Assembly (NCBI RefSeq): GCF_015751965.1 | Contig: NZ_JADOVH010000005.1 | Span: 62,001 to 126,000 of the forward strand | From: Frigoribacterium sp. CG_9.8 | GTDB lineage: Bacteria > Actinomycetota > Actinomycetes > Actinomycetales > Microbacteriaceae | Direction: 5' to 3' | Length of the DNA: 64,000 bases | Notes under the pieces: generated by a model | What the model saw: only the letters and a program-made list of their open reading frames with translations | The model's database searches: none | What the model was told of the DNA's origin: nothing | Translations under genes and position numbers: made by a program | Part shown: positions 1-64,000 of the stretch, piece after piece | Layout: every line of letters starts with the position of its first letter | How positions within the stretch are numbered: position 1 is the stretch's first letter

Positions 1-2
1 AA

Positions 3-1049
3 GCCACTGCGGGTGCCGCGATCGTGCACCGGTGGATCCCCAGCGTCGACCAGTGGATCTGGGCGCTGATCCTGATGGTGCTGCTCACCCTCACCAACGT
101 CGCCTCGGTGAAGTCCTTCGCCGAGTTCGAATTCTGGTTCGCTTCGATCAAGGTTGCTGCGATTGCGATCTTCCTGGTGCTCGGCGTCATCGCTATTGTC
201 GGCTTGATGCCGGGTGTGGATGCGCCGGGCCTCGACAATCTCACCGGTCGCGGTGGGTTCTTCCCGAACGGTGGCGGGGCGGTTCTCGGCGGTGTGCTCG
301 TGGTCGTGTTCTCGTTCTTCGGCGCCGAGATCGCGACCATCGCCGCTGGTGAGTCGGAACATCCGGTCGACGCCGTGAAAAAGGCGGTGCGTTCGACTGT
401 CTGGCGAATTCTGATCTTCTATATCGGTTCCATCGCCATTGTCGTGACGCTGTTGCCCTGGGATTCGGCGTCCGTCGCCAAGAGTCCGTATGTTGCCGCG
501 ATCGAGTTGTACGGCATTCCCGGGGCAGGGACGATCATGGACGTGATCGTGCTTGTCAGCGTTCTGTCCTGCCTGAACTCGGGCCTCTATACGGCAAGCC
601 GGATGCTGTTCTCACTGTCGGTTCGCGGCGACGCGCCCCGGAGCTGGTCGACAATCTCGAAGCGGGGCGTGCCGCGCAGTGCCGTGCTCGCCTCGACCGT
701 CGTGGGGTTCTTGACCGTCGGTATGAACTACCTCGCCCCCGACACCGTGTTCCTGTTCCTGGTCAACACCTCCGGCGCAATTGCCCTGTTCGTGTGGCTT
801 GTCATCGCGACCTCCCAGCTGATTCTTCGCCGTCGGATGAGTCGCACGGAATCAGCAGCCCTCGAGCTGAAGATGTGGGCTTTCCCCTACCTCACCTGGG
901 TAGCGATCATCGGCATCGTCGGCCTGCTGGTAGGCATGATGGTGCTGCCGGAGACGCGGCAGTCGCTCGTGCTCTCGCTGCTGCTCGCCGCCATCCTGGT
1001 CTCGTTCGGCCTCTGGCGGTATCGTGGCGCCCGGAGCCGTGCCCGGTGA
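3..1049 (+). CDS. APC-family amino-acid permease, 5' truncated
   Basis: This is the C-terminal 348 residues of an amino-acid/polyamine/organocation permease; the reading frame is open to the left edge, so the start lies outside the window. About eight hydrophobic segments are visible, including the stretch around FEFWFASIKVAAIAIF that is typical of the GabP/AroP/CycA/AnsP group. It probably imports an amino acid by proton symport in the cytoplasmic membrane. It resembles the full-length permease at 25857, which shares the E-FWFA-IKV motif, so the two are paralogues. The substrate cannot be read from sequence. It converges on the reductase gene, leaving only 8 bp between the stops. Confidence 0.9.
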   Translation, partial: ATAGAAIVHRWIPSVDQWIWALILMVLLTLTNVASVKSFAEFEFWFASIKVAAIAIFLVLGVIAIVGLMPGVDAPGLDNLTGRGGFFPNGGGAVLGGVLVVVFSFFGAEIATIAAGESEHPVDAVKKAVRSTVWRILIFYIGSIAIVVTLLPWDSASVAKSPYVAAIELYGIPGAGTIMDVIVLVSVLSCLNSGLYTASRMLFSLSVRGDAPRSWSTISKRGVPRSAVLASTVVGFLTVGMNYLAPDTVFLFLVNTSGAIALFVWLVIATSQLILRRRMSRTESAALELKMWAFPYLTWVAIIGIVGLLVGMMVLPETRQSLVLSLLLAAILVSFGLWRYRGARSRAR

Positions 1050-1057
1050 TCCCGAGG

Positions 1058-2287
1058 TCACAGCAGGTCTAACGGCACATTCCCGTCCGCAAGCCGGGCG
1101 GGATCGACGACATTGGCACGGCGGATGATGCCCTGCACTGCGTCGTTCACGTCCCACACATTCACATTCATTCCGGCGACGACACGACCACCGGCCAGCC
1201 AGAACGCAATGAATTCACGCCCGGCGCGATCTCCGCGATAGACAACATCTGCTCCCTGGGCCAGGGGGCCGAACCCTGAATACTCCATCCCGAGATCGAA
1301 CTGATCGGTATAGAAGTATGGGATGTCGTCGTAGGACACCTCCTCGCCGAGCATCGAGCGGGCGGCAGCCTTGCCGCCGTTGCGGGCGTTCGCCCAGTGC
1401 TCACTGCGCAGATGCATCCCGGCCACGGGGTGATACGCATTCGCGACATCGCCAGCCGCGTAGATGTCTGACTCGCTCGAGACGAGGGACGCATCCACCA
1501 GCACGCCGTTGTCGATTGCGAGGCCGGCGGCATCGGCAAGCCCGGTGTTCGCAATCACCCCGATTGCGACGAGCACGAGGTCAGCCGCAATCACCTCTCC
1601 GCCCGCGAGTACAACGCCCGTTACCCGACCATCCGCACCGGCGATGCTCTCGACGACGACGGAGGGCCGGAGGTCGACGCCATTTTCGGTGTGCAGCTCA
1701 GCGAATACAGTGCCGAGCTCATCGCCGAGCGCGTTAGCCAGAGGGATCGGGTTTCGCTCGAGAATCGTGACCTCATTGCCGAGGGTTCTGGCGGTCGCCG
1801 CTACCTCCATGCCGATCCAACCGGACCCAATCAGAACAAGACGTCGGCCGCCCTCTGCCAGCAGGGGGCGCAGTGCTTCAGCATCGTCGAGCGTGCGCAG
1901 GTGGTGCACGCCAGCCAGGTCGGCATTCGCAATCGTCAGCCGCCGCGGGGCCGAGCCCGTGGCGAGCAACAGCTTCTCGTATCCGATCGGTGCGGAGTTC
2001 TCGATGGCGAGGAGATGCTGTGCCGGATGCACGGCAGTGACCGCCGTGCCCGTAAGCAGTTCGATGTCGTTTTCGGCGTACCAGGCTTCGGGATCAACGA
2101 AGACCGACTGCCGGTCGGCCGAACCGCTGAGGTAATCCTTCGACAGCGGCGGGCGGATATACGGTCGATGCGCTTCGGAACCGATGAGCCTGATGCGGCC
2201 GAGAAAGCCGCGCTCGCGAAGCTCACGAACTGCCGAAGCGCCGGCGAGACCGGCTCCTACGATGACACAACCTTCGGAATCTGGCAT
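1058..2287 (-). CDS. FAD/NAD(P)-dependent ferredoxin-type reductase
   Basis: A 409-residue flavoprotein of the BphA4/rubredoxin-reductase family, which passes electrons from NAD(P)H through FAD to a small ferredoxin or rubredoxin. Seen: an N-terminal FAD-binding GxGxxG (VIVGAGLAGASAV, residues ~8-20), the family motif RPPLSK near residue 46, a second dinucleotide fold GSGWIGMEVAATA near residue 155, and the C-terminal FAD motif YAAGDVAN. The length is normal. No ferredoxin, P450 or Rieske oxygenase gene lies next to it, so the partner is unknown. The start is the ATG at 2287. Confidence 0.9.
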   Translation of the reverse strand: MPDSEGCVIVGAGLAGASAVRELRERGFLGRIRLIGSEAHRPYIRPPLSKDYLSGSADRQSVFVDPEAWYAENDIELLTGTAVTAVHPAQHLLAIENSAPIGYEKLLLATGSAPRRLTIANADLAGVHHLRTLDDAEALRPLLAEGGRRLVLIGSGWIGMEVAATARTLGNEVTILERNPIPLANALGDELGTVFAELHTENGVDLRPSVVVESIAGADGRVTGVVLAGGEVIAADLVLVAIGVIANTGLADAAGLAIDNGVLVDASLVSSESDIYAAGDVANAYHPVAGMHLRSEHWANARNGGKAAARSMLGEEVSYDDIPYFYTDQFDLGMEYSGFGPLAQGADVVYRGDRAGREFIAFWLAGGRVVAGMNVNVWDVNDAVQGIIRRANVVDPARLADGNVPLDLL

Positions 2288-2408
2288 GGTGCTTCCTGTC
2301 CTTTGCGATTGACGAACGGTGTGCCGACCTTAGGAGCTCAACCTGAGGAATCGTTCCACCACACGCGGATGGTGCCATGTCCGCCTACGACAGCGCCTGC
2401 GACACCGC

Positions 2409-3062
2409 CTACGACACCGCGCGTCGCGCCGTCACCGCGTAGAGCGGATCCCCCCGATACCCCCGTGCCGCGGGCGTACGAAGACCCACTCGCGCGTCAG
2501 TGAATGCTCCGGCTCGAGAAAGATAATCGACCACGATGGCGCAACGACCTTCATCATCCGTGTCGAGCCAACCGCGAATCGCTTTGGTCGGAAAGCATCG
2601 GTTCGAGAAGGTGATGACGACCTGGCCGCCCGGCCGCAACACTCGTGCGGCCTCTCGGAGCACCTCGACGGGTCGCACGAGATAGTCGATCGATACGCAG
2701 CACAGCACCGCATCGAAAGACTCGTCGGCGAACGGAAGAAGCGGATCGACATTCAGGTTTTGTACGACACGCTCGGTGGCCATCGGGTTGGCGTCGAGCT
2801 CCGCCGCGTTCATCCCCAACACGACCAGTTCGTGCGGGGCGGTGCGCAGATGCGACACCCACGACGACATCAGATCGAGTACCCGCCAGCGAGCGTCTGA
2901 CGATCCATCGATTCCGAGCTGCGCGTACAGCTCGGAGACAGCACTGATCGCGGCGGCATCAATGTGGGTGACGAGCCTCGGCGGCCGGTAAAAGACAGCA
3001 TCGGACGTGGGGTCACCACGCTCGAAGAACCCGGCGGGGTAGCCCTGATCGATTTCGTTCAC
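2409..3062 (-). CDS. SAM-dependent methyltransferase, class I
   Basis: A 217-residue methyltransferase-like protein. The SAM-binding motif I is a variant (VLDLMSSWVSHL, around residue 62) instead of the usual acidic-GxGxG. This variant is known from a widespread bacterial and plant group of unassigned methyltransferases. The later motifs are regular: LPFADESFDAVLCCVSIDYL (post-I/II) and VLRPGGQVVITFSNRCFP (III). The substrate is unknown. It lies 121 bp downstream of nothing co-directional except the reductase, which follows on the same strand, so co-transcription of the two is possible but not shown. Confidence 0.85.
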   Translation of the reverse strand: MNEIDQGYPAGFFERGDPTSDAVFYRPPRLVTHIDAAAISAVSELYAQLGIDGSSDARWRVLDLMSSWVSHLRTAPHELVVLGMNAAELDANPMATERVVQNLNVDPLLPFADESFDAVLCCVSIDYLVRPVEVLREAARVLRPGGQVVITFSNRCFPTKAIRGWLDTDDEGRCAIVVDYLSRAGAFTDARVGLRTPAARGYRGDPLYAVTARRAVS

Positions 3063-3223
3063 GGATCAATGATGCATCAGGGCTTCTGCGATGGTGGGGT
3101 CATCGAGGTCTCCACGAGATAAACGCACCCGGGTGTCCAGAAACGCCGCCTAAACTATTGGGGGAGTTTCTGGATGCCATCCACGCTGGGGGGCTATTTC
3201 GCGGGGCATGAAAGGACGATTTT

Positions 3224-3949
3224 ATGGTTCCACTGCTCTTTGGGTTTGATTTTCTTGACGCCGATTGGCTGGTTCGGTGGTTCGGACCATTCATCCTCAT
3301 CGGTGTCGCCAGTGTCGTATTCGTCGAGACTGGATTCATCGTGCTCTCCTTCTTGCCCGGAGACTCGTTGCTGTTCACCGTCGGCCTGCTGACCGCGACC
3401 GGCGTCGTGGGAGTGCCGATCTGGGTCACTGCTGCGGTGATTTTCGTTGCCGCCTTCGCCGGGGACCAATTGGCCTTTTACATCGGGCTCAAGGCCGGGC
3501 CAGCCGTCTTTGCACGCGAGCAGAGTCGGTTTTTCAACCCCGCGAACGTCGAGCGGACGAACGCTTTTTTCGACAAGCATGGTGGCAAGGCCATCGTCAT
3601 GGCCCGGTTCCTGCCGGTGTTCCGTGCCTTCGTGCCGGTGGCGGCAGGGGTGGGCCGCATGCGTTACCGCACCTTCGTGACCTTCAACTTGGTCGGCGCC
3701 TTCCTGTGGGGCGTTGGGCTCACGCTGGTCGGCTTCTTCCTGGGACAGATCGACTTCGTCGCCGAGTACGCGGAGTACTTCATCATCGCAATCGTGCTGA
3801 TTTCCGGCATCCCGATCCTGTTCGAGCTCTACCGGGCGGGGCGTGCCCGCCTTTCGGCACGCGGACGTAAGCCGGCCGACCTCGCCACCGACCCCGCCAC
3901 TGACCCCGCTGCCGAGATCGTTTCCGACACGGCGTCGGTGGTCGACTGA
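3224..3949 (+). CDS. DedA family membrane protein (SNARE-associated Golgi protein domain)
   Basis: A 241-residue DedA-family protein. The diagnostic motifs are present: FLPGDSLL near residue 43, a G-D-Q-L-A-FYIG element, and the helix-loop RFLPVFRAFVPVAAGVG (residues ~128-144) with its conserved arginines. Known DedA relatives flip phospholipids or undecaprenyl phosphate across the cytoplasmic membrane; which one applies here is inference. About five hydrophobic segments are followed by a charged, Asp/Ala/Pro-rich cytoplasmic tail. The start ATG at 3224 follows a GAAAGGA ribosome-binding site. It appears monocistronic. Confidence 0.92.
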   Translation: MVPLLFGFDFLDADWLVRWFGPFILIGVASVVFVETGFIVLSFLPGDSLLFTVGLLTATGVVGVPIWVTAAVIFVAAFAGDQLAFYIGLKAGPAVFAREQSRFFNPANVERTNAFFDKHGGKAIVMARFLPVFRAFVPVAAGVGRMRYRTFVTFNLVGAFLWGVGLTLVGFFLGQIDFVAEYAEYFIIAIVLISGIPILFELYRAGRARLSARGRKPADLATDPATDPAAEIVSDTASVVD

Positions 3950-4079
3950 CGCGATCTGCTCAGGCGCGGAGGGTGCGAAACACGATTCTGGTGTTGTGCC
4001 CACACAACCGGTGAAAATCCGCGCAGTGGACTCCGTGGAACGTGGCTGGTAATTCGCTTGAGACCACTATTGTGTGGTC

Positions 4080-5528
4080 ATGTCGGACAGCGATCCTCTA
4101 AGCCCCTCGAGTGCGCAACCCACCCGCAGCGGGGTGAACGCCACCGCGATCACCGTTGCTGGGCTGGACCTGCAGGAGGGCAAGATAATCCCGCGCAGCT
4201 GGGTTGTGGCCTGGGCATTCTGGGATTGGGGCGGGGCAGCATTCAACGCCGTCATCACCACATTCGTCTTCACGGTCTACCTCACCTCGAGTTACTTCGT
4301 TGATCCTGCACTCATCGCCGCCCGCGACGCCGAAGCCTCGCCCACCGGCACCGCGCATCGCGCATACGCCGCAGCCGAAGCATCCCTCTCCGCGGGCCTG
4401 GGTGGCGGGCTCGCGATCGCCGGACTGGTTGTGGCACTCATTGCACCCGTTCTCGGGCAGCGGACGGATGGTTCGGGACGCCGCAAACTCTGGCTCGCCA
4501 TCAATACCGGGGTCGTCGTCGTAATGACCGCCCTGATGTTTTTCGTCGAGGGGAAGCCCACATTTTTCCTGCTTGGCGTCGGTCTCGTCTCGGTCGGCAC
4601 GATCTTCTATGAGATCGCGACCGTGAACTACAACGCGATGCTTGTGCAGGTTTCCACGCCGAGAACCGTTGGCAGGGTATCCGGGCTCGGCTGGGGGGCC
4701 GGCTATCTCGGCGGCATCGTCCTGCTGCTGTTCGTGCTGCTCGGTCTGGTGGGGCTCACTGCCGACTCGGGCGGGTTCTTCGGCGTGACGCACGACAACG
4801 GCCTCAACATCCGCCTCATCGCCGTGATCGCTGCACTGTGGACTCTCGTCTTCTCACTGCCGATCCTGTTTGCCGTGCCGGAGATCAGCCGGGAGAATCG
4901 GCGCGTGCGGGTGGGCTTCTTCGCCTCCTACCGCGTATTGGCCCGGGATATCGCGGCACTCTGGCGGGAGTCTCGTAACACTGTGCTGTTCCTGATTTCG
5001 AGCGCGCTATTTCGCGACGGACTGGTCGGCGTGTTCACCTTTGGGGGGATCCTGGCGCAGGGCACCTTCGGATTCTCCAGCAGCCAGGTGATCATTTTCG
5101 CGATCGCGGCCAACGTGGTCGCCGGCGTGAGTACCTTCATCTCCGGCGTCTTCGACGACCGGTTCGGCGCGAAACCGGTGATCGTCGTCTCGCTCGTCGG
5201 GCTCATCATTGCCGGGCTCGGAGTCTTCCTCGCTCACGATCTCGGACCCAACGCCTTCTGGATCGGTGGGCTCACCCTCTGCCTATTCGTCGGTCCGGCA
5301 CAGTCCGCCAGCCGCACCTTCCTGGCCCGGATCACCCCGGCGGGACGAGAGGGCGAGGTGTTCGGCCTCTACGCCACCACCGGCCGCGCCGTCAGCTTCC
5401 TCGCTCCGGGGCTGTTCACGCTCTTCGTTGCCGTCTCCGGTGCCCAGTACTGGGGCATCCTCGGCATCGTGATCGTGCTGTTGGCGGGCCTCCTGCTGCT
5501 GATCCCGGTGAAGGCACGGCTCAACTAG
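4080..5528 (+). CDS. MFS transporter, UMF1 (Atg22-like) family
   Basis: A 482-residue transporter with about twelve hydrophobic segments. The opening WVVAWAFWDWGGAAFNAVIT and the motif RTVGRVSGLGWGAGYLGG near residue 200 identify the UMF1 branch of the major facilitator superfamily, related to fungal vacuolar Atg22. The substrate is unknown. The start is placed at the ATG of MSDSDPL; a GTG six bases upstream is possible but has no better ribosome-binding site. About 200 bp separate it from the coupled operon that follows, so it is probably a separate transcript. Confidence 0.9.
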   Translation: MSDSDPLSPSSAQPTRSGVNATAITVAGLDLQEGKIIPRSWVVAWAFWDWGGAAFNAVITTFVFTVYLTSSYFVDPALIAARDAEASPTGTAHRAYAAAEASLSAGLGGGLAIAGLVVALIAPVLGQRTDGSGRRKLWLAINTGVVVVMTALMFFVEGKPTFFLLGVGLVSVGTIFYEIATVNYNAMLVQVSTPRTVGRVSGLGWGAGYLGGIVLLLFVLLGLVGLTADSGGFFGVTHDNGLNIRLIAVIAALWTLVFSLPILFAVPEISRENRRVRVGFFASYRVLARDIAALWRESRNTVLFLISSALFRDGLVGVFTFGGILAQGTFGFSSSQVIIFAIAANVVAGVSTFISGVFDDRFGAKPVIVVSLVGLIIAGLGVFLAHDLGPNAFWIGGLTLCLFVGPAQSASRTFLARITPAGREGEVFGLYATTGRAVSFLAPGLFTLFVAVSGAQYWGILGIVIVLLAGLLLLIPVKARLN

Positions 5529-5707
5529 CGCGATTGTTCCCTCCCGTCAGGAATGGGACCGTTCGCGCAGGACAACACCCTTCGAGCAAGAACAAACCCG
5601 CAACGAATGCTTCGGCGCGGTACCGAAGCGGACAGCGTGCAGCCCCCGAGCTGTCAGGGTCTCTTAATGAACTGGCCATTGTGCGGGCGGCCCAACACGG
5701 ATTTACT

Positions 5708-5727
5708 GGGATCCTCGAAAGGATCCC
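5708..5727 (+). promoter_or_regulatory. Perfect hairpin abutting the start codon of the five-gene operon
   Basis: GGGATCC (5708-5714) and GGATCCC (5721-5727) are perfect inverted arms around the loop TCGAAA, and the ATG of the DoxX-like gene begins at the next base. The only purine-rich Shine-Dalgarno candidate (GAAAGGA) lies in the loop and right arm, so folding would hide the ribosome-binding site. It could instead be an operator. Function is inferred. Confidence 0.45.
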
Positions 5728-6264
5728 ATGGCTAATGTCGTCAGTCCACAGGTCAATACACCGGGTGTGACGCGCGTGTCTTCGATCATGATCGCCGTGC
5801 TCCGCTGCGGTGTCGCCCTCATGTGGATACAGAATGTGGCGTGGAAGGTGCCCCCGGGTTTCGGCCGGGCGAATAACAACGGCCTGTACTTTTGGGCGAG
5901 CCAGGCGGTCGAGCATCCGGTTTCCGCCCCGTATTCGGCCTTCATCAAATCGATCGTTTTGCCGAACATCGAGATCTTCGGATGGTTCACGCTCCTGATT
6001 GAGGGCGGGCTGGGTGCTTTCCTGCTCATCGGTCTCGCCACTCGGTTCTGGGCCGTTGTCGGCATCGGCCAGACGGTGGCAATCACCCTCTCGGTTCTGT
6101 TCGCACCCCATGAGTGGCAGTGGTCTTATTACCTCATGGGGCTCGCTCACCTTGCGATCTTCGCGACCGCAGCCGGGCGAAGCTACGGAGTCGACGGCGC
6201 GATGCGTGAAACCTGGTCGGCGTCATCCGGTCGCCTCTCACGACTCCTGTTGAGACTGTCGTGA
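5728..6264 (+). CDS. DoxX/DoxD-like integral membrane protein
   Basis: A 178-residue protein with about four hydrophobic segments, matching the DoxX superfamily (the small subunit DoxD of thiosulfate:quinone oxidoreductase belongs to it). Typical features are the LRCGVALMWIQNVAWKVP start region, an IEIFGWFTLLIEGGLGAFLL helix, and an extracytoplasmic WQWSYYLMGLAHL segment. It is the first gene of a chain of five overlapping genes (GTGA overlap with the next), so its product probably acts with theirs. In characterised systems DoxX-type proteins hand electrons to quinone or work with oxidoreductases in redox stress. A role in sulfur chemistry here is inference from the TusA-like domain in the last gene. 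Confidence 0.82.
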   Translation: MANVVSPQVNTPGVTRVSSIMIAVLRCGVALMWIQNVAWKVPPGFGRANNNGLYFWASQAVEHPVSAPYSAFIKSIVLPNIEIFGWFTLLIEGGLGAFLLIGLATRFWAVVGIGQTVAITLSVLFAPHEWQWSYYLMGLAHLAIFATAAGRSYGVDGAMRETWSASSGRLSRLLLRLS

Positions 6265-6662
6265 GCCGCGAATCCAGCCCATCCAGTGCGGCCGATCGCG
6301 GTGCGATCCTCACCGGTGTCGCCGCGATCGCGCTTGCCGGTTTCGTGTTCGGCGGTCCACTCCCCATTGAGTTCCGTTTCGTGAACATCGGACCGGTCGG
6401 AGCGGGACTCCTGGTGGTCAGCGGCGTACTCTCCATCGCAAGCGCAATTATCGGGCAACGGTTGCTGCGATTGATCGCCGGAACTCTCCTCATCCTTGGC
6501 GCCCTGGCACAGGTCGTGGGGCTCGCCCTTTCGATCCGACCTCTCGGCGGTGATGCCTCGACGATGGCGGTCGTCGGTGGGCTCGGCATCGGACTCCTCT
6601 CGCTCTCACTCTCACCATCTTCCTCAGCCCACCCGCAGGACCCGATGAAAGGCAGACCGTGA
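6261..6662 (+). CDS. Small integral membrane protein, unknown function
   Basis: A 133-residue hydrophobic protein that I do not recognise. It has four predicted membrane segments (residues ~15-33, 41-58, 65-87, 97-115) with short loops and a Ser/Pro-rich C-terminus. The GTG start is set by the GTGA overlap with the DoxX-like stop, and its own stop overlaps the next GTG the same way. Its position between a DoxX-like protein and an acyl-CoA-dehydrogenase-like flavoprotein suggests a membrane partner or anchor for that system. The coding call rests on the coupled overlaps and the clean membrane pattern. Confidence 0.72.
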   Translation: MSRESSPSSAADRGAILTGVAAIALAGFVFGGPLPIEFRFVNIGPVGAGLLVVSGVLSIASAIIGQRLLRLIAGTLLILGALAQVVGLALSIRPLGGDASTMAVVGGLGIGLLSLSLSPSSSAHPQDPMKGRP

Positions 6663-7834
6663 TCGATATTGCTGAACGACTGGATCCCGTACTCGAGATC
6701 GCCAGGGAGAATGCCCATGACGTGGATACCGCCGGTCGATTCCCCGACGAAACGGTGGCCGCATTACGGTCATCCGGATTGCTCGGACTGACTCTTCCGA
6801 CCGAAGTCGGCGGACTGGGGCAGGGACCGCGGGAGCTCGTGCGGGTGGCCAGCGCCCTCGCTGGCGCCTGCGGATCGACCGCGATGATCTACCTCATGCA
6901 CGTGAGCGCCGCCATGCCCGTTGCCGCCGCGCCACCCGAAGGGATGCCCGGACTGCTCGGCGAACTCGCAAGCGGCCGCTCGCTTGCCTCGCTCGCGTTC
7001 TCCGAAGCGGGGTCGCGCTCGCACTTCTGGGCACCCGTTTCGCGTCAGGCGACGACACCAAGCGGCATCCGGGTGTCCGCGGAGAAGAGCTGGGTCACGT
7101 CAGCCGGCCACGCTGACGTCTACGTCGTATCCACCGGAACGCCGGACGGAGACGGCGTTGACCTCTTCGCGATCCCCGCCGGATCGACCGGCCTCTCGAT
7201 CGATCGCCCCTGGAGCGGCATGGGATTCCGCGGAAACTCCTCGAGCCCGATGACTGTCGAGGTCGACACTGCCGAAGAGTTCCGCCTCGGTGCAGCAGGT
7301 GGGGGATTCGATCTGATGATGGGCCACGTGCTGCCGTGGTTCAACCTCGGCAACTCCGCCGTGTCGATCGGCCTCAGCCGGGCGGCAGTCGATGCCGCGG
7401 TGCGTCACACGATGGGAGCGCGGCTCGAGCACCTTGATGAAAGCCTGTCGTCATTACCGACCATCCGGGCACAGCTCGCAAAGATGTCGATCGATCTCGC
7501 CAACGCGAGCGCCTACCTCGATCTGGCCGCATCGAAGGTCGCGACCCCCGAAGACGACACTCCCCTCTTCGTGCTCGGCAGTAAGGCATCGTCGAATGAT
7601 GCCGCACTGCGCATCACGGATGTCGCCATGCGGGTGTGCGGCGGAGCAGCGTTTTCCGAGCACCTGCAGATCGACCGGTACTTCCGCGACGCGCGAGCGG
7701 GCCACGTGATGGCCCCGACATCGGACGTGCTCTACGAGTTCTACGGTCGCGCGATCACCGGCAGGCCACTCTTTGATGCACCGAAGCCCGCTGCCGACAC
7801 CCGGGTGCCCGAGACGGCACGGTCCGCCGCATGA
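6659..7834 (+). CDS. Acyl-CoA dehydrogenase-like flavoprotein lacking the usual catalytic Glu
   Basis: A 391-residue member of the acyl-CoA dehydrogenase superfamily: helical N-domain with LGLTLPTEVGGLGQGP (~residues 41-56), middle beta-domain with SLASLAFSEAGS and an SAEKSWVTSAGHAD element, and a C-terminal helical domain ending RVCGGAAFSEHLQIDRYFRDARAG. Where true dehydrogenases carry the base in an EGT motif, this protein has MAPTSDVL (~351-358). That substitution is usual in relatives working as flavin monooxygenases (DszC/SfnB type). Genuine fatty-acid oxidation is therefore unlikely. It probably needs a reduced flavin and an unknown substrate. The GTG start is fixed by the GTGA overlap. 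Confidence 0.85.
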   Translation: MIDIAERLDPVLEIARENAHDVDTAGRFPDETVAALRSSGLLGLTLPTEVGGLGQGPRELVRVASALAGACGSTAMIYLMHVSAAMPVAAAPPEGMPGLLGELASGRSLASLAFSEAGSRSHFWAPVSRQATTPSGIRVSAEKSWVTSAGHADVYVVSTGTPDGDGVDLFAIPAGSTGLSIDRPWSGMGFRGNSSSPMTVEVDTAEEFRLGAAGGGFDLMMGHVLPWFNLGNSAVSIGLSRAAVDAAVRHTMGARLEHLDESLSSLPTIRAQLAKMSIDLANASAYLDLAASKVATPEDDTPLFVLGSKASSNDAALRITDVAMRVCGGAAFSEHLQIDRYFRDARAGHVMAPTSDVLYEFYGRAITGRPLFDAPKPAADTRVPETARSAA

Positions 7835-8643
7835 CCGCTCCGCTCGTTATCGGCTCGGTTGCCTACTCCCCGAACGTCGTGCCGATCTGGGAGGGAATGC
7901 GGGACTACTTTGCCGAGACCTCGACACCGATCGACTTTGTGCTGTTCTCCCATTACGGCAGGCAGGTGGATGCACTCATCTCGGGCTCGATCGATCTCGC
8001 CTGGAACACCAATCTCGCCTGGGTACGCACTGCCGGCCAGACCGATGGTGCGTGCCGCGCACTCGCGTCGCGCGACACGGATCTCGTTTTCACCACCGTA
8101 TTCGTCGCTCGATCTGGGAGCGGGTTTACCTCCCTCGAAAGCCTCCGGGGACGTCGCCTCGTTCTTGGGTCGCGTGATTCGGCACAGGCGGCGATCCTTC
8201 CCGTTCACTTCCTGCAGGAGGCGGGCCTGGGTGAGAGTGACGTAACTCTCACCCGCATCGATAGTGATGTGGGAAAACACGGCGACACCGGTCGCAGTGA
8301 ACTCGATGCTCTTCGCGCAGTGCTCGAGGATCGAGCGGATGCCGCAGCAATCGGCATCAACACCTGGCAGGCCATCGGGCGCGGCGAATTGCTTCCCGGT
8401 GCGTTCGAATCATTTTGGACCTCCCCCGAATACAGCCACTGCACGTTCACCGCGATGCCGTCAGTCGCGGTCGAGCGCACGGACCCCTGGGTCGCGAATC
8501 TGCTCGCCATGGACTGGGAGAATCCGCAGCATCGACCGATCCTCGAAATGGAGGGCCTGCAAGCCTGGGTTCCACCAAAGCTCGACGGCTACGCCTCCCT
8601 CGTCGCCGCCGTGAAAGAACAGGGGATCACCGACCGATGGTGA
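7831..8643 (+). CDS. PhnD/SsuA-type substrate-binding-fold protein without signal peptide
   Basis: A 270-residue protein with the periplasmic phosphonate/sulfonate-binding fold. Seen: VIGSVAYSPNVVPIWEGMRDYF, the mid-region motif FTSLESLRGRRLVLGSRDSA (common in PhnD-like proteins), and the C-lobe ADAAAIGINTWQAI. It has no signal peptide or lipobox, and no ABC permease or ATPase gene is nearby. It may therefore be a cytosolic binding protein or enzyme, as THI5/NMT1-like proteins of this fold are. The ATG overlaps the preceding stop (ATGA), and the next gene starts 7 bp before this one ends. Confidence 0.82.
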   Translation: MTAPLVIGSVAYSPNVVPIWEGMRDYFAETSTPIDFVLFSHYGRQVDALISGSIDLAWNTNLAWVRTAGQTDGACRALASRDTDLVFTTVFVARSGSGFTSLESLRGRRLVLGSRDSAQAAILPVHFLQEAGLGESDVTLTRIDSDVGKHGDTGRSELDALRAVLEDRADAAAIGINTWQAIGRGELLPGAFESFWTSPEYSHCTFTAMPSVAVERTDPWVANLLAMDWENPQHRPILEMEGLQAWVPPKLDGYASLVAAVKEQGITDRW

Positions 8644-9683
8644 GCATCAGTGTGCCGGCACAACCCCGGTCGGCTGAGTCGATGGCGTTCAGCGTAGTGC
8701 TCGACCTCATCGAAGGTATCGGGCGAGTGCCGACCGGCCGCACGGTAGAAGTGAGGCTCGGCGAAGGCGACCGGGATGCAGCGCTCGACATCGTCTCCGC
8801 GTGGTGTGCCTCAAGCGGAAACGAGATCGTGTCAATCGAAGGATTGACCGTGACCGTTCTGCACGGGCGCTCCCCCGACTCGCTCGCAGGGCTCGACCCG
8901 GGCCAGCTGCCCGGATCACGAGTGTGGGTTTACACCAACTTCGATTGCAACCTGGCGTGCGACTACTGCTGCGTTCGCTCGTCGCCGAAGGCTGAACGCC
9001 GAGCAATCGGAGTGGACCGGCTCAAGCAAATCGCTGGTGAGGCCGCCGCCGCCGGTGTCGGCGAGCTCATCCTCACGGGAGGCGAGCCGTTTCTGCTCAA
9101 TGACATCGATGTTCTCGTGAACTCTTGCACTGAGAAACTCCCCACGACGCTGCTCACGAACGGAATGCTATTTCGCGGCGCGCGACTCGAGCGCCTGCGC
9201 CGGATGGATCGCTCCCGAGTCATCCTCCAGATCAGCGTCGACTCGGCCACTCCAGCCGTTCATGACAGTCACCGCGGGTCCGGGTCGTGGGCGAAAGCAA
9301 TTGCCGGCATCCGTATCGCACACGAAGAGGGGTTCCGAGTGAAGGTCGCGGCCACCCTGCCCGCCGACCAGATGCACGAGCTCGAACCGTTCCACGATTT
9401 CCTTGACACCATTGGAATTGCGCGTGAGGACCAGGTGATTCGCGCGCTGGCGCACCGCGGTGTCGCCGACTCCGGCATCGAACTCACTGTCGACTCACTC
9501 ATCCCCGAGGTGACGATTACCGCCGACGGTGTGTACTGGCACCCGGTGGCCGCCGATCACGACGACCAGTTCGTCACTCGCGACATCTTCCCCCTCGCGG
9601 ACGCAATCGCAGAAATCACCCGCCGATTCGTTGCACACCGCCGCGCGGCTGACAGCATCGCGGAGTGGTTTCCCTGTGCCTAG
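8637..9683 (+). CDS. TusA-like/radical SAM fusion protein
   Basis: A 348-residue two-domain protein. Residues ~12-76 resemble the SirA/TusA sulfur-carrier fold (GRVPTGRTVEVRLGEGD, then DIVSAWCASSGNEIVSIE, matching the family's W/FC-x-x-GHE segment), but the N-terminal CPxP cysteine motif is absent. Residues ~93-330 form a radical SAM domain with CxxxCxxC (C104, C108, C111) for the 4Fe-4S cluster and the SAM-binding GGEP at ~148-151. There is no SPASM domain, only a lone cysteine in the last three residues. The reaction is unknown; radical modification of a sulfur compound or peptide is possible. The start is the ATG that overlaps the upstream stop. Confidence 0.83.
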   Translation: MVSISVPAQPRSAESMAFSVVLDLIEGIGRVPTGRTVEVRLGEGDRDAALDIVSAWCASSGNEIVSIEGLTVTVLHGRSPDSLAGLDPGQLPGSRVWVYTNFDCNLACDYCCVRSSPKAERRAIGVDRLKQIAGEAAAAGVGELILTGGEPFLLNDIDVLVNSCTEKLPTTLLTNGMLFRGARLERLRRMDRSRVILQISVDSATPAVHDSHRGSGSWAKAIAGIRIAHEEGFRVKVAATLPADQMHELEPFHDFLDTIGIAREDQVIRALAHRGVADSGIELTVDSLIPEVTITADGVYWHPVAADHDDQFVTRDIFPLADAIAEITRRFVAHRRAADSIAEWFPCA

Positions 9684-9759
9684 CCCTCAACCTGTCGGCG
9701 GGGGATACGCGGCGTCGCGCCGGCCCGACTCGCAATACGGATGCTGCGGCGCGGCAAGC

Positions 9760-10707
9760 TCAGCCGCAGTACTGGAACGGCATGGGCCCAGTGTTGCTGA
9801 GCGGCGCGTAGGCGAACCAGCCGAATGAGGCGGATCCGCAGCCCGCCGTGAGCGTGCCGTACCAGATGAGCAGCATCGTCACGAGAAACCCGACGGTGAA
9901 ATTGATAAACAGGAACAGCTTCCAGCCCCGGTTCGCGTTGGCGGCGTTGACATCCGTGATGTTCCAGTAGGGCAGCACGGTGAGCGCATACGGCAGCACC
10001 AGAATTGCCGCGAACGCACCGGGAAAGCGGGTGAAGAGCAGCAGGATGCCCGCGAGCAGATAGGCCGAGAAGGCCAGTCGCACAGTCGTCCGCCCTCCGA
10101 TCACCGTGGCGATGGATGCAATACCTCCCTCACGATCGGCCCCGATGTCCTGCACCGCACCGAATGCGTGGGAGGCGACACCCCAGAGGAAGAACGCGGC
10201 CAACAGTGCCCACAGCGCAGGCGTGAAACCGGCTCCCGCAAGCACGAAGCCGAATACGGCCGGCGAGACGAAGTGAGTACTCGAGGTGAGCGAATCGAGA
10301 AGTGGGCGCTCTTTGAAGCGCAGACCGGGCACCGAATAGGCGATCACCGCAAAGATGCTGAGAGCGAGAACCACCCACGACAGCGGGCTGCCCACCACGA
10401 TGAAGAAAACCAAGAACGGCACATTGAAGATGACGACCGCCAGCAGCGTGAGGCGATGCACACTCGGGTCGAGCAGCGCGCCCTCGAGTCCACCCTTGCG
10501 TGGATTGTGCAGATCCGACTCGTAGTCGAACACGTCATTGATGCCGTACATCGCCAGATTGTAGGGAATGAGGAAGTAGATGGTGCCGACGATCAGCACC
10601 AGGTCGATCTGGCGCGTCGACATGAAGTAGGCCGCGGCGAAGGGGAAGGCCGTGTTCACCCAACTCAGCGGCCGAGACGCCACAAACAGGCTCTTAAGGT
10701 TCCTCAC
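9760..10707 (-). CDS. crtEb: Lycopene elongase (UbiA-type prenyltransferase)
   Basis: A 315-residue integral membrane prenyltransferase of the UbiA superfamily. It has the aspartate-rich motif NDVFDYESD near residue 60 and the second motif DIGADREGG near residue 190, which together bind the Mg-prenyl diphosphate. In C50 carotenoid producers this enzyme adds C5 units to both ends of lycopene. The placement at the end of crtB-crtI-crtYe-crtYf supports that role. The GTG start at 10707 lies inside the end of crtYf (14-bp overlap); the in-frame sequence upstream is Cys-rich antisense-like and unlikely to be coding. Confidence 0.9.
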   Translation of the reverse strand: MRNLKSLFVASRPLSWVNTAFPFAAAYFMSTRQIDLVLIVGTIYFLIPYNLAMYGINDVFDYESDLHNPRKGGLEGALLDPSVHRLTLLAVVIFNVPFLVFFIVVGSPLSWVVLALSIFAVIAYSVPGLRFKERPLLDSLTSSTHFVSPAVFGFVLAGAGFTPALWALLAAFFLWGVASHAFGAVQDIGADREGGIASIATVIGGRTTVRLAFSAYLLAGILLLFTRFPGAFAAILVLPYALTVLPYWNITDVNAANANRGWKLFLFINFTVGFLVTMLLIWYGTLTAGCGSASFGWFAYAPLSNTGPMPFQYCG

Positions 10708-11005
10708 GCGGCCTCCCGGGCAGCAGCAGCCAGACCGACGGCAGCAGCACAGCGGCGGCCACAGCGTATCCGAAGTCTTCAAGTGGCGCGATTCCGATGA
10801 ACACACCACTGATCTTGGTGGTGTCGTATCCGACCAGCCCGATGCCGATCATCACGTTATCGAACACCGCGGTGACCAATAGAAGGATGCCGAGGGTGCC
10901 GGCGATCGCCAGCCAGGGCATCGCGCGTCGGCTCTTGGCGACCGCGAGGAATCCGACCACCGCCACCGCAGCGAGGAAGAAGGCGTTGAGCTGCCAATAG
11001 TTCAT
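10694..11005 (-). CDS. crtYf: C50 carotenoid cyclase subunit / lycopene cyclase domain protein
   Basis: A 103-residue membrane protein with three hydrophobic segments and the lycopene-cyclase-domain motif GIAPLEDFGYAVAAAVLLP near residue 72. In actinobacteria two such half-size proteins form a heterodimeric cyclase. With CrtEb present, the dimer probably makes the epsilon- or gamma-type C50 rings rather than beta-carotene. The ATG at 11005 overlaps the crtYe stop (ATGA). Which of the two subunits is Ye or Yf is assigned by order only. Confidence 0.85.
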   Translation of the reverse strand: MNYWQLNAFFLAAVAVVGFLAVAKSRRAMPWLAIAGTLGILLLVTAVFDNVMIGIGLVGYDTTKISGVFIGIAPLEDFGYAVAAAVLLPSVWLLLPGRPREEP

Positions 11006-11358
11006 TGGGGCGGAATCGTGGATTTGGATTGTGTCACCGGCACGGCTGGCCTCCGCCGCCATCGAGAAAGTGCGCCGAACAGATTCATTGCGAGGTAGCA
11101 GAGCAACACCAGGAAGAAGATCTCTTCCAGGGGCAACTCCGGCGCGATGACCAGTCCGGTCATGAAGGACGTTTCACCGCGAAAGAAAATTCCTAGGCCG
11201 ATTCCGGAGAGATCCCACGCTCCGAAGAAGACGAGGCCCACCACCAGCACGATCGCCGCCCGCCTCGCATCGCGCCAGAAGAACAGTGCGAATCGGCGGT
11301 CGAGAATCACCATGCCGGTGAGTGCGACCGCCAGCGCCGCCAGATACAGCAGGCCCAT
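11002..11358 (-). CDS. crtYe: C50 carotenoid cyclase subunit / lycopene cyclase domain protein
   Basis: A 118-residue membrane protein, the partner of CrtYf. It has three hydrophobic helices, a FFRGETSFMTGL element and the conserved APELPLEEIFFLVLLCY motif (residues ~74-90), whose ELPLEE acidic residues are characteristic of heterodimeric lycopene cyclases. It is a subunit of the membrane cyclase acting after lycopene elongation. Its ATG overlaps the crtI stop and its stop overlaps the crtYf start, so stoichiometric coupled translation is likely. Confidence 0.88.
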   Translation of the reverse strand: MGLLYLAALAVALTGMVILDRRFALFFWRDARRAAIVLVVGLVFFGAWDLSGIGLGIFFRGETSFMTGLVIAPELPLEEIFFLVLLCYLAMNLFGALSRWRRRPAVPVTQSKSTIPPQ

Positions 11359-12920
11359 CAGGAGAAGGTGCTTTGCAGCGGCTCAGTGAGAGGTTCGGTC
11401 GAGCGGTCGCCGCGGATGCGTTTGAGCACGACTTCCGCACTGATGAGGCACATCGGAAGACCGATGCCGGGGATCGTGGACCCGCCGGCGTAAAACAATC
11501 CCTCGACCTTTTTGCTTTTGTTTCCGGAACGGAACATTGCACTCTGTGCCAGCGTGTGCGCCGGCCCGAGGGCGGTGCCTCGCCACGCGTTGAGATCACT
11601 CTCGAAGTCACCGGGGCCCATCGTGCGGCGTAGCGTGACGCGGGAGGCAAGGTCCGGGATGCCAGCCCACTCTGAGATCTGCGAAATCACCCGGTCGGCA
11701 AGGACCTCAATGCGGGTATCTCCGTCGCCGTCTACATCGCCCTTGCCGATGGTGGGGTCTGCCGGGATGGGCACCAGTACGAAGAGGTTCTCGTATCCGT
11801 CGGGTGCGGTGGACCGGTCGATTCCACTCGGCTTGCAGACATAAATAGATGCCGGATCGGGAATGGACGGGTTTTCGCCAAAGATCTGGTCGAACCCCGC
11901 CTTCCAGTCGCGGGCGAAGAACAGGGTGTGATGTTCGAGCTGCGGCAGCTCGCCCTTCACGCCCAGGTAGATCAAAAGAGCACTCGGTCCGGCGACCTTC
12001 TTGTCCCAGTACTCCTGCGGGAAGGTCTGCAGCGCCACCGGCAGCAGCTTCGTCTCCGTGTGGTGGAGATCGGCCGCGGCAATCACGATGTCGGCGGCCA
12101 GCGTGTGGGTCGCGCCCGCGGCATCCGTGAAATTGACTCCGGTGACAACGGCATCGCGCGTGTTGATCGCGGTGACCGGGGAGCCGGTGATGATGGTCAC
12201 TCCCTGGTCCCTGGCTACAGCCTCGATGCGCAGGATGACCTGGGTGAGTCCCCCCATCGGATACATGACGCCGCCCTCGAGATCGAGGTGGCTCATCAGG
12301 TGGTACATGCTCGGAGCGATATACGGCGAGGAGCCGAGGAAGACGGCCGGATATCCGAGAATCTGCTGGAGGCGAGCATCCTTCACTCGGCGCCGCACGA
12401 AGGTGGCGAGCGGCGTGAGCAGCAACGAGAAGAGGGTGGCGGTGCGCGAAAGCACATCGCGGCGCAATAGCGGGCGGATGTCGGCGAAGCTCGAATAGAG
12501 GAAGCGTCTCTTGGCGATCTCGTACACATCACGCGCGGAGTCGAGATACTTCTCCATCTTCAGACGGGATCCGGGCTCAATCCTCTCGAACAGGTCGAGG
12601 TTCTCTGCTCGGCTTGCCGTGATGTTGAGCGGCTCGGCTACACCCTCGAACAGCACCTGGTAACCGGGATCGAGGGTTACTAATTTCAGCTGCTCATCAG
12701 CGGTCGTGCCGAGCAGTCGGAAGAAATGATCGAACACCTCCGGCATCAGATACCAGCTCGGCCCGAGGTCGAAGCGGAAGCCATCGCGCTCCCAGGAACC
12801 GGCGCGGCCGCCGACATCGGGTCGACCCTCGAGCAGGGTCACCTCGTGACCGTCTTTTGCAAGGAGGGCTGCGGAGGCCAGGCCGGCAATACCCCCGCCG
12901 ATGACGATGATGCTACTCAT
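11358..12920 (-). CDS. crtI: Phytoene desaturase (lycopene-forming)
   Basis: A 520-residue CrtI-type phytoene desaturase that converts phytoene to lycopene with FAD. It begins with the Rossmann motif IIVIGGGIAGLASAALLAKDGH, followed by VTLLEGRPDVGGRAGSWERDGFRFDLGPSWYLMP, the CrtI signature region. The C-terminal FAD-binding segment is FYAGGSTIPGIGLPMCLISAE. Length and architecture are normal. Its ATG overlaps the crtB stop (ATGA), placing it second in the operon. Confidence 0.95.
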   Translation of the reverse strand: MSSIIVIGGGIAGLASAALLAKDGHEVTLLEGRPDVGGRAGSWERDGFRFDLGPSWYLMPEVFDHFFRLLGTTADEQLKLVTLDPGYQVLFEGVAEPLNITASRAENLDLFERIEPGSRLKMEKYLDSARDVYEIAKRRFLYSSFADIRPLLRRDVLSRTATLFSLLLTPLATFVRRRVKDARLQQILGYPAVFLGSSPYIAPSMYHLMSHLDLEGGVMYPMGGLTQVILRIEAVARDQGVTIITGSPVTAINTRDAVVTGVNFTDAAGATHTLAADIVIAAADLHHTETKLLPVALQTFPQEYWDKKVAGPSALLIYLGVKGELPQLEHHTLFFARDWKAGFDQIFGENPSIPDPASIYVCKPSGIDRSTAPDGYENLFVLVPIPADPTIGKGDVDGDGDTRIEVLADRVISQISEWAGIPDLASRVTLRRTMGPGDFESDLNAWRGTALGPAHTLAQSAMFRSGNKSKKVEGLFYAGGSTIPGIGLPMCLISAEVVLKRIRGDRSTEPLTEPLQSTFS

Positions 12921-13873
12921 GATGCTGCTTTCGATGGTGTCGTGCGGGTTGAGGAGGGTGAAGATCGTGGAGTGCGGCCAGCCAGTGCGCCGGCAGCAAT
13001 GCGCAGCTTCACCGGGTTGGGGACGCGCACACGGGAGGTGACGAGTCGGTCGGCCGGCGTCGCCCGCAGCCGCAGGGCAAGCTCGGTGAAGAGCCCTTGG
13101 GCGAGCGCGACAGCGGGACGCGAATTGGCAGGAAGCAGGGGAACGACGGCGGCGGAATCGCGCAGGTCTGAGTCGATGTCGTCGAGCAGCCTGATCTTGT
13201 GCGCCTCACTGAACGATTCGACGTTCACACCGGGGAAGTAGCTTCGCCCGAGCGTCTCGAAGTCGGCCGACAGGTCGCGGAGAAAGTTGACCTTCTGAAA
13301 GGCTGCACCGAGTTTGCGTGCTCCATGTTCTAGGCGGGCGGCCTCCGCGGGCGTGAGGGACATCCCCTGCACGAAGGTCGCGAGACACATGAGGCCGACC
13401 ACCTCTGCAGATCCGTAGACGTAGGTCTCAAAACTTTCCACATCGTGCTCGGTCTGAACCAGGTCCATGCGCATCGATTCGAAAAATGGCTGTGTGAGTT
13501 CGCGACCGAAGCCATTGGCGCGCGCGCTGCGAGCGAAGGCGTGGATCACCAAGTTGGTGCTGTAACCCGAGTCCAGCGCGGCCTCGGTGTCACGCTCGAA
13601 GTCATTAAGCACTCGCGCGACGGCAAGCGGATCGAGTCCGGCGTCCGCCGCTCCTCCATCTACCACCTCGTCCGCCACCCGCACCAGGGCGTAGATGTTC
13701 TCGACATGTCGCCGCACGGGCGGTGCCAGCAGTCGCGCGGCCAACCCGAACGAGGTGGAGTAACGACGGATGACGACGCTCGCGGTCTCCTCGGCGACGC
13801 GGTCGTACAGGTTCGAGCCGACCGGCGCCACGGCACCCGACCCGGCATCCGGAGATTTACTGTCGCTGATCAT
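12917..13873 (-). CDS. crtB: Phytoene synthase
   Basis: A 318-residue squalene/phytoene synthase that condenses two GGPP molecules to phytoene. It has the first aspartate-rich motif as VRVADEVVD (~residue 75), MRMDLVQTEHD (~residue 137), and the second signature GAAFQKVNFLRDLSADFETLGRSYFPG (~195-221). The start is placed at MISDSKSP; the frame continues 35 codons upstream, but that stretch has no domain similarity and runs into the promoter region. It is the first gene of the crt operon and is divergent from idi. Confidence 0.93.
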   Translation of the reverse strand: MISDSKSPDAGSGAVAPVGSNLYDRVAEETASVVIRRYSTSFGLAARLLAPPVRRHVENIYALVRVADEVVDGGAADAGLDPLAVARVLNDFERDTEAALDSGYSTNLVIHAFARSARANGFGRELTQPFFESMRMDLVQTEHDVESFETYVYGSAEVVGLMCLATFVQGMSLTPAEAARLEHGARKLGAAFQKVNFLRDLSADFETLGRSYFPGVNVESFSEAHKIRLLDDIDSDLRDSAAVVPLLPANSRPAVALAQGLFTELALRLRATPADRLVTSRVRVPNPVKLRIAAGALAGRTPRSSPSSTRTTPSKAAS

Positions 13874-13924
13874 CACACCATCCTGCTCGGTGCACCGGGG
13901 GCCGGCGCAACGGCGGCTAGGCTG

Positions 13925-13936
13925 GAAACACGTTTC
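13925..13936. promoter_or_regulatory. Candidate operator between crtB and idi
   Basis: GAAAC-AC-GTTTC is an inverted repeat with a two-base centre in the 147-bp divergent spacer between crtB and idi. Its position suits a shared regulator of both transcripts. Binding is inferred only, and short repeats like this occur by chance. Confidence 0.3.
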
Positions 13937-14020
13937 AATATGATCGGCACCCGCGATCTGAGCTTTTGTGAAGGACACCTCAGATCATGGACGAACACAT
14001 CGTTAGGATATCGGACGCAC

Positions 14021-14563
14021 ATGAATAGCAGCACAGTGCTCGTGCAGGGTGGCACAGAACTTGTGGTGCTCCTGGGTGAATCGGGAGAGCCCATCGGCGA
14101 AGCCGACAAGTCGACCGTGCACAGTGTTTCCACTCCGCTGCACCTGGCATTCTCCTGCCATGTGTACGACACAAGTGGGCGCGTGCTCGTGACCCGCCGT
14201 GCCCTGTCCAAACTCACGTGGCCCGGGGTCTGGACCAATTCCTTCTGCGGGCATCCGTCCCCCGTAGAGTCGCTCGAAGATGCCATGGTTCGGCGCGCCT
14301 CGCACGAACTCGGCATCACCGTGACCGACTTCCAGATCGTGCTACCCGACTTTCGCTACCGAGCGGTCGACGCGTCCGGCATTGTGGAGAACGAGATCTG
14401 TCCCGTCTACCGTGCGGTGACGACGGATGTCGTGCAGCCCAACCCCGCCGAAGTGTCAGAGTTCGTCTGGCTCGAGCCACACCTGCTGCACGGGGCCGTC
14501 ACTGCAGCCCCGTTTGCGTTCAGCCCGTGGCTCGGCTGGCAGTTGGAACAGCTCAGCGCGTAA
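14021..14563 (+). CDS. idi: Isopentenyl-diphosphate delta-isomerase, type 1
   Basis: A 180-residue type 1 isomerase (Nudix fold) that interconverts IPP and DMAPP. Seen: HLAFSCHVYDTSGRVLVTRRALSK, then the catalytic-cysteine motif WTNSFCGHP (~residue 67), a metal-binding Nudix-like helix (RRASHELGI) and the catalytic-glutamate motif ENEICPVY (~residue 120). It supplies prenyl precursors for the divergent carotenoid operon. No GGPP synthase gene accompanies it, although many actinobacterial clusters have crtE here. The start ATG at 14021 follows an AGGA about 11 bases upstream. Confidence 0.94.
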   Translation: MNSSTVLVQGGTELVVLLGESGEPIGEADKSTVHSVSTPLHLAFSCHVYDTSGRVLVTRRALSKLTWPGVWTNSFCGHPSPVESLEDAMVRRASHELGITVTDFQIVLPDFRYRAVDASGIVENEICPVYRAVTTDVVQPNPAEVSEFVWLEPHLLHGAVTAAPFAFSPWLGWQLEQLSA

Positions 14564-14576
14564 CCCCCGCCGGTCG

Positions 14577-14652
14577 CCGCCCCCGCTGGTCGAGTAGCGC
14601 GGTCACCGCCCCCGCTGGTCGAGTAGTGCGGTCATCCGCGCGTATCGAGACC
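14577..14652 (+). repeat. Two 29-bp direct repeats of a CTGGTCGAGTAG intergenic family
   Basis: Units at 14577-14605 and 14606-14634 differ at one base (AGTAGCGCGG versus AGTAGTGCGG) and are followed by GTATCGAGACC. The CTGGTCGAGTAG...GTATCGAGACC pattern is familiar from Microbacteriaceae intergenic regions. It fills the idi-dcd convergent spacer. A related copy is at 52913. Confidence 0.7.
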
Positions 14653-14656
14653 CCAC

Positions 14657-15256
14657 TCAGTCCAACAGGCTCTCGTCGCGCAAGATGTCAGTGCGGTGAA
14701 AGTTCTGGAAAGACCGTGATGCGGTCGGCCCGCGCTGCCCCTGGTAACGAGAAGAGTACTCGGCGGATCCATAGGGCTTCTCGGCCGGCGACGTCAATCG
14801 AATGAAGCAGAGCTGGCCGATCTTCATCCCAGGCCAGAGCTTGATCGGCAACGTCGCCACGTTCGACAGCTCCAGCGTCACGTGCCCGCTGAATCCCGGG
14901 TCAACGAAGCCAGCAGTGGAATGGGTGAGCAGGCCGAGCCGTCCAAGGGAGCTCTTGCCCTCGAGACGCGCGGCCACGTCATCCGGAAGCGTCACCAGCT
15001 CGTACGTGGAGCCGAGCACGAACTCGCCCGGGTGCAGGATGAACGGCTGGTCGGGCGCCGCCTCCACGAGCCGGGTGAGGTCGGGCTGATCTTCAGCAGG
15101 GTCGATAAAGGGGTACTTGTGGTTGTCGAACAATCTGAAGAAGCGGTCGAGTCGCACGTCGATGCTCGACGGCTGGATCATCGCGGGTTCGTAGGGTTCG
15201 AGGCGAATGCGTCCGGAGTCGAGTTCGAGCTTGATGTCGCGGTCCGAGAGCAGCAT
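14657..15256 (-). CDS. dcd: dCTP deaminase (possibly dUMP-forming)
   Basis: A 199-residue dCTP deaminase of the trimeric dUTPase-like fold, supplying dUTP or dUMP for thymidylate synthesis. Motifs seen: [21 protein letters not shown], the catalytic region [32 protein letters not shown] (catalytic Glu near 130) and the C-terminal [10 protein letters not shown]. Many actinobacterial homologues are bifunctional deaminase/diphosphatases; which form this is cannot be settled by eye. Its length is typical. Confidence 0.95.
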
Positions 15257-15328
15257 GCACAGAGCCTACCGAACCCGTCGTTGCTAGTATTCATGAGTGC
15301 CGCTGCACCATGTGTTAGATGCGGCCGC

Positions 15329-15399
15329 GCGAGCGTAGTTCAATGGCAGAACTCCTGCTTCCCAAGCAGGTAGTGCGGGTTCGATTCCCGTCGCTCGCT
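15329..15399 (+). tRNA. tRNA-Gly (CCC anticodon)
   Basis: A 71-nt cloverleaf: 7-bp acceptor stem GCGAGCG/CGCTCGC, anticodon stem CCTGC/GCAGG with loop TTCCCAA giving anticodon CCC, and T-arm GCGGG-TTCGATT-CCCGT. The CCA is not encoded. It borders the accessory region that begins at its 3' end, a usual place for integration. Confidence 0.95.
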
Positions 15400-15785
15400 C
15401 CGTTTGTCAATTCTTGGTGCAGGTGACACCTTTCGCGACGAAGCTGACACTTTTTGCCAGTTCCCAGTCAACTGTGTTTTATCAGTCCAGATGATAAATC
15501 CCAATGAAAGTTGATAAATCTGCCCCTGTCGTCAGCCGGTATTAGCTTTCGCATAAATTGGGACCATTCTCATGTGGTTCAAGACTTTCGGTCCAATTCG
15601 CGCGACTGATGAGACTTGGTTCAACACAACTGTGGCTCGGAAGGCGACTCTTTCGGTCAGGGACCGGAGGGCTGCGTCCAACAGGCGCGCGCACGTTACA
15701 TATCGGCTGTTATCGGTCATCCAAAGCGCGTATTAGAAGGAGTACCCCAAGTCACGGTGTCGTCCCCTTACGCCAGAATCTGCTT
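15400..15785. other. Intergenic, AT-richer stretch between tRNA-Gly and the ApeA-like gene
   Basis: No convincing gene. The stretch contains repeated TGATAAAT words near 15495 and 15510 and is visibly richer in A/T than the flanks, as at a mobile-DNA boundary. I see no clear copy of the tRNA 3' end and no recognisable promoter. Confidence 0.4.
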
Positions 15786-17186
15786 ATGGGAATGAGACGT
15801 CTTGAGTTCGGCGACAGCCTGAGCGGCCTGCTGATCGACGGCGTCGAAGACACGCCATATGTTGGCGCGAACTTCCAGCTGACGCGGGACAGCGGCGCGA
15901 TCGTAGAAGTTCCGTATCTCTCGAGTCCGGGCGTCACCCAGTTCAGTCATGTCCAGTCTTGGTTCAACGATCAGGCCCCGCCGACAAACATGCTTCTGCT
16001 AACACCCGAGGGCACAATCTCGCTCTTCGACATCGCGTGGAGTGGACATTCCGAGAACTGGGGCGGTCGGCGCGCCTCGATTGGCTCGGTGCGCCCTGCG
16101 CTTGCTGTTCTTGGTGACCGCGATGGCGCTCTGGCCGATCCGCTTCTAATCGGAGAAATGCGGAGCCGCATCGATGGCCTGAACGAATGGTCACGTCTGT
16201 CTGCGGTGAGCAGCGATAGTGGCACCGACGAAGAAGGACGCGTCCAGTCGGTGACGATGCTGCTGCATCGAGATGATGGCATCACGTGGCAGCAGGGCGG
16301 TGCAACGATGGCCATCCGCGCGGGCTGGTTTCACTCGCCTGCGCAAGATGGGTACAACCGAAAGACGACCGTGGACGACAACGTCCACATTGAGAGCAAG
16401 TTCAGCTCGGGGCCCATGCCCTTCTGGGAGCACTTCGTGGAGCAGCGCAAGGTTGCGAACCTCCTAGTCTTCCTGTTCGGCAGACCGCTCTCGTTCCGTG
16501 AGCACAAGCTGCGCGACGACAGATTCGCTGCCCGAATGAACGGCGGACGCGTCTACGAGCACCCACTCACCGAGGTGATCAGTAGAAGCACCTATCGGGA
16601 GCGGCGCACCGAGCTTCCGTCAAAGAAGGAGCTGGGACGCCCACTCGCGCATATGACACAGATTGGAGTCGAAGGACTCTCGGCGTGGTCTGACAACTAC
16701 GGTGTGTGGGAGCGATTTATCCTGCCGAGCGCGAGCGTTCTTGGCCGCAAGGAGCGTTTCATCGAGGACGTCGTGATATCGACGTCGATGAGCATGGAAG
16801 CGGCGGGCCGCATCCTGGGCGAGCGCCCGGGCGAGCGCGCGACCTACAGCCAGCGCGGGCACAAGACAACCGCGACCTACGTCTACCGCTGCCTAGATGG
16901 TCTCGACGTACTGTGGCCCGAACGCATACGAGACCGGATCGGACTCGCGCGTGCCATTGCGAATAACTACAACAACGTGAAGCACTACGACCGCGGCGAC
17001 TTTCCTGACCACGATGAGTCCTACGTCGTGAGCGAGGTCAACCAGATGATTGTGCGCCTGCTGGCGATCCACATCACGGGCCGGGGCAACGACCTTCTCG
17101 CCGTTGGTTGGGGGTATCGACCTCTGGTTTCTACCACTGGTTGGGCCGCCCCCAATCGGCCACCGCGGCCCGCAGGCAAGCGTTGA
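15786..17186 (+). CDS. ApeA/HEPN-like putative anti-phage protein, 3' end replaced by IS sequence
   Basis: About 438 native residues resemble the ApeA family: a beta-rich N-terminal domain (residues ~1-270, with VDDNVHIESKFSSGPMPFWE and HFVEQRKVANLLVFLFGRPL, patterns of ApeA N-domain 1) and a C-terminal HEPN-type helical domain with ANNYNNVKHYDRGD near residue 402 as the likely RNase motif. ApeA proteins act in abortive anti-phage defence by cleaving RNA. After ~17100 the frame runs into IS3 transposase DNA read out of frame, giving about 28 foreign residues. The start at 15786 (or ATG 15792) is chosen where similarity begins; no good ribosome-binding site is visible. Whether it is functional is open. 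Confidence 0.6.
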   Translation: MGMRRLEFGDSLSGLLIDGVEDTPYVGANFQLTRDSGAIVEVPYLSSPGVTQFSHVQSWFNDQAPPTNMLLLTPEGTISLFDIAWSGHSENWGGRRASIGSVRPALAVLGDRDGALADPLLIGEMRSRIDGLNEWSRLSAVSSDSGTDEEGRVQSVTMLLHRDDGITWQQGGATMAIRAGWFHSPAQDGYNRKTTVDDNVHIESKFSSGPMPFWEHFVEQRKVANLLVFLFGRPLSFREHKLRDDRFAARMNGGRVYEHPLTEVISRSTYRERRTELPSKKELGRPLAHMTQIGVEGLSAWSDNYGVWERFILPSASVLGRKERFIEDVVISTSMSMEAAGRILGERPGERATYSQRGHKTTATYVYRCLDGLDVLWPERIRDRIGLARAIANNYNNVKHYDRGDFPDHDESYVVSEVNQMIVRLLAIHITGRGNDLLAVGWGYRPLVSTTGWAAPNRPPRPAGKR

Positions 17187-17636
17187 CTGCACGAGTCCAG
17201 CACTTCTTCGACGCGTCAGAGGGGACCTACGGGTATCGGCGCATCCACGTCGACCTGGCCGAGGAAGGCACCGAGTGTTCCCCGGAGCTGGTGCGCCAGA
17301 TCATGCGCCGCGAGGACCTTGTCGCCTGTCAGCCGCGCCCGTTCCGGGTCACGACCGAGACGGACGCCGCAGCCGCAGCATCCATGCCCGACCTGGTGAA
17401 GCGGAACTTCACCGCCGACCGCCCGGGGTGAAGTTCGTCGGCGACATTACCTACATCCACACCTGGCAGGGCTTCATCTATCTGGCCACCGTGATCGACT
17501 GCTACTCGAAAAAAGTTGTTGGCTGGTCGATCGCTGATCACATGCGCACCGAACTAGTCGAGAATGCGTTGAAGAGTGCCGCGGCAACCACCGTGATCGA
17601 GGCCGGCGCGATCTTCCACTCGGACCGTGGCAGCGT
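17101..17636 (+). mobile_element. IS3-family transposase (OrfB) remnant
   Basis: From 17108 the frame reads GVSTSGFYHWLGRPQS and GTYGYRRIHVDLAEEGTECS, the HTH_21 part of IS3 OrfB. A one-base loss near 17430 shifts the frame, after which VKFVGDITYIHTWQGF and VIDCYSKKVVGWSIADHMR give the start of the integrase (DDE) core, with HSDRGS as its second Asp region. The copy is cut at ~17637 by an IS30 end, so it has no third catalytic residue and no right end. It is inactive. Confidence 0.85.
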
Positions 17637-17830
17637 CGGCGGATTCAACCGGTCGTCGCAACACCGGCTCATTCGATCAATAGTAGGTGTTCGGTCCAGA
17701 CCTCTGTGGGTGTTCTCCAGCCAAGGGTTTTGCGTGGTCGGTTGTTGAGCGTCTGGGCGACGGCATCGAGCTCGTCAGCGTTCCATCGTGAAAGGTTGGT
17801 GCCCTTCGGGAAGAACTGCCGCAGCAGTGG
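17637..17830 (-). mobile_element. IS30-family transposase C-terminal remnant with terminal repeat
   Basis: On the minus strand the frame ending at 17669 reads LRQFFPKGTNLSRWN, ELDAVAQTLNNRPRKTLGWR and PTEVWTEHLL, the C-terminus of IS30 transposases. Downstream at ~17637-17664 lies GGTGTTGCGACGACCGG and TTGAATCCGCC, which looks like an IS30 terminal inverted repeat. Only about 50 residues of the transposase remain; the rest was lost at the junction with IS110 DNA. Confidence 0.82.
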
Positions 17831-18366
17831 AGTGGTCCCGGAGGGAGGGCTCGGCACCGACAACAAGCCCTTTCAGCTGGTTGATGGCCGTCGTTCGCGC
17901 CTTCACTGCCGATGATTTCACCAGCCGCATTTGGCGAAGCTCTTCAGCGGCACCGATACCCGTCTTCGGAGTCGCTAGTGATCGTCCGGCGATAACTGCG
18001 CGGGCTGCAGCCTCCGCGTCCACCGCGTCAGTCTTGCCCGCTTTGCGTCGCAGCACCCGGTCTGGTTAGTTCACCTCGAACACTTTCACGTTTTGCGTCT
18101 GGAGGTACTTCATCAGCGCTGAGCCGTATGAACCGGTGCATTCGATTCCTGCTGCGTTCACGTCGCTTCAAGCGGTGAGCCCACACCAGTGTCGCAGCAT
18201 GGCCATCGCTCGTCGTCGCGAAGCTGCGGGTGGCGAGGAGGACCCCCGCAATCGTCAGGATCGCCGCAACGTGAACATCTTTGTGAGTGTCTACGCCGAG
18301 GATCACTCCTTGGCCGTGGAGCGTCGATCGCGTCTTTCGAGGGTGTTTCAGAACGGGTGAACTCAT
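17831..18366 (-). mobile_element. IS110-family transposase remnant (N-terminal half)
   Basis: Minus-strand frames give MSSPVLKHPRKT, VILGVDTHKDVHVAAI (the DEDD first Asp) and GIECTGSYGSALMKYLQ, then RRKAGKTDAVDAEAAARAV, the RuvC-like catalytic region of IS110. There is a frameshift near 18175 and an in-frame TAA just before PDRVLRRKAG (~18065). The element stops near 17831, where IS30 sequence begins. It is a dead copy. Confidence 0.85.
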
Positions 18367-18577
18367 GGCTGACCTTTCGTGAGGTGTTAACAAGCAATTC
18401 CACGAGAAGAAGTCAGTCAGCACGGTGACGACACACGCGAGTGGCAAACACCCACGGAAAGGCCCCTCTTGGAACATAGCTTGGCCAAGTGAAACCTTAA
18501 ACACCAGGCCCGATCACGCCTGACAGATCAACGCAAGGACACGCTGGCAATAAAGCGGCGGTCAATCCCAACACGGG

Positions 18578-19480
18578 TCAAGCCGCGACCTGGCCTGGTG
18601 AGCTGATCGTGTCACAATCCCAGCAAATGCCGGTGTATCCCATCGATATGATGATGCCATTCGCCTCAGCGAACGCGGTGATTTGGGCGGATGCGTGTTG
18701 GGTCACGCGGTCCGAGTGGAAGATGACAGGTGCCAACTTTTCGCCGCGCAACACAAGCGCCATCTGCAAAGCGTCCTGAATTAGATCGGTGCGCACGTGG
18801 TCGGCGATCGCCCACCCGATGACCCGACGACTGTGGGCGTCGATGACCGTGGGCGTCGATGACCGTGGGCAGGAAGACCCAGCTTTCTCACGTCCGCAGA
18901 TACGTGATGTCACCGACCCACACTTGGTTGAGCGCGCCTGCGTCCCACTGCCGTTCCACCATATCGACCGGGTACGCGTCTTCGTGACCGATGACCGTCG
19001 TCGTCTTCCACTTTCTCGGGCAGATTCCCACCTATCCGAGGCGTTTCATCGCTGAGGCGACGGTTTTGCGGGAGATGATCTCCCCATCCCCGCGGAGGTC
19101 AGCAAGGATTCGCGGGGACCAGTAGACCTCGTCCGAGTCGCCGCGGAACCACATCACCTTTTGCTCAATCGTCTCCCGACGCAGCGTGCGCTTCGAGGGC
19201 TTCCGCAACAGCCAGGCGTAGTAGCCGTAAACGGGATACCTAAAGCAATCGAGCCATCCGGGAGATGCTGAAACTGGTCTTCTCCACCAGCATCAAGACG
19301 AACGCTCCCCGTTCGTATCCGACGCTTGCTTACGCGAAGAAGATGGACGTTTTTTTAGAAACGCCCGATCAAGTTTCAAATCAGCGTTCTCTTTACGTAA
19401 CCGTTGCAGCTCCGACCGTTCCGACTCCGTTATCGTCGCCTGGTGTCGTTTTCAGATGTCGTCTGCACGGATTTCATTAC
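18578..19480 (-). mobile_element. Second IS3-family remnant (OrfA end and OrfB)
   Basis: Minus-strand fragments read LRKENADLKLDRAFLKK (end of OrfA, near 19380), then QVWVGDITYLRT, VIDAHSRRVIGWAIADHVR and PVIFHSDR-TQHASAQI (DDE core, ~18950-18640). It has at least two in-frame stops and a 16-bp tandem duplication (GTGGGCGTCGATGACC, ~18834-18865) that shifts the frame inside the core. It differs from the remnant at 17101, so two different IS3 elements landed here. Confidence 0.8.
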
Positions 19481-19538
19481 CCGCCTGCATGCTGTTCTTG
19501 CGGCACCTTTCATCATTTTCCCAAAGGGTCAGAATCTT

Positions 19539-20342
19539 TTATTTGTCCTGTTGAGAAGCGGAAGGGATTGACTTGGTTAGGCGTTGGCGCACGGTGAGGA
19601 CTGTCACTAGGGTGAGGATCACGGCAAGGAAAATGATGCTCGTTAGGGTAGTTCCAAGGCCTAAGCCTCCGTCGACTGGGGATTGCGCGAGCAGGTCCCC
19701 GGTTGATGCTCCGAGCGGGCGGGTGAGAACGTACGCGATCCAGAACGCAAGGACCGCATTGAGCGAGAAGACGAAGTACGCGATGGAGACAGCGACGATG
19801 GCGCCAGCGAAAAGCATCAGGGATGCGAAATAGCCAAGCTTGAGCCCCTCGGCGAGGAGGTCACCCGTGGCTGTCCCGAGAGCAAATGTAAAAAGCACCG
19901 TCAACCAGTAATACGTTTCCCGTCGGGTAGTTGTTATCGAGTGGATCGAGAGGGTGCGTTCGGATCGAAACCACAAAATGAAAGTCGCGGTCAAGGCAAG
20001 AGCGAAGATGATTGTGGTCGCCACCAGCGGTAGTCCGATGCCAATTAGGTTGTCGGTGATCAGAGTTCCCACAACGCTGATCAGAACAATCGCGAGCCAA
20101 TACACTGCCGGGACGAACCGTCTTAACCGAAATTGGAGCGCGAGTGCTGCTAATAGCAACGCGGCCACCACCAGGCTTACCCCGGTCATCCCGAAGTTGA
20201 GGGTCACGTTGAGGTAGTCCGCGGCGGTTTCCCCGACTGTTGTCGCGAGAACTTTGATAATCCAAAATATTGCGGTGACTTCGGGGACTTTATTCATCAT
20301 CTGTCGGGCAGTGAACGGTGCGATGCGCTGGGGTGTCGTCAT
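19539..20342 (-). CDS. COG4705-type membrane protein with repeated DUF347 motif
   Basis: A 267-residue integral membrane protein. It begins MTTPQRIAPFTARQMMNKVPEVTAIFWIIKVLATTVGETAADYL; the same pattern (xT-GEt-aDyL) recurs at about residues 85-105, 150-175 and 215-235, i.e. four repeats of two helices. This is COG4705, once described as a membrane protein linked to amylopullulanase regulation, with no firm function. The start ATG at 20342 is preferred over upstream in-frame codons, which lack similarity. It shares strand and spacing (~320 bp) with the PAP2 gene upstream. Confidence 0.85.
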   Translation of the reverse strand: MTTPQRIAPFTARQMMNKVPEVTAIFWIIKVLATTVGETAADYLNVTLNFGMTGVSLVVAALLLAALALQFRLRRFVPAVYWLAIVLISVVGTLITDNLIGIGLPLVATTIIFALALTATFILWFRSERTLSIHSITTTRRETYYWLTVLFTFALGTATGDLLAEGLKLGYFASLMLFAGAIVAVSIAYFVFSLNAVLAFWIAYVLTRPLGASTGDLLAQSPVDGGLGLGTTLTSIIFLAVILTLVTVLTVRQRLTKSIPSASQQDK

Positions 20343-20666
20343 GACGATCTCCTTGGGTGTGAAGCGACGATAGGTGAGTTTTGCAGGGGAAGCGATTGTT
20401 GGATCGGTGCTCTTCAGCTCGCGGACAGAAAAGATCGCCCTGTTTGTGGGTTGGGGAAACATTTACTGGCCGAGTGGGCTCGGATGTTCGGTGCGGGCGG
20501 TCGTGGTTGGTCTGCGTTGCTTGTTTAGCTGTTTGTTTTGGTGGAGAACCCAGGAAATCGAACCTGGCAAGGCACCCCGATAGATGCGTTTCCCTCGGCC
20601 GGTTGTGGGAGGGGTACAGCACCTTTGGTCTCTGGCCGCCACCAAAGACGAAAGGTGGTTGAGGAA
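20343..20666. other. Spacer between PAP2 and COG4705 genes
   Basis: About 324 bp without a convincing gene on either strand; base composition is like the surrounding island. It contains the AAGGAGAT ribosome-binding site (~20350) for the downstream COG4705 gene. I see no repeat or recognisable promoter. Confidence 0.5.
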
Positions 20667-21380
20667 TTAACCTCGTGGAGTGGGCGTGAAAAGCGACGGT
20701 GGAAATGTGATCCGTAAAAAAGTTGGGTGGATGTATCGGTTCCAGATCGGGAGCCAGATGAATAGAGCAGCGGTGCTGATCAGAATGGATCCGATAACGT
20801 CGCTCGGGTAGTGCAGGCCAAGATAGATCCGGGAAAAAGCGACAGTGGCAACGAGGACTGTGCCTGCTGCGATCATCAGTGGTCGTTTTGCGCCGGGTCG
20901 GGTGAGAACTAGAACCACGGCGCAGACGAGGGAGAAGACGAAAGAGGTGTGGCCGCTGGGAAAGCTGTCGTTCGCGGTCTCGATAATGACCGAGTGTACG
21001 ATTCCGTGTGGCGGACGTGGGCGGAAAATGGTGTATTTTCCGACCTCGGCGGCGACCCATCCGACCGCGGTAATTGATCCGAACGCCAGCGCCCGGAGAA
21101 CGTCTCGGTATACCAACAGCAATACCAGGCAAACACCTGCCGTCAGGATGCAGGCGCTAAGAGGTTCGAACCCGTAGTGGATTGCCAGGGCGATAGTTTC
21201 AAGTGCGGGTACCCGAGGTCCAAAGAATGTCAGAGCCCCTATCTCTGGAGTGAGCGGCCCCAATGAGCGCACCCCCACACCGGTGATAAGAGTGATAAGC
21301 ATCAGTGTGATCCCAGCACTGACCATGGAGAGTCGCCGCAATGGCAGGACCAACATTGTCGATGTGGTGATGGTGTTCAT
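20667..21380 (-). CDS. PAP2-family membrane phosphatase
   Basis: A 237-residue type-2 phosphatidic-acid phosphatase family protein with about six membrane segments. The three motifs are complete: KYTIFRPRPP (motif 1), PSGH within NDSFPSGHTSF (motif 2) and SRIYLGLHYPSDV (motif 3), with the catalytic histidines on the outer face. It probably hydrolyses a lipid phosphate such as undecaprenyl diphosphate; the substrate is inference. It lies between the secreted acidic protein and the COG4705 gene, all transcribed away from the two-component genes. Confidence 0.9.
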   Translation of the reverse strand: MNTITTSTMLVLPLRRLSMVSAGITLMLITLITGVGVRSLGPLTPEIGALTFFGPRVPALETIALAIHYGFEPLSACILTAGVCLVLLLVYRDVLRALAFGSITAVGWVAAEVGKYTIFRPRPPHGIVHSVIIETANDSFPSGHTSFVFSLVCAVVLVLTRPGAKRPLMIAAGTVLVATVAFSRIYLGLHYPSDVIGSILISTAALFIWLPIWNRYIHPTFLRITFPPSLFTPTPRG

Positions 21381-21511
21381 TCATTCTTTCCGATGTCTAT
21401 CGCCCTGGGCGACTTGTCCGACCGGAGCAATGTGCATCCCGGTCGGACCAGTGTCATACTCTTCACTCAGCGGTTCGAGCCCCATCGCCTTCAGGCGACC
21501 TGCTGGGACTT

Positions 21512-21922
21512 CTACGGTGTGACGGTACCGGTCGCCAGGGGGGTCGGTACCGTGGTGCCAGTGCCGGTATCAGTGCTGTCCACGGCATCCGGTGTGCCTG
21601 CAACATCAGCGGTGTCTGTCGTCTCTGTCGCGTCGTTGACGTCGGCCTTTTCGTTCACCTCGGCCTTTTCGTTCACCTCGGCCTTTTCGTTCACGTCGTT
21701 CGTGTCGCTGCTGTTGTTAGCGTCGGCGACGTCGCCTGCCTCGGGCACGTCGCTTGTCGTGGAGGGACCGGTCGCCGGGATTCCGGTACCGGTATCGGTG
21801 GTGCTTGTTGTGGGAGTCGGTGTCGGGGCAGCTGCGATGGCGGCAGTGGTTCCGAGGGCGCCGAGTCCGAGCGTTGCCACGATTGCGAGTGCGACTTTGG
21901 TTTTGATGGCGAATTTAGACAT
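21512..21922 (-). CDS. Secreted acidic Thr/Asp/Glu-rich protein with VNEKAE repeats
   Basis: A 136-residue protein with a clear Sec signal peptide (MSKFAIKTKVALAIVATLGLGALGTTAAIAAA). The mature part is low-complexity and acidic, with three six-residue repeats VNEKAE/VNEKAD around residue 80 and Thr/Pro-rich flanks. There is no cell-wall anchor or membrane segment, so it is probably released. The start ATG at 21922 follows a GAAGGAGAA ribosome-binding site. I do not recognise a family. It is divergent from the response regulator gene, so it is a plausible regulatory target of that system. Confidence 0.75.
   Translation of the reverse strand: MSKFAIKTKVALAIVATLGLGALGTTAAIAAAPTPTPTTSTTDTGTGIPATGPSTTSDVPEAGDVADANNSSDTNDVNEKAEVNEKAEVNEKADVNDATETTDTADVAGTPDAVDSTDTGTGTTVPTPLATGTVTP
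21642..21695. repeat. Three tandem 18-bp repeats inside the secreted-protein gene
   Basis: TCGGCCTTTTCGTTCACC is repeated three times (21642-21659, 21660-21677, 21678-21695, the last with one change). It encodes the VNEKAE/VNEKAD units. Near-identity at the DNA level suggests recent slippage expansion. Confidence 0.9.
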
Positions 21923-21984
21923 GTGAGTTGTTCTCCTTCGATAGTTGGGGTGGACATTTCTCAGAGTGCCACCGTGAAATAAGA

Positions 21985-22006
21985 GCCAGATAAGAGGTGC
22001 CAGATA
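21985..22006. promoter_or_regulatory. Direct repeat GCCAGATA in the divergent spacer
   Basis: GCCAGATA occurs at 21985-21992 and 21999-22006, 14 bp apart, between the secreted-protein gene and the response-regulator gene. OmpR-family regulators bind direct repeats, though normally 10-11 bp apart, so this is a weak candidate site. Confidence 0.25.
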
Positions 22007-22121
22007 GGTAAAGAGATCGTCGAAACACAGAGGTGGTGTGGAAAGCTGAGCGAACGAGATCGGCGAATCAGCGCCGCCAGCGTGGGTGCACACATCGTGT
22101 TAGGGAAAAGCAGGTGGGTCC

Positions 22122-22814
22122 GTGGCAAAACGAATTTTGATAGTCGAGGATGATCCGGTCATCTCGGATGCGGTGGCCCGAGGTCTGCGTGCGGACGGAT
22201 TTGTGGTCACGGTTACCGGTGACGGCGAACAGGGGCTCGTAGAGGCGACTGAAGGGGTGTTTGATGTGATCGTTTTAGACATCATGCTTCCCATGATGTC
22301 GGGGTACGAAGTGTGTCGCCGGTTGCGGGCTGCGGGGTCTCCGACCCCAATTTTGATGCTCACAGCAAAAGATACTGAGCATGATGAGGCCAACGCGTTG
22401 GACCTCGGAGCGGACGATTACCTGACGAAACCGTTTTCTTTCGTGGTGTTACGGGCACGCTTACGGGCGTTGCTTCGGCGGGTTCCTGCGGAGCACTCCA
22501 CCACGGTTGCCGTGGGAAACCTTGTTCTCGACTCGGAAACATTTCGGTGTTCCCGCGGCGGGAAACAGATTGTGCTCACGGCACGCGAATTCGCATTATT
22601 AGAATTTCTTATGCGAAATCAGGGTCGCATCGTCAGTAAAGGGATGATTGCCGAATATGTGTGGGACGCCGAACTCGATATCGATTCGAACGTGGTGGAA
22701 GTGTACATCGGGTATCTGCGTCGCAAAATAGATAAGCCATTCCAACGCGAGGACATCGAAACTATTCGCGGGGTCGGCTACCGATTTGCGAGTGAACGCC
22801 TGGCCCGCCGATGA
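22122..22814 (+). CDS. OmpR-family response regulator
   Basis: A 230-residue two-domain regulator. The receiver has acidic residues in VEDDPVI, the phosphoacceptor D53 in VIVLDIMLP and the conserved KPF near residue 105. The C-terminal winged helix shows LTAREFALLEFLMRNQGRIVS and NVVEVYIGYLRRKID. It starts with GTG at 22122 and overlaps the histidine kinase by 4 bp (ATGA), so the pair is co-translated. Targets probably include the adjacent secreted-protein/PAP2 genes; that is inference. Confidence 0.95.
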   Translation: MAKRILIVEDDPVISDAVARGLRADGFVVTVTGDGEQGLVEATEGVFDVIVLDIMLPMMSGYEVCRRLRAAGSPTPILMLTAKDTEHDEANALDLGADDYLTKPFSFVVLRARLRALLRRVPAEHSTTVAVGNLVLDSETFRCSRGGKQIVLTAREFALLEFLMRNQGRIVSKGMIAEYVWDAELDIDSNVVEVYIGYLRRKIDKPFQREDIETIRGVGYRFASERLARR

Positions 22815-24232
22815 AAGCAAACCTTCTGAAACGGTATCGCCGCCGCGGCGTGCGCGAACGAGTGGCCGCAGCTGCAAGCATTGTATTGGCCGTCACCCTG
22901 TTGATTGGAGCGATCGTACTGGTGGCGTTAGTAGATAGCTCACTGCAAAATAACCTCGACACCGCAGCGGTTACTCGCGCGGAAGATGTTTCGGCCGCAA
23001 TTACAGCCAACGGCATGAAATCCACCATCCCCAGCAGCGGCGACGATGGATCCCTTGTCCAGATCATCAACAGTGCCGGGATAGTTGTTTCGTCAACCGA
23101 AAACTTTGCCGGAGAGCGCGCGCTTTTGAACATCCCGCCGCGGCAGCGACAGACAACGCTTCTGACAATTGATAACGCCCCTATTGGAGATGGATCGGAT
23201 ACTGTTCGTGTCGCCGCGGAACCTATCCAACTTCCTTCGGGGCCAGGTTGGGTGTATGTAGCCAACTCATTGGCGCAGCTCCATTCGGCCACAAAGAGTC
23301 TGGTATTGCTGCTTGGTATTGGTTTGCCCATCCTGTTGATCATCGTGGTCGGCACGGTTTGGTTCGCAGTAGGACGAGCGCTACGACCGGTAGAGCAGAT
23401 TCGCAGGCGCACTATCCAAATTCGGGGCGACTTCACCCAACGAGTTCCCGTGCCGCCCTCAGACGATGAGATTGGCCGGCTCGCCCGAACAGTCAACGAC
23501 ATGCTTGACCGCTTGGCTGCAGCAGCAGACCAGGAACGTCGTTTCGTCGGCGATGCCTCCCACGAATTACGAAGTCCCTTAGCGGCCATCCGTGCACAGA
23601 TCGATGTGGCATTGGAACACCCCGAGAGCGAAGACCCGCAACGCGTGTTCCAAACAATCCAGACGCAAACCGAAGACATGACCCAACTTCTAGAAGATTT
23701 GCTCTTTCTGGCCCGTGTCAGCGAGGACCAAACCAACTACGCGGCTCCAGATGTGGATCTAGATGAGGTCCTGGTTCAAGAAGTGCGTCGTCTACATCAC
23801 GCTCACCGCGTGAAACAGAACACCGCAGTGACCGTTCGGATCTCACACCTCGACGCTGTGCGAATGCCCGGTTCCGCCCGAGATCTCGCACGAATGATCG
23901 CTAATCTCCTCAATAACGCCGCCGATTTCGCAAAAACCGAGGTAACGGTTGAGCTTCACGTCGTCGAGACGGAAAACATTTACATCACCGTGACCGACGA
24001 CGGTCCCGGCATTGCTAAGACCGATCGGGAACGAATATTTGATCGCTTCACCCGACTAGATGATTCTCGTTCACGAGCGACCGCGCACACCAGCACCGGT
24101 CTGGGCCTCGCCATCGCGCAACAAATTGCCAACCGCCACGCCGGTACCATTGTCGCCAGCGCCCGCACCGACACACAACCCGGAGCGGTCATCACAATCT
24201 CCCTCCCCTACCCCGCCAAAAGCGCGCGGTAA
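22811..24232 (+). CDS. Sensor histidine kinase
   Basis: A 473-residue membrane kinase: first membrane helix ~residues 19-41, extracytoplasmic sensor region ~42-160, second helix ~163-185, HAMP ~186-240, HisKA with the phosphoacceptor H251 in GDASHELRSPLAAIRAQ, and a HATPase domain with N-box MIANLLNNAADFAK, VTDDGPGI (G1) and GLGLAIAQQIANRH (G2). It is partner to the response regulator immediately upstream. The signal it senses is not evident. Confidence 0.95.
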   Translation: MKANLLKRYRRRGVRERVAAAASIVLAVTLLIGAIVLVALVDSSLQNNLDTAAVTRAEDVSAAITANGMKSTIPSSGDDGSLVQIINSAGIVVSSTENFAGERALLNIPPRQRQTTLLTIDNAPIGDGSDTVRVAAEPIQLPSGPGWVYVANSLAQLHSATKSLVLLLGIGLPILLIIVVGTVWFAVGRALRPVEQIRRRTIQIRGDFTQRVPVPPSDDEIGRLARTVNDMLDRLAAAADQERRFVGDASHELRSPLAAIRAQIDVALEHPESEDPQRVFQTIQTQTEDMTQLLEDLLFLARVSEDQTNYAAPDVDLDEVLVQEVRRLHHAHRVKQNTAVTVRISHLDAVRMPGSARDLARMIANLLNNAADFAKTEVTVELHVVETENIYITVTDDGPGIAKTDRERIFDRFTRLDDSRSRATAHTSTGLGLAIAQQIANRHAGTIVASARTDTQPGAVITISLPYPAKSAR

Positions 24233-24515
24233 CCCGCTACCCCGCACGGTGGCGCAAACACAGCGGAGCCCATCGCCGCCGGTTCCAATTTTACTCAGAC
24301 CGCTAAAGCACCAGCTTCAGCATGATGTCTTCTGACTGGGCTGCTTTCTGTGACAGATTGAAGTAGCCAACATCAAACGACCACCCGATCTGCGATGCCC
24401 AATAGAGCGACGATCGGCATGACAAAATCAACGATCTCTTCTTCCACTTGCGGCCCACCCAAGCAAGTACCGTCAAGCGGCACTGCCTGAGGGCCTAACC
24501 TTCTCGACGTACTTA
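24233..24515. other. Spacer after the histidine kinase
   Basis: About 280 bp with no convincing gene. It separates the two-component operon from the decayed recombinase on the other strand. I see no strong terminator hairpin. Confidence 0.4.
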
Positions 24516-25118
24516 TCAAGGTTTTCGATTGAGAAATCGAGTGCCGTCTACGCGAATCTCGCCGGCAGGCGAGACGTGGCGGTAAAGAGTCTGTCGGGAA
24601 ATCCCAAGCTCGTCACACAGCTCCCCACTTTTTGTCTCCGAACTCCCCATAGCGGCCAGCGCGGTGCGTACCTTCGCGGGAAGCATCGTGAAGGGTCGGC
24701 CGCCGATATGGCCCCGTGCTCGAGCTGAGGCGAGCCCAGCGACGCTCCGTTCTGAGATTAACCATCATTCAAGTTCAGCCAGCGCAGCAAAAATTCCGAA
24801 CACCAGCTTGCCGGCCGCGGTCGTGATGTCGATCGCCGCACCCGGCCCCTCGAGAACCTTCATCCCAACACCTCGAGCGGTGAGGTCGTGGACAGTATTA
24901 ACTAAACGGTGCAAGTCCGGGCCCAGCCGGTCCGGTTTCCAGACAACAAGCGTGTCCCCGTCCCGCAGCGACTTCAGGCACGCCGCGAGCCCCGGCCGGT
25001 CATCTTTTTTCCCCGACGCGCGATCCTGGTACAACTGCTGCTCGTCGACGCTGGCTTCATAAAGTGCGTCCCGCTGAAGATCAACCGATTGTGAACCGTC
25101 GGCTTTCGAAACGCGCAC
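24516..25118 (-). pseudogene. Serine recombinase (resolvase/invertase) pseudogene
   Basis: The frame reads RVSKADGSQSVDLQRDAL with the catalytic Ser, then GDTLVVWKPDRLGPDLHRLVN, then FGIFAALAELE followed by an in-frame TGA (24765-24767). Beyond the stop the frame continues ISERSVAGLASARARGHIGGRP and the helix-turn-helix ELGISRQTLYRHV, ending at 24516. The N-terminus is also damaged: TAG follows ATG-AGA just upstream of a GTG. This is an inactive site-specific recombinase and a marker of past mobility. Confidence 0.85.
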
Positions 25119-25213
25119 CTATCTCATGAGCATGGTCGGGACTCCTGTCACTTATACGGTCCATCCAACGCGATCAAATTCGCCAGGTCTCGATGCTTTC
25201 AAGAATGTCGGCG

Positions 25214-25723
25214 TCAACGCGAGGCACTGATCGTCCAGTGGTCGCGCGAAGGGATGGCTATGAGTGAGGACCCTGCGTTTATTGGCGCGTGGCCCGAGTA
25301 ATTGCCCTCTCCTGAGTACGCAGCGTCGGTTGCGATGCCGCCGAAGTACTGGCGCACATCGAACGTGCCACCGATGGCGTTGGATTTTGTCACCATCCAG
25401 TCGTTTGCCCGCCCGTCGTACCGGAATACCTGGTCACCGCTGCCGGCAGCGGGAAATGCTGTGGCCGGGACGGATGCGAGCGGTGCAAGAGAAATTGACC
25501 AGGGTCCGCTCGATGAGATGATCAGCGAGGTGGCGACGGTGCCGACTCCGTGGAGTCCAAACGGCACATCTCCTGAGTAGTCACCAGCTGTGTCGACGAT
25601 TTGTTCACCGGTCGAGGCTCCGGCGTAATCAACGGTGTCAGGTTCCGTGCTCCAGACCTTCGCCCGCGCGCCGTGTCCTGAACGACCGCCGGCGGCAGCC
25701 TTCCCGGGGGAATGCGCCCCGGC
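25214..25723 (-). pseudogene. C-terminal fragment of a secreted/surface beta-domain protein
   Basis: An open frame of 169 codons lacking a proper start (first internal GTG at 25567). It carries two related beta-rich units: VATSLIISSSGPWSISLAPL ... VFRYDGRANDWMVTKSNAIGG, and YFGGIATDAAYSGEGNYSG ... LIAIPSRDHWTISASR. The pattern resembles extracellular domains of actinobacterial surface proteins. With no signal peptide or start, it is best read as the tail of a truncated gene. Family assignment is weak. Confidence 0.5.
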
Positions 25724-25856
25724 TCAGCGGTCGTCGGACTCCCTCATCTAGGGTTATGGCGGAGCGTGAGCGGTGATCCCCAGGCATGTTGGGGCATTGC
25801 TCTGGCGCTGACAGGCCGGAACAGGCGGCTGAACAGGCGTCCCCCTGACTGGATGG

Positions 25857-27416
25857 ATGACGATGACCTCGATCGACAAGCAGACACCGGGCCCGGGCGG
25901 TGAAACGAGCGACGGCACTCGCGACGACTTTCAACTGCAGGATTTCTCGCATGAGCAAGAGGGTTTCAAACACGGACTGAAGCCACGTCAGGTGCAGATG
26001 ATCGCCATCGGCGGCGCTATCGGCACCGGTCTATTCCTCGGCGCCGGTGGCCGCCTCGCCGGGGCGGGACCGGCACTCGCCCTCGTCTTCGCGATTTGCG
26101 GCGTTTTCGCTTTTTTTATCCTGCGTGCCCTCGGCGAACTCGTGCTCCACCGCCCATCATCCGGATCATTCGTATCGTACGCCCGTGAGTTCTACGGTGA
26201 AAAATTTGCCTATGCCGCGGGCTGGATGTATTTTCTCAACTGGGCAATGACCTCGATTGTCGATGTGACCGCGGTCGCCCTATACCTGCACTACTGGTCG
26301 TTCTTCACCTCGGCCCCGCAGTGGTTGCTCGCCCTCATCGCCCTTGCCGTTGTGCTCAGCCTGAACCTCGTCGCCGTGAAGGTCTTTGGCGAGATGGAAT
26401 TCTGGTTCGCTCTCATCAAGGTCGTCGCTCTCGTCGCATTTCTCGTGATCGGCATCGTGTTCCTCGCCATCCAGTTTCCGATGACCGTCGGCGGCGAGAC
26501 TGTGCGCCCGGGATGGTCGATCCTGGTCGACAACGGCGGTGTGTTCCCGACCGGACTCATCCCTGTCGTGCTCGTCGTGCAGGGTGTGGTCTTCGCATAC
26601 GCGGGCATCGAGCTCGTCGGCACCGCGTCAGGCGAGACCCAAAACGTGGGCAAAGTGCTCCCGCGTGCGATCAACACCGTGATCCTGCGCATCGCTATCT
26701 TTTATGTCGGCTCGATCGTGCTGCTGTCGCTCCTGCTCCCCTACACCGCGTTCTCGGCGAGTGTGAGCCCCTTCGTTACCTTCTTCTCATCTCTTGGCAA
26801 CTCCCAGACGGGCGCAATCGCCGGCTCAGTGATGAACTTCGTCGTTCTCACGGCCGCGCTCTCCAGCCTCAACGCGGGTCTTTACTCGACCGGTCGTGTT
26901 CTGCACTCCATGGGTCTCAACGGCTCCGCCCCGAAATTCACAACCAAAATGACCAAGGGTGGTGTGCCATTCGGAGGCATCCTGCTGACCGCATGCGTCA
27001 CTTTGCTCGGCGTCGGGCTCAATGCTGTCGCGCCAGGCAAGGCGTTCGAGATCGTGTTGAATGTCTCTGCCCTGGGGATCGTAGCCGGGTGGGGCACGAT
27101 CGTGCTGTGCCAGATGCGACTGATGGCCTGGGCGAAGAAGGGCAAGCTCGAGCGACCTGCGTTTCGACTCATGGGTGCCCCATACACGTCGTGGGCGACT
27201 CTGGCATTCCTGGCCATCGTGCTCATACTGATGGCCGTCGACTACCCGATCGGCACCTTCACTATCGGGTCGCTCGTGCTGATCATTCCGCTGCTCGTGC
27301 TCGGTTGGTTTCTCTCCCGCAAGAAGATTCTTGCCATTGCACTTGAGCGGGAGGGGTTCACTGCGCCAGTGCAGGTCATCAAGAAGCCACGTGACCGGGA
27401 GAGTACGGCGGACTAG
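25857..27416 (+). CDS. APC-family amino-acid permease (AnsP/CycA/AroP type)
   Basis: A 519-residue permease with twelve hydrophobic segments. The N-terminal signature [34 protein letters not shown] is typical of the amino-acid transporter branch, and the central region [20 protein letters not shown] matches it. It probably imports an amino acid with protons; asparagine, aromatic amino acids or D-Ala/Gly are all possible. The closest paralogue in the window is the truncated gene at its left edge. The start ATG at 25857 is used, with a second ATG two codons later. It is followed by a strong hairpin. Confidence 0.93.
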
Positions 27417-27573
27417 GGATGCGCTGGCGTGTCTTGCCCCGGCAGTCCAGCCGCGAAGGCCTAGCCGGGTGTAGAGCCAAAGCACGGTGGACCCGTGATG
27501 TCAACATCCCCGCTGCCCTGCAAGCGCCCAGTGCGCACCCCAACATCGTGCGTACAGTTGCGCGTTAACGCCG

Positions 27574-27604
27574 AACGGCGCACCCCCTGGGGGAGCGCGC
27601 CGTT
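27574..27604. terminator. GC-rich hairpin between convergent permease and rhodopsin genes
   Basis: AACGGCGC (27574-27581) pairs with GCGCCGTT (27597-27604), and inside it CCCCC pairs with GGGGG. It lies between two converging genes and could terminate either strand. There is no clear T-run. Confidence 0.6.
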
Positions 27605-27636
27605 GACGGTGCCGACCAGCGGATCGGCGACGGGAA

Positions 27637-28449
27637 TTACTTGCTTGCGGTGGCCACTTCGATGGACTCGGCGAGCGCAAATGCCGAGTTCTCCTCGTAG
27701 GACTTCGCCTTGGCGACTCCGAAGATGATCAGGGCGTAAACACACTTGGAGACGATGTCTGCGATGGAGTATCCCACCTGCTTGCTGACCCAGGCATCCG
27801 CTCCGCCAACATTGAGCAGCGGAAGCAGGTATGCGATCGGATAGACGCCCCAGCTGAGCAGCAGGAGCCAACGGAGATTTCCGAGGGTCCTGCGAACCGA
27901 GACCGGCTGCACGCTCAGCGACTTGCTGAGCTGAACGAACAGCACGTAAAGAATGTAGGCGAAGGGGATGCTCGAGAGCAGGCCGAACAGGCCGCGAAGG
28001 CCGTTGTCGTTACTGATCTCGCCCGGGTAACCCAGGATGATCATCAGGGCCGACGCCGGAACGAGGCGCATCAGGAGGCCGGACTGCACCTTCTGCGCGA
28101 GCGCGAGCACAGCAATGAGCTCGACCAGCAGCAGCGGTACTGTCAGGAGCCAGTCAACATAACGGTAGCCCTCGTTGAAAGAAGTGCCTGCCGCTTGCGA
28201 GTAGTCTCCGGTTCCGCCGACCGACTTCGTCACGAACGATTCCTTGAAGTTGTCAAAGATGCGGAAGTAGTGATACGCGGCGATACCACAGACCATAATT
28301 GCGACCGTGATCCCCTGGCGGTAGCGAGGCAGGATTCTCGGAAGTGAGATGAGCAAAAATAGAGCGGTGAACAACTGTGACGCGATGACAAGCGACAGGA
28401 AGTTGTAAACGGTGGAATATTGCCCGTGCGACAGAATGTCGGGAATCAC
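27637..28449 (-). CDS. Light-driven proton-pumping rhodopsin (xantho-/actinorhodopsin-like)
   Basis: A 270-residue seven-helix type-1 rhodopsin. Key residues are visible: H60 in AAYHYFR, R96, D99 (proton acceptor), T103 and E110 (donor) in RYVDWLLTVPLLLVE, giving the D-T-E proton-pump motif, and D231 with the retinal lysine K235 in ADIVSK. L107 at the spectral-tuning position predicts green absorption. G156, in LFGLLSSIPF, sits where xanthorhodopsins have the glycine that opens a window for an antenna carotenoid. The GTG start at 28449 is set by the AAGGAGGAC ribosome-binding site. Retinal synthesis genes are not in the window. Confidence 0.93.
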   Translation of the reverse strand: MIPDILSHGQYSTVYNFLSLVIASQLFTALFLLISLPRILPRYRQGITVAIMVCGIAAYHYFRIFDNFKESFVTKSVGGTGDYSQAAGTSFNEGYRYVDWLLTVPLLLVELIAVLALAQKVQSGLLMRLVPASALMIILGYPGEISNDNGLRGLFGLLSSIPFAYILYVLFVQLSKSLSVQPVSVRRTLGNLRWLLLLSWGVYPIAYLLPLLNVGGADAWVSKQVGYSIADIVSKCVYALIIFGVAKAKSYEENSAFALAESIEVATASK

Positions 28450-28485
28450 TGGGTCCTCCTTGGACTGGTGTGAATGTGAGTGAGT

Positions 28486-28507
28486 AACTTGATTAAAACG
28501 ATAAGTT
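28486..28507. promoter_or_regulatory. Inverted repeat over the rhodopsin -10 region, candidate MarR operator
   Basis: AACTT (28486-28490) and AAGTT (28503-28507) flank a 12-bp centre, with further partial pairing (GAT/AT). It overlaps the predicted -10 box of the rhodopsin promoter and lies between that gene and the divergent MarR gene. Binding is inferred from position. Confidence 0.4.
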
Positions 28508-28521
28508 AGTACCAAAGTCAA
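28492..28521 (-). promoter_or_regulatory. Sigma-70-type promoter for the rhodopsin gene
   Basis: On the minus strand, TTGACT (28521-28516) is 18 bp from TTTAAT (28497-28492), each one mismatch from the -35 and -10 consensus. The -10 box is about 43 bp from the GTG start. This is one of the best promoter matches in the window. Confidence 0.65.
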
Positions 28522-28598
28522 ATGGTGGCAAGCGCGTGTCGCGCAACCCTCCTCACCGGTTTCACGACTCGACGCGAACACCCGGATCAGGAGGTCTA

Positions 28599-29117
28599 AT
28601 GAGCACCGAGACCAGCCAGTCGCATACCCTTGCCGGGTTCCCGGCAGCCGCGGTGGAATTCGTCAACGCTATGCAGTATAACCGCGAGCGGATCGGGCAG
28701 GATGCCGGACTTTCAGCCAGCGAGTTGCGCGCATTGTTCCGGGTCGCTGCCGAAGTCAGCGTCACGCCGAAGCAACTCGCTGGCTACCTTGACATGACTA
28801 CAGCGGCGATCACGTTCATCTCCCGCCGACTAGTGAATGTCGGGCTTCTCCACCGGGTGGATCACCCAAACGACCGACGCAGCCTTTACCTTGAGCTCAC
28901 CCCTCGCGCGCACGCAACGATGCTCGAGGTGCACCGCGATTTCCTTGCCTTTCTGGAGACCGCGACGCGTGATCTCGGCGCAGCCGACCTGGACCATTTC
29001 TCGGTGACACTCGAGACAGTAGCTCGCTCGATGGTGCGCTCTTCACCACGCCCGACCCCACCGGTGGGCGGCGTATCGCTCTCCACCGAAGGGGGAGCCT
29101 CAAATACCCACCTCTAG
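28599..29117 (+). CDS. MarR-family transcriptional regulator
   Basis: A 172-residue winged-helix regulator. The DNA-binding part is SELRALFRVAAEVSVTPKQLAGYLDMTTAAITFISRRLVNVGLLHRVDHPNDRRSLYLELT (residues ~43-103), with the DRR wing motif typical of MarR proteins. The start ATG at 28599 follows AGGAGG by four bases; upstream in-frame codons lack a ribosome-binding site. It is divergent from the rhodopsin gene with 149 bp between, so it is a likely local regulator. In Corynebacterium a MarR protein (CrtR) controls carotenoid genes by sensing GGPP; that is a parallel, not evidence. The C-terminal tail is Pro/Ser-rich. Confidence 0.9.
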   Translation: MSTETSQSHTLAGFPAAAVEFVNAMQYNRERIGQDAGLSASELRALFRVAAEVSVTPKQLAGYLDMTTAAITFISRRLVNVGLLHRVDHPNDRRSLYLELTPRAHATMLEVHRDFLAFLETATRDLGAADLDHFSVTLETVARSMVRSSPRPTPPVGGVSLSTEGGASNTHL

Positions 29118-29484
29118 GCTGCGCCATACCGAACTCGCTGATCTGGGCGATATCCAATGGTCCATCGCCTGCCCTGGCTCGAAAGTTACGCTGACGCAGC
29201 GGCCGGCCAAGGGCAACGGGTCAACATGCCTGACCTGCGCGCAGGAATTCTGCGCGCAGGAATTGCAACCACTGGGGTCACCGAGAGGCTCATGGCCCTG
29301 CTGGACACCGTTGGAGCGTTGTCGATGATCGACGGAATTCTTCAGCGCGCCGGTTTGGTCGTTGCTGGAACGCCACCTTGCGGCTGGTCACGCATCACGC
29401 AATGACATCGACCAAACCCGCCGGCGCAGGGCCACGAACACCTAGTCAAGCGAGACACCCGTCGAGCTGTAGAGGAGAAATATC
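29118..29484. other. Intergenic 367 bp, no gene recognised
   Basis: A frame of 82 codons (29157-29405) is open but shows no family features and no ribosome-binding site. It contains a short direct repeat GCGCAGGAATT (~29238 and ~29251). I take the stretch as non-coding or decayed. The last bases carry the AGAGGAGAAA site for the next gene. Confidence 0.5.
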
Positions 29485-29895
29485 ATGTCTAAATCACCCA
29501 ATCGCCTGCTCGCCACCGTTTTCGGCGCGGTTTACCTTCTTGTTGGCCTGCTGGGCTTCACCGCGACCTCCGGCATCGGATTCTTCGATGTCAAGGGCGG
29601 CCTACTGCTCGGCATCTTCGAGGTCAACGTGTTCCACAACGTGGCTCACCTCCTGATCGGTGCGGCCCTGCTCATTGCTGGACTATCCAGCGTGCGTGCG
29701 TCCAAGACGGTTAACACCGTCGTCGGCGCGGCCTACCTGTTGCTCGGGATCGTTGGCCTTTTCATCCTGAATTCATCCGCCAATATCTTGGCCATCAACT
29801 CCGCGGACAATGTTCTGCACTTCGCCAGCGCGGTGGTCCTGCTCGGTGTCGGGATCGGTGCCGACAAAGCTGTTCGCGCCCACGCCGCAGCGTAG
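29485..29895 (+). CDS. DUF4383 family small membrane protein
   Basis: A 136-residue protein with four hydrophobic segments (residues ~10-30, 48-67, 75-95, 107-125). The segment FEVNVFHNVAHLLIGAALL with its two histidines, and INSADNVLHFASAVVLL with a third, are the conserved core of DUF4383, common in actinobacteria and often stress-linked. No function is known. The start ATG at 29485 follows GAGGAGAAA. It is probably co-transcribed with the next membrane protein, 36 bp downstream. Confidence 0.88.
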   Translation: MSKSPNRLLATVFGAVYLLVGLLGFTATSGIGFFDVKGGLLLGIFEVNVFHNVAHLLIGAALLIAGLSSVRASKTVNTVVGAAYLLLGIVGLFILNSSANILAINSADNVLHFASAVVLLGVGIGADKAVRAHAAA

Positions 29896-29931
29896 CCGCA
29901 TCCGCTCGATCGATTGCAGGGGAGAGTTGTC

Positions 29932-30483
29932 ATGTCTGTCATCACACGCTCATGGTTGTCATTTGCAGCCATCGGTGCGGGAGTAATCCACCTGGCACTC
30001 GTGATCAGCTCCCCCCTTGCGATCGGCGTTCTGCTGTCGATGTTTGGCCTAGCCGAACTCGTGTGGGGAGTGCTGATCCTCGCGAAAGACCGGCTTCTCG
30101 TGCCGCGGCTCGCACAGGCCGGAGCACTTGCACCTGTGCTGCTTTGGAGCCTGCTTACGGTGACCGCAACTCTGCTCTCAGCACCACAGATCGCTTCATC
30201 GCTGCGATTCGTGCCGATGGTCATCGCTGCGCTGTTCGGACTCTTCATCGCCGGAATGCTCAGCATGACCCTGCGCCGGCAGTCCGGAGCCGAGCAGCCC
30301 ACTGCGGTAGCACAGCCCGCGAGCGCGGTGAGATACCTGTCCGCCGTCATCCTGGCCGGCATTCTCGTCGGAGGGCTCACCACCCCGGCTCTCGCGGCAA
30401 CCCAGGCCGGATCGGTGGCGTTGGAGCACGGTGGCACCATGGGCGGCATGATGAACATGAACATGCCCGGCATGGGTCACTAG
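29932..30483 (+). CDS. Small membrane protein with Met/His-rich C-terminal tail
   Basis: A 183-residue protein I do not recognise. It has four hydrophobic segments (residues ~8-28, 32-52, 62-85, 90-108), a short cytoplasmic loop, a fifth segment (~133-152) and then a tail HGGTMGGMMNMNMPGMGH. Clustered Met and His residues of this kind bind Cu(I) in copper-handling proteins, so metal binding at the membrane surface is plausible. The start ATG at 29932 follows GGGGAGAG; a TTG further upstream is less likely. Confidence 0.75.
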   Translation: MSVITRSWLSFAAIGAGVIHLALVISSPLAIGVLLSMFGLAELVWGVLILAKDRLLVPRLAQAGALAPVLLWSLLTVTATLLSAPQIASSLRFVPMVIAALFGLFIAGMLSMTLRRQSGAEQPTAVAQPASAVRYLSAVILAGILVGGLTTPALAATQAGSVALEHGGTMGGMMNMNMPGMGH

Positions 30484-30695
30484 CACCGGTTCACCCGGAT
30501 ACACCCGGATACACCCAGGGTCACCTAACCGAGGCCCTCGAGGCAACAGCAGCGCGTCTCCGCGCCACCCCTCACCGCGGGCGAGACCGACGACCCGCTC
30601 ACTGCCGGTCGCTACAGCCTCAGCTCCGCGGATGCTCGCACCAGCCGAATTTTCCACTCTTTCGGACATCCGCTCACCGTACCTGGCAGCTAAAG

Positions 30696-31994
30696 CTACG
30701 CGTCGATGCCCGGAAGCGCCGAGACGCCGCTCATGAACCGCTGCACGTCGGGATCCACACGAATATCGCCCGGTCGAAGCGGCCGCGAAAGGTACAGCCC
30801 CTCGAGCTCGGTGAGCCGACTCAGTGCCACATAGGTCTGGCCCGCGCTGAAGGTGCCCGATCCGAGGTCCACGATCGCGCGATCGTAGGTTTTACCCTGG
30901 GACTTGTGGATGGTGACCGCCCACGCCAATCGCAGAGGAAACTGCGTGAATTCTGCGACGATATCTTTCTTCAACGTCTTGGTCGAGGCGGAGTAGGTGT
31001 ATTTGAACCTCTCCCAGATGGCCGGCTGCACCTCGTGAACTACGCCATCGACCTCCACGAACACCGTCGATGAAATCTTCGTGACGGTGCCGACCGTGCC
31101 ATTCACCCAGCGCTGGCCGCCCTCACCTGCGGAGTCGTTGCGCAGGAACATCACCCGCGCACCCACCTTCAGTTGCAGCGATTCGTCGGCCGGAAATGAT
31201 CGGCCACCGAACTCTCCCGTGACGTCGGCTTTTGCCGTCTTCACGGCGCCCGGGAGGCGAGCGAGGGCCGCCGCGTTGATGCGATTGACCGTGTCGTTTC
31301 GGGTGGCGAGGGTGATCGCGCCATCCGTTGGAGCGGTACGGGCTCCGGTCTCGTTCAGGCGGGCCGCGATCTCGGCGGTGACCATTCCATGACGCACCGC
31401 GTTCAGCATGAACTTGAACTCGGCCTCGTGCTGGCGGTGGATCGTGGTCAGCTCGAAGATGCGCAACTCGGTCTCCTGCCAGACCTTGGCATCGAAGAAC
31501 CACATCGATCGGTACTGGTCGGTGAAGTACGCCCGTTCGTCGGCATCACCCGGCACTGGGGCGAGCTGGTACGGATCACCAAACAACACCACCTGCACGC
31601 CACCGAAAGCGGTAAAGGGCTTCTGCCTCGCCTGGCGCAGGCTGCGGTCGATGGCATCCACCAGGTCGGCGTTGACCATGGAAACCTCGTCGATCACCAG
31701 GGTGTCGATGGTGTTGAGCAACTTGCGCAGCTCGGGCACCTGGTCGATCGCCTGATCGGCGATCACCCCGATCGGCAGCCGAAAAAGCGAGTGGATGGTC
31801 TGCCCACCCACATTGAGCGCAGCGACTCCGGTCGGCGCCGCGATTACCACCTGCTTCGAGGTATTCCAGGACAGGTGGTTCAACAGTGTGGACTTGCCGG
31901 TGCCGGCACGGCCAGTGACAAAGATGTTCTCGCGGGTATTCTCGATGAGTTCGAAAACGGCCGCCTGCTCAGCAGAGAGTGCGAACTCGGCCAC
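30696..31994 (-). CDS. PIF1/RecD-like superfamily 1 helicase
   Basis: A 432-residue helicase-like ATPase. Walker A is VTGRAGTGKSTLL (~residue 28), the region AAPTGVAALNVGGQTIHSLF is motif Ia of PIF1 proteins, LVIDEVSMVNADL is Walker B, VVLFGDPYQLAPV is motif III, and AWAVTIHKSQGKTYDRAIVDL and TYVALSRLTELEGLYL are motifs V and VI. PIF1-type enzymes unwind DNA 5' to 3' and resolve G-quadruplexes or recombination intermediates. It is shorter than full eukaryotic PIF1 but normal for bacterial forms. The GTG start at 31994 follows GGGAGGA. Confidence 0.9.
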   Translation of the reverse strand: MAEFALSAEQAAVFELIENTRENIFVTGRAGTGKSTLLNHLSWNTSKQVVIAAPTGVAALNVGGQTIHSLFRLPIGVIADQAIDQVPELRKLLNTIDTLVIDEVSMVNADLVDAIDRSLRQARQKPFTAFGGVQVVLFGDPYQLAPVPGDADERAYFTDQYRSMWFFDAKVWQETELRIFELTTIHRQHEAEFKFMLNAVRHGMVTAEIAARLNETGARTAPTDGAITLATRNDTVNRINAAALARLPGAVKTAKADVTGEFGGRSFPADESLQLKVGARVMFLRNDSAGEGGQRWVNGTVGTVTKISSTVFVEVDGVVHEVQPAIWERFKYTYSASTKTLKKDIVAEFTQFPLRLAWAVTIHKSQGKTYDRAIVDLGSGTFSAGQTYVALSRLTELEGLYLSRPLRPGDIRVDPDVQRFMSGVSALPGIDA

Positions 31995-32118
31995 GGCGCT
32001 CCTCCCTGTGCGGCACAAAGCCAGCACCCCAATCTACGCCTCGCAGCAATGCATGGATCTCCGCGCGGCGGCCGCCTGTAGAGAACCTGCGATTGAGGCA
32101 CCACCTTAGGATGTGGAG

Positions 32119-33087
32119 ATGCCACCCCAAATCCTTGCCCGCTGGCTCGTGTTGGCTGGGGCATTGTTGCTGGCATTCCTCGGTACGGTAGCGACCCTCA
32201 ACCTCACCGTCTACAGCGCTTCTGGGTTCGTGTCCTCCTACCTTGATTCCGTCGCCCGACGCGACGTGGACGGTGCGCTGCGGATGCCGGGAGTCACGAC
32301 GATCGCGACCGGAACGAACGAGCTTCTCGCGCCGGCGACGCTCGCGCCTCTCACGGACATCCGCCTGGTGAGCGACACGGATGACGGGGGCGGCCGTCAC
32401 ACCGTCACCTACGGTTACTCGATCGGCGGCGGCGAGGGCACCTCGTCCTTCGTCGTGCAACATACCGGCCAACGACTCGGGGTCTTCTCGGCTTGGCGGT
32501 TCACTGAGACGCCGCAGGGCCTGCTGAATGTCACCGTGCAACACGGCAGTGGAATCGAAGCCAACGGTGTCACCCTTCCCCCGGTCACCGCGGGCCAACC
32601 GCACACCTATCGGGTGCTCACCCCGAGCCGAGTCGTGCTCAGCCACTCCTCCACCTACCTCGACGCCGCGGGGGTGGCGACGCGCGTCGCCGAACCGACC
32701 GGCGTCGCCAACGCGACGGTCGACATCCACGCCAACCCAGCCTTCGTGCGGGAGGTGCAAAAGCAGCTGAACCGGTATCTGGCCGCGTGCACGACCCAGA
32801 AGGTGTTACTGCCGACCGGATGTCCGATGGGGGAGCAGATCACCGACCGTGTGCAGGATGCCCCGACCTGGTCGATCGTGAGCTACCCGATCGTCGCCAT
32901 CGTGCCAGGCGGCACGGTCGGCGCGTGGCAGGTGCCCGAAACCGCCGCCGCCGCCCACCTCACCGTGAAGGTGAAGTCCATCTTCGACGGCAGCCTCTCC
33001 ACCGTCGATAAGGACGTACCGTTCACGGTGCGCTACCTCATCACCTTCGACACCGGTGGCAGTCCCGTGATCACGCCGCAGTACTGA
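32119..33087 (+). CDS. Membrane-anchored exported protein, unknown function
   Basis: A 322-residue protein with one N-terminal hydrophobic segment (residues ~5-30) acting as signal or anchor, and a long beta-rich extracytoplasmic part containing two cysteines in AACTTQKVLLPTGCPMG (~residues 221-237), probably disulfide-bonded. The fold is not recognised; repeated short beta segments suggest NTF2-like or Ig-like domains. The ATG at 32119 is used; a GTG six bases upstream is possible. It is divergent from the helicase gene with 124 bp between. Confidence 0.75.
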   Translation: MPPQILARWLVLAGALLLAFLGTVATLNLTVYSASGFVSSYLDSVARRDVDGALRMPGVTTIATGTNELLAPATLAPLTDIRLVSDTDDGGGRHTVTYGYSIGGGEGTSSFVVQHTGQRLGVFSAWRFTETPQGLLNVTVQHGSGIEANGVTLPPVTAGQPHTYRVLTPSRVVLSHSSTYLDAAGVATRVAEPTGVANATVDIHANPAFVREVQKQLNRYLAACTTQKVLLPTGCPMGEQITDRVQDAPTWSIVSYPIVAIVPGGTVGAWQVPETAAAAHLTVKVKSIFDGSLSTVDKDVPFTVRYLITFDTGGSPVITPQY

Positions 33088-33110
33088 CGCAATACTTGCA
33101 GTCAGGGTGA

Positions 33111-35072
33111 CTATCGTCGCCCGGCCCGATCCGCCAGCATCCGGTTGTATTCCACCAGCTCGGCGTCGCCGTCGCGTTCCGCCTTACGGTCGAGCCGCTT
33201 GGCATCTTTCGCATCGCTTCTCGACCACATGACTGCGACCGCGATGGCCAGGATGATCGTGGGAATTTCACCGACACTCCAGGCGATACCGCCACCGATC
33301 TGTTGATCGGCAATGGCGCTCACCCCCCAGGCCCGCCCCATCGCCCCGTACCAGTTGGCAAGCAGAAGGCCGGTGCCGGTGATGAGGGAGAGCCCGAAGA
33401 ATGCGTGGAACGCCATCGTGCCGAGCAGCACGAGTAACCGCATCGGGTACGACGCCCGGTAGGGCAGCGGATCGACCCCGATCAGTGTCTGTGCAAAGAG
33501 ATACCCGGTGATCAGGAAGTGCACGATCATCAGAGTGTGGCCGATGTGATCCGTGGTCGCCCAGCTGAACAACGGCGTGTAGTAGAACACCCAGAGAGAC
33601 ACCACGAAGATCGCGGCGGCGACGATCGGGTTGGACAGTACAGCGGACGGCCGCGAGTGCACGAACAGCATGATCCACTCGCGCGCACCGCGACTGCCAT
33701 CAAATCGCTTCGCAATGGTGCGCAGGGCGAGGGTGATCGGCGCCGCGGGCACGAGAAGCACCGGGATCATCATGCCGAGCAGCATGTGGCCGAGCATGTG
33801 TGCGCTGAACAAATACTTCTCGTACGCATTGATGCCGCCGTTGGTCACCCAGAACAGCAGGGCGAGCCCGGAAAGCCAGAGCACGAGCCGATGCACCGGC
33901 CAGCGGTCACCGCGACGGTGCAACCGCACCACACCGGCGATGTAGAAGAACGCGAGGAACGCGATGAGCAGCACCCAGAGGATGTCGAAGCTCCAGGTGG
34001 TGAAGTAACGCGAGAAAGTGAGCTCCGGAGGCAGAGGAGCCTGCGTGAGGATCCAGGCCGGGCTGGTGAGGGTGGCGTCCTGTGATATCGGAGTGGCGGT
34101 CTTCGCCAGGGCGGCTGCCACGCCGGAGGCGAGTCCCATGAAACCGAGCTCAGCCGCAATGAGCCCCCAGAAGAAGCGATTGCCGCTGTTGGCCGATGAC
34201 TGCATTTTCGCCACCAGGAACCGTCGTTCCACCACGCCGAACAGCCCGAGCGCGAGCAGGGCGAAGATCTTCACCAGCACCAGAATGCCGTATGGCGTGA
34301 GCAACTGGGAGATCGTGCCGACCCGCAGGGCCGCATTGACATAACCGGATGCCGCAACCACGACGAAGCAGATGATGGCGATCGTGGAGTAGCGGGAGAT
34401 GATCGGCCCGATCCGCCCGCCCGCAAGAGTCTTGCGAATGAACACGATGGTGAGCAGCCCGCCGAGCCAGGTCGCGGCAAAGACCACGTGGAGGCCAAGC
34501 GAGGCGACGGCGGCATCGTGCCCGGCGGCATCCGCCGAGTGGCCCTGCAGCGCCTGCGGCACCAGGCCGACCGCCGTGAGAACGGTGACAAACACCAGCA
34601 TCGTGCGGTTGCGCACGGCAAAGCAGAGCACCGTCACCACGGCAGCAATGAGCGTGCTTGCCAGCCAGGCCTGCCCGATCTCCGTGTTGCTGATGAAGCC
34701 TCCCAGCACCGCCCCGAAGGTGGAGTCGAGCGTGATCGGCTTCGTGTAAAAGCCCATGAAGGTGAGAAAGCCGGTCGTTGCGGAGGCGATAGTCCAGAAG
34801 CCGGCAGCAGCGGAGGCGATATCCAGTGTGCGGGCAAACTCTGGCTGCGTGTCGCTCATGGCAAAACAGAGGAGCACAAGGGAGCCGAGGGTGACGGCAA
34901 CACCGAGGTTGAACATCATGGTCGCGATCGGGAGCCCGTAGCGCACAACGGCTCCGGGATCGATGAGCTTCGGGGCATCCGCGGCATGACCGAACGCCAG
35001 CGCGGCGAATAAGGATGCGAAGGCAACGACCAGAAGCAGCGCTGGACCGGTAATTTTCACGATCCGAGGCAC
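33111..35072 (-). CDS. CopD-CtaG fusion membrane protein (copper/cytochrome oxidase assembly)
   Basis: A 653-residue protein with some fifteen membrane segments. The first half (residues ~1-320) resembles the copper-resistance protein CopD family (GLHVVFAATWLGGLLTIVFI with its histidine). The second half (~340-610) is the CtaG (Caa3-type) cytochrome-oxidase assembly domain, with SAHMLGHMLLGMMIPVLLVPAAP and FYTPLFSWATTDHIGHTLMIVHFLITGYLF, whose His/Met residues can bind copper. Such fusions are common in actinobacteria and are thought to deliver copper to the oxidase. It is close to the Met-rich membrane protein, but not in its operon. Confidence 0.92.
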   Translation of the reverse strand: MPRIVKITGPALLLVVAFASLFAALAFGHAADAPKLIDPGAVVRYGLPIATMMFNLGVAVTLGSLVLLCFAMSDTQPEFARTLDIASAAAGFWTIASATTGFLTFMGFYTKPITLDSTFGAVLGGFISNTEIGQAWLASTLIAAVVTVLCFAVRNRTMLVFVTVLTAVGLVPQALQGHSADAAGHDAAVASLGLHVVFAATWLGGLLTIVFIRKTLAGGRIGPIISRYSTIAIICFVVVAASGYVNAALRVGTISQLLTPYGILVLVKIFALLALGLFGVVERRFLVAKMQSSANSGNRFFWGLIAAELGFMGLASGVAAALAKTATPISQDATLTSPAWILTQAPLPPELTFSRYFTTWSFDILWVLLIAFLAFFYIAGVVRLHRRGDRWPVHRLVLWLSGLALLFWVTNGGINAYEKYLFSAHMLGHMLLGMMIPVLLVPAAPITLALRTIAKRFDGSRGAREWIMLFVHSRPSAVLSNPIVAAAIFVVSLWVFYYTPLFSWATTDHIGHTLMIVHFLITGYLFAQTLIGVDPLPYRASYPMRLLVLLGTMAFHAFFGLSLITGTGLLLANWYGAMGRAWGVSAIADQQIGGGIAWSVGEIPTIILAIAVAVMWSRSDAKDAKRLDRKAERDGDAELVEYNRMLADRAGRR

Positions 35073-35133
35073 GCCCCCAGTTTAGGCGAGCAAACTGAGC
35101 CACAGCCCCGTTCGACAGTGCCGTTTAACGACT

Positions 35134-35169
35134 CAAGGGGATGCCGACCGCGAGGCCGACATCCCCTTG
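35134..35169. terminator. Hairpin downstream of the HU gene
   Basis: CAAGGGGATG (35134-35143) pairs with CATCCCCTTG (35160-35169) around a 16-base loop, 14 bp after the HU stop. It probably ends the HU transcript; the lack of a clear T-run makes the mechanism uncertain. Confidence 0.65.
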
Positions 35170-35183
35170 TGAGAGGCCGAAAA

Positions 35184-35471
35184 TTACTTGGCGGCAGCCT
35201 TGAGCTTGCTGCCGGCGCTGACCTTCACGCCGTAGCCCGCCTTGATCTGAATGGCCTCACCCGTGGACGGGTTGCGACCGGCACGGGCAGCACGGTGGGT
35301 GCGCTCGACCGCGAGCCAGCCCGGGATCGTGACCTTGGTGCCTTCGCCGACCGAAGTGGCGAGGGTTGCAAACAGGGCGTCAAGGACGCCATTGACTGCA
35401 GCCTGGCTCTGGCCAGACTCAGCGGCAACTGCCGCGACGAGCTCGGTACGGTTTAGTGACTTGTCAGCCAT
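35184..35471 (-). CDS. hup: HU-family DNA-binding protein
   Basis: A 95-residue nucleoid protein: MADKSLNRTELVAAVAAESGQSQAAVNGVLDALF forms the helical dimer body, and TIPGWLAVERTHRAARAGRNPSTGEAIQIKAGYGVKVSAGSKLK includes the DNA-binding arm with the family's GRNPxTG motif. The length is that of a plain HU; the long Lys/Ala tail found in mycobacterial HupB is absent. It follows the ribosomal-protein genes on the same strand with a 117-bp gap. Confidence 0.95.
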   Translation of the reverse strand: MADKSLNRTELVAAVAAESGQSQAAVNGVLDALFATLATSVGEGTKVTIPGWLAVERTHRAARAGRNPSTGEAIQIKAGYGVKVSAGSKLKAAAK

Positions 35472-35588
35472 TGAAGTCCTCCTCGGACATTGTGCGTGTC
35501 AGAACGAACAGCCCTGTTCGAGAGAACAGGCCTGTGGGTGGATCAGGATGTGGCCGCAGGGGCATAAACCCCTACAACCGCCTGTAAT

Positions 35589-35894
35589 TTACCAGCTTGA
35601 CTTCGTAATACCGGGCAATTCGCCCCGGTGCGCCATATCGCGGAACCGCACGCGGGAAACCCCGAACTGGCTGAGGAACCCACGCGGGCGACCATCAATG
35701 GCGTCGCGACCACGAACGCGCACCGGAGAGGCGTCGCGCGGCAGCTTCTGCAGACCGAGCCGTGCGGCTTCGCGCTCGGCGTCTGAAGAGGTGGGATCGA
35801 CGAGCGCCTTCTTCAGCTCGAGTCGCTTGGTCGCGTAGCGCGCGACCACGATTTTGCGCTGCTCGTTGGCAGCGATCTTGCTTTTCTTCGCCAT
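35589..35894 (-). CDS. rpsN: 30S ribosomal protein S14, zinc-free form
   Basis: A 101-residue S14 of the long, cysteine-free type: [31 protein letters not shown] at the start, and [33 protein letters not shown] at the end. The zinc form has about 61 residues with CxxC pairs, which are absent here. It is the last gene of rpmB-rpmG-rpsN and starts 2 bp after rpmG ends. In actinobacteria such cysteine-free copies are often repressed by Zur and replace the zinc forms when zinc is scarce. Confidence 0.95.
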
Positions 35895-35896
35895 TG

Positions 35897-36064
35897 TTAG
35901 CGCTCCTCGCGGAATTCGACGTGCTTGCGGACTACCGGGTCGTACTTCTTCAGCACGAGACGGTCGGGGTCATTGCGGCGGTTCTTCTTGGTGACATAGG
36001 TGTAACCGGTACCCGCGGTGGAACGGAGCTTGATGATCGGTCGGACGTCCTGCTGCTTTGCCAT
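35897..36064 (-). CDS. rpmG: 50S ribosomal protein L33, zinc-free form
   Basis: A 55-residue L33, reading [18 protein letters not shown] at the start and ending HVEFREER. It has no cysteine, so it lacks the zinc ribbon of the metal-bound form. The start ATG overlaps the rpmB stop by one base (TAATG), and the rpsN gene follows after two bases. The three genes are evidently one operon. Confidence 0.95.
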
Positions 36065-36300
36065 TAGATCTTCACCCCACGGCCGAGGATGTCCTTGACC
36101 ACTGATTCGATGCCGCGAGCGTCAATCACCTTGATGCCCTTGGCGCTGAGCGTCAGCGTGACGCTGCGCTTGAGCGACGGAACGTAGTACGTCTTCTTCT
36201 GCACGTTCGGGTCGAAGCGACGCTTCGTCCGACGGTGCGAGTGCGAAATTGCGTGTCCGAAGCCGGGAACGGCTCCAGTCACCTGGCACACTGCGGCCAT
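36064..36300 (-). CDS. rpmB: 50S ribosomal protein L28, zinc-free form
   Basis: A 78-residue L28: [34 protein letters not shown], then [20 protein letters not shown]. Only one cysteine remains, so the CxxC pairs of the zinc form are missing. The start at 36300 follows a strong GGAGG; the longer in-frame extension upstream is not conserved. It is the first gene of the operon and has a hairpin in its leader. It sits downstream of zur on the same strand. Confidence 0.95.
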
Positions 36301-36318
36301 GGTTTTCCTCCGATTACC

Positions 36319-36339
36319 GTAGGGACGAGGTGTCCCTAC
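36319..36339 (-). promoter_or_regulatory. Hairpin in the rpmB leader
   Basis: GTAGGGAC (36319-36326) and GTCCCTAC (36332-36339) are perfect 8-bp arms around GAGGT, ending 18 bp before the rpmB start and just ahead of its ribosome-binding site. It may terminate the upstream zur transcript or regulate rpmB; no T-run follows. The role is inferred. Confidence 0.5.
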
Positions 36340-36472
36340 CCAAGATTTCTTGTCGGCACACACATCCCGCCGAGCGAACAGGTGGGCTTGTGTACAGGCC
36401 GCAGCACAGATTGCGCGCAGCAGCGTCCAATACTACGGATGCGGTGGATGCTTCGCAAGGCGGCGGCGAGAG

Positions 36473-36868
36473 TCAGGAACAGGCGGCACACAGTCCGAAC
36501 ACGTCCACGACATGGTTCGGGGCAGTGAAGCCGTGCTCGGTGGCGACCGACTGGGCCCACCGCTCCACGGCATCCGCTTCGATCTCCACTGTGAGCCCGC
36601 ACTTGCGACAGATCAGGTGATGGTGATGTTGACCGGACGTGCAGGCGCGGTAGAGGCTCTCGCCCTCTGGCGACTGCAACGAATCGGCCTCGCCTTCTAA
36701 CGCAAGATCTGCGAGCGCACGGTACACGGTAGCGAGCCCGATCGGTGAGCCCGATTCGCGCAGGGTTGAGTGCAAGCCCTGGGCGCTGACAAAGCCATCA
36801 TCGGCTCCGAGGGCCTCGCGCACGGCTTCGCGCTGCCAGGTGTTGCGCTTGCGGGCTGGAGGGGTCAT
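36473..36868 (-). CDS. zur: Fur-family zinc uptake regulator
   Basis: A 131-residue Fur-family repressor: N-terminal winged helix (REAVREALGADDGFVSAQGLHSTLRESGSPIGLATVYRALADLA), then a metal-binding region with HHHH, CRKCGLTVEIEAD (CxxC) and the C-terminal CAAC pair for structural zinc. Its place directly behind znuC-znuB, with TGATG overlap, identifies it as Zur rather than Fur. When zinc is present it represses uptake genes and probably the zinc-free ribosomal-protein genes next to it. Confidence 0.92.
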   Translation of the reverse strand: MTPPARKRNTWQREAVREALGADDGFVSAQGLHSTLRESGSPIGLATVYRALADLALEGEADSLQSPEGESLYRACTSGQHHHHLICRKCGLTVEIEADAVERWAQSVATEHGFTAPNHVVDVFGLCAACS

Positions 36869-37755
36869 CAGGCTGCTGTTCCCGATGTTGCGGGCACTAG
36901 CCGGCCGGTATCACCGCGGCGGGTGCGCCGCGAACCGATCACCCGGCAGATGATGTAGATGAGAAAGGAGATGGTCGTGACATACGGACTGATCGGCAGA
37001 CCGCCACCGAGCGCGAGCAGGATTCCACCCACCACAGAGGTCACCGCGAAAGCAACGCTGAGCAGGGGGGTAAGAAGCGGGGATGCCGTCACCCTCATGG
37101 CGGCGGCGGCCGGTGTCACAAGCAGCGAAAGCACGAGCAGCGCTCCCACGATCTGGATCGACACCGCCGTCGCGAGCCCGAGCAGGATCATGAATGCGAT
37201 CGAGATTGCGGTGACCGGTAGCCCCTTCGCTCGTGCGACGTCCGCATCGACGCTCGCGAAGCTCAATGGACGCCAGATCACGAACAGTGCGGCGATTACG
37301 ACCGCGGAGATGATCACGAGCATGAGCAGCTGCGGGTTGTCCACCGACACGATCTGGCCGGTGAGCAGGCCGAACTTGTTGGCACTGCGCCCCTTGTACA
37401 GGGCGAGGAAGAGGATCCCGAGGCCGAGGCCGAATGGCATCAGCACCGCGATGATCGAGTTTCGGTCGCGCGCCTTTGTTCCGAGCACTCCAATGAGCAG
37501 CGCGGCAAGCAGGGAGCCACCGATCGACCCGGCAACCACATTCACCCCGAATAGCAGCGCCGCGGATGCCCCGGCGAAGCTCAGTTCGCTGATGCCGTGC
37601 ACCGCGAAGGCTAAGTCACGCGTCATCACAAAGGGGCCGATGAGGCCGCCGACGACACCGAGCAGCGCACCGGCGATGATGGAGTTTTTCACCAGGGCGA
37701 GCAGTTGCCCGTAATTGTCGAAACCGAAGATCTGGTTCCAGAGGTCGGAGTTCAC
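36868..37755 (-). CDS. znuB: Zinc ABC transporter permease
   Basis: A 295-residue ABC-3 family permease with about eight membrane segments; the helix MTRDLAFAVHGISELSFAGASAALLFGV and the cytoplasmic EAA-like ARAKGLPVTAISIAFMI are typical of ZnuB/MntB. It forms the membrane channel for zinc import with ZnuC and ZnuA. Its ATG overlaps the znuC stop by 4 bp and its stop overlaps the zur start. Manganese transport is an alternative, but the Zur neighbour favours zinc. Confidence 0.93.
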   Translation of the reverse strand: MNSDLWNQIFGFDNYGQLLALVKNSIIAGALLGVVGGLIGPFVMTRDLAFAVHGISELSFAGASAALLFGVNVVAGSIGGSLLAALLIGVLGTKARDRNSIIAVLMPFGLGLGILFLALYKGRSANKFGLLTGQIVSVDNPQLLMLVIISAVVIAALFVIWRPLSFASVDADVARAKGLPVTAISIAFMILLGLATAVSIQIVGALLVLSLLVTPAAAAMRVTASPLLTPLLSVAFAVTSVVGGILLALGGGLPISPYVTTISFLIYIICRVIGSRRTRRGDTGRLVPATSGTAA

Positions 37756-38567
37756 GTTGCGGATCCGATGTGATGCTCCAAATGGTCGTGCACGCCGTAA
37801 CCCTCCGGGGCACCGAGCACGATGATGCGCCCACGACTGCGGATCACCTCCACCGGAGTGTCATACATATAGGAGAGCACTTCGCTGCGCAGCACCTCGT
37901 CCGGGGTTCCTACCCGAAAGCGTCCGCCGGCTAAGTAGAGCACCCGATCCACCATCCCGAGGATGGGGTTCACATCATGGGTGACGAAGATCACCGCCGT
38001 GTTGATCGCCTTCCGCTGCTCGTCGATCAGCTCGCTCACTTGGCGCTGGTGATGCAGGTCGAGAGAGATGAGCGGCTCGTCGCAGAGCAGGAGGCTGGGG
38101 TTGCCGGCAATGGACTGGCCAACGCGCACACGCTGCTGTTCACCACCGGACAGCGTCGCGACCGGCACGTCTGCATAGTCCGTCGCGCCGACGGATTCGA
38201 GAATTTCGTCTACCTGCCGCCGCACCGCCCGTGAATTGAACGGCAGTCCGAGGCGATGGCCATTCACACCAAAGGCCACCAGATCACGGGCGCGAAGCGG
38301 TGTGCCACGTTCGAGCAGCTTCTGCTGCGGGATGTAGCCGATCCGCCGACTCCCCTGCGTCACCGGTTCACCACGGAATTCGATCGTGCCAGAGCTGAGC
38401 TTCTGCTGACCGAGAATTGTCTTCAGCAGGCTCGTCTTACCGGTGCCGTTGGGGCCGAGCACCGCAAGGAACTCGCCAGGCATCACCTCGAGGTTGAGGT
38501 TATTCCACAGGGTGCGTTCGCCAAAGCGAAGTGTCGCAGCAGAGAGCCGAAGAACGGATGGCGTCAT
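37752..38567 (-). CDS. znuC: Zinc ABC transporter ATP-binding protein
   Basis: A 271-residue ABC ATPase. Walker A GPNGTGKTSLL (~residue 38), Q-loop PQQKLLERGTPL, signature LSGGEQQRVRVGQ (~residue 140), Walker B LLLCDEPLISLD and the switch histidine in VTHDVNP are all present. It powers ZnuB. A 108-bp gap separates it from znuA, so znuC-znuB-zur may have its own promoter or be read through. Confidence 0.94.
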   Translation of the reverse strand: MTPSVLRLSAATLRFGERTLWNNLNLEVMPGEFLAVLGPNGTGKTSLLKTILGQQKLSSGTIEFRGEPVTQGSRRIGYIPQQKLLERGTPLRARDLVAFGVNGHRLGLPFNSRAVRRQVDEILESVGATDYADVPVATLSGGEQQRVRVGQSIAGNPSLLLCDEPLISLDLHHQRQVSELIDEQRKAINTAVIFVTHDVNPILGMVDRVLYLAGGRFRVGTPDEVLRSEVLSYMYDTPVEVIRSRGRIIVLGAPEGYGVHDHLEHHIGSAT

Positions 38568-38675
38568 TCGAGTTCCCCCGGTTCGGTCGCTTCATTGGGC
38601 ATCGCCAGCTCGGCGACATCATCGGGCGGCGCCATCACGGCGTCATCATCGCGGTGCCATCATTCGACATCGTGC

Positions 38676-39587
38676 TCATTTTAGGGCGGCGCTGATCTCC
38701 GCGAGGGTGCCGGTCATCCATTGGAGATAGTCCTTGCCTGCCGGGAGGGTCTCGCGTACCGCGACAACCGCCACGCCGGCTTTTTTTGCCGCAGCGAGCA
38801 CCCGCTCGGTCTGGGGCCCGCTGGTCTGCTCGTTGTAGGCGAGCAGCTTCACGGCATTGTCGCTGAACAGGGCGAGCGTCTCGGCGAGCACGACCGGCGA
38901 GACATCCGTACCTTCCTCAATCGCAGCGCTGAATTTCTCCGGTGTCTTGTTCACCAAGCCAAGGGCGTCGAGCAGATACAGCGGCACGGGCTCGGTGATT
39001 GCGATTCCTTCGCCTGTGACTGTGGCCTTGAGGCGCGCCTCGGTGTTCTCGAGTTCGCCCACCGCGGAGGTGAAGGTCGAGCCTCGCGCTGCGAAGGCGG
39101 AAGCATCCGCCGGAGAGAGTTTCGTGAGAGACGACTCGACTTTCTCGACCACTTTTTTCACGGTTGCGAAGTCGTACCAGAGGTGCTCGTTGAACCCGCC
39201 GGTCGCCGGCTTCTGGTCATACCCCGAAATGGTGGCGGCATTGAGCAGGACTACCTTCGGATTGTTTGCGCCCTTAAGCAGAGTGCCAACGAAATCGTCA
39301 TAGCCCCCGCCATTCTGAATCACAAGGTCGGCCTGGGAGAGCGCAAGCTGCACCTGGGCATCGGCCTCGTAGGAGTGCGGGTCTTGCGAGGGGTCAGCGA
39401 TTATCGAGGTGACCGACACCCGATCCCCGCCGACCTGCTTCACGATGTCGCCATAGACGTTGGTCGACGCGACGACGTGGATGAGTCCGTCGTCTTTCTG
39501 CGGAGCGGCGGCGGCCGAGCATCCGGCGAGCGCAAGGCTCAGTGCGATGCCACCGGAGACGAGGGGGAGTGTGTACTTCATGCGCAT
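38676..39587 (-). CDS. znuA: Zinc ABC transporter substrate-binding lipoprotein
   Basis: A 303-residue solute-binding protein of cluster A-I. The signal peptide ends with the lipobox LAGC (Cys ~23), so it is tethered to the outer face of the membrane. Metal-binding regions include DPHSYEADAQVQLALSQADLVIQNGGGYDDF and FNEHLWYDFATVKKVVEKV. There is no His-rich loop. A second ATG two codons downstream (39581) is a possible start. It is transcribed toward znuC from a spacer with a candidate Zur box. Confidence 0.93.
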   Translation of the reverse strand: MRMKYTLPLVSGGIALSLALAGCSAAAAPQKDDGLIHVVASTNVYGDIVKQVGGDRVSVTSIIADPSQDPHSYEADAQVQLALSQADLVIQNGGGYDDFVGTLLKGANNPKVVLLNAATISGYDQKPATGGFNEHLWYDFATVKKVVEKVESSLTKLSPADASAFAARGSTFTSAVGELENTEARLKATVTGEGIAITEPVPLYLLDALGLVNKTPEKFSAAIEEGTDVSPVVLAETLALFSDNAVKLLAYNEQTSGPQTERVLAAAKKAGVAVVAVRETLPAGKDYLQWMTGTLAEISAALK

Positions 39588-39611
39588 GGGCGTAATTTTC
39601 TACAGTCGATG

Positions 39612-39636
39612 GATAACGGTAATGAGTTTCGTTATC
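39612..39636. promoter_or_regulatory. Candidate Zur operator upstream of znuA
   Basis: GATAACG (39612-39618) and CGTTATC (39630-39636) are perfect inverted arms around an AT-rich 11-bp centre, 25 bp upstream of the znuA start. The layout fits a Fur-family operator, and the zinc-gene context suggests Zur. Confidence 0.6.
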
Positions 39637-39672
39637 AATAGTACCGGTGCGGATGCGACCACGCGCCCATCT

Positions 39673-39710
39673 GTCAGCCATGCGGCAAAACATTCGACCG
39701 CATGGCTGAC
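39673..39710. terminator. Long perfect hairpin after the E2 gene
   Basis: GTCAGCCATGCGG (39673-39685) and CCGCATGGCTGAC (39698-39710) are perfect 13-bp arms around a 12-base loop, about 60 bp downstream of the E2 stop on the minus strand. It probably ends the 2-oxoacid dehydrogenase transcript and insulates znuA. There is no T-run. Confidence 0.6.
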
Positions 39711-39720
39711 TTTGGGGCGC

Positions 39721-39762
39721 ATGGTCGACCAAGGGCATGGTCGACCGGGCGCATGATCGACC
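39721..39762. repeat. Three palindrome-bearing direct repeats, 16-bp period
   Basis: ATGGTCGACC occurs at 39721-39730 and 39737-39746 and as ATGATCGACC at 39753-39762. The first two contain the 8-bp palindrome GGTCGACC. The set lies between the hairpin and the E2 stop. It looks like an iteron or operator array; function unknown. Confidence 0.65.
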
Positions 39763-39771
39763 GGGGCACAC

Positions 39772-41178
39772 TCAGTCGAGCAGCAGGGCCGGCTCTTCGA
39801 TGACGCTCGCGACGTCGGCGAGGAAGCGACTCGCGACATCCCCGTCCACGACGCGGTGGTCGAAACTCGCGCCGAGCGTCGTGACGAAGCGCGGCCGCAC
39901 CTCACCGTCCACCACCCACGGCTTTTGCTTGATCGTGCCAAGCGCCAGGATCGCGACTTCGCCTGGGTTGAGAATTGGCGTGCCGGTATCCATGCCGAAG
40001 ACGCCGATGTTCGTGACCGTGATCGTGCCACCGGCCTGGTCTGCCGGGCTGGTCTTGCCGTCCCGGGCCGTGAGGGTGAGCTGCTCGATCGCCGAGGCGA
40101 GCTCGCGCAGGGAAAGCTCCTGCGCCTCTTTGATGTTGGGAACAATGAGCCCACGCGGGGTAGCGGCGGCAATCCCGAAGTTCACGTAGTGCTTGACGAT
40201 GATCTCGCTATCGGTCCACTGCGCATTCACCGTTGGATTGCGACGCACCGCCCAGATCATGGCCTTCGCTACCATCAGCAGCGGCGAAACTTTCACTCCG
40301 GCGAAATCCGTGGAGTTCTTCAGTCGCTTCACAAATTCCATGGTACGGGTGGCATCCACATCGACGAATAAGCTCACGTGCGGTGCGGTGAACGCGCTCG
40401 ACACCATCGCGGCCGCGATCACCTTGCGCACCCCCTTCACCGGCAGGCGCTCTTCGCGGTCACTGCCCCAGGCCGGTGTCTCGATGTTGCGAAACAGCGT
40501 GCCCTGCGATGCCTGGCGCACCACATCCTCGCGCGTGATCTCGCCGGCAACCCCAGTGGGGGTCACGTCCGACAGGGTCACCGACAGATCTTTCGCAAGC
40601 TTGCGGATGGGCGGCTTCGCGACGATCGCGGACGCGGATGCCGCGGGCACCACGATCGGACGCGGCGCGATGGCCGGCGCGGAAGCTGCAATTCCAGACG
40701 CCGTGCTCGTTGACCCGGCGCCGGATGATGTGCCCCAGGATGCGGGCCGATTGCGGCGCGAGCCCACGTGTCCCTTTATTCCATAGCCGACCAGCACGGC
40801 GCCACCGGCGGCGCCCGACTCGGCGACACCCGACTCGGCGACACCCGACTCGGCGACACCCGACTCGGCGGCGCCCGACTCGGCGGCGCCTGACTCGGCG
40901 GCGAGCGGTGCGGCATCCGTTTCCGACGGCACCTCTGCGCCCGACGATACCGAGATGATCGGGGTTCCGACATCCACCATCGAGCCCTCGGCCACCAGAA
41001 TCGCGGTGACCGTGCCAGCGAAGGGAGAGGGCAGCTCCACGAGCGACTTCGCTGTCTCGATCTCCACGAGCACCTGGTTCACCACGACCTCGTCACCGGC
41101 CTTGACCTTCCACGACACGATTTCGGCCTCGGTGAGACCTTCTCCGACATCCGGAAGGGTGAATTCTGAGCTGGTCAC
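39772..41178 (-). CDS. Branched-chain 2-oxoacid dehydrogenase E2 (dihydrolipoyl acyltransferase)
   Basis: A 468-residue E2. Domains: lipoyl domain (residues ~1-78) with the lipoylated K44 in [15 protein letters not shown], a low-complexity linker with six AESG-type units (~92-121), a peripheral-subunit-binding domain (~185-220, [19 protein letters not shown]), and a catalytic domain ending with [15 protein letters not shown], where the His and Asp are catalytic. Domain order is normal with one lipoyl domain. It forms the core of the complex with E1a and E1b, whose genes lie upstream on the same strand. No E3 gene is in the window. Confidence 0.93.
40816..40905. repeat. Six 15-bp tandem repeats in the E2 linker
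   Basis: The 15-bp unit CGACTCGGCGACACC is repeated three times, then as CGACTCGGCGGCGCC twice and a sixth diverged copy. In the coding frame it gives the [10 protein letters not shown] linker. The repeats probably change linker length by slippage. Confidence 0.9.
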
Positions 41179-41190
41179 GATGCTCCTTAA

Positions 41191-42168
41191 CTAGTACGCC
41201 AATGCGCGGTCGACGGCCTCGAGGATGCGGTCGGCATCCGGGAGGTACACGGTTTCGAGTTTTGCCGGCGGGAAGGGCGCATCGAAGCTCGAGACTCGCA
41301 ATACCGGCGCTTCGAGTGTGTAAAACGCCCGCTCCGTGATGGTCGCAGCGATCTCGGCGGAGATGTTCACTGAGCCAGGCGCCTCCGATGCCACGACCAG
41401 TCGCCCGGTCTTCTGAACCGAAGTGAGGATCGGCGCGTAGTCGATCGGTGAGAGCGAGCGCAGGTCGATGACCTCCACACTCGTACCCTCCTGCTGGGCG
41501 AGTTCGGCCGCCTGCATGAGCACATTGACCATCGCACCATGGCCGACAAGCGTGACTTGGGTTCCGGTGCGTACTACCCGACTCGAGTGCAGCGGGGACG
41601 CGCTGGCGGTGAAGTCCACCGGGCCCTTGTTCCAATACCGGCTCTTCGGCTCGAAGAACAGCACCGGGTCATTGGAGGAAATGGCCTCCTGAATCATCCA
41701 GTAGGCGTCATTCGGGGTGCTCGGACTCACCACGCGCAGGCCGGGGGTGTGAGCGAAGTACGCCTCGGGAGATTCCTGGTGATGTTCCACCGCCCCGATG
41801 TGTCCACCGTAGGGGACGCGGATGACCACGGGCATGGAAATGCGACCCTCGTGCCGTGCGGTCATCTTGGCCAGCTGGGAGGTGATCTGATCGAAACCGG
41901 GGAAGATGAAACCATCGAACTGGATCTCGCAGACGGGGCGGTAGCCGCGCATCGCCAGACCGATCGCCGTTCCGATAATGCCGGACTCGGCAAGTGGAGT
42001 GTCGAAGACGCGACGTTCCCCGAACTCGGCCTGCAGGCCTTCGGTGACCCGGAAGACACCACCGAGAGGACCGATGTCCTCCCCCATCAACAGCACCTTG
42101 GCATCGTCGGTGAGCGCCTTGCGCAGCCCAGCGTTGAGTGCCTTGGCGAGCGGTAATGCGTCGGTCAT
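41191..42168 (-). CDS. Branched-chain 2-oxoacid dehydrogenase E1 beta subunit
   Basis: A 325-residue E1 beta: LAKALNAGLRKALTDDAKVLLMGEDIGPLGGVFRVTEGL at the start, FDTPLAESGIIGTAIGLAMRGYRPVCEIQF, and the C-terminal transketolase domain VEVIDLRSLSPIDY. It pairs with E1 alpha in thiamine-diphosphate-dependent decarboxylation. The start is set by an ATGA overlap with the E1 alpha stop (42165-42168). E2 begins 12 bp after its stop. Confidence 0.94.
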   Translation of the reverse strand: MTDALPLAKALNAGLRKALTDDAKVLLMGEDIGPLGGVFRVTEGLQAEFGERRVFDTPLAESGIIGTAIGLAMRGYRPVCEIQFDGFIFPGFDQITSQLAKMTARHEGRISMPVVIRVPYGGHIGAVEHHQESPEAYFAHTPGLRVVSPSTPNDAYWMIQEAISSNDPVLFFEPKSRYWNKGPVDFTASASPLHSSRVVRTGTQVTLVGHGAMVNVLMQAAELAQQEGTSVEVIDLRSLSPIDYAPILTSVQKTGRLVVASEAPGSVNISAEIAATITERAFYTLEAPVLRVSSFDAPFPPAKLETVYLPDADRILEAVDRALAY

Positions 42169-43340
42169 CGGGCGGTGCCCCCCAGGCTGGCCTCGTAGTC
42201 GGCGAGCCACTGCTTTTGCGCGGCCATCACCGGATGCTGCTCCGAATAGATGTGGTCGAAAATGAGGTCGGTCGACGGTACGACGAGTTCGAGGGTGCGG
42301 CGGCGCAGGTCGGAGGAGAAGTCCTCGGCCTCCGATGCCGTGGCAGTGAAGAAATCATCGCCCTCCCCGCGACCGCGGAGGTAGCTGGCGTATCGCACGA
42401 TCGGATCCTTCGCCACCCAGGATGCCGTCTCCGCATCCATCCGGTACTTTGTCGGATCATCACTGGTGGTGTGCGCGCCGATGCGGTAGGTGAGCGCTTC
42501 GATCAGGCGGGGACCCTGGCCGGCGCGGGCCTCGTCCAGATTCTTGCGGGTGACCGCGTAGCTCGCGAGCACATCGTTGCCGTCGACCTGGATGCCAGGC
42601 ATGCCGAATCCAGCAGCGCGCTGGTACAGAGGTATGCGGGACTGCACGCGCACCGGCACCGAGATGGCCCACTGATTGTTCTGCAGGAAAAATACCTGCG
42701 GTGCAGTGAAGCTCGCCGCGAAGACGAATGCCTCACTCACATCCCCTTGGCTGGTCGCACCGTCACCGAAGTAGGCCATCACCGCACGATCGGTCTCGGG
42801 ATCACCGGTGCCGGTTTCGCCATCGAGGGTGATGCCCATGGCATACCCGGTGGCGTGCAGGGCCTGTGATCCGAGTACGAGCGTATACAGATGGAAGTTG
42901 CCGCACTCGGCCGGATCCCACCCGCCGTTGGTAACCCCGCGCATCAGGCGCACAATATCGACGACGTCGACCCCGCGAATCATGCCGGCCGCGTGTTCGC
43001 GGTAGGACGGAAAGAGGTGATCCTGTGCCCGCGCGGCACGGGCGGAGCCGACCTGCGCGGCCTCCTGACCGTGACTCGGCGGCCAGAGGGCGAGCTGGCC
43101 CTGGCGTTGGAGGTTGGTCGCCTCGAGATCGAACCGGCGGGTTATGACCATGTCGCGGTAAAACTGACGCAGTTCCTCATCCGTCAGGGCGTCGATGTAC
43201 GGCTGGTACTCCGCCGCCGTGTCATCCGTCTGCACCACACCGGTCGTCGAAAGAAGTTGCACCATCGGTGCGGATGCTCCCACGCTGGCCTCACAGTCCT
43301 GTTGTCGATCGGGGTGCCTGTTGGGCGAGGGATACGTCAC
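42165..43340 (-). CDS. Branched-chain 2-oxoacid dehydrogenase E1 alpha subunit
   Basis: A 391-residue E1 alpha with the thiamine-diphosphate motif GDGATSQGDVSEAFVFAASF to QNN (residues ~190-222), the FPSYREHAAGMIRGV segment and the phosphorylation-loop-like YRIGAHTTSDDPTKYR typical of branched-chain types. The GTG start at 43340 gives the longest form; ATG at 43265 (MVQLLSTTGV) begins nearer to the conserved part and is also possible. It follows the hisC-like gene by 31 bp. Confidence 0.93.
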   Translation of the reverse strand: MTYPSPNRHPDRQQDCEASVGASAPMVQLLSTTGVVQTDDTAAEYQPYIDALTDEELRQFYRDMVITRRFDLEATNLQRQGQLALWPPSHGQEAAQVGSARAARAQDHLFPSYREHAAGMIRGVDVVDIVRLMRGVTNGGWDPAECGNFHLYTLVLGSQALHATGYAMGITLDGETGTGDPETDRAVMAYFGDGATSQGDVSEAFVFAASFTAPQVFFLQNNQWAISVPVRVQSRIPLYQRAAGFGMPGIQVDGNDVLASYAVTRKNLDEARAGQGPRLIEALTYRIGAHTTSDDPTKYRMDAETASWVAKDPIVRYASYLRGRGEGDDFFTATASEAEDFSSDLRRRTLELVVPSTDLIFDHIYSEQHPVMAAQKQWLADYEASLGGTAR

Positions 43341-43371
43341 GCAGATATCGCTGATTACGTTCGGCGGCGTT

Positions 43372-44469
43372 CTAATCTAACGCGAGCGCGGGGTGGCGCA
43401 TTGGTAGGGTGCCCACAACCTCCGCCGCTGCCAATAAGAGCTTATCCACTGATTGCGCCTCTCCAATCGAGACCCGGATACCGTCACTGCCGAGTGCTCG
43501 CACCACGATTCCCGCGGCCGAAAAGACCTGTGCCGCGGCCGCGGTGTGTTCGCCGGTGGGTAGCCAGACGAAGTTGCCATGCGGGCGGGGCACCCTCCAG
43601 CCCTGGTCGAGAAGTGCGCTCCACACTTCGTCGCGCAGCACGGCAAGCCGATGAACTCGCTCAAGCAGTGTCTCTTCGTGGTCGAGCGACACCAGGGCCG
43701 CGCGCTGTGCAGCCTCGGTCACCGAGAGGGGGATGGATGTCGTACGCGCGGCATCCAGTATGTATTCGGGTCCGACCGCATAACCGATTCGCAATCCGGC
43801 AAGACCGTAGGCCTTGGAAAAGGTGCGCGTCACGACCAGATTCGAGTAACGCCCACTGAGCGTGCGGCCGTTGACCACCGAGTCATCGGTGACGAACTCG
43901 ACGTAGGCCTCATCGAGCACCACGAGAACGTGTGCGGGCACGACGGCCATGAAGTCCGCGAACTCCGCGTCGGTGACGACCGCACCGGTGGGGTTGTTGG
44001 GGCTGCAGACCATCACAACGCGAGTGCGATCAGTGATCGCCGCGAGCATCGCCGGCAGATCGTGGCGATGATCGGCAGTGTTCGGCACGGGTACGCCGGT
44101 CGCGCCGGCGACGGCCACGAGTCCCGGGTATGCCTCGAAAGAGCGCCACGGGTAAACGACCTCGTCGCCAGCTCCCGCCGCTGCGGAGATCAGCTGGGCG
44201 AGGATCGACACCGATCCGGCCCCGAGGTGCACTTCTTCGGTGCGCACACCGAACTGCACCGCCAGCCGGGCTCGGAGTTCGGTGCCAGCGGCATCCGGAT
44301 AGCGGTTGACCCCTGAACTCGCAGCGATTGCGGCGACGACCTCGGGGATCGGGTCAAACGGGTTCTCATTCGACGACAGCTTGAACGCATCCGCGTCGGC
44401 AGGCTTGCCCTGGGCATAGGCAGCCATAGCAACGATCTCCGGGCGCAGTCGCACGACGGCGGGGGTCAT
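43372..44469 (-). CDS. Histidinol-phosphate/aromatic aminotransferase (HisC family)
   Basis: A 365-residue PLP-dependent class I/II aminotransferase. Features: [24 protein letters not shown]-like [21 protein letters not shown], and the PLP-lysine segment [19 protein letters not shown]. In actinobacteria the HisC family includes both histidinol-phosphate and aromatic aminotransferases, and the sequence alone does not decide. There are no other his genes nearby; its place before the 2-oxoacid dehydrogenase genes suggests a role in amino-acid breakdown. The ATG at 44469 is preferred over GTG 44478. Confidence 0.85.
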
Positions 44470-44520
44470 ATTGGTCACTCGTGCAGCCTACGTGCAGCGC
44501 GGCTGGTGTGGCTGGGGCAC

Positions 44521-44568
44521 AGGCGGAGATACAGGTGGAGACACGGGCGGAGATGCAGGCGGAGATGC
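44521..44568. repeat. Four tandem 12-bp repeats
   Basis: AGGCGGAGATAC and near-copies occur four times end to end between the aminotransferase start and the next plus-strand gene. They are short, imperfect and non-coding; probably slippage. Confidence 0.85.
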
Positions 44569-44626
44569 GGGCCGGGGGGTGACTGGCCGATTGCGTGCCC
44601 CCCTCCCAGAACGGCATAGTTAACAG

Positions 44627-45028
44627 ATGAGATTCCTGGTGCGCCTCCTGGTCAACACCGTCGCCCTCTGGTTGACGACCCTAATCGTGGCCGACGGCGT
44701 GAGGGTGGTGGCGTTTCCACCGCAAGACACCCTCGCGGTGGTGCTCACGTATGTCCTTGTCGCCCTGATCTTCGGCATCGTCAATGGCGTGATCGGTAAC
44801 TTCATTCGCATCGTGGCATTTCCGCTCTACATTCTGACCCTCGGACTGCTCGCCCTCGTGGTCAACGGGCTGCTCCTGCTACTGGTGAGCTGGATCTCAG
44901 GTCTCCTCGGCTTTGGCCTCGTCGTCGACGGGTTCGGGTGGGGCGTGATCGGTGCCGTCGTTCTCGCGCTGCTCAGCTGGCTCATCGGCATCCTCATCCG
45001 TCCGATCGTCGGGCGGGATCGGCGCTAA
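44627..45028 (+). CDS. Phage-holin superfamily IV (DUF373/PF04020-type) membrane protein
   Basis: A 133-residue protein with four hydrophobic segments. Its RLLVNTVALWLTTLIVADGVRV start, the LIFGIVNGVIGNFIRIVAFPLYILTLGL motif and the LLSWLIGILIRPIVGR end identify the small four-helix family labelled mycobacterial phage holin IV, which is widespread in bacterial chromosomes and not necessarily phage. Function unknown. Its stop overlaps that of the convergent hydrolase gene. Confidence 0.9.
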   Translation: MRFLVRLLVNTVALWLTTLIVADGVRVVAFPPQDTLAVVLTYVLVALIFGIVNGVIGNFIRIVAFPLYILTLGLLALVVNGLLLLLVSWISGLLGFGLVVDGFGWGVIGAVVLALLSWLIGILIRPIVGRDRR

Positions 45029-46446
45029 CGCCTCTGCCGCACTCCGCGGTACAGGGTGGACTCGACGCGTGCGGTGCCATCGCCAAAATGATCGAATGCC
45101 GCGAGCGCGGAGACCAGACGCGGGTCGGTCGACGCATCGACCAGGGCGGCTGTTTCGCGGTAGCTGGACAGTTGATGTGCGGGCAAGATCACATCGGTCG
45201 GCACCGGACCGCCATCGAAGAGCTCCCTGCGTACCAGCACCGGGTCAGCGGAGGCCCAACTCCCACCGACCGCTGGAACGAGGTCGTCGGTGTGCTCGAT
45301 TGCAACCCACGGGATGCTCGGTGGCACGGCGACCTGCGCGGCCGGTGCTCCGACAGTGTAGAGACCTCGGGTGTCGTAATCGCCGGATGCGGCGAGTTCG
45401 GCCGCGATGAGTCCGCCTTGCGAATAGCCGGTGAATACCACCGGCGAGGAGGAACTGATGCCCGAATCGGCCATCGCCTGCGTCACCGCGCGGTACGCCC
45501 CCGCCTCCCGACCCGCGATCGCGTTCACATTGCTCGTCATGTCCCAGGGCTCGTCGCCGGGTTCGAGCGAGAAGTCCCGGGTGCCACCGACAAACACCTC
45601 GAACCTGGCTGGCCCGTTGGGTTGTGAATAGCGCTCGATGCGCACTTGGGCTGCACCCTGGGGGATTCGAGCCGCCCGGTCGCTGTAGCTTTCCGCCCGA
45701 GTCGTCGACACAGTGGGCCCGGATCGGGTCACGGATACCGCAGACTCCACGAGTGCACCTCGCGTGCCCGCGATCGAAACAAGCACGCTCGCGGAAGTCG
45801 CGAGCCCCACAAGTCCCAGGCCCTCGTCTCCCATGGCATGCACAAGCTCCGGGGGCAGCCGCAGCAGTCCGCCGCCGAAGTCGTCCACGCTCATCACCGT
45901 GAAACGCGCGAGTTGCACCACCCGCGGATCGCTGAGCACCACACTTTTCTCCCGCAGCCAGTCGGGAAGTGCCCGGAAGAGCGCGGCCCGCTGCTCGGGT
46001 GGAAGAAGCGCGATTCCCATGGCCACTCCGGCTCCAATGCCGATCGCCGCCGGCAACACCTCGAGTGCGATCACGGGCAACCACAGGCCGAGCATGGCGC
46101 CGAACCGGCCGGCCACATCCTGCGCACACCGCTCGGCGAGGCTTTCGCCGATGCCGTAGGCATGCGCTGAGGCGATGAGGGCGAAGTGAAGGTGTTCCGC
46201 TGAGGGGGCCGCACGGGCGAGGGCCGCAGCCGCGTCATCCATTGACCGCTCAGCGGCGAAAGCGCTCGAGGGGGATGTCAAGGTGTTGAGCTGGGCGAGT
46301 CCGACCAGCCGGTCGATCGAGACCAGTTGCCGATGACAGTCCGACAGCAGCATCCGGAGCTCACTGAGCCGTCGTGCATCCTCGAAGAGCTCCGAGGTGG
46401 CGACCGCGATGGAGCCCCCGCCGCCGATGACGATGTCACCGGCCAT
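45025..46446 (-). CDS. Alpha/beta-hydrolase-fold protein, WXG-type neighbour
   Basis: A 473-residue protein. The C-terminal part has a lipase/esterase nucleophile elbow GYSQGG (residue ~345) in VVFTGYSQGGLIAAELAA, followed by IEHTDDLVPAVGG with a likely catalytic Asp and a later His (LPAHQL or DHFGDG). The N-terminal ~270 residues are helical and hydrophobic with an Ala/Leu-rich mid-section. No signal peptide is seen. The start at 46446 overlaps the end of the small WXG-like gene by 11 bp, indicating coupling. The combination resembles secreted-effector pairs of type VII systems; this is inference. Confidence 0.75.
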   Translation of the reverse strand: MAGDIVIGGGGSIAVATSELFEDARRLSELRMLLSDCHRQLVSIDRLVGLAQLNTLTSPSSAFAAERSMDDAAAALARAAPSAEHLHFALIASAHAYGIGESLAERCAQDVAGRFGAMLGLWLPVIALEVLPAAIGIGAGVAMGIALLPPEQRAALFRALPDWLREKSVVLSDPRVVQLARFTVMSVDDFGGGLLRLPPELVHAMGDEGLGLVGLATSASVLVSIAGTRGALVESAVSVTRSGPTVSTTRAESYSDRAARIPQGAAQVRIERYSQPNGPARFEVFVGGTRDFSLEPGDEPWDMTSNVNAIAGREAGAYRAVTQAMADSGISSSSPVVFTGYSQGGLIAAELAASGDYDTRGLYTVGAPAAQVAVPPSIPWVAIEHTDDLVPAVGGSWASADPVLVRRELFDGGPVPTDVILPAHQLSSYRETAALVDASTDPRLVSALAAFDHFGDGTARVESTLYRGVRQRR

Positions 46447-46804
46447 AATTGCCACCAGTCCGATGCCCCTCGGCCCTGGTGTCCTCGGCCCTGGTGCCCT
46501 CGCCGAAGGACCCACCAGAATGTGAGCCACCAGAGCGTGACCCCGCATCGAGCAGGGCGAGAGCATGCCGGGTGTCGCGGATCGCTTCATCGATGCAGGT
46601 AGACGCCGTATTCACCAGGGCAGAGAGCTGCTGCAGGGCATACACGTACATGCGTCGAGCATCACCACTCCACACCCCCTCACCCCCGTCAGACGGCAGC
46701 GATGCCCGAGCGCCCGCAAGTCGATCGGCCACCAGATCAAGCGCGAATAGCTGTTGCTGAAGGGAGATATCCATTCCGCTGTCCCGCACTGGACCGGTAT
46801 TCAT
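46436..46804 (-). CDS. WXG100-like small helical protein
   Basis: A 122-residue protein: two predicted helices (residues ~12-38 and ~52-87) joined by a turn that contains W-S-G (GVWSGDARRMYVYALQQL), the WXG pattern of ESAT-6-like proteins. The Gly/Ser/Glu-rich tail is flexible. The start ATG at 46804 follows AAAGGGG; MDISLQ at 46774 is an alternative. There is no ESX ATPase gene in the window. The match is by motif and size only. Confidence 0.65.
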   Translation of the reverse strand: MNTGPVRDSGMDISLQQQLFALDLVADRLAGARASLPSDGGEGVWSGDARRMYVYALQQLSALVNTASTCIDEAIRDTRHALALLDAGSRSGGSHSGGSFGEGTRAEDTRAEGHRTGGNYGR

Positions 46805-46934
46805 CCGCACCCCTTTCCCCCGCCAATGCTGCGCTGCCGGGGGGCGCGCCGCTGCCGAGGACAGGGAAGCCGCGCAATTGTCGCGGGCTGCGACAGCTGT
46901 GGAGGAGCATCCGCATGATCGGCGCCACATGGGC

Positions 46935-46983
46935 GGGCGGCACGATGTGCGGGCGGCACGATGTGCGGGCGGCCCGGATGTGC
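46935..46983. repeat. Three tandem 16-bp repeats upstream of the phosphatase gene
   Basis: GGGCGGCACGATGTGC occurs at 46935-46950 and 46951-46966, followed by a diverged copy to 46983. They lie 31 bp before the phosphatase start. No known site type fits. Confidence 0.85.
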
Positions 46984-47013
46984 GGAGGAGACGATCTGCG
47001 GGAGAATGGGCGC

Positions 47014-47538
47014 ATGAGTTTCGACCGCACCCTCGACGAGGCGTCGCTCTTTCGTATCTGCTTCGTCTGCACCGGAAACATCTGCCGTTCGCCAATGGCC
47101 GAGACAATTTTTCGCGAGCTCGTAAAGAAGGCCGGCTACGACGGTGCCATCACCGTAATCTCCGCCGGCACCGGAGATTGGCACGTGGGTGAACCTTCGG
47201 ATGGTCGCACGGCATCAGCCCTCAGCGCACACGGTTACGACGGGTCATGTCATCGCGCGAAGCAGTTCGATCCGGACTGGTTCGACAACCTCGATCTCGT
47301 TGTGGTCTTCGACCGCAGCCAGGAGCGCATCCTTCGCGCCTGGGCCAATTCCGAGCAGGACCGCGGCAAAGTTCAAATGCTGTTGAGCTTTGACAGCGAA
47401 CAGGCTGCACAGGTTGATGTTCCCGACCCCTATTACTCCGATGCCGCAATGTTCGACAGCGTGCTCGGCATGATCGAAAAAGCCAGCGCGGCGCTGTTCC
47501 GCCAAATCGAACCAGGAATCCGACGGGTACCCTCATGA
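47014..47538 (+). CDS. Low-molecular-weight protein-tyrosine phosphatase
   Basis: A 174-residue LMW-PTP. The catalytic loop CTGNICRS (C-x5-R, residues ~20-27) and the general-acid aspartate in VPDPYYSD (~residue 133) are present. It dephosphorylates tyrosine residues; the substrates are unknown. The ATG at 47014 follows GGGAGAA. Its stop overlaps the purB start by 4 bp (ATGA), an uncommon pairing. Confidence 0.92.
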   Translation: MSFDRTLDEASLFRICFVCTGNICRSPMAETIFRELVKKAGYDGAITVISAGTGDWHVGEPSDGRTASALSAHGYDGSCHRAKQFDPDWFDNLDLVVVFDRSQERILRAWANSEQDRGKVQMLLSFDSEQAAQVDVPDPYYSDAAMFDSVLGMIEKASAALFRQIEPGIRRVPS

Positions 47539-48923
47539 ATCCCCTTCCCGAACAACCGCTCAGCCCGCTCGACGGTCGCTACCGCTCCGCCGTCACCGGG
47601 CTCGGTGAACACCTCTCCGAGGCAGGACTCAACCGTGCACGCGTGCACGTGGAGGTTGAGTGGCTGCTCTATCTCACCGATAACGAGATGTTCGGATCCC
47701 ACCGGCTCGATCCCGAGCAGGCGCGTTCTCTCCGCGCCCTGGTTGCTGACTTCGGTCAGGCCGATATCGACGAACTCTCCGCACTTGAGTCCACCACTCG
47801 CCACGATGTCAAAGCCGTCGAGTACTACGTGCGTGCGCGGCTGATCGAGGCTGGGCTGACGGATGTCGCGGAACTGACACACTTCGCCTGCACCAGTGAA
47901 GACATCAATAATCTCTCCTACGCACTCACGATCAAAACGGCCGTACACGAAGTGTGGCTCCCCAAGATCACCGGAGTGATCGATGCGCTGTACTCGCGGG
48001 CAGTGGATCACCGGGCGGATGCGATGCTCGCGCACACGCACGGCCAGCCCGCGACCCCCACAACCGTCGGCAAAGAATTCGCGGTGTTCGTCGGTCGGCT
48101 GCGTCGCATCGTCTCCCAGATCGAAGCGGTGCAGTATCTCGGCAAGTTCAGCGGAGCAACGGGCACCTTCGCCGCCCATGTCGCCGCCGATCCAAACCGG
48201 GATTGGCCGGCGATCTCCCGCGAGTTCGTCACGTCACTCGGCCTCGACTGGAACCCTCTCACCACCCAGATCGAGCCGCACGACTGGCAGGCAGAGTTGT
48301 ACCAGCGGATCAGCCACGCCAACCGGGTGCTGCACAACCTCTGCACCGACATCTGGACCTACATATCGATGGGCTACTTCACCCAGATTCCGCAGGCTGG
48401 CACCACCGGATCATCCACAATGCCACACAAGATCAACCCGATCCGGTTCGAAAATGCCGAGGCGAACCTCGAACTCTCCAGCGCCCTCCTCGACTCTCTC
48501 GCGGCAACCCTTGTCACCTCCCGGCTGCAGCGCGACCTCACCGACTCCACCACGCAGCGCAATGTCGGGGTCGCCCTCGGGCATTCTGTGCTCGCGCTTG
48601 ACAACATCCAGCGCGGGCTCGGCGAGATTGCCGTCAACACCGCTCGTCTTGCCGAAGACCTCGACAGCAACTGGGAAATTCTGGGTGAGGCAATCCAGAC
48701 GGTGATCCGCGCAGAAGTCACCGCCGGCCGCAGCTCCATCGCCGACCCGTACGCGATGCTCAAGGAACTCACGCGCGGAAAACGGGTTGGCCAAGAAGAG
48801 CTCATCGCATTCGTGAATGCACTGGATATCGGGCCCGAGGCGAAGGCCCGACTGATGGCCCTCACCCCGGCCGGGTATGCCGGACTCGCAAGCGAACTCG
48901 TGGAGTACGCCGCTCCACGCTGA
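47535..48923 (+). CDS. purB: Adenylosuccinate lyase
   Basis: A 462-residue lyase of the fumarase/aspartase superfamily that acts twice in purine synthesis, forming AICAR and AMP. The signature GSSTMPHKINPIRFENAE (~residues 293-310), the HTHGQPATPTTVGKE histidine region and the TSEDINN motif are intact. The length matches the E. coli type. It overlaps the LMW-PTP gene by 4 bp. Confidence 0.96.
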   Translation: MNPLPEQPLSPLDGRYRSAVTGLGEHLSEAGLNRARVHVEVEWLLYLTDNEMFGSHRLDPEQARSLRALVADFGQADIDELSALESTTRHDVKAVEYYVRARLIEAGLTDVAELTHFACTSEDINNLSYALTIKTAVHEVWLPKITGVIDALYSRAVDHRADAMLAHTHGQPATPTTVGKEFAVFVGRLRRIVSQIEAVQYLGKFSGATGTFAAHVAADPNRDWPAISREFVTSLGLDWNPLTTQIEPHDWQAELYQRISHANRVLHNLCTDIWTYISMGYFTQIPQAGTTGSSTMPHKINPIRFENAEANLELSSALLDSLAATLVTSRLQRDLTDSTTQRNVGVALGHSVLALDNIQRGLGEIAVNTARLAEDLDSNWEILGEAIQTVIRAEVTAGRSSIADPYAMLKELTRGKRVGQEELIAFVNALDIGPEAKARLMALTPAGYAGLASELVEYAAPR

Positions 48924-48954
48924 CCCGCACGAACTGCGCAGTTGAAGAGCGGGC

Positions 48955-49221
48955 CTAGTGGCCGCTGTCGGACTGGTGATCCTGCTCGGTCAGATCGATC
49001 TTCTCGGCGTCGCCCGGCTTTGCTGCGAGCGCAAGCATCGCAATAGAGATGAGCGACACGATAAAAGTGATCCCTGTGAACACGAGTGCCAGGGTTACCT
49101 GACGTGTGCTGAGCACGACAACGAATCCCATGAACAGCGCGACCACCGCGGAGATTGCGACGTACTCGAAGGGACGGAGACGATCTCGACGACTCGGCTG
49201 GCTGCTGTTCGGAGCGCTCAC
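48955..49221 (-). CDS. Small two-helix membrane protein
   Basis: An 88-residue protein, starting GTG in the GTGA overlap with the upstream gene. It has two membrane segments (residues ~19-40 and ~46-66) and an acidic C-terminus. I do not recognise a family. Coupling to the DUF308-like gene suggests they work together. It converges on purB with 31 bp between the stops. Confidence 0.7.
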   Translation of the reverse strand: MSAPNSSQPSRRDRLRPFEYVAISAVVALFMGFVVVLSTRQVTLALVFTGITFIVSLISIAMLALAAKPGDAEKIDLTEQDHQSDSGH

Positions 49222-50027
49222 GCTCGGTTCTCGCTCTCTGCTGGATGGGACGATCCGTTCGGGTGGGACGATTCGGCTGCGCCGCTTGCGGGTGCCACCG
49301 TGCCGGCTTGGGTTCCCCACTTGGCCGATAGCCCTGCGATCACCAGGAAGACCGCGGTGATGGCGGCCCAGGCGCCGAGGGAGCCGACCGCGACGACGGA
49401 GGCGTCCAGCACCCGCTTCACCTGGTCGGGACCGGCATAATTCTGCCGATAGTCCGGAGGAATCAACACGAAGGCGAGAGCAGCGATTACCGTGATTAGC
49501 CCCCCGGCAATCCAATCGCCGGATGCCACAAATCGACGCCTACTTCGCACTCCGCTGTACAACTCGAGGAACCCGGTCACCGCCGCAAAGATCGTCAGCA
49601 CGAGAAAGAGAAAACGCACCTCGCTGCTGCTCGCGTGTCCTGTCCTCACAAGGAGGGCTACGACACCTGCGACGAGAGTCACCGCGGCTTGGATGAGGAA
49701 GTACGGGCGCACACGGGAGTCGGCTAGGCGCAACCACGCCATTGCGCCGAGCACTAGGCCGGCGACGATCCCGAATATCCCGAAGACTGTGAGGCCAAAT
49801 TGGGCCGAGTGATCAGCGGAGAAGGTAATGGCCAGCGCAAGTGCAGCGGCGGGCACGGCACGGGCGATCGGCATTGGCCAGTACGCAGCACGCTGGGCAG
49901 CGGCCTCATCGGAGGCTCGGTTCGCAGACTCGGGCGCCTCGGCACGTGCATCACCGGCGGCTGCGGCATCGGCGGCTGCATCACCGGCGGCTGCATCACC
50001 GGCGGGTGCGTCGGAGATGCGTGCCAC
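49218..50027 (-). CDS. DUF308/HdeD-like membrane protein with Ala/Asp-rich N-terminus
   Basis: A 269-residue protein: an Ala/Asp-rich, repetitive first 40 residues (units of AAGDAAA), then about seven hydrophobic segments with the FGIFGIVAGLVLGAMAWLRLADS and FLELYSGVRSRRRFVASGDWIAGG pattern of the HdeD/DUF308 group, then a Ser/His/Pro-rich tail. HdeD is an acid-resistance membrane protein in E. coli; actinobacterial members have no set role. A normal ribosome-binding site is not obvious, so the start (ATG 50027) is moderately sure. Confidence 0.8.
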   Translation of the reverse strand: MARISDAPAGDAAAGDAAADAAAAGDARAEAPESANRASDEAAAQRAAYWPMPIARAVPAAALALAITFSADHSAQFGLTVFGIFGIVAGLVLGAMAWLRLADSRVRPYFLIQAAVTLVAGVVALLVRTGHASSSEVRFLFLVLTIFAAVTGFLELYSGVRSRRRFVASGDWIAGGLITVIAALAFVLIPPDYRQNYAGPDQVKRVLDASVVAVGSLGAWAAITAVFLVIAGLSAKWGTQAGTVAPASGAAESSHPNGSSHPAESENRA

Positions 50028-50179
50028 GGCTCACCATCTCCTGCCTGTCCTGCCGCACGGGGGCGACGCCGCCCATCGGGTGACCTGTCCAGTTTACGCC
50101 GCCCTACCCGTGAGCATTCCCGGGCGGGGGCGGTGCTGCGTCACTGCTGATCCGCAGCAGACCACCGGCACACCAGTCG

Positions 50180-51595
50180 CTACGCCGGGGCCATGTCCTG
50201 GAAGCGCGAAAAGTGGCCCTGGAATGCCACCGTGATGGTCTTGGTCGGGCCATTACGGTGCTTCGCCACGATGAGGTCAGCCTCACCCGGACGAGTGCTC
50301 TCTTTCTCGTACGCGCTATCCCGGTGCAGGAGAATCACCATGTCGGCATCTTGCTCGAGTGATCCCGATTCGCGCAGGTCGGAGAGGGCTGGCATTTTGT
50401 CGGAACGTTGCTCAGGACCACGGTTGAGTTGCGACAGTGCAATGACGGGAACCTGCAGCTCTTTCGCAAGCAACTTGAGTGCGCGGGAAAACTCGCTCAC
50501 TTCCTGCTGGCGAGACTCGACCTTCTTGCCAGAGGTCATGAGCTGCAGGTAGTCGATGATTACCATCTTGAGGCCGACCTTCTGCTTGAGACGGCGGCAC
50601 TTGGCACGGATCTCGACCAGGGTCATGTTCGGGCTGTCATCTATGTAGAGCGGGGCGTCATTGATCTGCCCGCGCGTCGAGGCGATCTTCGTCCAGTCTT
50701 CGGTGTGGAGCGTGCCCTTGCGCATGCTCTGCAGCGGCACGGCCGCCTCAGCCGACAGCAGTCGCATGGCAATCTCCGAGCGACCCATTTCAAGCGAGAA
50801 GAAGATGGACGGCATGTCGTATTTGATGGATGCGGCACGCGCGAAGTCGAGCGCAAGGGTTGACTTCCCGAGTGCCGGGCGGGCGGCCACGATGATGAGC
50901 TGCCCGCCGTGCAGGCCGTTCGTCAGTTCGTCGAGCTCGGCAAAGCCGGTGGGAACTCCCGTCATCGAGCCGTCGCGCCCCCGTGCCGCTTCGATCTCGT
51001 CGATCGCCGTCGTGACCGCGACGGTGAGCGGGACGAAATCTTCCGCCTCGACACCACCCATCACGCCGTAGATCTCGGCCTGGGCGTTGTTGACCAGGTC
51101 CACAACCTCGCCCTCGCTGGCGTAACCCATTTGAACGATGCGGGTGCCGGCTTCGACCAGACGGCGCAACACCGCCTTCTCGGCAACGATGGTCGAGTAG
51201 AAACCCGCGTTGGCCGCGGTGGGTACGATCCCGGTGAGCGTGTGGAGATACTCAGCCCCGCCAGCCCTGACCAGCTCCCCGGTCTTGGTGAGCTCATCGG
51301 TGACGGCGATCACGTCCGTCGGCTCGCCGTGAGCATAGAGCGAGAGAATCGCGTCGAAGATGATCTCGTGTTTCGGAATGTAGAAGTCGACCGCACGCAC
51401 AGACTCGATGACGTCTGCCACGGCGTCCTTGCTGAGAAGCATTCCGCCGATCGCACTCTGTTCGGCAAGGAGGTCGTACGGGGGCACGCGGTCGGAGGAC
51501 CGCTGGTTCGAGTCACGAATGCTCGAATCACGCATGTTTGAGTCACGCTGGCCGTCGCCCTGGTTAGGCGCGAGACCCAGGTGGGCTATCGACAT
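50180..51595 (-). CDS. dnaB: Replicative DNA helicase
   Basis: A 471-residue hexameric helicase. The N-terminal domain begins PPYDLLAEQSAIGGMLLSKDAV, and the RecA-like C-terminal domain has Walker A ARPALGKSTLALDFAR (~residue 222), IFFSLEMG, the Walker B MVIIDYLQLMTSG and LSQLNRGPEQR. There is no intein, although actinobacterial dnaB genes often carry one. It opens DNA at the fork. It is transcribed away from the ribosomal-protein operon, with a 560-bp region upstream. Confidence 0.96.
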   Translation of the reverse strand: MSIAHLGLAPNQGDGQRDSNMRDSSIRDSNQRSSDRVPPYDLLAEQSAIGGMLLSKDAVADVIESVRAVDFYIPKHEIIFDAILSLYAHGEPTDVIAVTDELTKTGELVRAGGAEYLHTLTGIVPTAANAGFYSTIVAEKAVLRRLVEAGTRIVQMGYASEGEVVDLVNNAQAEIYGVMGGVEAEDFVPLTVAVTTAIDEIEAARGRDGSMTGVPTGFAELDELTNGLHGGQLIIVAARPALGKSTLALDFARAASIKYDMPSIFFSLEMGRSEIAMRLLSAEAAVPLQSMRKGTLHTEDWTKIASTRGQINDAPLYIDDSPNMTLVEIRAKCRRLKQKVGLKMVIIDYLQLMTSGKKVESRQQEVSEFSRALKLLAKELQVPVIALSQLNRGPEQRSDKMPALSDLRESGSLEQDADMVILLHRDSAYEKESTRPGEADLIVAKHRNGPTKTITVAFQGHFSRFQDMAPA

Positions 51596-51840
51596 CGTTC
51601 GCCCACTCTCTCTTTTCGCGGCCTGCGCCTATTCGTGTGTTCGGTGTTCGTGTGTTCGGTGCGGGGGGGGTGCGTGCCGCGTTCGCCGCTGCACAATTGG
51701 GGCGCTCCCAGGTCTACCGAAAGCCTCCGACATCCAGCCAAGCCAACCCGCCTGCGACCCGGTCTCCCGTGACACATTGGTACACATTAGGGATCCGCCA
51801 CATGGTCGGCAAGCCCGTATCCGCCAGCACAACAACGACC

Positions 51841-52039
51841 TGTGGATAAAGGTGTGGGTAAGTTGCGCGAAACGCCGCACAGTGTGTGAACAACCTGTGC
51901 AATCAGCTGGGGATAACTATCGGTTTATTAGCTATATATCCCGTCTGAACAGCTTTTTTTATATCAACGTGGAATGTGTAGAAACATGCTTAGAGTGCAG
52001 GTTGAAGGTTGGGACTGAGAGGTGAAGGGCTGTGCATAA
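51841..52039 (+). promoter_or_regulatory. Cluster of DnaA-box-like 9-mers
   Basis: TGTGGATAA (51841-51849) is an exact complement of the TTATCCACA DnaA box. One-mismatch copies follow: TGTGGGTAA (51853-51861), TGGGGATAA (51908-51916) and TGTGCATAA (52031-52039), all in the same orientation and around an AT-rich patch. DnaA control of dnaB, or an origin-like site, are the options; both are inference. Confidence 0.5.
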
Positions 52040-52084
52040 AAACCCGGTCAGGGCGAAGAATTGGTCGATAAATTGACACGCAAA

Positions 52085-52124
52085 GAGGGGATAGCGAGAA
52101 GCTTGCGCTTCCTGCTATCCCCTC
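52085..52124 (-). terminator. Rho-independent terminator of the rpsF-ssb-rpsR-rplI operon
   Basis: Two 18-base arms (52085-52102 and 52107-52124), sharing GAGGGGATAGC at the base and differing at two inner positions, form a long hairpin with loop TTGC. On the minus strand it is followed by TTTG and TCAATTTAT. It lies 33 bp after the rplI stop. Confidence 0.85.
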
Positions 52125-52157
52125 GGGGAACTCGTTCCTGGCGGGCAGGAGTTGCCG

Positions 52158-52610
52158 TTATTTTGCGGCGACTACCGTCAGGGTGATCGTGGCGACCAGG
52201 TCATCACGAAGGCGCACGGTGGCCTCGTGCTGTCCAGTGGCTTTGATGGGCGACGAGATCTCGATCTTGCGCTTGTCGACGGCACCGAGCCCGGCAGCGG
52301 CCACGGCATCGGCGACATCCGTCGTCTTCACCGAACCAAACAGTCGTCCGCCCTCGCCTGCCTTGACGGTCAGCTTCACGGTCGTGGCCTCGAGCTTGGC
52401 CTTGAGGTCCTGTGCTTCCTCGATGGTGGCGTGCTCGCGCGCTACACGCGCGGCTTTGATCGATTCGACCTGCTTCTCGCCACCCCGGGTCCACGCGACA
52501 GCGAAGCCCTGGGGGATGAGAAAGTTGCGGCCGTAGCCGGTCTTGACGTCGACGACGTCTCCGGGTGCACCGAGGCCGGTGACCTCGTGCGTGAGAATCA
52601 ATTTTGACAT
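52158..52610 (-). CDS. rplI: 50S ribosomal protein L9
   Basis: A 150-residue L9: [38 protein letters not shown] (N-domain signature), a long connecting helix and the C-domain ending [10 protein letters not shown]. The length is normal. It is the last gene of rpsF-ssb-rpsR-rplI, 12 bp after rpsR. Confidence 0.97.
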
Positions 52611-52622
52611 TTTTCCTGATTC

Positions 52623-52886
52623 CTAACGGCCTGAGCCGGCGTAGGGGAGCAGTGCCATCTCACGCGCGTTTTTAACCGCGCGGGCAATGAGTCGCTGTTC
52701 CTGCACGGAGACACCGGTGATGCGACGGGCGCGGATCTTTCCACGCTCCGAAATGAACTTGCGGAGGGTTGCAACGTCCTTGTAGTCGATGACTCCGACG
52801 CGAATGGACTTCGCCGGGGCGGCGTTCTTGCCGCCCTTGAGAGTGCGGAGGGGCTTGCGGCGATCGCCGCTGCTCTTTCCAGCCAT
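52623..52886 (-). CDS. rpsR: 30S ribosomal protein S18
   Basis: An 87-residue S18: [55 protein letters not shown] is the conserved core. There is no cysteine, so it does not bind zinc as some paralogues do. Start ATG 52886. A 77-bp spacer to ssb holds a repeat element. Confidence 0.97.
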
Positions 52887-52912
52887 GGTTTCTGCTTCTT
52901 TCTTGAATATTC

Positions 52913-52955
52913 GGTGGTCGAATAGGTCGCCAAGCGACCGTATCGAGATCGGTCG
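52913..52955. repeat. Copy of the GGTCGA-type intergenic repeat with hairpin
   Basis: GGTGGTCGAATAGGTCGC, then CAA, GCGACCGTATCGAGATC, resembles the 14577 repeat family in its GGTCGA-TAG and GTATCGAGA ends. The centre GGTCGC/GCGACC (52925-52939) can fold. It sits between ssb and rpsR. Confidence 0.55.
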
Positions 52956-52963
52956 GGATCGGC

Positions 52964-53494
52964 CTAGAAGGGCGTCTCGTCGTTATAACTGCCCGGGGTG
53001 TTCCAGACGTCTCCGCCTGCAGCACTTGCCGATGACGCCGAGGCGGGAGCAGATGCTGCCCACGGCTCGGGTGCGCCCTGACCGACCCGGGGCGCGCCGC
53101 CGCCGTTTGAGCCAGGACCGCCGCCCTCACGGGAGGTGCGGGTCACCTGCACGGTTGCATACCGGAGGCTCGGACCGATCTCGTCAATTTCGAGTTCGAT
53201 ACTGGTGCGCTTCTCGCCCTCTTTGGTCTCGAAAGAGCGCTGCTTGAGCCGGCCGATCGCGATGACACGAGATCCCTTGGTGAGGGATCCTGCCACCTGC
53301 TCGGCATACTCACGCCAAACGCTCGCACGAAGGAAGAGTGCTTCACCGTCTTTCCACTCGTTGCTGCCCCGGTCAAGGGTGCGCGGGGTGGATGCGATGG
53401 TGAAGTTGGCAACCGCCAACCCGTTCTGCGTGTACCGCAGTTCCGGGTCGCTCGTGAGGTTGCCCACCACGGTGATTACGGTTTCGCCAGCCAT
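52964..53494 (-). CDS. ssb: Single-stranded DNA-binding protein
   Basis: A 176-residue SSB: OB-fold with [32 protein letters not shown] (residues ~4-35) and [40 protein letters not shown], a Gly/Ala/Ser-rich linker, and the acidic tip NDETPF that recruits partner proteins. It starts 3 bp after rpsF ends. Confidence 0.97.
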
Positions 53495-53497
53495 GGG

Positions 53498-54058
53498 TCA
53501 GTTACCAGCCGGGGTCTCGGCACCCGCGGCGGCGGGCGCTTCGGTCGCGGGCGCTTCGGTCGCAGGCGCTTCGATTGCGACCGGGGCGGCAGGTGTTGCC
53601 GGAGCCGAGGGCGCGGCCGGAGTTGCCGTTGATACTGACGTTGCCGGAGCGGATGCGACATCCGCTGCCTTCGTTGCGGTTCCCGCGGTTGCACTGGCCT
53701 TCGCTGGGGCAGCTGCCTTGCGGGCGGCCTTCTCGGCTGAGAGCTGTGCGGCCTCGGCGACCTGTGCGATGGCTTCCTCGGCGCGGAGCACCTTGGTGCG
53801 CATGACCGCTTCGCTGAGCTTCAGCTGGCGGTCGAGCTCGACGGTCGCGGCGGGGTTCGCTGTGAGGGCGACGACGGCGTAGATACCTTCAGTTTTTTTG
53901 TTGATCTCGTACGCCAGTCGACGACGTCCCCAGACGTCGACCTTGTCGATCGAACCACCGTCATTGCGGATGACGTTGAGGAACTTATCGAGGCTCGGAG
54001 CCACGGTGCGCTCATCGATCTCTGGATCGAGAATTACCATTAGTTCGTACTGATGCAT
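53498..54058 (-). CDS. rpsF: 30S ribosomal protein S6 with a long Ala/Pro/Thr-rich tail
   Basis: A 186-residue S6. Residues 1-~98 are the normal S6 fold ([57 protein letters not shown]). The remaining ~88 residues are a low-complexity extension beginning [26 protein letters not shown] and ending in APATEAP repeats; typical S6 has 95-100 residues. The AAAGGAGGTG ribosome-binding site before the ATG at 54058 is the strongest in the window. It is the first gene of the operon. Confidence 0.95.
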
Positions 54059-54205
54059 AACTAACCCACCTCCTTTGGACTAGAACGGCCACAGACGATC
54101 TGTGACAGGAGGGTTTTGGCATCGTTGTCCGAATGCGCAATCGCTCGCAGACAACCTGCCTAGTGTAGTCAGTCGCATCACTATCAATCAAGGAGCTCTA
54201 CACGC

Positions 54206-55276
54206 ATGTCCCTGAAAGTTGCCATTGCCGGTGTCGGAAACTGCGCCAACTCCCTCGTGCAGGGGGTCACGTTCTACGCGAATGCTGACGAGTCCCAGGT
54301 GGTCCCTGGCCTCATGCACACACGATTTGGCGGATACGCGATCAGCGACATCTCTTTTGTCGCGGCCTTCGACGTGGATGCCGCGAAGGTGGGTCTCGAC
54401 CTGGCGGATGCCATCTGGGCGAGTCAGAACAACACCCTGCGGTTCACCGACGTGGCGACATCCGGCGTGCTCGTGCAGCGCGGACCGACCCTCGACGGCC
54501 TTGGCGAGTATTACCGTGAGCTGGTCGACGAGTCACCGGCTCCCGAAGTGGACGTCGCCCAGGCACTGCGCGACTCCGGCGCAGAGGTGCTGGTCTGCTA
54601 CCTGCCCGTCGGATCGGAGCACGGTGCGAAGTTCTACGCCCAAGCCGCACTGGATGCGGGTATCGCCTTTGTCAATGCGCTGCCGGTCTTCATTGCGAGC
54701 GATCCGGTGTGGGCAAAAAAGTTCACCGATGCAGGACTGCCGATTGTCGGAGACGACATCAAAAGCCAGCTCGGAGCGACCATCACTCACCGCGTGCTTG
54801 CCCGGTTGTTTGAGGAGCGCGGCCTCGTACTCGACCGCACCTATCAGCTCAATGTCGGTGGAAACATGGATTTCAAGAACATGCTCGAGCGCCGCCGCCT
54901 CGAGTCCAAGAAGATTTCCAAGACCCAGGCCGTGACCAGCAATATCGAGGCCCAGCTCAACTCGCACGACGTGCACATCGGGCCGAGCGACCACATCCCG
55001 TGGCTGGATGATCGCAAGCTCGCCTTCGTTCGGCTCGAGGGCCACGGCTTCGGAAATGCTCCCACCTCGCTCGAATACAAGCTCGAGGTGTGGGACTCGC
55101 CCAACTCCGCAGGGGTCGTGATCGACGCCATCCGCGCCGCCAAGATCGCCCTGGATGCTGGGCTCGGTGGTCCGGTGGAGGCGGCATCCGCCTACTTCAT
55201 GAAGAGCCCGGCGAAGCAGTATCCCGACCCGGTGGCTCGCGAGTTGCTCGAGCAGTTCATCCGCGACCACGGCTAG
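54206..55276 (+). CDS. ino1: Inositol-3-phosphate synthase
   Basis: A 356-residue myo-inositol-1-phosphate synthase of the short actinobacterial type. The NAD-binding start [20 protein letters not shown], the [26 protein letters not shown] segment and the catalytic [15 protein letters not shown] and [12 protein letters not shown] motifs are present. It makes inositol phosphate from glucose-6-phosphate for mycothiol and inositol lipids. It is divergent from the rpsF operon. Confidence 0.95.
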
Positions 55277-55375
55277 TCCGTCTGGGCCCACCCCGTCGTT
55301 CGAACCCCGTCGCAAATTCAGGAGCGCCTGTTACGCGAGCGGGGCGGCGAGCGGCGGGGATGGAACGGGCGCGGT

Positions 55376-56803
55376 TCAGGGGTGAGCTGCCCACCAGTCG
55401 CGGAGACGATCAGTCGCGACATCCGCGCCGAGGCTGCCCTCTTCGAGCCGGAGCTCGAGCAGGAAGCGATACGCCTCGCCGACCTCGCGCCCGGGTTTCA
55501 GGCCGAGGATTGCCATGATCTGCTCGCCGTCGAGGTCTGGGCGCATCGCATCGAGCTCCTCTTGCTCACCCAGCGCCGCGATCCGCTGCTCCAAATCGTC
55601 GTAGGCGAACGACAGGCGGTCGGCCTTGCGCCGGTTGCGCGTTGTGACATCTGCCCGGGTGAGGATGTGGAGGCGCTCGAGCTGCGGCCCGGCGTCGCGT
55701 ACATACCGCCGCACGGCTGAATCACTCCATGCACCCTCGGTGTATCCGAAGAACCGCAGGTGCAGCTCGATCAGCCGTGCGACGGCAGCGATCGTGTCAT
55801 TGTCGTAGCGCAGCTCCCTCAACCGCTTCTTCGCAAGCTTTGCCCCCACCACGTCGTGATGATGGAAGGTGACGACGCCGTCACCCTCAGTGCGCTTGGT
55901 CGCTGGCTTTCCGATGTCGTGCAGGAGAGCGGTGAGGCGCAGGATCAGGTCGGGTGCGGATCCAGGATGCCGCGACTGCTCGAGCTCAATCGCCTGGTCG
56001 AGAACGGTGAGACTGTGCTCGTACACGTCTTTGTGGTGAAAATGTTCGTCGATCTGCAGGCTGAGCGCTGGCAACTCGGGCAACACGATTGCCGCAATGC
56101 CGGAGTCGACCAGCAGCTGGAGTCCAGCCCGCGGAGCCGGGCTCCGCAGCAACTTGCCGAGCTCATCGCTCACCCGTTCCACCGAGATCATCGAAATACG
56201 CTCAGCGAGGGCGTGGAGCGCACGGGTGGTCGGGCCGTCCACGGTGAACCCGAGCTGCGAAGTGAAACGTGCAGCCCGCATCATCCGGAGCGGATCGTCA
56301 CCGAAGGAGTCTTCGGGCGCCCCAGGCGTCGTGAGACGTTTCGCCACAAGATCTTCGAGCCCACCGGAAGGATCCACCAGCACGCGTCCCGGCAGTCTCA
56401 GGGCCATCGCGTTGACGGTGAAGTCGCGCCGCACGAGATCGGCTTCAAGGGAGTCACCGAACGCGACGATCGGTTTGCGGGACTCACCGTCATAGGCGTC
56501 GGAACGATAGGTCGTGATCTCGACCGTGTGGCCGTCAATGCGAGCACCGATCGTGCCGAATGCGCGACCGATATCCCAATGCGCTTCCGAGATCGGCTTA
56601 ACGAGGGCGAGAATGTCGTCGGGGCGGGCATCGGTGGTGAAATCGAGGTCGGTGAGCGCACGCCCCAGGAATGCGTCACGCACCGGTCCACCCACAAGAG
56701 CGAGCTCGAATCCCGCCGCTGCGAACGCCGCTGACAGCCGAGAGATATGGGGCGTGGATGCGAGGTCTGCCAGTCGCTGAATTGCCGAAGCGACACTCTC
56801 CAT
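55376..56803 (-). CDS. pcnA: CCA tRNA nucleotidyltransferase (class II, HD-domain)
   Basis: A 475-residue class II nucleotidyltransferase that adds or repairs the tRNA 3' CCA. Seen: GGPVRDAFLGRALTDLDFTTDARPDD (the GGxVRD and DxD catalytic motif), RRDFTVNAMAL, and an HD domain with ALLHDIGKPATKRTEGDGVVTFHHHDVVGA. The start ATG at 56803 is preferred over an in-frame ATG 20 codons upstream that has no conserved sequence. Confidence 0.95.
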   Translation of the reverse strand: MESVASAIQRLADLASTPHISRLSAAFAAAGFELALVGGPVRDAFLGRALTDLDFTTDARPDDILALVKPISEAHWDIGRAFGTIGARIDGHTVEITTYRSDAYDGESRKPIVAFGDSLEADLVRRDFTVNAMALRLPGRVLVDPSGGLEDLVAKRLTTPGAPEDSFGDDPLRMMRAARFTSQLGFTVDGPTTRALHALAERISMISVERVSDELGKLLRSPAPRAGLQLLVDSGIAAIVLPELPALSLQIDEHFHHKDVYEHSLTVLDQAIELEQSRHPGSAPDLILRLTALLHDIGKPATKRTEGDGVVTFHHHDVVGAKLAKKRLRELRYDNDTIAAVARLIELHLRFFGYTEGAWSDSAVRRYVRDAGPQLERLHILTRADVTTRNRRKADRLSFAYDDLEQRIAALGEQEELDAMRPDLDGEQIMAILGLKPGREVGEAYRFLLELRLEEGSLGADVATDRLRDWWAAHP

Positions 56804-56927
56804 GCCCCCCACACTAGCGGCGCGCGTCACCGCACACCGCCGTAGTGCCTGAGCCTTACACAACGCGTGGAGACCCTAGAATCACTGGAGGGCGGCCGGG
56901 GCACTGACTCCGCCGGCCCTTTTCGCT

Positions 56928-59111
56928 ATGAGACCTTTTACATCCCTGTTCGCGGTGGTGCTTGCCATCGGCGCCGCCATCGCGCCCAGCGCCGGAACTG
57001 GCGTCCTGCCCGGCGTTGCCGCCGCCTCGGCGGCCGGCGCGATCCGGGCGACGGATGGGTCGAGTGCCGTACTCACCTTCGTACCGGCCGCGTATGGATC
57101 ACTCGCACCCGGGCAGGATCTGGTGATCTCCGGCACTGTCGCGAACCCCTCCGCGAAGGCCATCCCAGCCGGAACGGCGAGCATCGTGCTCAACCGGTCG
57201 GCGGTGCGTTCCCGCGCCGAGCTCTCAAGCTGGCTCGCTCCGGCCTCCACCTCATCCGAGGATTCCCTCGGCACCGAGGTGCTCTCCGCCCCGACACCGG
57301 AAGTGCCGTCTGGGCGCACCGTACCGATGCAATTCACCGTGCCAGCGGCATCCATCGACTTCGGCACGCGGGCTTCGGCTTGGGGAACGCGCACCCTCGC
57401 CATCCGGATATCCAGCGGCGGTTCCGAAGTCGGCCAAGTGCGCAGCAGCATCGTCTGGAACCCGGGCACCGGCGTACAGCAGACCAGGCTCGCACTCGTG
57501 ATGCCGCTCACCGTGACCACGAGTGCGGATGGCCTCATTCCCATCGACCTGCTGGCGAGCTATACAGCGGACGGTGGCTTACTCGCCCGCCAGCTCGACG
57601 CAGCCTACGATCAGCCGGGAGTCACAATCGGCATCGATCCGCGGGTGCTTGCGTCCATTCGCATCCTCGGCGAGTCAACCCCACCCTCGGCGGTCGCCTG
57701 GCTTCTCCGCCTGGAGGCGGCGACCAACAACAGTTTCCCCCTGAGCTATGGAGACTCCGACCTCGCTGCGGCAAGCCAGGCAAAGGCCTCCAGCCTCCTC
57801 AAACCAACGAGCTTCCCGATCGACGCGACGCTGTTTCCCGGGGCAGCAAGCGCCACACCGAGCGCAACGCCAAGCAGCACACCGACCCCTGCTCCGTCGA
57901 ATGGTGGGGGCAGTGTGTTACCTGACCTGCTATCGCTCCAGGCCTTCAACTACACCCTTCCCGCGATCGCGTGGCCTGCCGCTGGAAGCGTCGTTGAGAG
58001 CGATCTCGACAGTTTCGAGGCCGGCGGACTCACAACGGTAATCCTCAGTTCTGGCAATGTCGGTTACGGAGATCTCGGCTACACACCGAGTTCCGCTGCA
58101 CTCGTCGGCACACACCGGGCACTCGTCTCAGATGACGCCCTATCGACGTACATCGACACCGCAGCACGGGCTCCAACCACTGCACTGTGGGAGAAGGCCA
58201 TGTCGCAACTGTCGGCCGCGATTGCCGTTGTCTCGAGTGAGCGCCCCACGCTGCCGCGCACCCTTCTTGCCACTTTCGACCGCGCGTCGCCGGGAGCAAA
58301 TGCCCGTCTCGCACAGACTCTCGCGGCCCTCTCAACACTTCCGTGGGCAGCATCTGCATCGCTCTCCGAGGCGGATGCCGAATTCGCGACCGGCTCAACC
58401 AGAGCGCCAGCTACCGCCACTGTCACGGCCCGGCCCGAGACCGCGGAACGCATCGCAACGGTGGCCGATCTCCTCGCCGCTGAGACCACGGCCGGAAACT
58501 TCTCATCGGTTCTCACCGATCCGAGCGAGATCACCGGCGAGCGCCGGCTGACCCTGCTCGCTCTGCTCTCAAACTCCTGGATCGGCGATGACACCTGGCC
58601 GTCGGAGACCGAAAAGTATCTTGCCAGATCAAATTTCTTCGTCACGAAATCGGTCACAGTTGCCCGGAGCAGTGCCACAGTCTTCACCTCGCGTAACAGC
58701 CCGCTTCCCATCACGGTCACGAACGAGCTGCGCTGGCCGGTCACCGTCTACGTAAGCGTGCGTTCCCCATCCACCATCATCACCATCGACCGGGATCGAG
58801 TCGAACTCGTGGTGGAGGCCCAATCGCAGGCAAAGACCACCGTTCCGGTCACCTCAAATGCCAACGGACCGGTCACCCTCACCGTTGCACTGTCGAGCAG
58901 CACGAATGTGCAGATCAGCACCCCGACGACAATTGACGTCGATGTACAGGCTCAATGGGAGACCGCATTCACTGCCGTCATCGCCGTATTCGTAGTGGGG
59001 GTGTTCGGCTTCGGCATCTACCGCACAGTAGCCCGGCGCCGAAAGACGAAGCGAGCGAAGGCTACCTCGGGGTCCGTCAGCCCTGTCGGCGATGCCCCGA
59101 CGTCTCCATGA
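56928..59111 (+). CDS. DUF6049-type secreted protein with C-terminal membrane helix
   Basis: A 727-residue protein with a Sec signal peptide (residues ~1-36), a large beta-rich extracytoplasmic part and a single membrane helix near residue 685 followed by a basic cytoplasmic tail (RRRKTKRAKAT). Low-complexity segment SATPSATPSSTPTPAPS lies at ~305-321. Actinobacteria keep this gene directly upstream of murJ; the two overlap by 4 bp (ATGA). A role in cell-wall synthesis with MurJ is inferred from this conserved pairing. Confidence 0.88.
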   Translation: MRPFTSLFAVVLAIGAAIAPSAGTGVLPGVAAASAAGAIRATDGSSAVLTFVPAAYGSLAPGQDLVISGTVANPSAKAIPAGTASIVLNRSAVRSRAELSSWLAPASTSSEDSLGTEVLSAPTPEVPSGRTVPMQFTVPAASIDFGTRASAWGTRTLAIRISSGGSEVGQVRSSIVWNPGTGVQQTRLALVMPLTVTTSADGLIPIDLLASYTADGGLLARQLDAAYDQPGVTIGIDPRVLASIRILGESTPPSAVAWLLRLEAATNNSFPLSYGDSDLAAASQAKASSLLKPTSFPIDATLFPGAASATPSATPSSTPTPAPSNGGGSVLPDLLSLQAFNYTLPAIAWPAAGSVVESDLDSFEAGGLTTVILSSGNVGYGDLGYTPSSAALVGTHRALVSDDALSTYIDTAARAPTTALWEKAMSQLSAAIAVVSSERPTLPRTLLATFDRASPGANARLAQTLAALSTLPWAASASLSEADAEFATGSTRAPATATVTARPETAERIATVADLLAAETTAGNFSSVLTDPSEITGERRLTLLALLSNSWIGDDTWPSETEKYLARSNFFVTKSVTVARSSATVFTSRNSPLPITVTNELRWPVTVYVSVRSPSTIITIDRDRVELVVEAQSQAKTTVPVTSNANGPVTLTVALSSSTNVQISTPTTIDVDVQAQWETAFTAVIAVFVVGVFGFGIYRTVARRRKTKRAKATSGSVSPVGDAPTSP

Positions 59112-60766
59112 CAGGCGTCGGCACCAGCCCAGCCGAACCCGGAGGAATGGGCCGGGCGAGCGCGATCCTCGCCGCCGGCACGGTCGTCTCACGCGTGCTC
59201 GGGTTCGTGCGCACCATCGTTCTGGTGGCCGCGATCGGCACGACTACGGCGGCCGGAGACGCATTTGCCGTCGGAAACCAGCTGCCGAACAACATCTACG
59301 CCCTCGTCGCCGGCGGGGTGTTGAGTGCGGTACTTGTTCCGCAGATCGTGAAGGCGGCTGCCCATCACGACGGCGGCCAGCAGTTCATCAACCGAATTGT
59401 CACGCTCGGAATCGTCGTATTCGGTCTTGTGACGGTGATCGCGACGCTCGCCGCTCCAGCGCTGGTGTCTCTCTACACGTCCCAGTCGACCTCCGGGCGT
59501 GGGTTCACTCCCGAGCAGGTCTCGCTGGCCATCGGCTTCGCGTACTGGTGCCTTCCCCAGATTTTCTTTTACGCGCTCTACAGCCTGTTGAGTGAGGTGC
59601 TGAATGCCCGACGGATCTTCGGGCCGTTCACGTGGGCGCCGGTGCTCAACAACATCGTCAGCATCGGGGGCCTTGTCGCCTTCATGGCGCTATTCGGCGG
59701 ATCGGCACAGAACGCGTCGGTCTCCGACTGGGGCCCGGGCAAGATCATCCTTCTCGGCGGTGTGACTACGCTCGCTGTCACCGCGCAAGCGCTCGTGCTT
59801 TTCCTGTTCTGGCGTCGCGCTGGGCTGCGCTTCCGCCTCGACTTTCGGTGGCGCGGAGTCGGTCTCGCGGCCACAGGTAAGGCCGCAGGCTGGCTCCTCG
59901 GCATGGTTCTCGTCACCCAGATCGCCGGGGTCTTCCAGAGCCGGATCGCATCGATCGCGTCGGGAAGCCATCCGTCAGTGTTCGCCCTCCAAAACGCCTG
60001 GCTCGTCTTCATGCTGCCCTTTTCCGTCATCGCAGTCTCGATAGTCACCGCCTACTTCACCCGGATGAGCGCACACGCGAGCACCGGCGACCTCCCGGGA
60101 ATCCGTGGGGACCTCTCCGAGTCGCTTCGCTCGATCGGACTGCTCATCGTGTTCGCGACGGTGGCCCTCTGCGTGGTCGCCTTCCCCTTCGCCAGGCTCT
60201 TTACCGACGGCTTCGCCAATGTTGTGGGGCTCGGTCGCATCATCCTCGCGTTTATGCCGGGTCTGATCCTCTACACGGTGCTCTTCGTGCTCCAGCGCGT
60301 CTTCTACTCGCTGGGCGACACCCGCACCCCGTTCCTCGTGCAGTGCGTCCAGTCCACCCTCTTCATCGCGGGGGCGCTCGCCTGCTCTGTGCTCGACACC
60401 GAATGGATTGCTGTCGGGATCGCCGTCGTCACCACCGTCACGTTCGGAATCCAGGCGATTATCACGCTGGTTCTGGTGCGTCGCCGGATCAACGGATTCG
60501 ACGGCCGCCGAGTGGTCTCCCGCTATCTGGTATTCATCGGCTTCGCCCTCGTGGCTGGGGCGGTCGGCTTCGGGCTGCTGCTGCTGCTTGGTGGACTGGA
60601 TGTCGGTGGATTCGCCCAGTCGGGTCGCATCCCTGCCCTCGTGGCCATGATCCTGATCGTCGGCACGATGGGCATCGTCTACCTCGGGCTCCTTGCCGGG
60701 TTCCGCAATCCGGAGCTTGGTGCGGTGACCGGCCTTGTCTCCGCGCGTTTCCGTCGCGGGCGGTAG
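59108..60766 (+). CDS. murJ: Lipid II flippase
   Basis: A 552-residue MATE-like flippase with fourteen hydrophobic segments. The ASAILAAGTVVSRVLGFVRTIVLVAAIG start, QLPNNIYALVAGGVLSAVLVPQIV and RVFYSLGDTRTPF segments are MurJ/MviN signatures. It moves lipid II outward for peptidoglycan synthesis. The long pseudokinase tail of mycobacterial MviN is absent. The start is set by the ATGA overlap with the preceding gene. Confidence 0.95.
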   Translation: MTGVGTSPAEPGGMGRASAILAAGTVVSRVLGFVRTIVLVAAIGTTTAAGDAFAVGNQLPNNIYALVAGGVLSAVLVPQIVKAAAHHDGGQQFINRIVTLGIVVFGLVTVIATLAAPALVSLYTSQSTSGRGFTPEQVSLAIGFAYWCLPQIFFYALYSLLSEVLNARRIFGPFTWAPVLNNIVSIGGLVAFMALFGGSAQNASVSDWGPGKIILLGGVTTLAVTAQALVLFLFWRRAGLRFRLDFRWRGVGLAATGKAAGWLLGMVLVTQIAGVFQSRIASIASGSHPSVFALQNAWLVFMLPFSVIAVSIVTAYFTRMSAHASTGDLPGIRGDLSESLRSIGLLIVFATVALCVVAFPFARLFTDGFANVVGLGRIILAFMPGLILYTVLFVLQRVFYSLGDTRTPFLVQCVQSTLFIAGALACSVLDTEWIAVGIAVVTTVTFGIQAIITLVLVRRRINGFDGRRVVSRYLVFIGFALVAGAVGFGLLLLLGGLDVGGFAQSGRIPALVAMILIVGTMGIVYLGLLAGFRNPELGAVTGLVSARFRRGR

Positions 60767-60891
60767 AGCGCTCCCGGGCACACCCGGTTTGCGGAATATC
60801 GGGCGAATAGGATGTGTTACAGCCTTCAGTGGGACGGGCACGAACCGAACCGACACCACACACATCCGCACCACCTAAGGAGTTGTCTTCG

Positions 60892-61869
60892 TTGCGCCAG
60901 ACCATCATCATCGGCTCCGGTCCTGCCGGCTACACCGCCGCGATCTACGCTGCCCGCGCCAACCTGCGTCCCCTGCTGATCGCAAGCTCGGTTGAGGCCG
61001 GCGGTGAACTCATGAAGACCACGGAGGTGGAGAACTACCCCGGCTTTCCCGAAGGCATCATGGGGCCGGACCTCATGGCCGCATTCCAGGCGCAGGCCGA
61101 GCGATTCGGCACCGAAATCGTGCTCGACGACGTCACCTCCCTCGATCTGAGTGGAGAGGTGAAGACGGTGACCCTGGGCAACGGAGACGTGCACGAAGCG
61201 CTGTCTGTGATTTTCGCCACCGGCTCGGCCTATCGCAAGCTCGGCCTGCCCGATGAAGAACGTCTCAGCGGCTACGGAGTCTCCTGGTGTGCCACCTGCG
61301 ACGGGTTCTTCTTCCGCAACAAGACCATCGCGGTCGTCGGAGGAGGAGATTCCGCGATGGAGGAAGCGAACTTCCTCACCAAGTTCGCCGACAAGGTCTA
61401 CGTGATCCACCGTGGAGCCACGCTGCGCGCGTCCAAGACGATGCAGGACCGTTCCTTTGCAAATCCTAAGATCGAGTTCCTTTTCAATCAGACCGTCGAG
61501 CACATCTACGGCGAAAGCGCGGTCACCGGAGTCGGCCTCCGCAATACGGCGGATGACTCGGAGCTGTCTCTCGACCTCAGCGGACTGTTCATCGCGATCG
61601 GAGCCGACCCGCGCACCCACTTGGTACACGGCATGCTCGACTTCACCGCCGAAGGCACCATCGCAGTTGATGGGCGAAGCTCCCGCACGAACCTTCCAGG
61701 GGTGTTCGCAGCCGGCGACGTGCTCGATCCCACCTACCGCCAGGCTGTCACGGCCGCTGGATCCGGTACGGTGGCCGCCCTCGACGCCGAGCACTACCTG
61801 GCCTCGCTCCCAAAAGAACTGGTGGCGATGGCTGACACCGTTGCCAACACCGAGAAGATCCCGGCCTGA
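60892..61869 (+). CDS. trxB: Thioredoxin reductase
   Basis: A 325-residue NADPH-dependent reductase. FAD motif GSGPAGYTAAIYAARA (near the start), the redox-active CATC in SWCATCDGFFF (~residues 137-147), NADPH-binding VVGGGDSAMEEA and the C-terminal GVFAAGDVLDPTYRQ are present. The TTG start at 60892 is set by AAGGAG nine bases upstream and by similarity beginning at RQTIIIGSG. It reduces TrxA, encoded 30 bp downstream. Confidence 0.95.
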   Translation: MRQTIIIGSGPAGYTAAIYAARANLRPLLIASSVEAGGELMKTTEVENYPGFPEGIMGPDLMAAFQAQAERFGTEIVLDDVTSLDLSGEVKTVTLGNGDVHEALSVIFATGSAYRKLGLPDEERLSGYGVSWCATCDGFFFRNKTIAVVGGGDSAMEEANFLTKFADKVYVIHRGATLRASKTMQDRSFANPKIEFLFNQTVEHIYGESAVTGVGLRNTADDSELSLDLSGLFIAIGADPRTHLVHGMLDFTAEGTIAVDGRSSRTNLPGVFAAGDVLDPTYRQAVTAAGSGTVAALDAEHYLASLPKELVAMADTVANTEKIPA

Positions 61870-61899
61870 CGGCCACTCCCAATCGAAAGAGAGAACACG

Positions 61900-62226
61900 A
61901 TGTCCACTGCGAAAGATGTGACCGACGCCAGCTTCCAGGCTGACGTGCTCGACTCCGAGAAGCTCGTGCTCGTCGACTTCTGGGCTGAATGGTGTGGCCC
62001 GTGTCGCGCCGTCAGCCCAATTCTCGACCAGATCGCGGCGGAGCACTCCGACAAGATCGAGCTCGTCAAGGTCAACGTCGACGACAATATGGAAATTGCT
62101 GCCAAGTACCAGATCACCTCCATTCCCGCGATGAAGCTTTTCAAGGGTGGCGAGGTCGTGAAGAGCGTCATCGGTGCCAAGCCGAAGCCCCAGCTCGAAG
62201 CCGACTTCGCTGAGTGGCTGAAGTAG
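61900..62226 (+). CDS. trxA: Thioredoxin
   Basis: A 108-residue thioredoxin with the active site WCGPC (residues ~30-34) in VDFWAEWCGPCRAVSP, and the cis-proline in ITSIPAMKLFKGG. It is the substrate of TrxB and forms an operon with it. A terminator-like hairpin follows. Confidence 0.97.
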   Translation: MSTAKDVTDASFQADVLDSEKLVLVDFWAEWCGPCRAVSPILDQIAAEHSDKIELVKVNVDDNMEIAAKYQITSIPAMKLFKGGEVVKSVIGAKPKPQLEADFAEWLK

Positions 62227-62249
62227 AACTCACACGACGCTGAGTTCGC

Positions 62250-62277
62250 GGCCCGTTCACAGCAGAGTGAACGGGCC
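62250..62277 (+). terminator. Terminator of trxB-trxA
   Basis: GGCCCGTTCAC (62250-62260) pairs with GTGAACGGGCC (62267-62277) around AGCAGA, 24 bp after the trxA stop. It is followed by CTCTGTCGT, only moderately T-rich. Confidence 0.75.
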
Positions 62278-62334
62278 CTCTGTCGTGCCCCGACTATTCT
62301 TGAAGCTTCATCCCCTGAACAACGCGGAACCCCT

Positions 62335-63651
62335 ATGACTCACGACGTGACAAACGACGGCACGAACCTCGATCCCTGGTACAACAGTTACGCCGACAGA
62401 ACCGCGGGCCTCAGCGCCTCGGAGGTACGCGCGCTGTTCGCCGTGGCATCCCGTCCGGAGGTCGTCTCTCTCGCGGGAGGAATGCCGTTCGTCGCCGCAC
62501 TTCCACCAGAGCTCATCGCCGACGCCTTCGAACGGGTGATGGCGACACAGGGACTGCAGGCTCTCCAGTACAGCTCAGGGCAGGGCGTCCAGTCCCTCCG
62601 CGAGCGAATCCTCGAAGTCATGGAACTCGAGGGCATCCGCGCAAGCGTCGACGATGTCGTTGTGACGACCGGATCCCAGCATGCGCTCGAACTCGTGACA
62701 AAACTCTTCATCAATCCGGGAGACGTTGTGCTCGCGGAAGGTCCGAGCTACGTCACCGCCATGGTGGTATTCAATTCGTTCCAGGCCGACATCAACCATG
62801 TTCCGATGGATGAGCACGGGCTTATCCCGGAGGCGCTTCGCCAGGCGATCGCCCGCCTGACGGCCGCAGGCAAGACGATCAAGTTCCTGTACACCATCCC
62901 CTCGTTTAGCAACCCGGCCGGGGTGACGCTCAGCTGGGAGCGACGCCTCGAAATTCTCGAAATCTGCCATTCCAACGACATTCTGGTGTTGGAAGACAAC
63001 CCCTATGGTTTGTTGTATTTCGACACGCCTCCCCCGCAGGCCATGCGCTCGGTCGATGAAGACGGCGTCGTCTACCTCGGCACCTTCTCGAAGACCCTCG
63101 CGCCGGGGTTTCGCGTCGGCTGGGCTCTCGCACCGCATGCGATCCGTGAAAAACTCATCCTCGCCAACGAAGCGGCCGTCCTCTCGCCAAGCACATTCGG
63201 CCAGCTCATGATCTCTGAATACCTCAACACCGCTGATTGGAAGGCTCAGATCAACACCTTCCGCACGATCTACCGGGAGCGGAGGGACGCGATGCTTGCG
63301 GCCCTCGCAGAATATTTGCCACAGCTGTCCTGGACGGTGCCGCGCGGTGGTTTCTACGTGTGGGTGACCCTGCCCGACTACATGGATTCCAAAGCGATGC
63401 TTCCGCGAGCGATCAAGGAGCTGGTGGCCTACACGCCCGGTACCGCGTTCTATGCGGATGGCAGCGGGCGTAACAACATCCGCCTGTCATTTTGTTATCC
63501 CACCCCCGAGTTCATCCGAGAAGGAATTCGCCGTCTGTCCGTCGTCGTCAACGGTGAACTCGACCTGCTCAACACCTTCTCGCAGACATCGCCGCTTGCG
63601 ACAATTCCCCTCAGGCAGGGAATCGCAAGCCCGCCCGCGAATATCGGATAG
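62335..63651 (+). CDS. PLP-dependent aminotransferase (LysN/2-aminoadipate type)
   Basis: A 438-residue fold-type I aminotransferase, the catalytic part of the MocR family without a DNA-binding domain. Seen: VVSLAGGMPFVAALP, QYSSGQGVQSLRERI, TTGSQHALELVTKLF, PSFSNPAGVTLSWERR, EDNPYGLLYF and the PLP-lysine segment YLGTFSKTLAPGFRVGW. It resembles 2-aminoadipate/kynurenine transaminases; the true substrate is uncertain. This gene regularly lies between trxA and the ParB genes in actinobacteria. The ddl-like gene follows after 3 bp. Confidence 0.88.
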   Translation: MTHDVTNDGTNLDPWYNSYADRTAGLSASEVRALFAVASRPEVVSLAGGMPFVAALPPELIADAFERVMATQGLQALQYSSGQGVQSLRERILEVMELEGIRASVDDVVVTTGSQHALELVTKLFINPGDVVLAEGPSYVTAMVVFNSFQADINHVPMDEHGLIPEALRQAIARLTAAGKTIKFLYTIPSFSNPAGVTLSWERRLEILEICHSNDILVLEDNPYGLLYFDTPPPQAMRSVDEDGVVYLGTFSKTLAPGFRVGWALAPHAIREKLILANEAAVLSPSTFGQLMISEYLNTADWKAQINTFRTIYRERRDAMLAALAEYLPQLSWTVPRGGFYVWVTLPDYMDSKAMLPRAIKELVAYTPGTAFYADGSGRNNIRLSFCYPTPEFIREGIRRLSVVVNGELDLLNTFSQTSPLATIPLRQGIASPPANIG

Positions 63652-63654
63652 CCG

Positions 63655-64000
63655 ATGACCTTCCCCCCCAGGTCCGTCATCGTTCTCGCCGGAGGCATCT
63701 CCCACGAACGGGACGTGTCGCTGCGCAGTGGCCGCCAGGTCGCCGACCGGCTGCAGGAGCACGGGCTGGTGGTGACCCTGAAAGATCCGGATGCCTCGCT
63801 CCTTGCCTTTCTCGCCGACACCCGCCCAGACGTGGTCTGGCCAGCCCTCCACGGCGCAAGCGGTGAGGATGGCGCCCTGCGCGGTCTTCTTGACCTCCTC
63901 AGAATCCCCTGCGTCGGCTCAACCTCGGCCTCTGCCCGCCTCGCCTGGGATAAACCCACCGCGAAGGTTCTCGTCTCCCGCGCCGGAGTGCACACGCCCC
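63655..64000 (+). CDS. D-alanine-D-alanine ligase family protein, 3' truncated
   Basis: The first 115 residues of an ATP-grasp ligase run off the right edge. VIVLAGGISHERDVSLRSGRQVADRL is the ddl start (GGxSxEhxVS with the conserved Glu and Ser), and WPALHGASGEDGALRGLLDLLRIPCVGSTSASARLAWDK is the D-Ala1-binding region. Since the rest is not visible, other peptide ligases of the family are possible. Confidence 0.85.
   Translation, partial: MTFPPRSVIVLAGGISHERDVSLRSGRQVADRLQEHGLVVTLKDPDASLLAFLADTRPDVVWPALHGASGEDGALRGLLDLLRIPCVGSTSASARLAWDKPTAKVLVSRAGVHTP

What the first reader, a model, noticed from the sequence alone, without database searches (positions are those of the whole stretch)
5728..9683. 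Five-gene, fully coupled operon with no recognised pathway
Seen: DoxX-like, small membrane protein, acyl-CoA-dehydrogenase-like flavoprotein, PhnD-like soluble binding protein and TusA-like/radical SAM fusion all overlap by 4-7 bp. Known: DoxX/DoxD, TusA and DszC/SfnB-type flavoproteins each have ties to sulfur chemistry, and SsuA/PhnD proteins bind sulfonates or phosphonates. Inferred: the operon could take up or remodel an organosulfur or similar small molecule, with electrons passed to the membrane. I know no characterised system with this set.
Basis: partly seen in the sequence, partly recalled or inferred. Interest (0 to 1): 0.75.

Follow-up and report, generated by a model that had tools for sequence, protein, structure and literature searches.

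The report
Swappable operon of a methylthio-sugar pathway
Five overlapping genes form a conserved but uncharacterised bacterial operon, whose relatives in the tuberculosis bacillus are called Rv1678-Rv1681, and which appears to be an exchangeable chemistry module of a pathway that decorates cell-surface glycans with a rare methylthio sugar.

Summary
In detail: five genes at 5728-9683 overlap by 4, 4, 4 and 7 bp. Four match NCBIfam families built on M. tuberculosis Rv1678-Rv1681 above cut-off, and the order recurs across Actinomycetota. I found no functional study in the library searched.

New here: in many relatives the operon lies beside a gene set (MTA phosphorylase, epimerase, GT2, TIGR04282/DUF2064, GT-C, two-component system) that fits the methylthioxylose (MTX) glycan pathway. 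Of 122 distinct TIGR04282 copies, 21 lie 1.7-19.5 kb from the operon; none of these has the methyltransferase gene that adjoins 81 of the other 101. Trees of the shared genes interleave both types, so the operon looks like an interchangeable cassette. In the window's own genome, however, the MTX-type set is on another contig and keeps its methyltransferase.

The flavoprotein lacks acyl-CoA dehydrogenase's catalytic Glu. The chemistry (sulfur/redox tailoring of a 5-thio-pentose, or making another 5'-substituted adenosine) is inferred.

The parts
5728..6264 (+). DoxX/DoxD-like membrane protein (178 aa); in 6 of 60 DoxX-bearing loci it is fused to the next protein
   Evidence: PF04173 29.5 bits over cut-off 22.7; NF041179 thiosulfate:quinone oxidoreductase only 22.3 bits versus 300; fused forms 275-317 aa, among them the Mycobacteriaceae locus L032
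6261..6662 (+). Rv1678 C-terminal-type small membrane protein (133 aa, about 4 TM)
   Evidence: NF049986 79.4 bits, cut-off 50; hydropathy
6659..7834 (+). Rv1679/FadE16-type flavoprotein of the acyl-CoA dehydrogenase fold, without the catalytic Glu
   Evidence: NF049984 654 bits, cut-off 600; Ala352 in MAPT invariant in 26 of 26, aligned to the Glu of acyl-CoA dehydrogenase 2dvl
7706..7720 (+). VMAPT motif: place of the missing catalytic Glu
7831..8643 (+). Rv1680-type PhnD/PtxB-like binding-protein fold (270 aa), predicted cytosolic
   Evidence: NF049985 487 bits, cut-off 400; model pLDDT 92.6; Foldseek top hits PhnD, PhnD1, PtxB, then ArrX and AioX
8272..8292 (+). GKHGDTG motif, candidate ligand or catalytic site
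   Evidence: invariant in 37 of 37 sequences
8637..9683 (+). Rv1681-type (annotated MoeX in M. tuberculosis) radical SAM protein with TusA-like N-terminal domain
   Evidence: NF049973 530 bits, cut-off 380; PF04055 86.9 bits, cut-off 29.5
8688..8876 (+). TusA-like N-terminal domain, lacking the first strand and CPxP cysteine
   Evidence: not found by PF01206 at E 0.001
8946..8972 (+). CxxxCxxCC motif of the [4Fe-4S]/SAM site
   Evidence: Cys103, 107, 110, 111 invariant in 33 of 33

Best explanation
The operon is the actinobacterial Rv1678-Rv1681 cassette, an accessory and exchangeable module of the methylthioxylose (MTX)-type pathway, which turns 5'-methylthioadenosine into a polyprenyl-phosphate-linked 5-thio-pentofuranose and transfers it to surface glycans. 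Shown by computation: families, synteny, genomic linkage to an MTX-type gene set in relatives, and absence there of a methyltransferase plus molybdenum oxidoreductase pair that the set otherwise carries. Inferred: the cassette does redox/sulfur tailoring of the 5-substituted pentose or of its 5'-substituted adenosine precursor. The flavoprotein would act as a monooxygenase-type enzyme rather than a dehydrogenase, the PhnD-like protein would hold an anionic substrate in the cytosol, the radical SAM protein would modify the sugar or nucleotide, and the DoxX pair would be its membrane redox partner. The order of steps and the substrate are not known.
For: (1) Linkage: TIGR04282 lies 1.7-8.5 kb from the binding-protein gene in 16 of 50 operon genomes, and within 20 kb in 4 of the 7 SBP-positive genomes of a 148-genome class draw. 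Epimerase, GT2, MTA phosphorylase, GT-C and two-component genes accompany it in varying numbers. (2) Co-occurrence: TIGR04282-like at E <= 1e-15 in 45 of 50 operon genomes (46 at 0.001) versus 63 of 148 in the class draw. (3) Cassette exchange: 0 of 21 operon-linked TIGR04282 copies have the methyltransferase within 4 kb, against 81 of 101 unlinked copies. (4) Trees of GT2, epimerase and TIGR04282 interleave the two types: starred branches force at least 8, 4 and 5 changes of the operon label, so the core is shared. (5) In 3 of 8 Cryobacterium loci TIGR04282 follows the radical SAM gene by 13-203 bp. (6) A distant radical SAM gene with DoxX and an AhpD-like gene sits beside the same core in L040, L041 and L043. 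(7) MTX chemistry: MtxS is Rv0539, MtxT is Rv0541c, the precursor is 5'-methylthioadenosine (PMC8780516 and PMC11127046, passages).
Against: In the window's own genome the MTX-type set is on another contig (C4 versus C5) and keeps the methyltransferase and two Mo-oxidoreductases, so both modules coexist. In 34 of 50 operon genomes no linkage was seen (5 of these lack TIGR04282 at E <= 1e-15; many assemblies are fragmented). One operon locus without other core genes, L063, has a Mo-oxidoreductase match (36%) about 2.4 kb upstream. Within one mycobacterial genus the modules are not exclusive by genome: 10 of 118 have the SBP over cut-off; a methyltransferase scoring 246 bits or more is in 2 of these 10 and in 44 of the other 108, p 0.31, and 5 more of the 10 have a lower-scoring relative. 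Presence association in the class draw is weak (6 of 7 versus 57 of 141, p 0.04), and one of the 7 is a weak SBP match. Clustering of the operon label on the epimerase tree is not significant (67 of 500 shuffles). The methyltransferase profile A4 was built from loci of that same draw. Planctomycete and Armatimonadete relatives show no radical SAM or DoxX gene. Identity of the linked set with Rv0535-Rv0541c rests partly on recalled gene order. No chemistry was tested.
Confidence: 0.45

Rival explanations
1. The radical SAM protein makes a new 5'-substituted 5'-deoxyadenosine (as ArsS is held to do in arsenosugar synthesis, recalled), with the substituent drawn from an oxyanion held by the PhnD-like protein; the MTA phosphorylase and the glycosyl core then convert it to a surface sugar with a heteroatom other than SMe.
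For: TIGR04282-like and weakly TIGR04283-like proteins, both models named for arsenosugar synthesis, accompany the operon (the proteins scanned fall below the cut-offs); nucleoside phosphorylase in the linked set; the SBP fold is nearest to phosphite/phosphonate binders, then arsenate and arsenite binders; radical SAM neighbours in the PDB include the sugar or nucleotide enzymes BlsE, DesII, viperin, MoaA, AbmM.
Against: ArsS model not reached (39.9-49.3 bits versus 300 in three relatives). The core trees interleave both cluster types, which suggests the same sugar. No evidence of adenosyl transfer; the peptide maturases SkfB and SuiB are about as near.
Confidence: 0.15
2. A separate oxyanion pathway (phosphite/phosphonate, selenium, arsenic or sulfonate), and the MTX linkage is incidental.
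For: PhnD/PtxB/ArrX/AioX-like fold; TIGR04553 putative selenate SBP is the second NCBIfam match, 87.6 bits versus cut-off 250; flavoprotein plus SBP stand without radical SAM and DoxX in non-actinobacterial loci L103, L105 and L109; three operon genomes of Actinomycetota (G302, G307, G321; two are metagenome bins) have no TIGR04282 hit at all.
Against: No ABC genes beside the window's operon, no signal peptide by hydropathy; linkage and cassette pattern would be hard to explain.
Confidence: 0.2
3. One reading: uptake and breakdown of an organosulfur nutrient.
For: SfnB, DszC and sulfinopropanoyl-CoA desulfinase models match the flavoprotein weakly; DoxD fold.
Against: Those models are far below cut-off (46-93 bits versus 431-850); no export signal or ABC permease; linkage to glycan genes in relatives.
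Confidence: 0.07
4. Molybdopterin biosynthesis, as the MoeX annotation of Rv1681 implies.
For: Annotation 'possible molybdopterin biosynthesis protein MoeX' (PMC4202705, passages); MoaA is a relative.
Against: MoaA models at 49-60 bits versus 231-325 cut-off; no Mo-oxidoreductase was found in the operon-linked clusters.
Confidence: 0.03

Closest known systems
M. tuberculosis Rv1678-Rv1679(fadE16)-Rv1680-Rv1681(moeX)
   Same: All four NCBIfam families met above cut-off; same order in the Mycobacteriaceae locus L032
   Different: In L032 DoxX and the small membrane protein are one chain (296 aa); here they are two. No functional study found in the library searched
MTX capping pathway of mycobacterial lipoarabinomannan (MtxS Rv0539, MtxT Rv0541c)
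   Same: The gene set linked to the operon in relatives, and present on contig C4 here, has an MTA phosphorylase, epimerase, polyprenyl-phosphate sugar synthase-like GT2, DUF2064 and GT87/GT-C-like proteins
   Different: The operon itself is not part of the described pathway; the acceptor glycan of a non-mycobacterial actinobacterium is unknown; M. tuberculosis sequences were not compared directly
Arsenosugar pathway (ArsS with TIGR04282/TIGR04283)
   Same: TIGR04282-like and weakly TIGR04283-like proteins near a radical SAM gene
   Different: ArsS model not met; an arsenic methyltransferase was not looked for
PhnD/PtxB phosphite-phosphonate binding proteins
   Same: Fold (TM 0.70-0.75) and sequence (4e-25 to 7s6g)
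   Different: No signal peptide by hydropathy, no ABC partners beside the window's operon, own invariant GKHGDTG and YxHCxF motifs
TusA sulfur carriers
   Same: alpha-beta-alpha-beta-beta core and conserved Trp-Cys
   Different: No CPxP cysteine, no first strand; fused to a radical SAM domain or, in L103 and L105, to an R2lox-like protein

Membership tests
Rv1678-Rv1681 NCBIfam set | curated cut-offs of NF049986, NF049984, NF049985, NF049973 | tested here: met
   79/50, 654/600, 487/400, 530/380 bits
Rv1678-Rv1681 operon | conserved gene order | tested here: met
   51 of 70 SBP loci have all four main genes; of 52 with DoxX and flavoprotein, 49 have DoxX on the same strand within 700 bp upstream
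Acyl-CoA dehydrogenase | catalytic Glu in the EGT motif | tested here: not met
   Ala352 in 26 of 26, aligned to Glu of 2dvl; some dehydrogenases hold the base elsewhere (recalled), not tested formally
ABC phosphonate/sulfonate binding protein | periplasmic-binding fold | tested here: met
ABC phosphonate/sulfonate binding protein | export signal and ABC permease/ATPase partners | tested here: not met
   No membrane segment or signal by simple hydropathy (no signal-peptide predictor was run); no such genes beside the window's operon
TusA sulfur carrier | CPxP catalytic cysteine | tested here: not met
   absent in 33 of 33 N-termini
TusA sulfur carrier | sequence model PF01206 | tested here: inconclusive
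   19 of 32 members match weakly; window domain 13.2 bits versus 28.6
Radical SAM superfamily | CxxxCxxC and PF04055 | tested here: met
   invariant in 33 of 33; 86.9 bits versus 29.5
Thiosulfate:quinone oxidoreductase DoxD | NF041179 cut-off | tested here: not met
   22.3 bits versus 300; the DoxD family PF04173 is met
MoaA / molybdopterin biosynthesis | NCBIfam MoaA cut-offs | tested here: not met
   48.9 to 59.7 bits versus 231 to 325
ArsS arsenosugar enzyme | TIGR04167 cut-off | tested here: not met
   39.9 to 49.3 bits versus 300 in three relatives; not among the 25 best shown of 74 for the window protein
MTX pathway | genomic linkage of the operon to the MTX-type set | tested here: met
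   in 16 of 50 operon genomes and 4 of 7 of the class draw; not in the window's own genome, where the set is on another contig
MTX pathway | MTX or its oxidised form on the glycan, operon-dependent | not testable with these tools
   needs chemistry

The most novel reading that the evidence does not exclude
The operon encodes a radical SAM route to a new 5'-heteroatom-substituted adenosine or pentose, so that one conserved glycosyl core (phosphorylase, epimerase, DUF2064, GT2, GT-C) decorates actinobacterial surfaces with different heteroatom sugars depending on which cassette is plugged in: a methyltransferase plus Mo-enzyme cassette, this operon, or an AhpD-radical SAM-DoxX cassette.
Probability: 0.15. 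Interest if true: 0.87.

Novelty: new variant of a known kind. Interest (0 to 1): 0.62.

Why it matters
It gives a testable role to an uncharacterised set of conserved genes whose members carry misleading names (FadE16, MoeX, phosphonate-binding protein), and places them beside genes like those that make a rare thio-sugar on the surface of mycobacteria. A 2024 paper says it is unclear whether MTX-type addition exists outside lipoarabinomannan (PMC11127046, passage); the marker gene TIGR04282 occurs at E <= 1e-15 in 63 of 148 genomes drawn from this class. Alternative enzyme cassettes around one core would be a natural experiment for finding the chemistry.

Tried and rejected
TusA by Pfam in the own genome: no match at E 0.001; scanning the family's N-terminal domains gave weak but specific support, and a profile search of the PDB gave 1pav (SirA/TusA-like, recalled) at E 0.038 behind three other hits. 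A RiPP-maturase reading was considered and set aside because no conserved cysteine-rich SPASM-type tail shows in the family alignment; a precursor peptide was not sought. Simple ORF clustering was spoiled by antisense frames and replaced by a composition-based caller, which still mis-called some genes, so counts rest on tblastn and HMM searches. Genome-level exclusion of the two cassettes was tested and not borne out. Papers: seen as search listings (searches listed none) and as passages (PMC8780516, PMC11127046, PMC10675199, PMC10503756, PMC3229680, PMC4202705, PMC5499769). The other five papers were seen as listing only. The MTX gene paper PMC5357196 is not held. The M. tuberculosis gene order Rv0535-Rv0541c is recalled, apart from Rv0539 and Rv0541c.

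Rows dropped: 7 of 65 TIGR04282 rows with E above 1e-15, and 1 of 56 SBP rows (second fragment of one gene), were left out. One genome (G341 and G350, same coordinates) stood in both sets; the pooled counts given here leave it out once. Rows below 60-70% of query length, and L054 and L102 (other families), were left out of the trees.
Full report
WHAT IS THERE. Genes at 5728-6264, 6261-6662, 6659-7834, 7831-8643 and 8637-9683, all on +, overlap by 4, 4, 4 and 7 bp. The last gene starts at ATG 8637, not at the mechanical TTG 8415; many relatives share the MV... start. Upstream is an ATG22-like MFS gene (4074-5528) with a 199-bp gap; downstream, on the other strand, a UbiA-type prenyltransferase and a CrtI-family gene. 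Hits are DoxD (PF04173), NF049986 (Rv1678 C-terminal), NF049984 (Rv1679, FadE16), NF049985 (Rv1680) and NF049973 (Rv1681), all above cut-off.

CONSERVATION. 64 of 70 have the flavoprotein, 63 of 70 the radical SAM gene, 55 of 70 DoxX, and 51 of 70 all of them; some loci end at contig edges and several are near-copies. Median gaps are 17 bp (flavoprotein to binding protein, 64 loci) and -4 bp (binding protein to radical SAM, 63 loci). DoxX and the small membrane protein are fused in 6 of 60 DoxX loci, among them the Mycobacteriaceae locus L032. Five loci are from Gemmataceae, Planctomycetia or Armatimonadetes: L103, L105, L109 and L113 have flavoprotein plus binding protein, L104 starts at the binding-protein gene, L113 ends in it; none shows a radical SAM or DoxX gene. 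In L103 and L105 the next gene is a TusA-like domain fused to an R2lox-like protein. The binding-protein family is rare: 7 of 148 genomes of the class at E 1e-40, 5 of them over cut-off.

THE PROTEINS. Flavoprotein: acyl-CoA dehydrogenase fold, but the catalytic Glu is Ala in 26 of 26 relatives and in the alignment to 2dvl, so it is probably not a dehydrogenase of acyl-CoA; monooxygenase-type members of the fold (DszC, HsaA) are weak matches. Binding protein: AlphaFold model pLDDT 92.6, nearest solved folds PhnD, PhnD1, PtxB, then ArrX and AioX; no hydrophobic segment; invariant GKHGDTG and YxHCxF. Radical SAM: CxxxCxxCC and a C-terminal F-x-C invariant; model pLDDT 84; nearest solved folds are BlsE, SkfB, DesII and SuiB, further down viperin, MoaA and AbmM. 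N-terminal domain: TusA-like without the catalytic cysteine.

THE LINK. Genes around the operon in relatives include TIGR04282-like (DUF2064), GT2, epimerase, MTA phosphorylase, membrane GT and two-component genes. PMC8780516 (passage) names MtxS (Rv0539, MTX-P-C50) and MtxT (Rv0541c); PMC11127046 (passage) states that MTX starts from 5'-methylthioadenosine and uses a decaprenyl-phosphate donor and a GT-C. The linked set has these functions, so I call it MTX-type; the match to Rv0535, Rv0536 and Rv0540 is recalled. In the Mycobacteriaceae genome G150 the set lies 19.5 kb from the operon.

THE CASSETTE PATTERN. In 16 loci fetched around TIGR04282 in 15 genomes without the operon (L120-L135) and in the window genome (L115), a methyltransferase is present in 17 of 17 and a cytochrome b561-molybdopterin oxidoreductase in 15 of 17. 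In the loci that hold both the operon and core genes neither was found (most flanks reach only 8 kb). One operon locus without core genes, L063, has a Mo-oxidoreductase match nearby. Counted over whole genomes, 0 of 17 linked copies in 50 operon genomes and 0 of 4 in the 148-genome draw have the methyltransferase within 4 kb, against 25 of 41 and 56 of 61 unlinked copies; pooled without one genome that stood in both sets, 0 of 21 against 81 of 101 (Fisher p 1e-12). Related genomes are counted separately, so p is only a guide. Trees of GT2, epimerase and TIGR04282 mix the two types within lineages, for example the operon-type L116 with the methyltransferase-type L120 (GT2, TIGR04282) or L135 (epimerase) in Mycobacteriaceae, and L108 (marine actinobacterium PHSC20C1) with L115 for GT2; starred branches force at least 8, 4 and 5 changes of the operon label. 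I read this as exchange of cassettes on a common core.

LIMITS. The window genome carries both: the operon on C5 and a complete MTX-type set with methyltransferase and two Mo-oxidoreductases on C4. In a mycobacterial genus draw 10 of 118 genomes have the binding protein over cut-off; a methyltransferase of 246 bits or more is in 2 of these 10 and in 44 of the other 108 (p 0.31), the bit line being my choice in a continuous range. In the class draw, co-occurrence of binding protein and TIGR04282 is weakly significant (6 of 7 versus 57 of 141, p 0.04). 34 of 50 operon genomes show no linkage. The chemistry is not shown.

MECHANISM, WITH LEVELS. Shown by computation: families, order, linkage, replacement pattern. 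Inferred from family knowledge: cytosolic binding of an anion or sugar phosphate, flavin-dependent oxygenation or other redox step, radical modification of a sugar or nucleotide, membrane redox partner. Both alternative cassettes contain enzymes related to sulfur-oxide or redox families, in each case below the curated cut-offs of the named enzymes (SorA/SoxC/MsrP-like in one; the DoxD family and DszC/SfnB-like in the other), which is why I favour tailoring around the sulfur of the 5-thio-pentose. That last step is inference only.

NOVELTY. The families are named, the operon has no functional study in the library searched, and no paper in those listings linked it to MTX-type genes; the library lacks most subscription journals.

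Noticed in passing
own genome contig C4 24000-42000 (L115 1142-12244): A complete MTX-type gene set in a non-mycobacterial actinobacterium: MTA phosphorylase, epimerase, two sulfite-oxidase-family Mo-enzymes, HK/RR, GT2, TIGR04282-like, methyltransferase, GT87.
   Followed up: partly
L103 8954-10294 and L105 2343-3518: TusA-like domain fused to an R2lox/ferritin-like protein directly after the binding-protein gene in a Gemmataceae and an Armatimonadetes bin.
   Followed up: partly
L035 7611-9311, L036 6894-8924: Rv1681-like radical SAM domain fused to what looks (by eye) like a calcineurin-type phosphoesterase; in L036 an MFS gene precedes and a weakly TIGR04282-like gene (28%) follows.
   Followed up: partly
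L038-L043: An AhpD-like gene beside a short Rv1681-like radical SAM gene in 6 of 6 loci, with DoxX found by tblastn in 5 of 6; MTX-type core genes adjoin in L040-L043.
   Followed up: partly
L036, L067, L081, L094, L095, L108, L110: An aromatic-acid-type MFS transporter gene recurs next to the operon or its radical SAM gene; the flavoprotein was not found in 6 of these 7 loci, of which L095 is cut at the contig edge.
   Followed up: no
G312:C23, G384:C9, G550:C1, G572:C9, G504:C66: A second, weaker binding-protein subfamily at 213-244 bits against the 400-bit cut-off.
   Followed up: no
window 9760-12920: UbiA-type prenyltransferase, two small membrane ORFs and a CrtI-family gene on the minus strand directly after the operon, probably carotenoid genes.
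   Followed up: no
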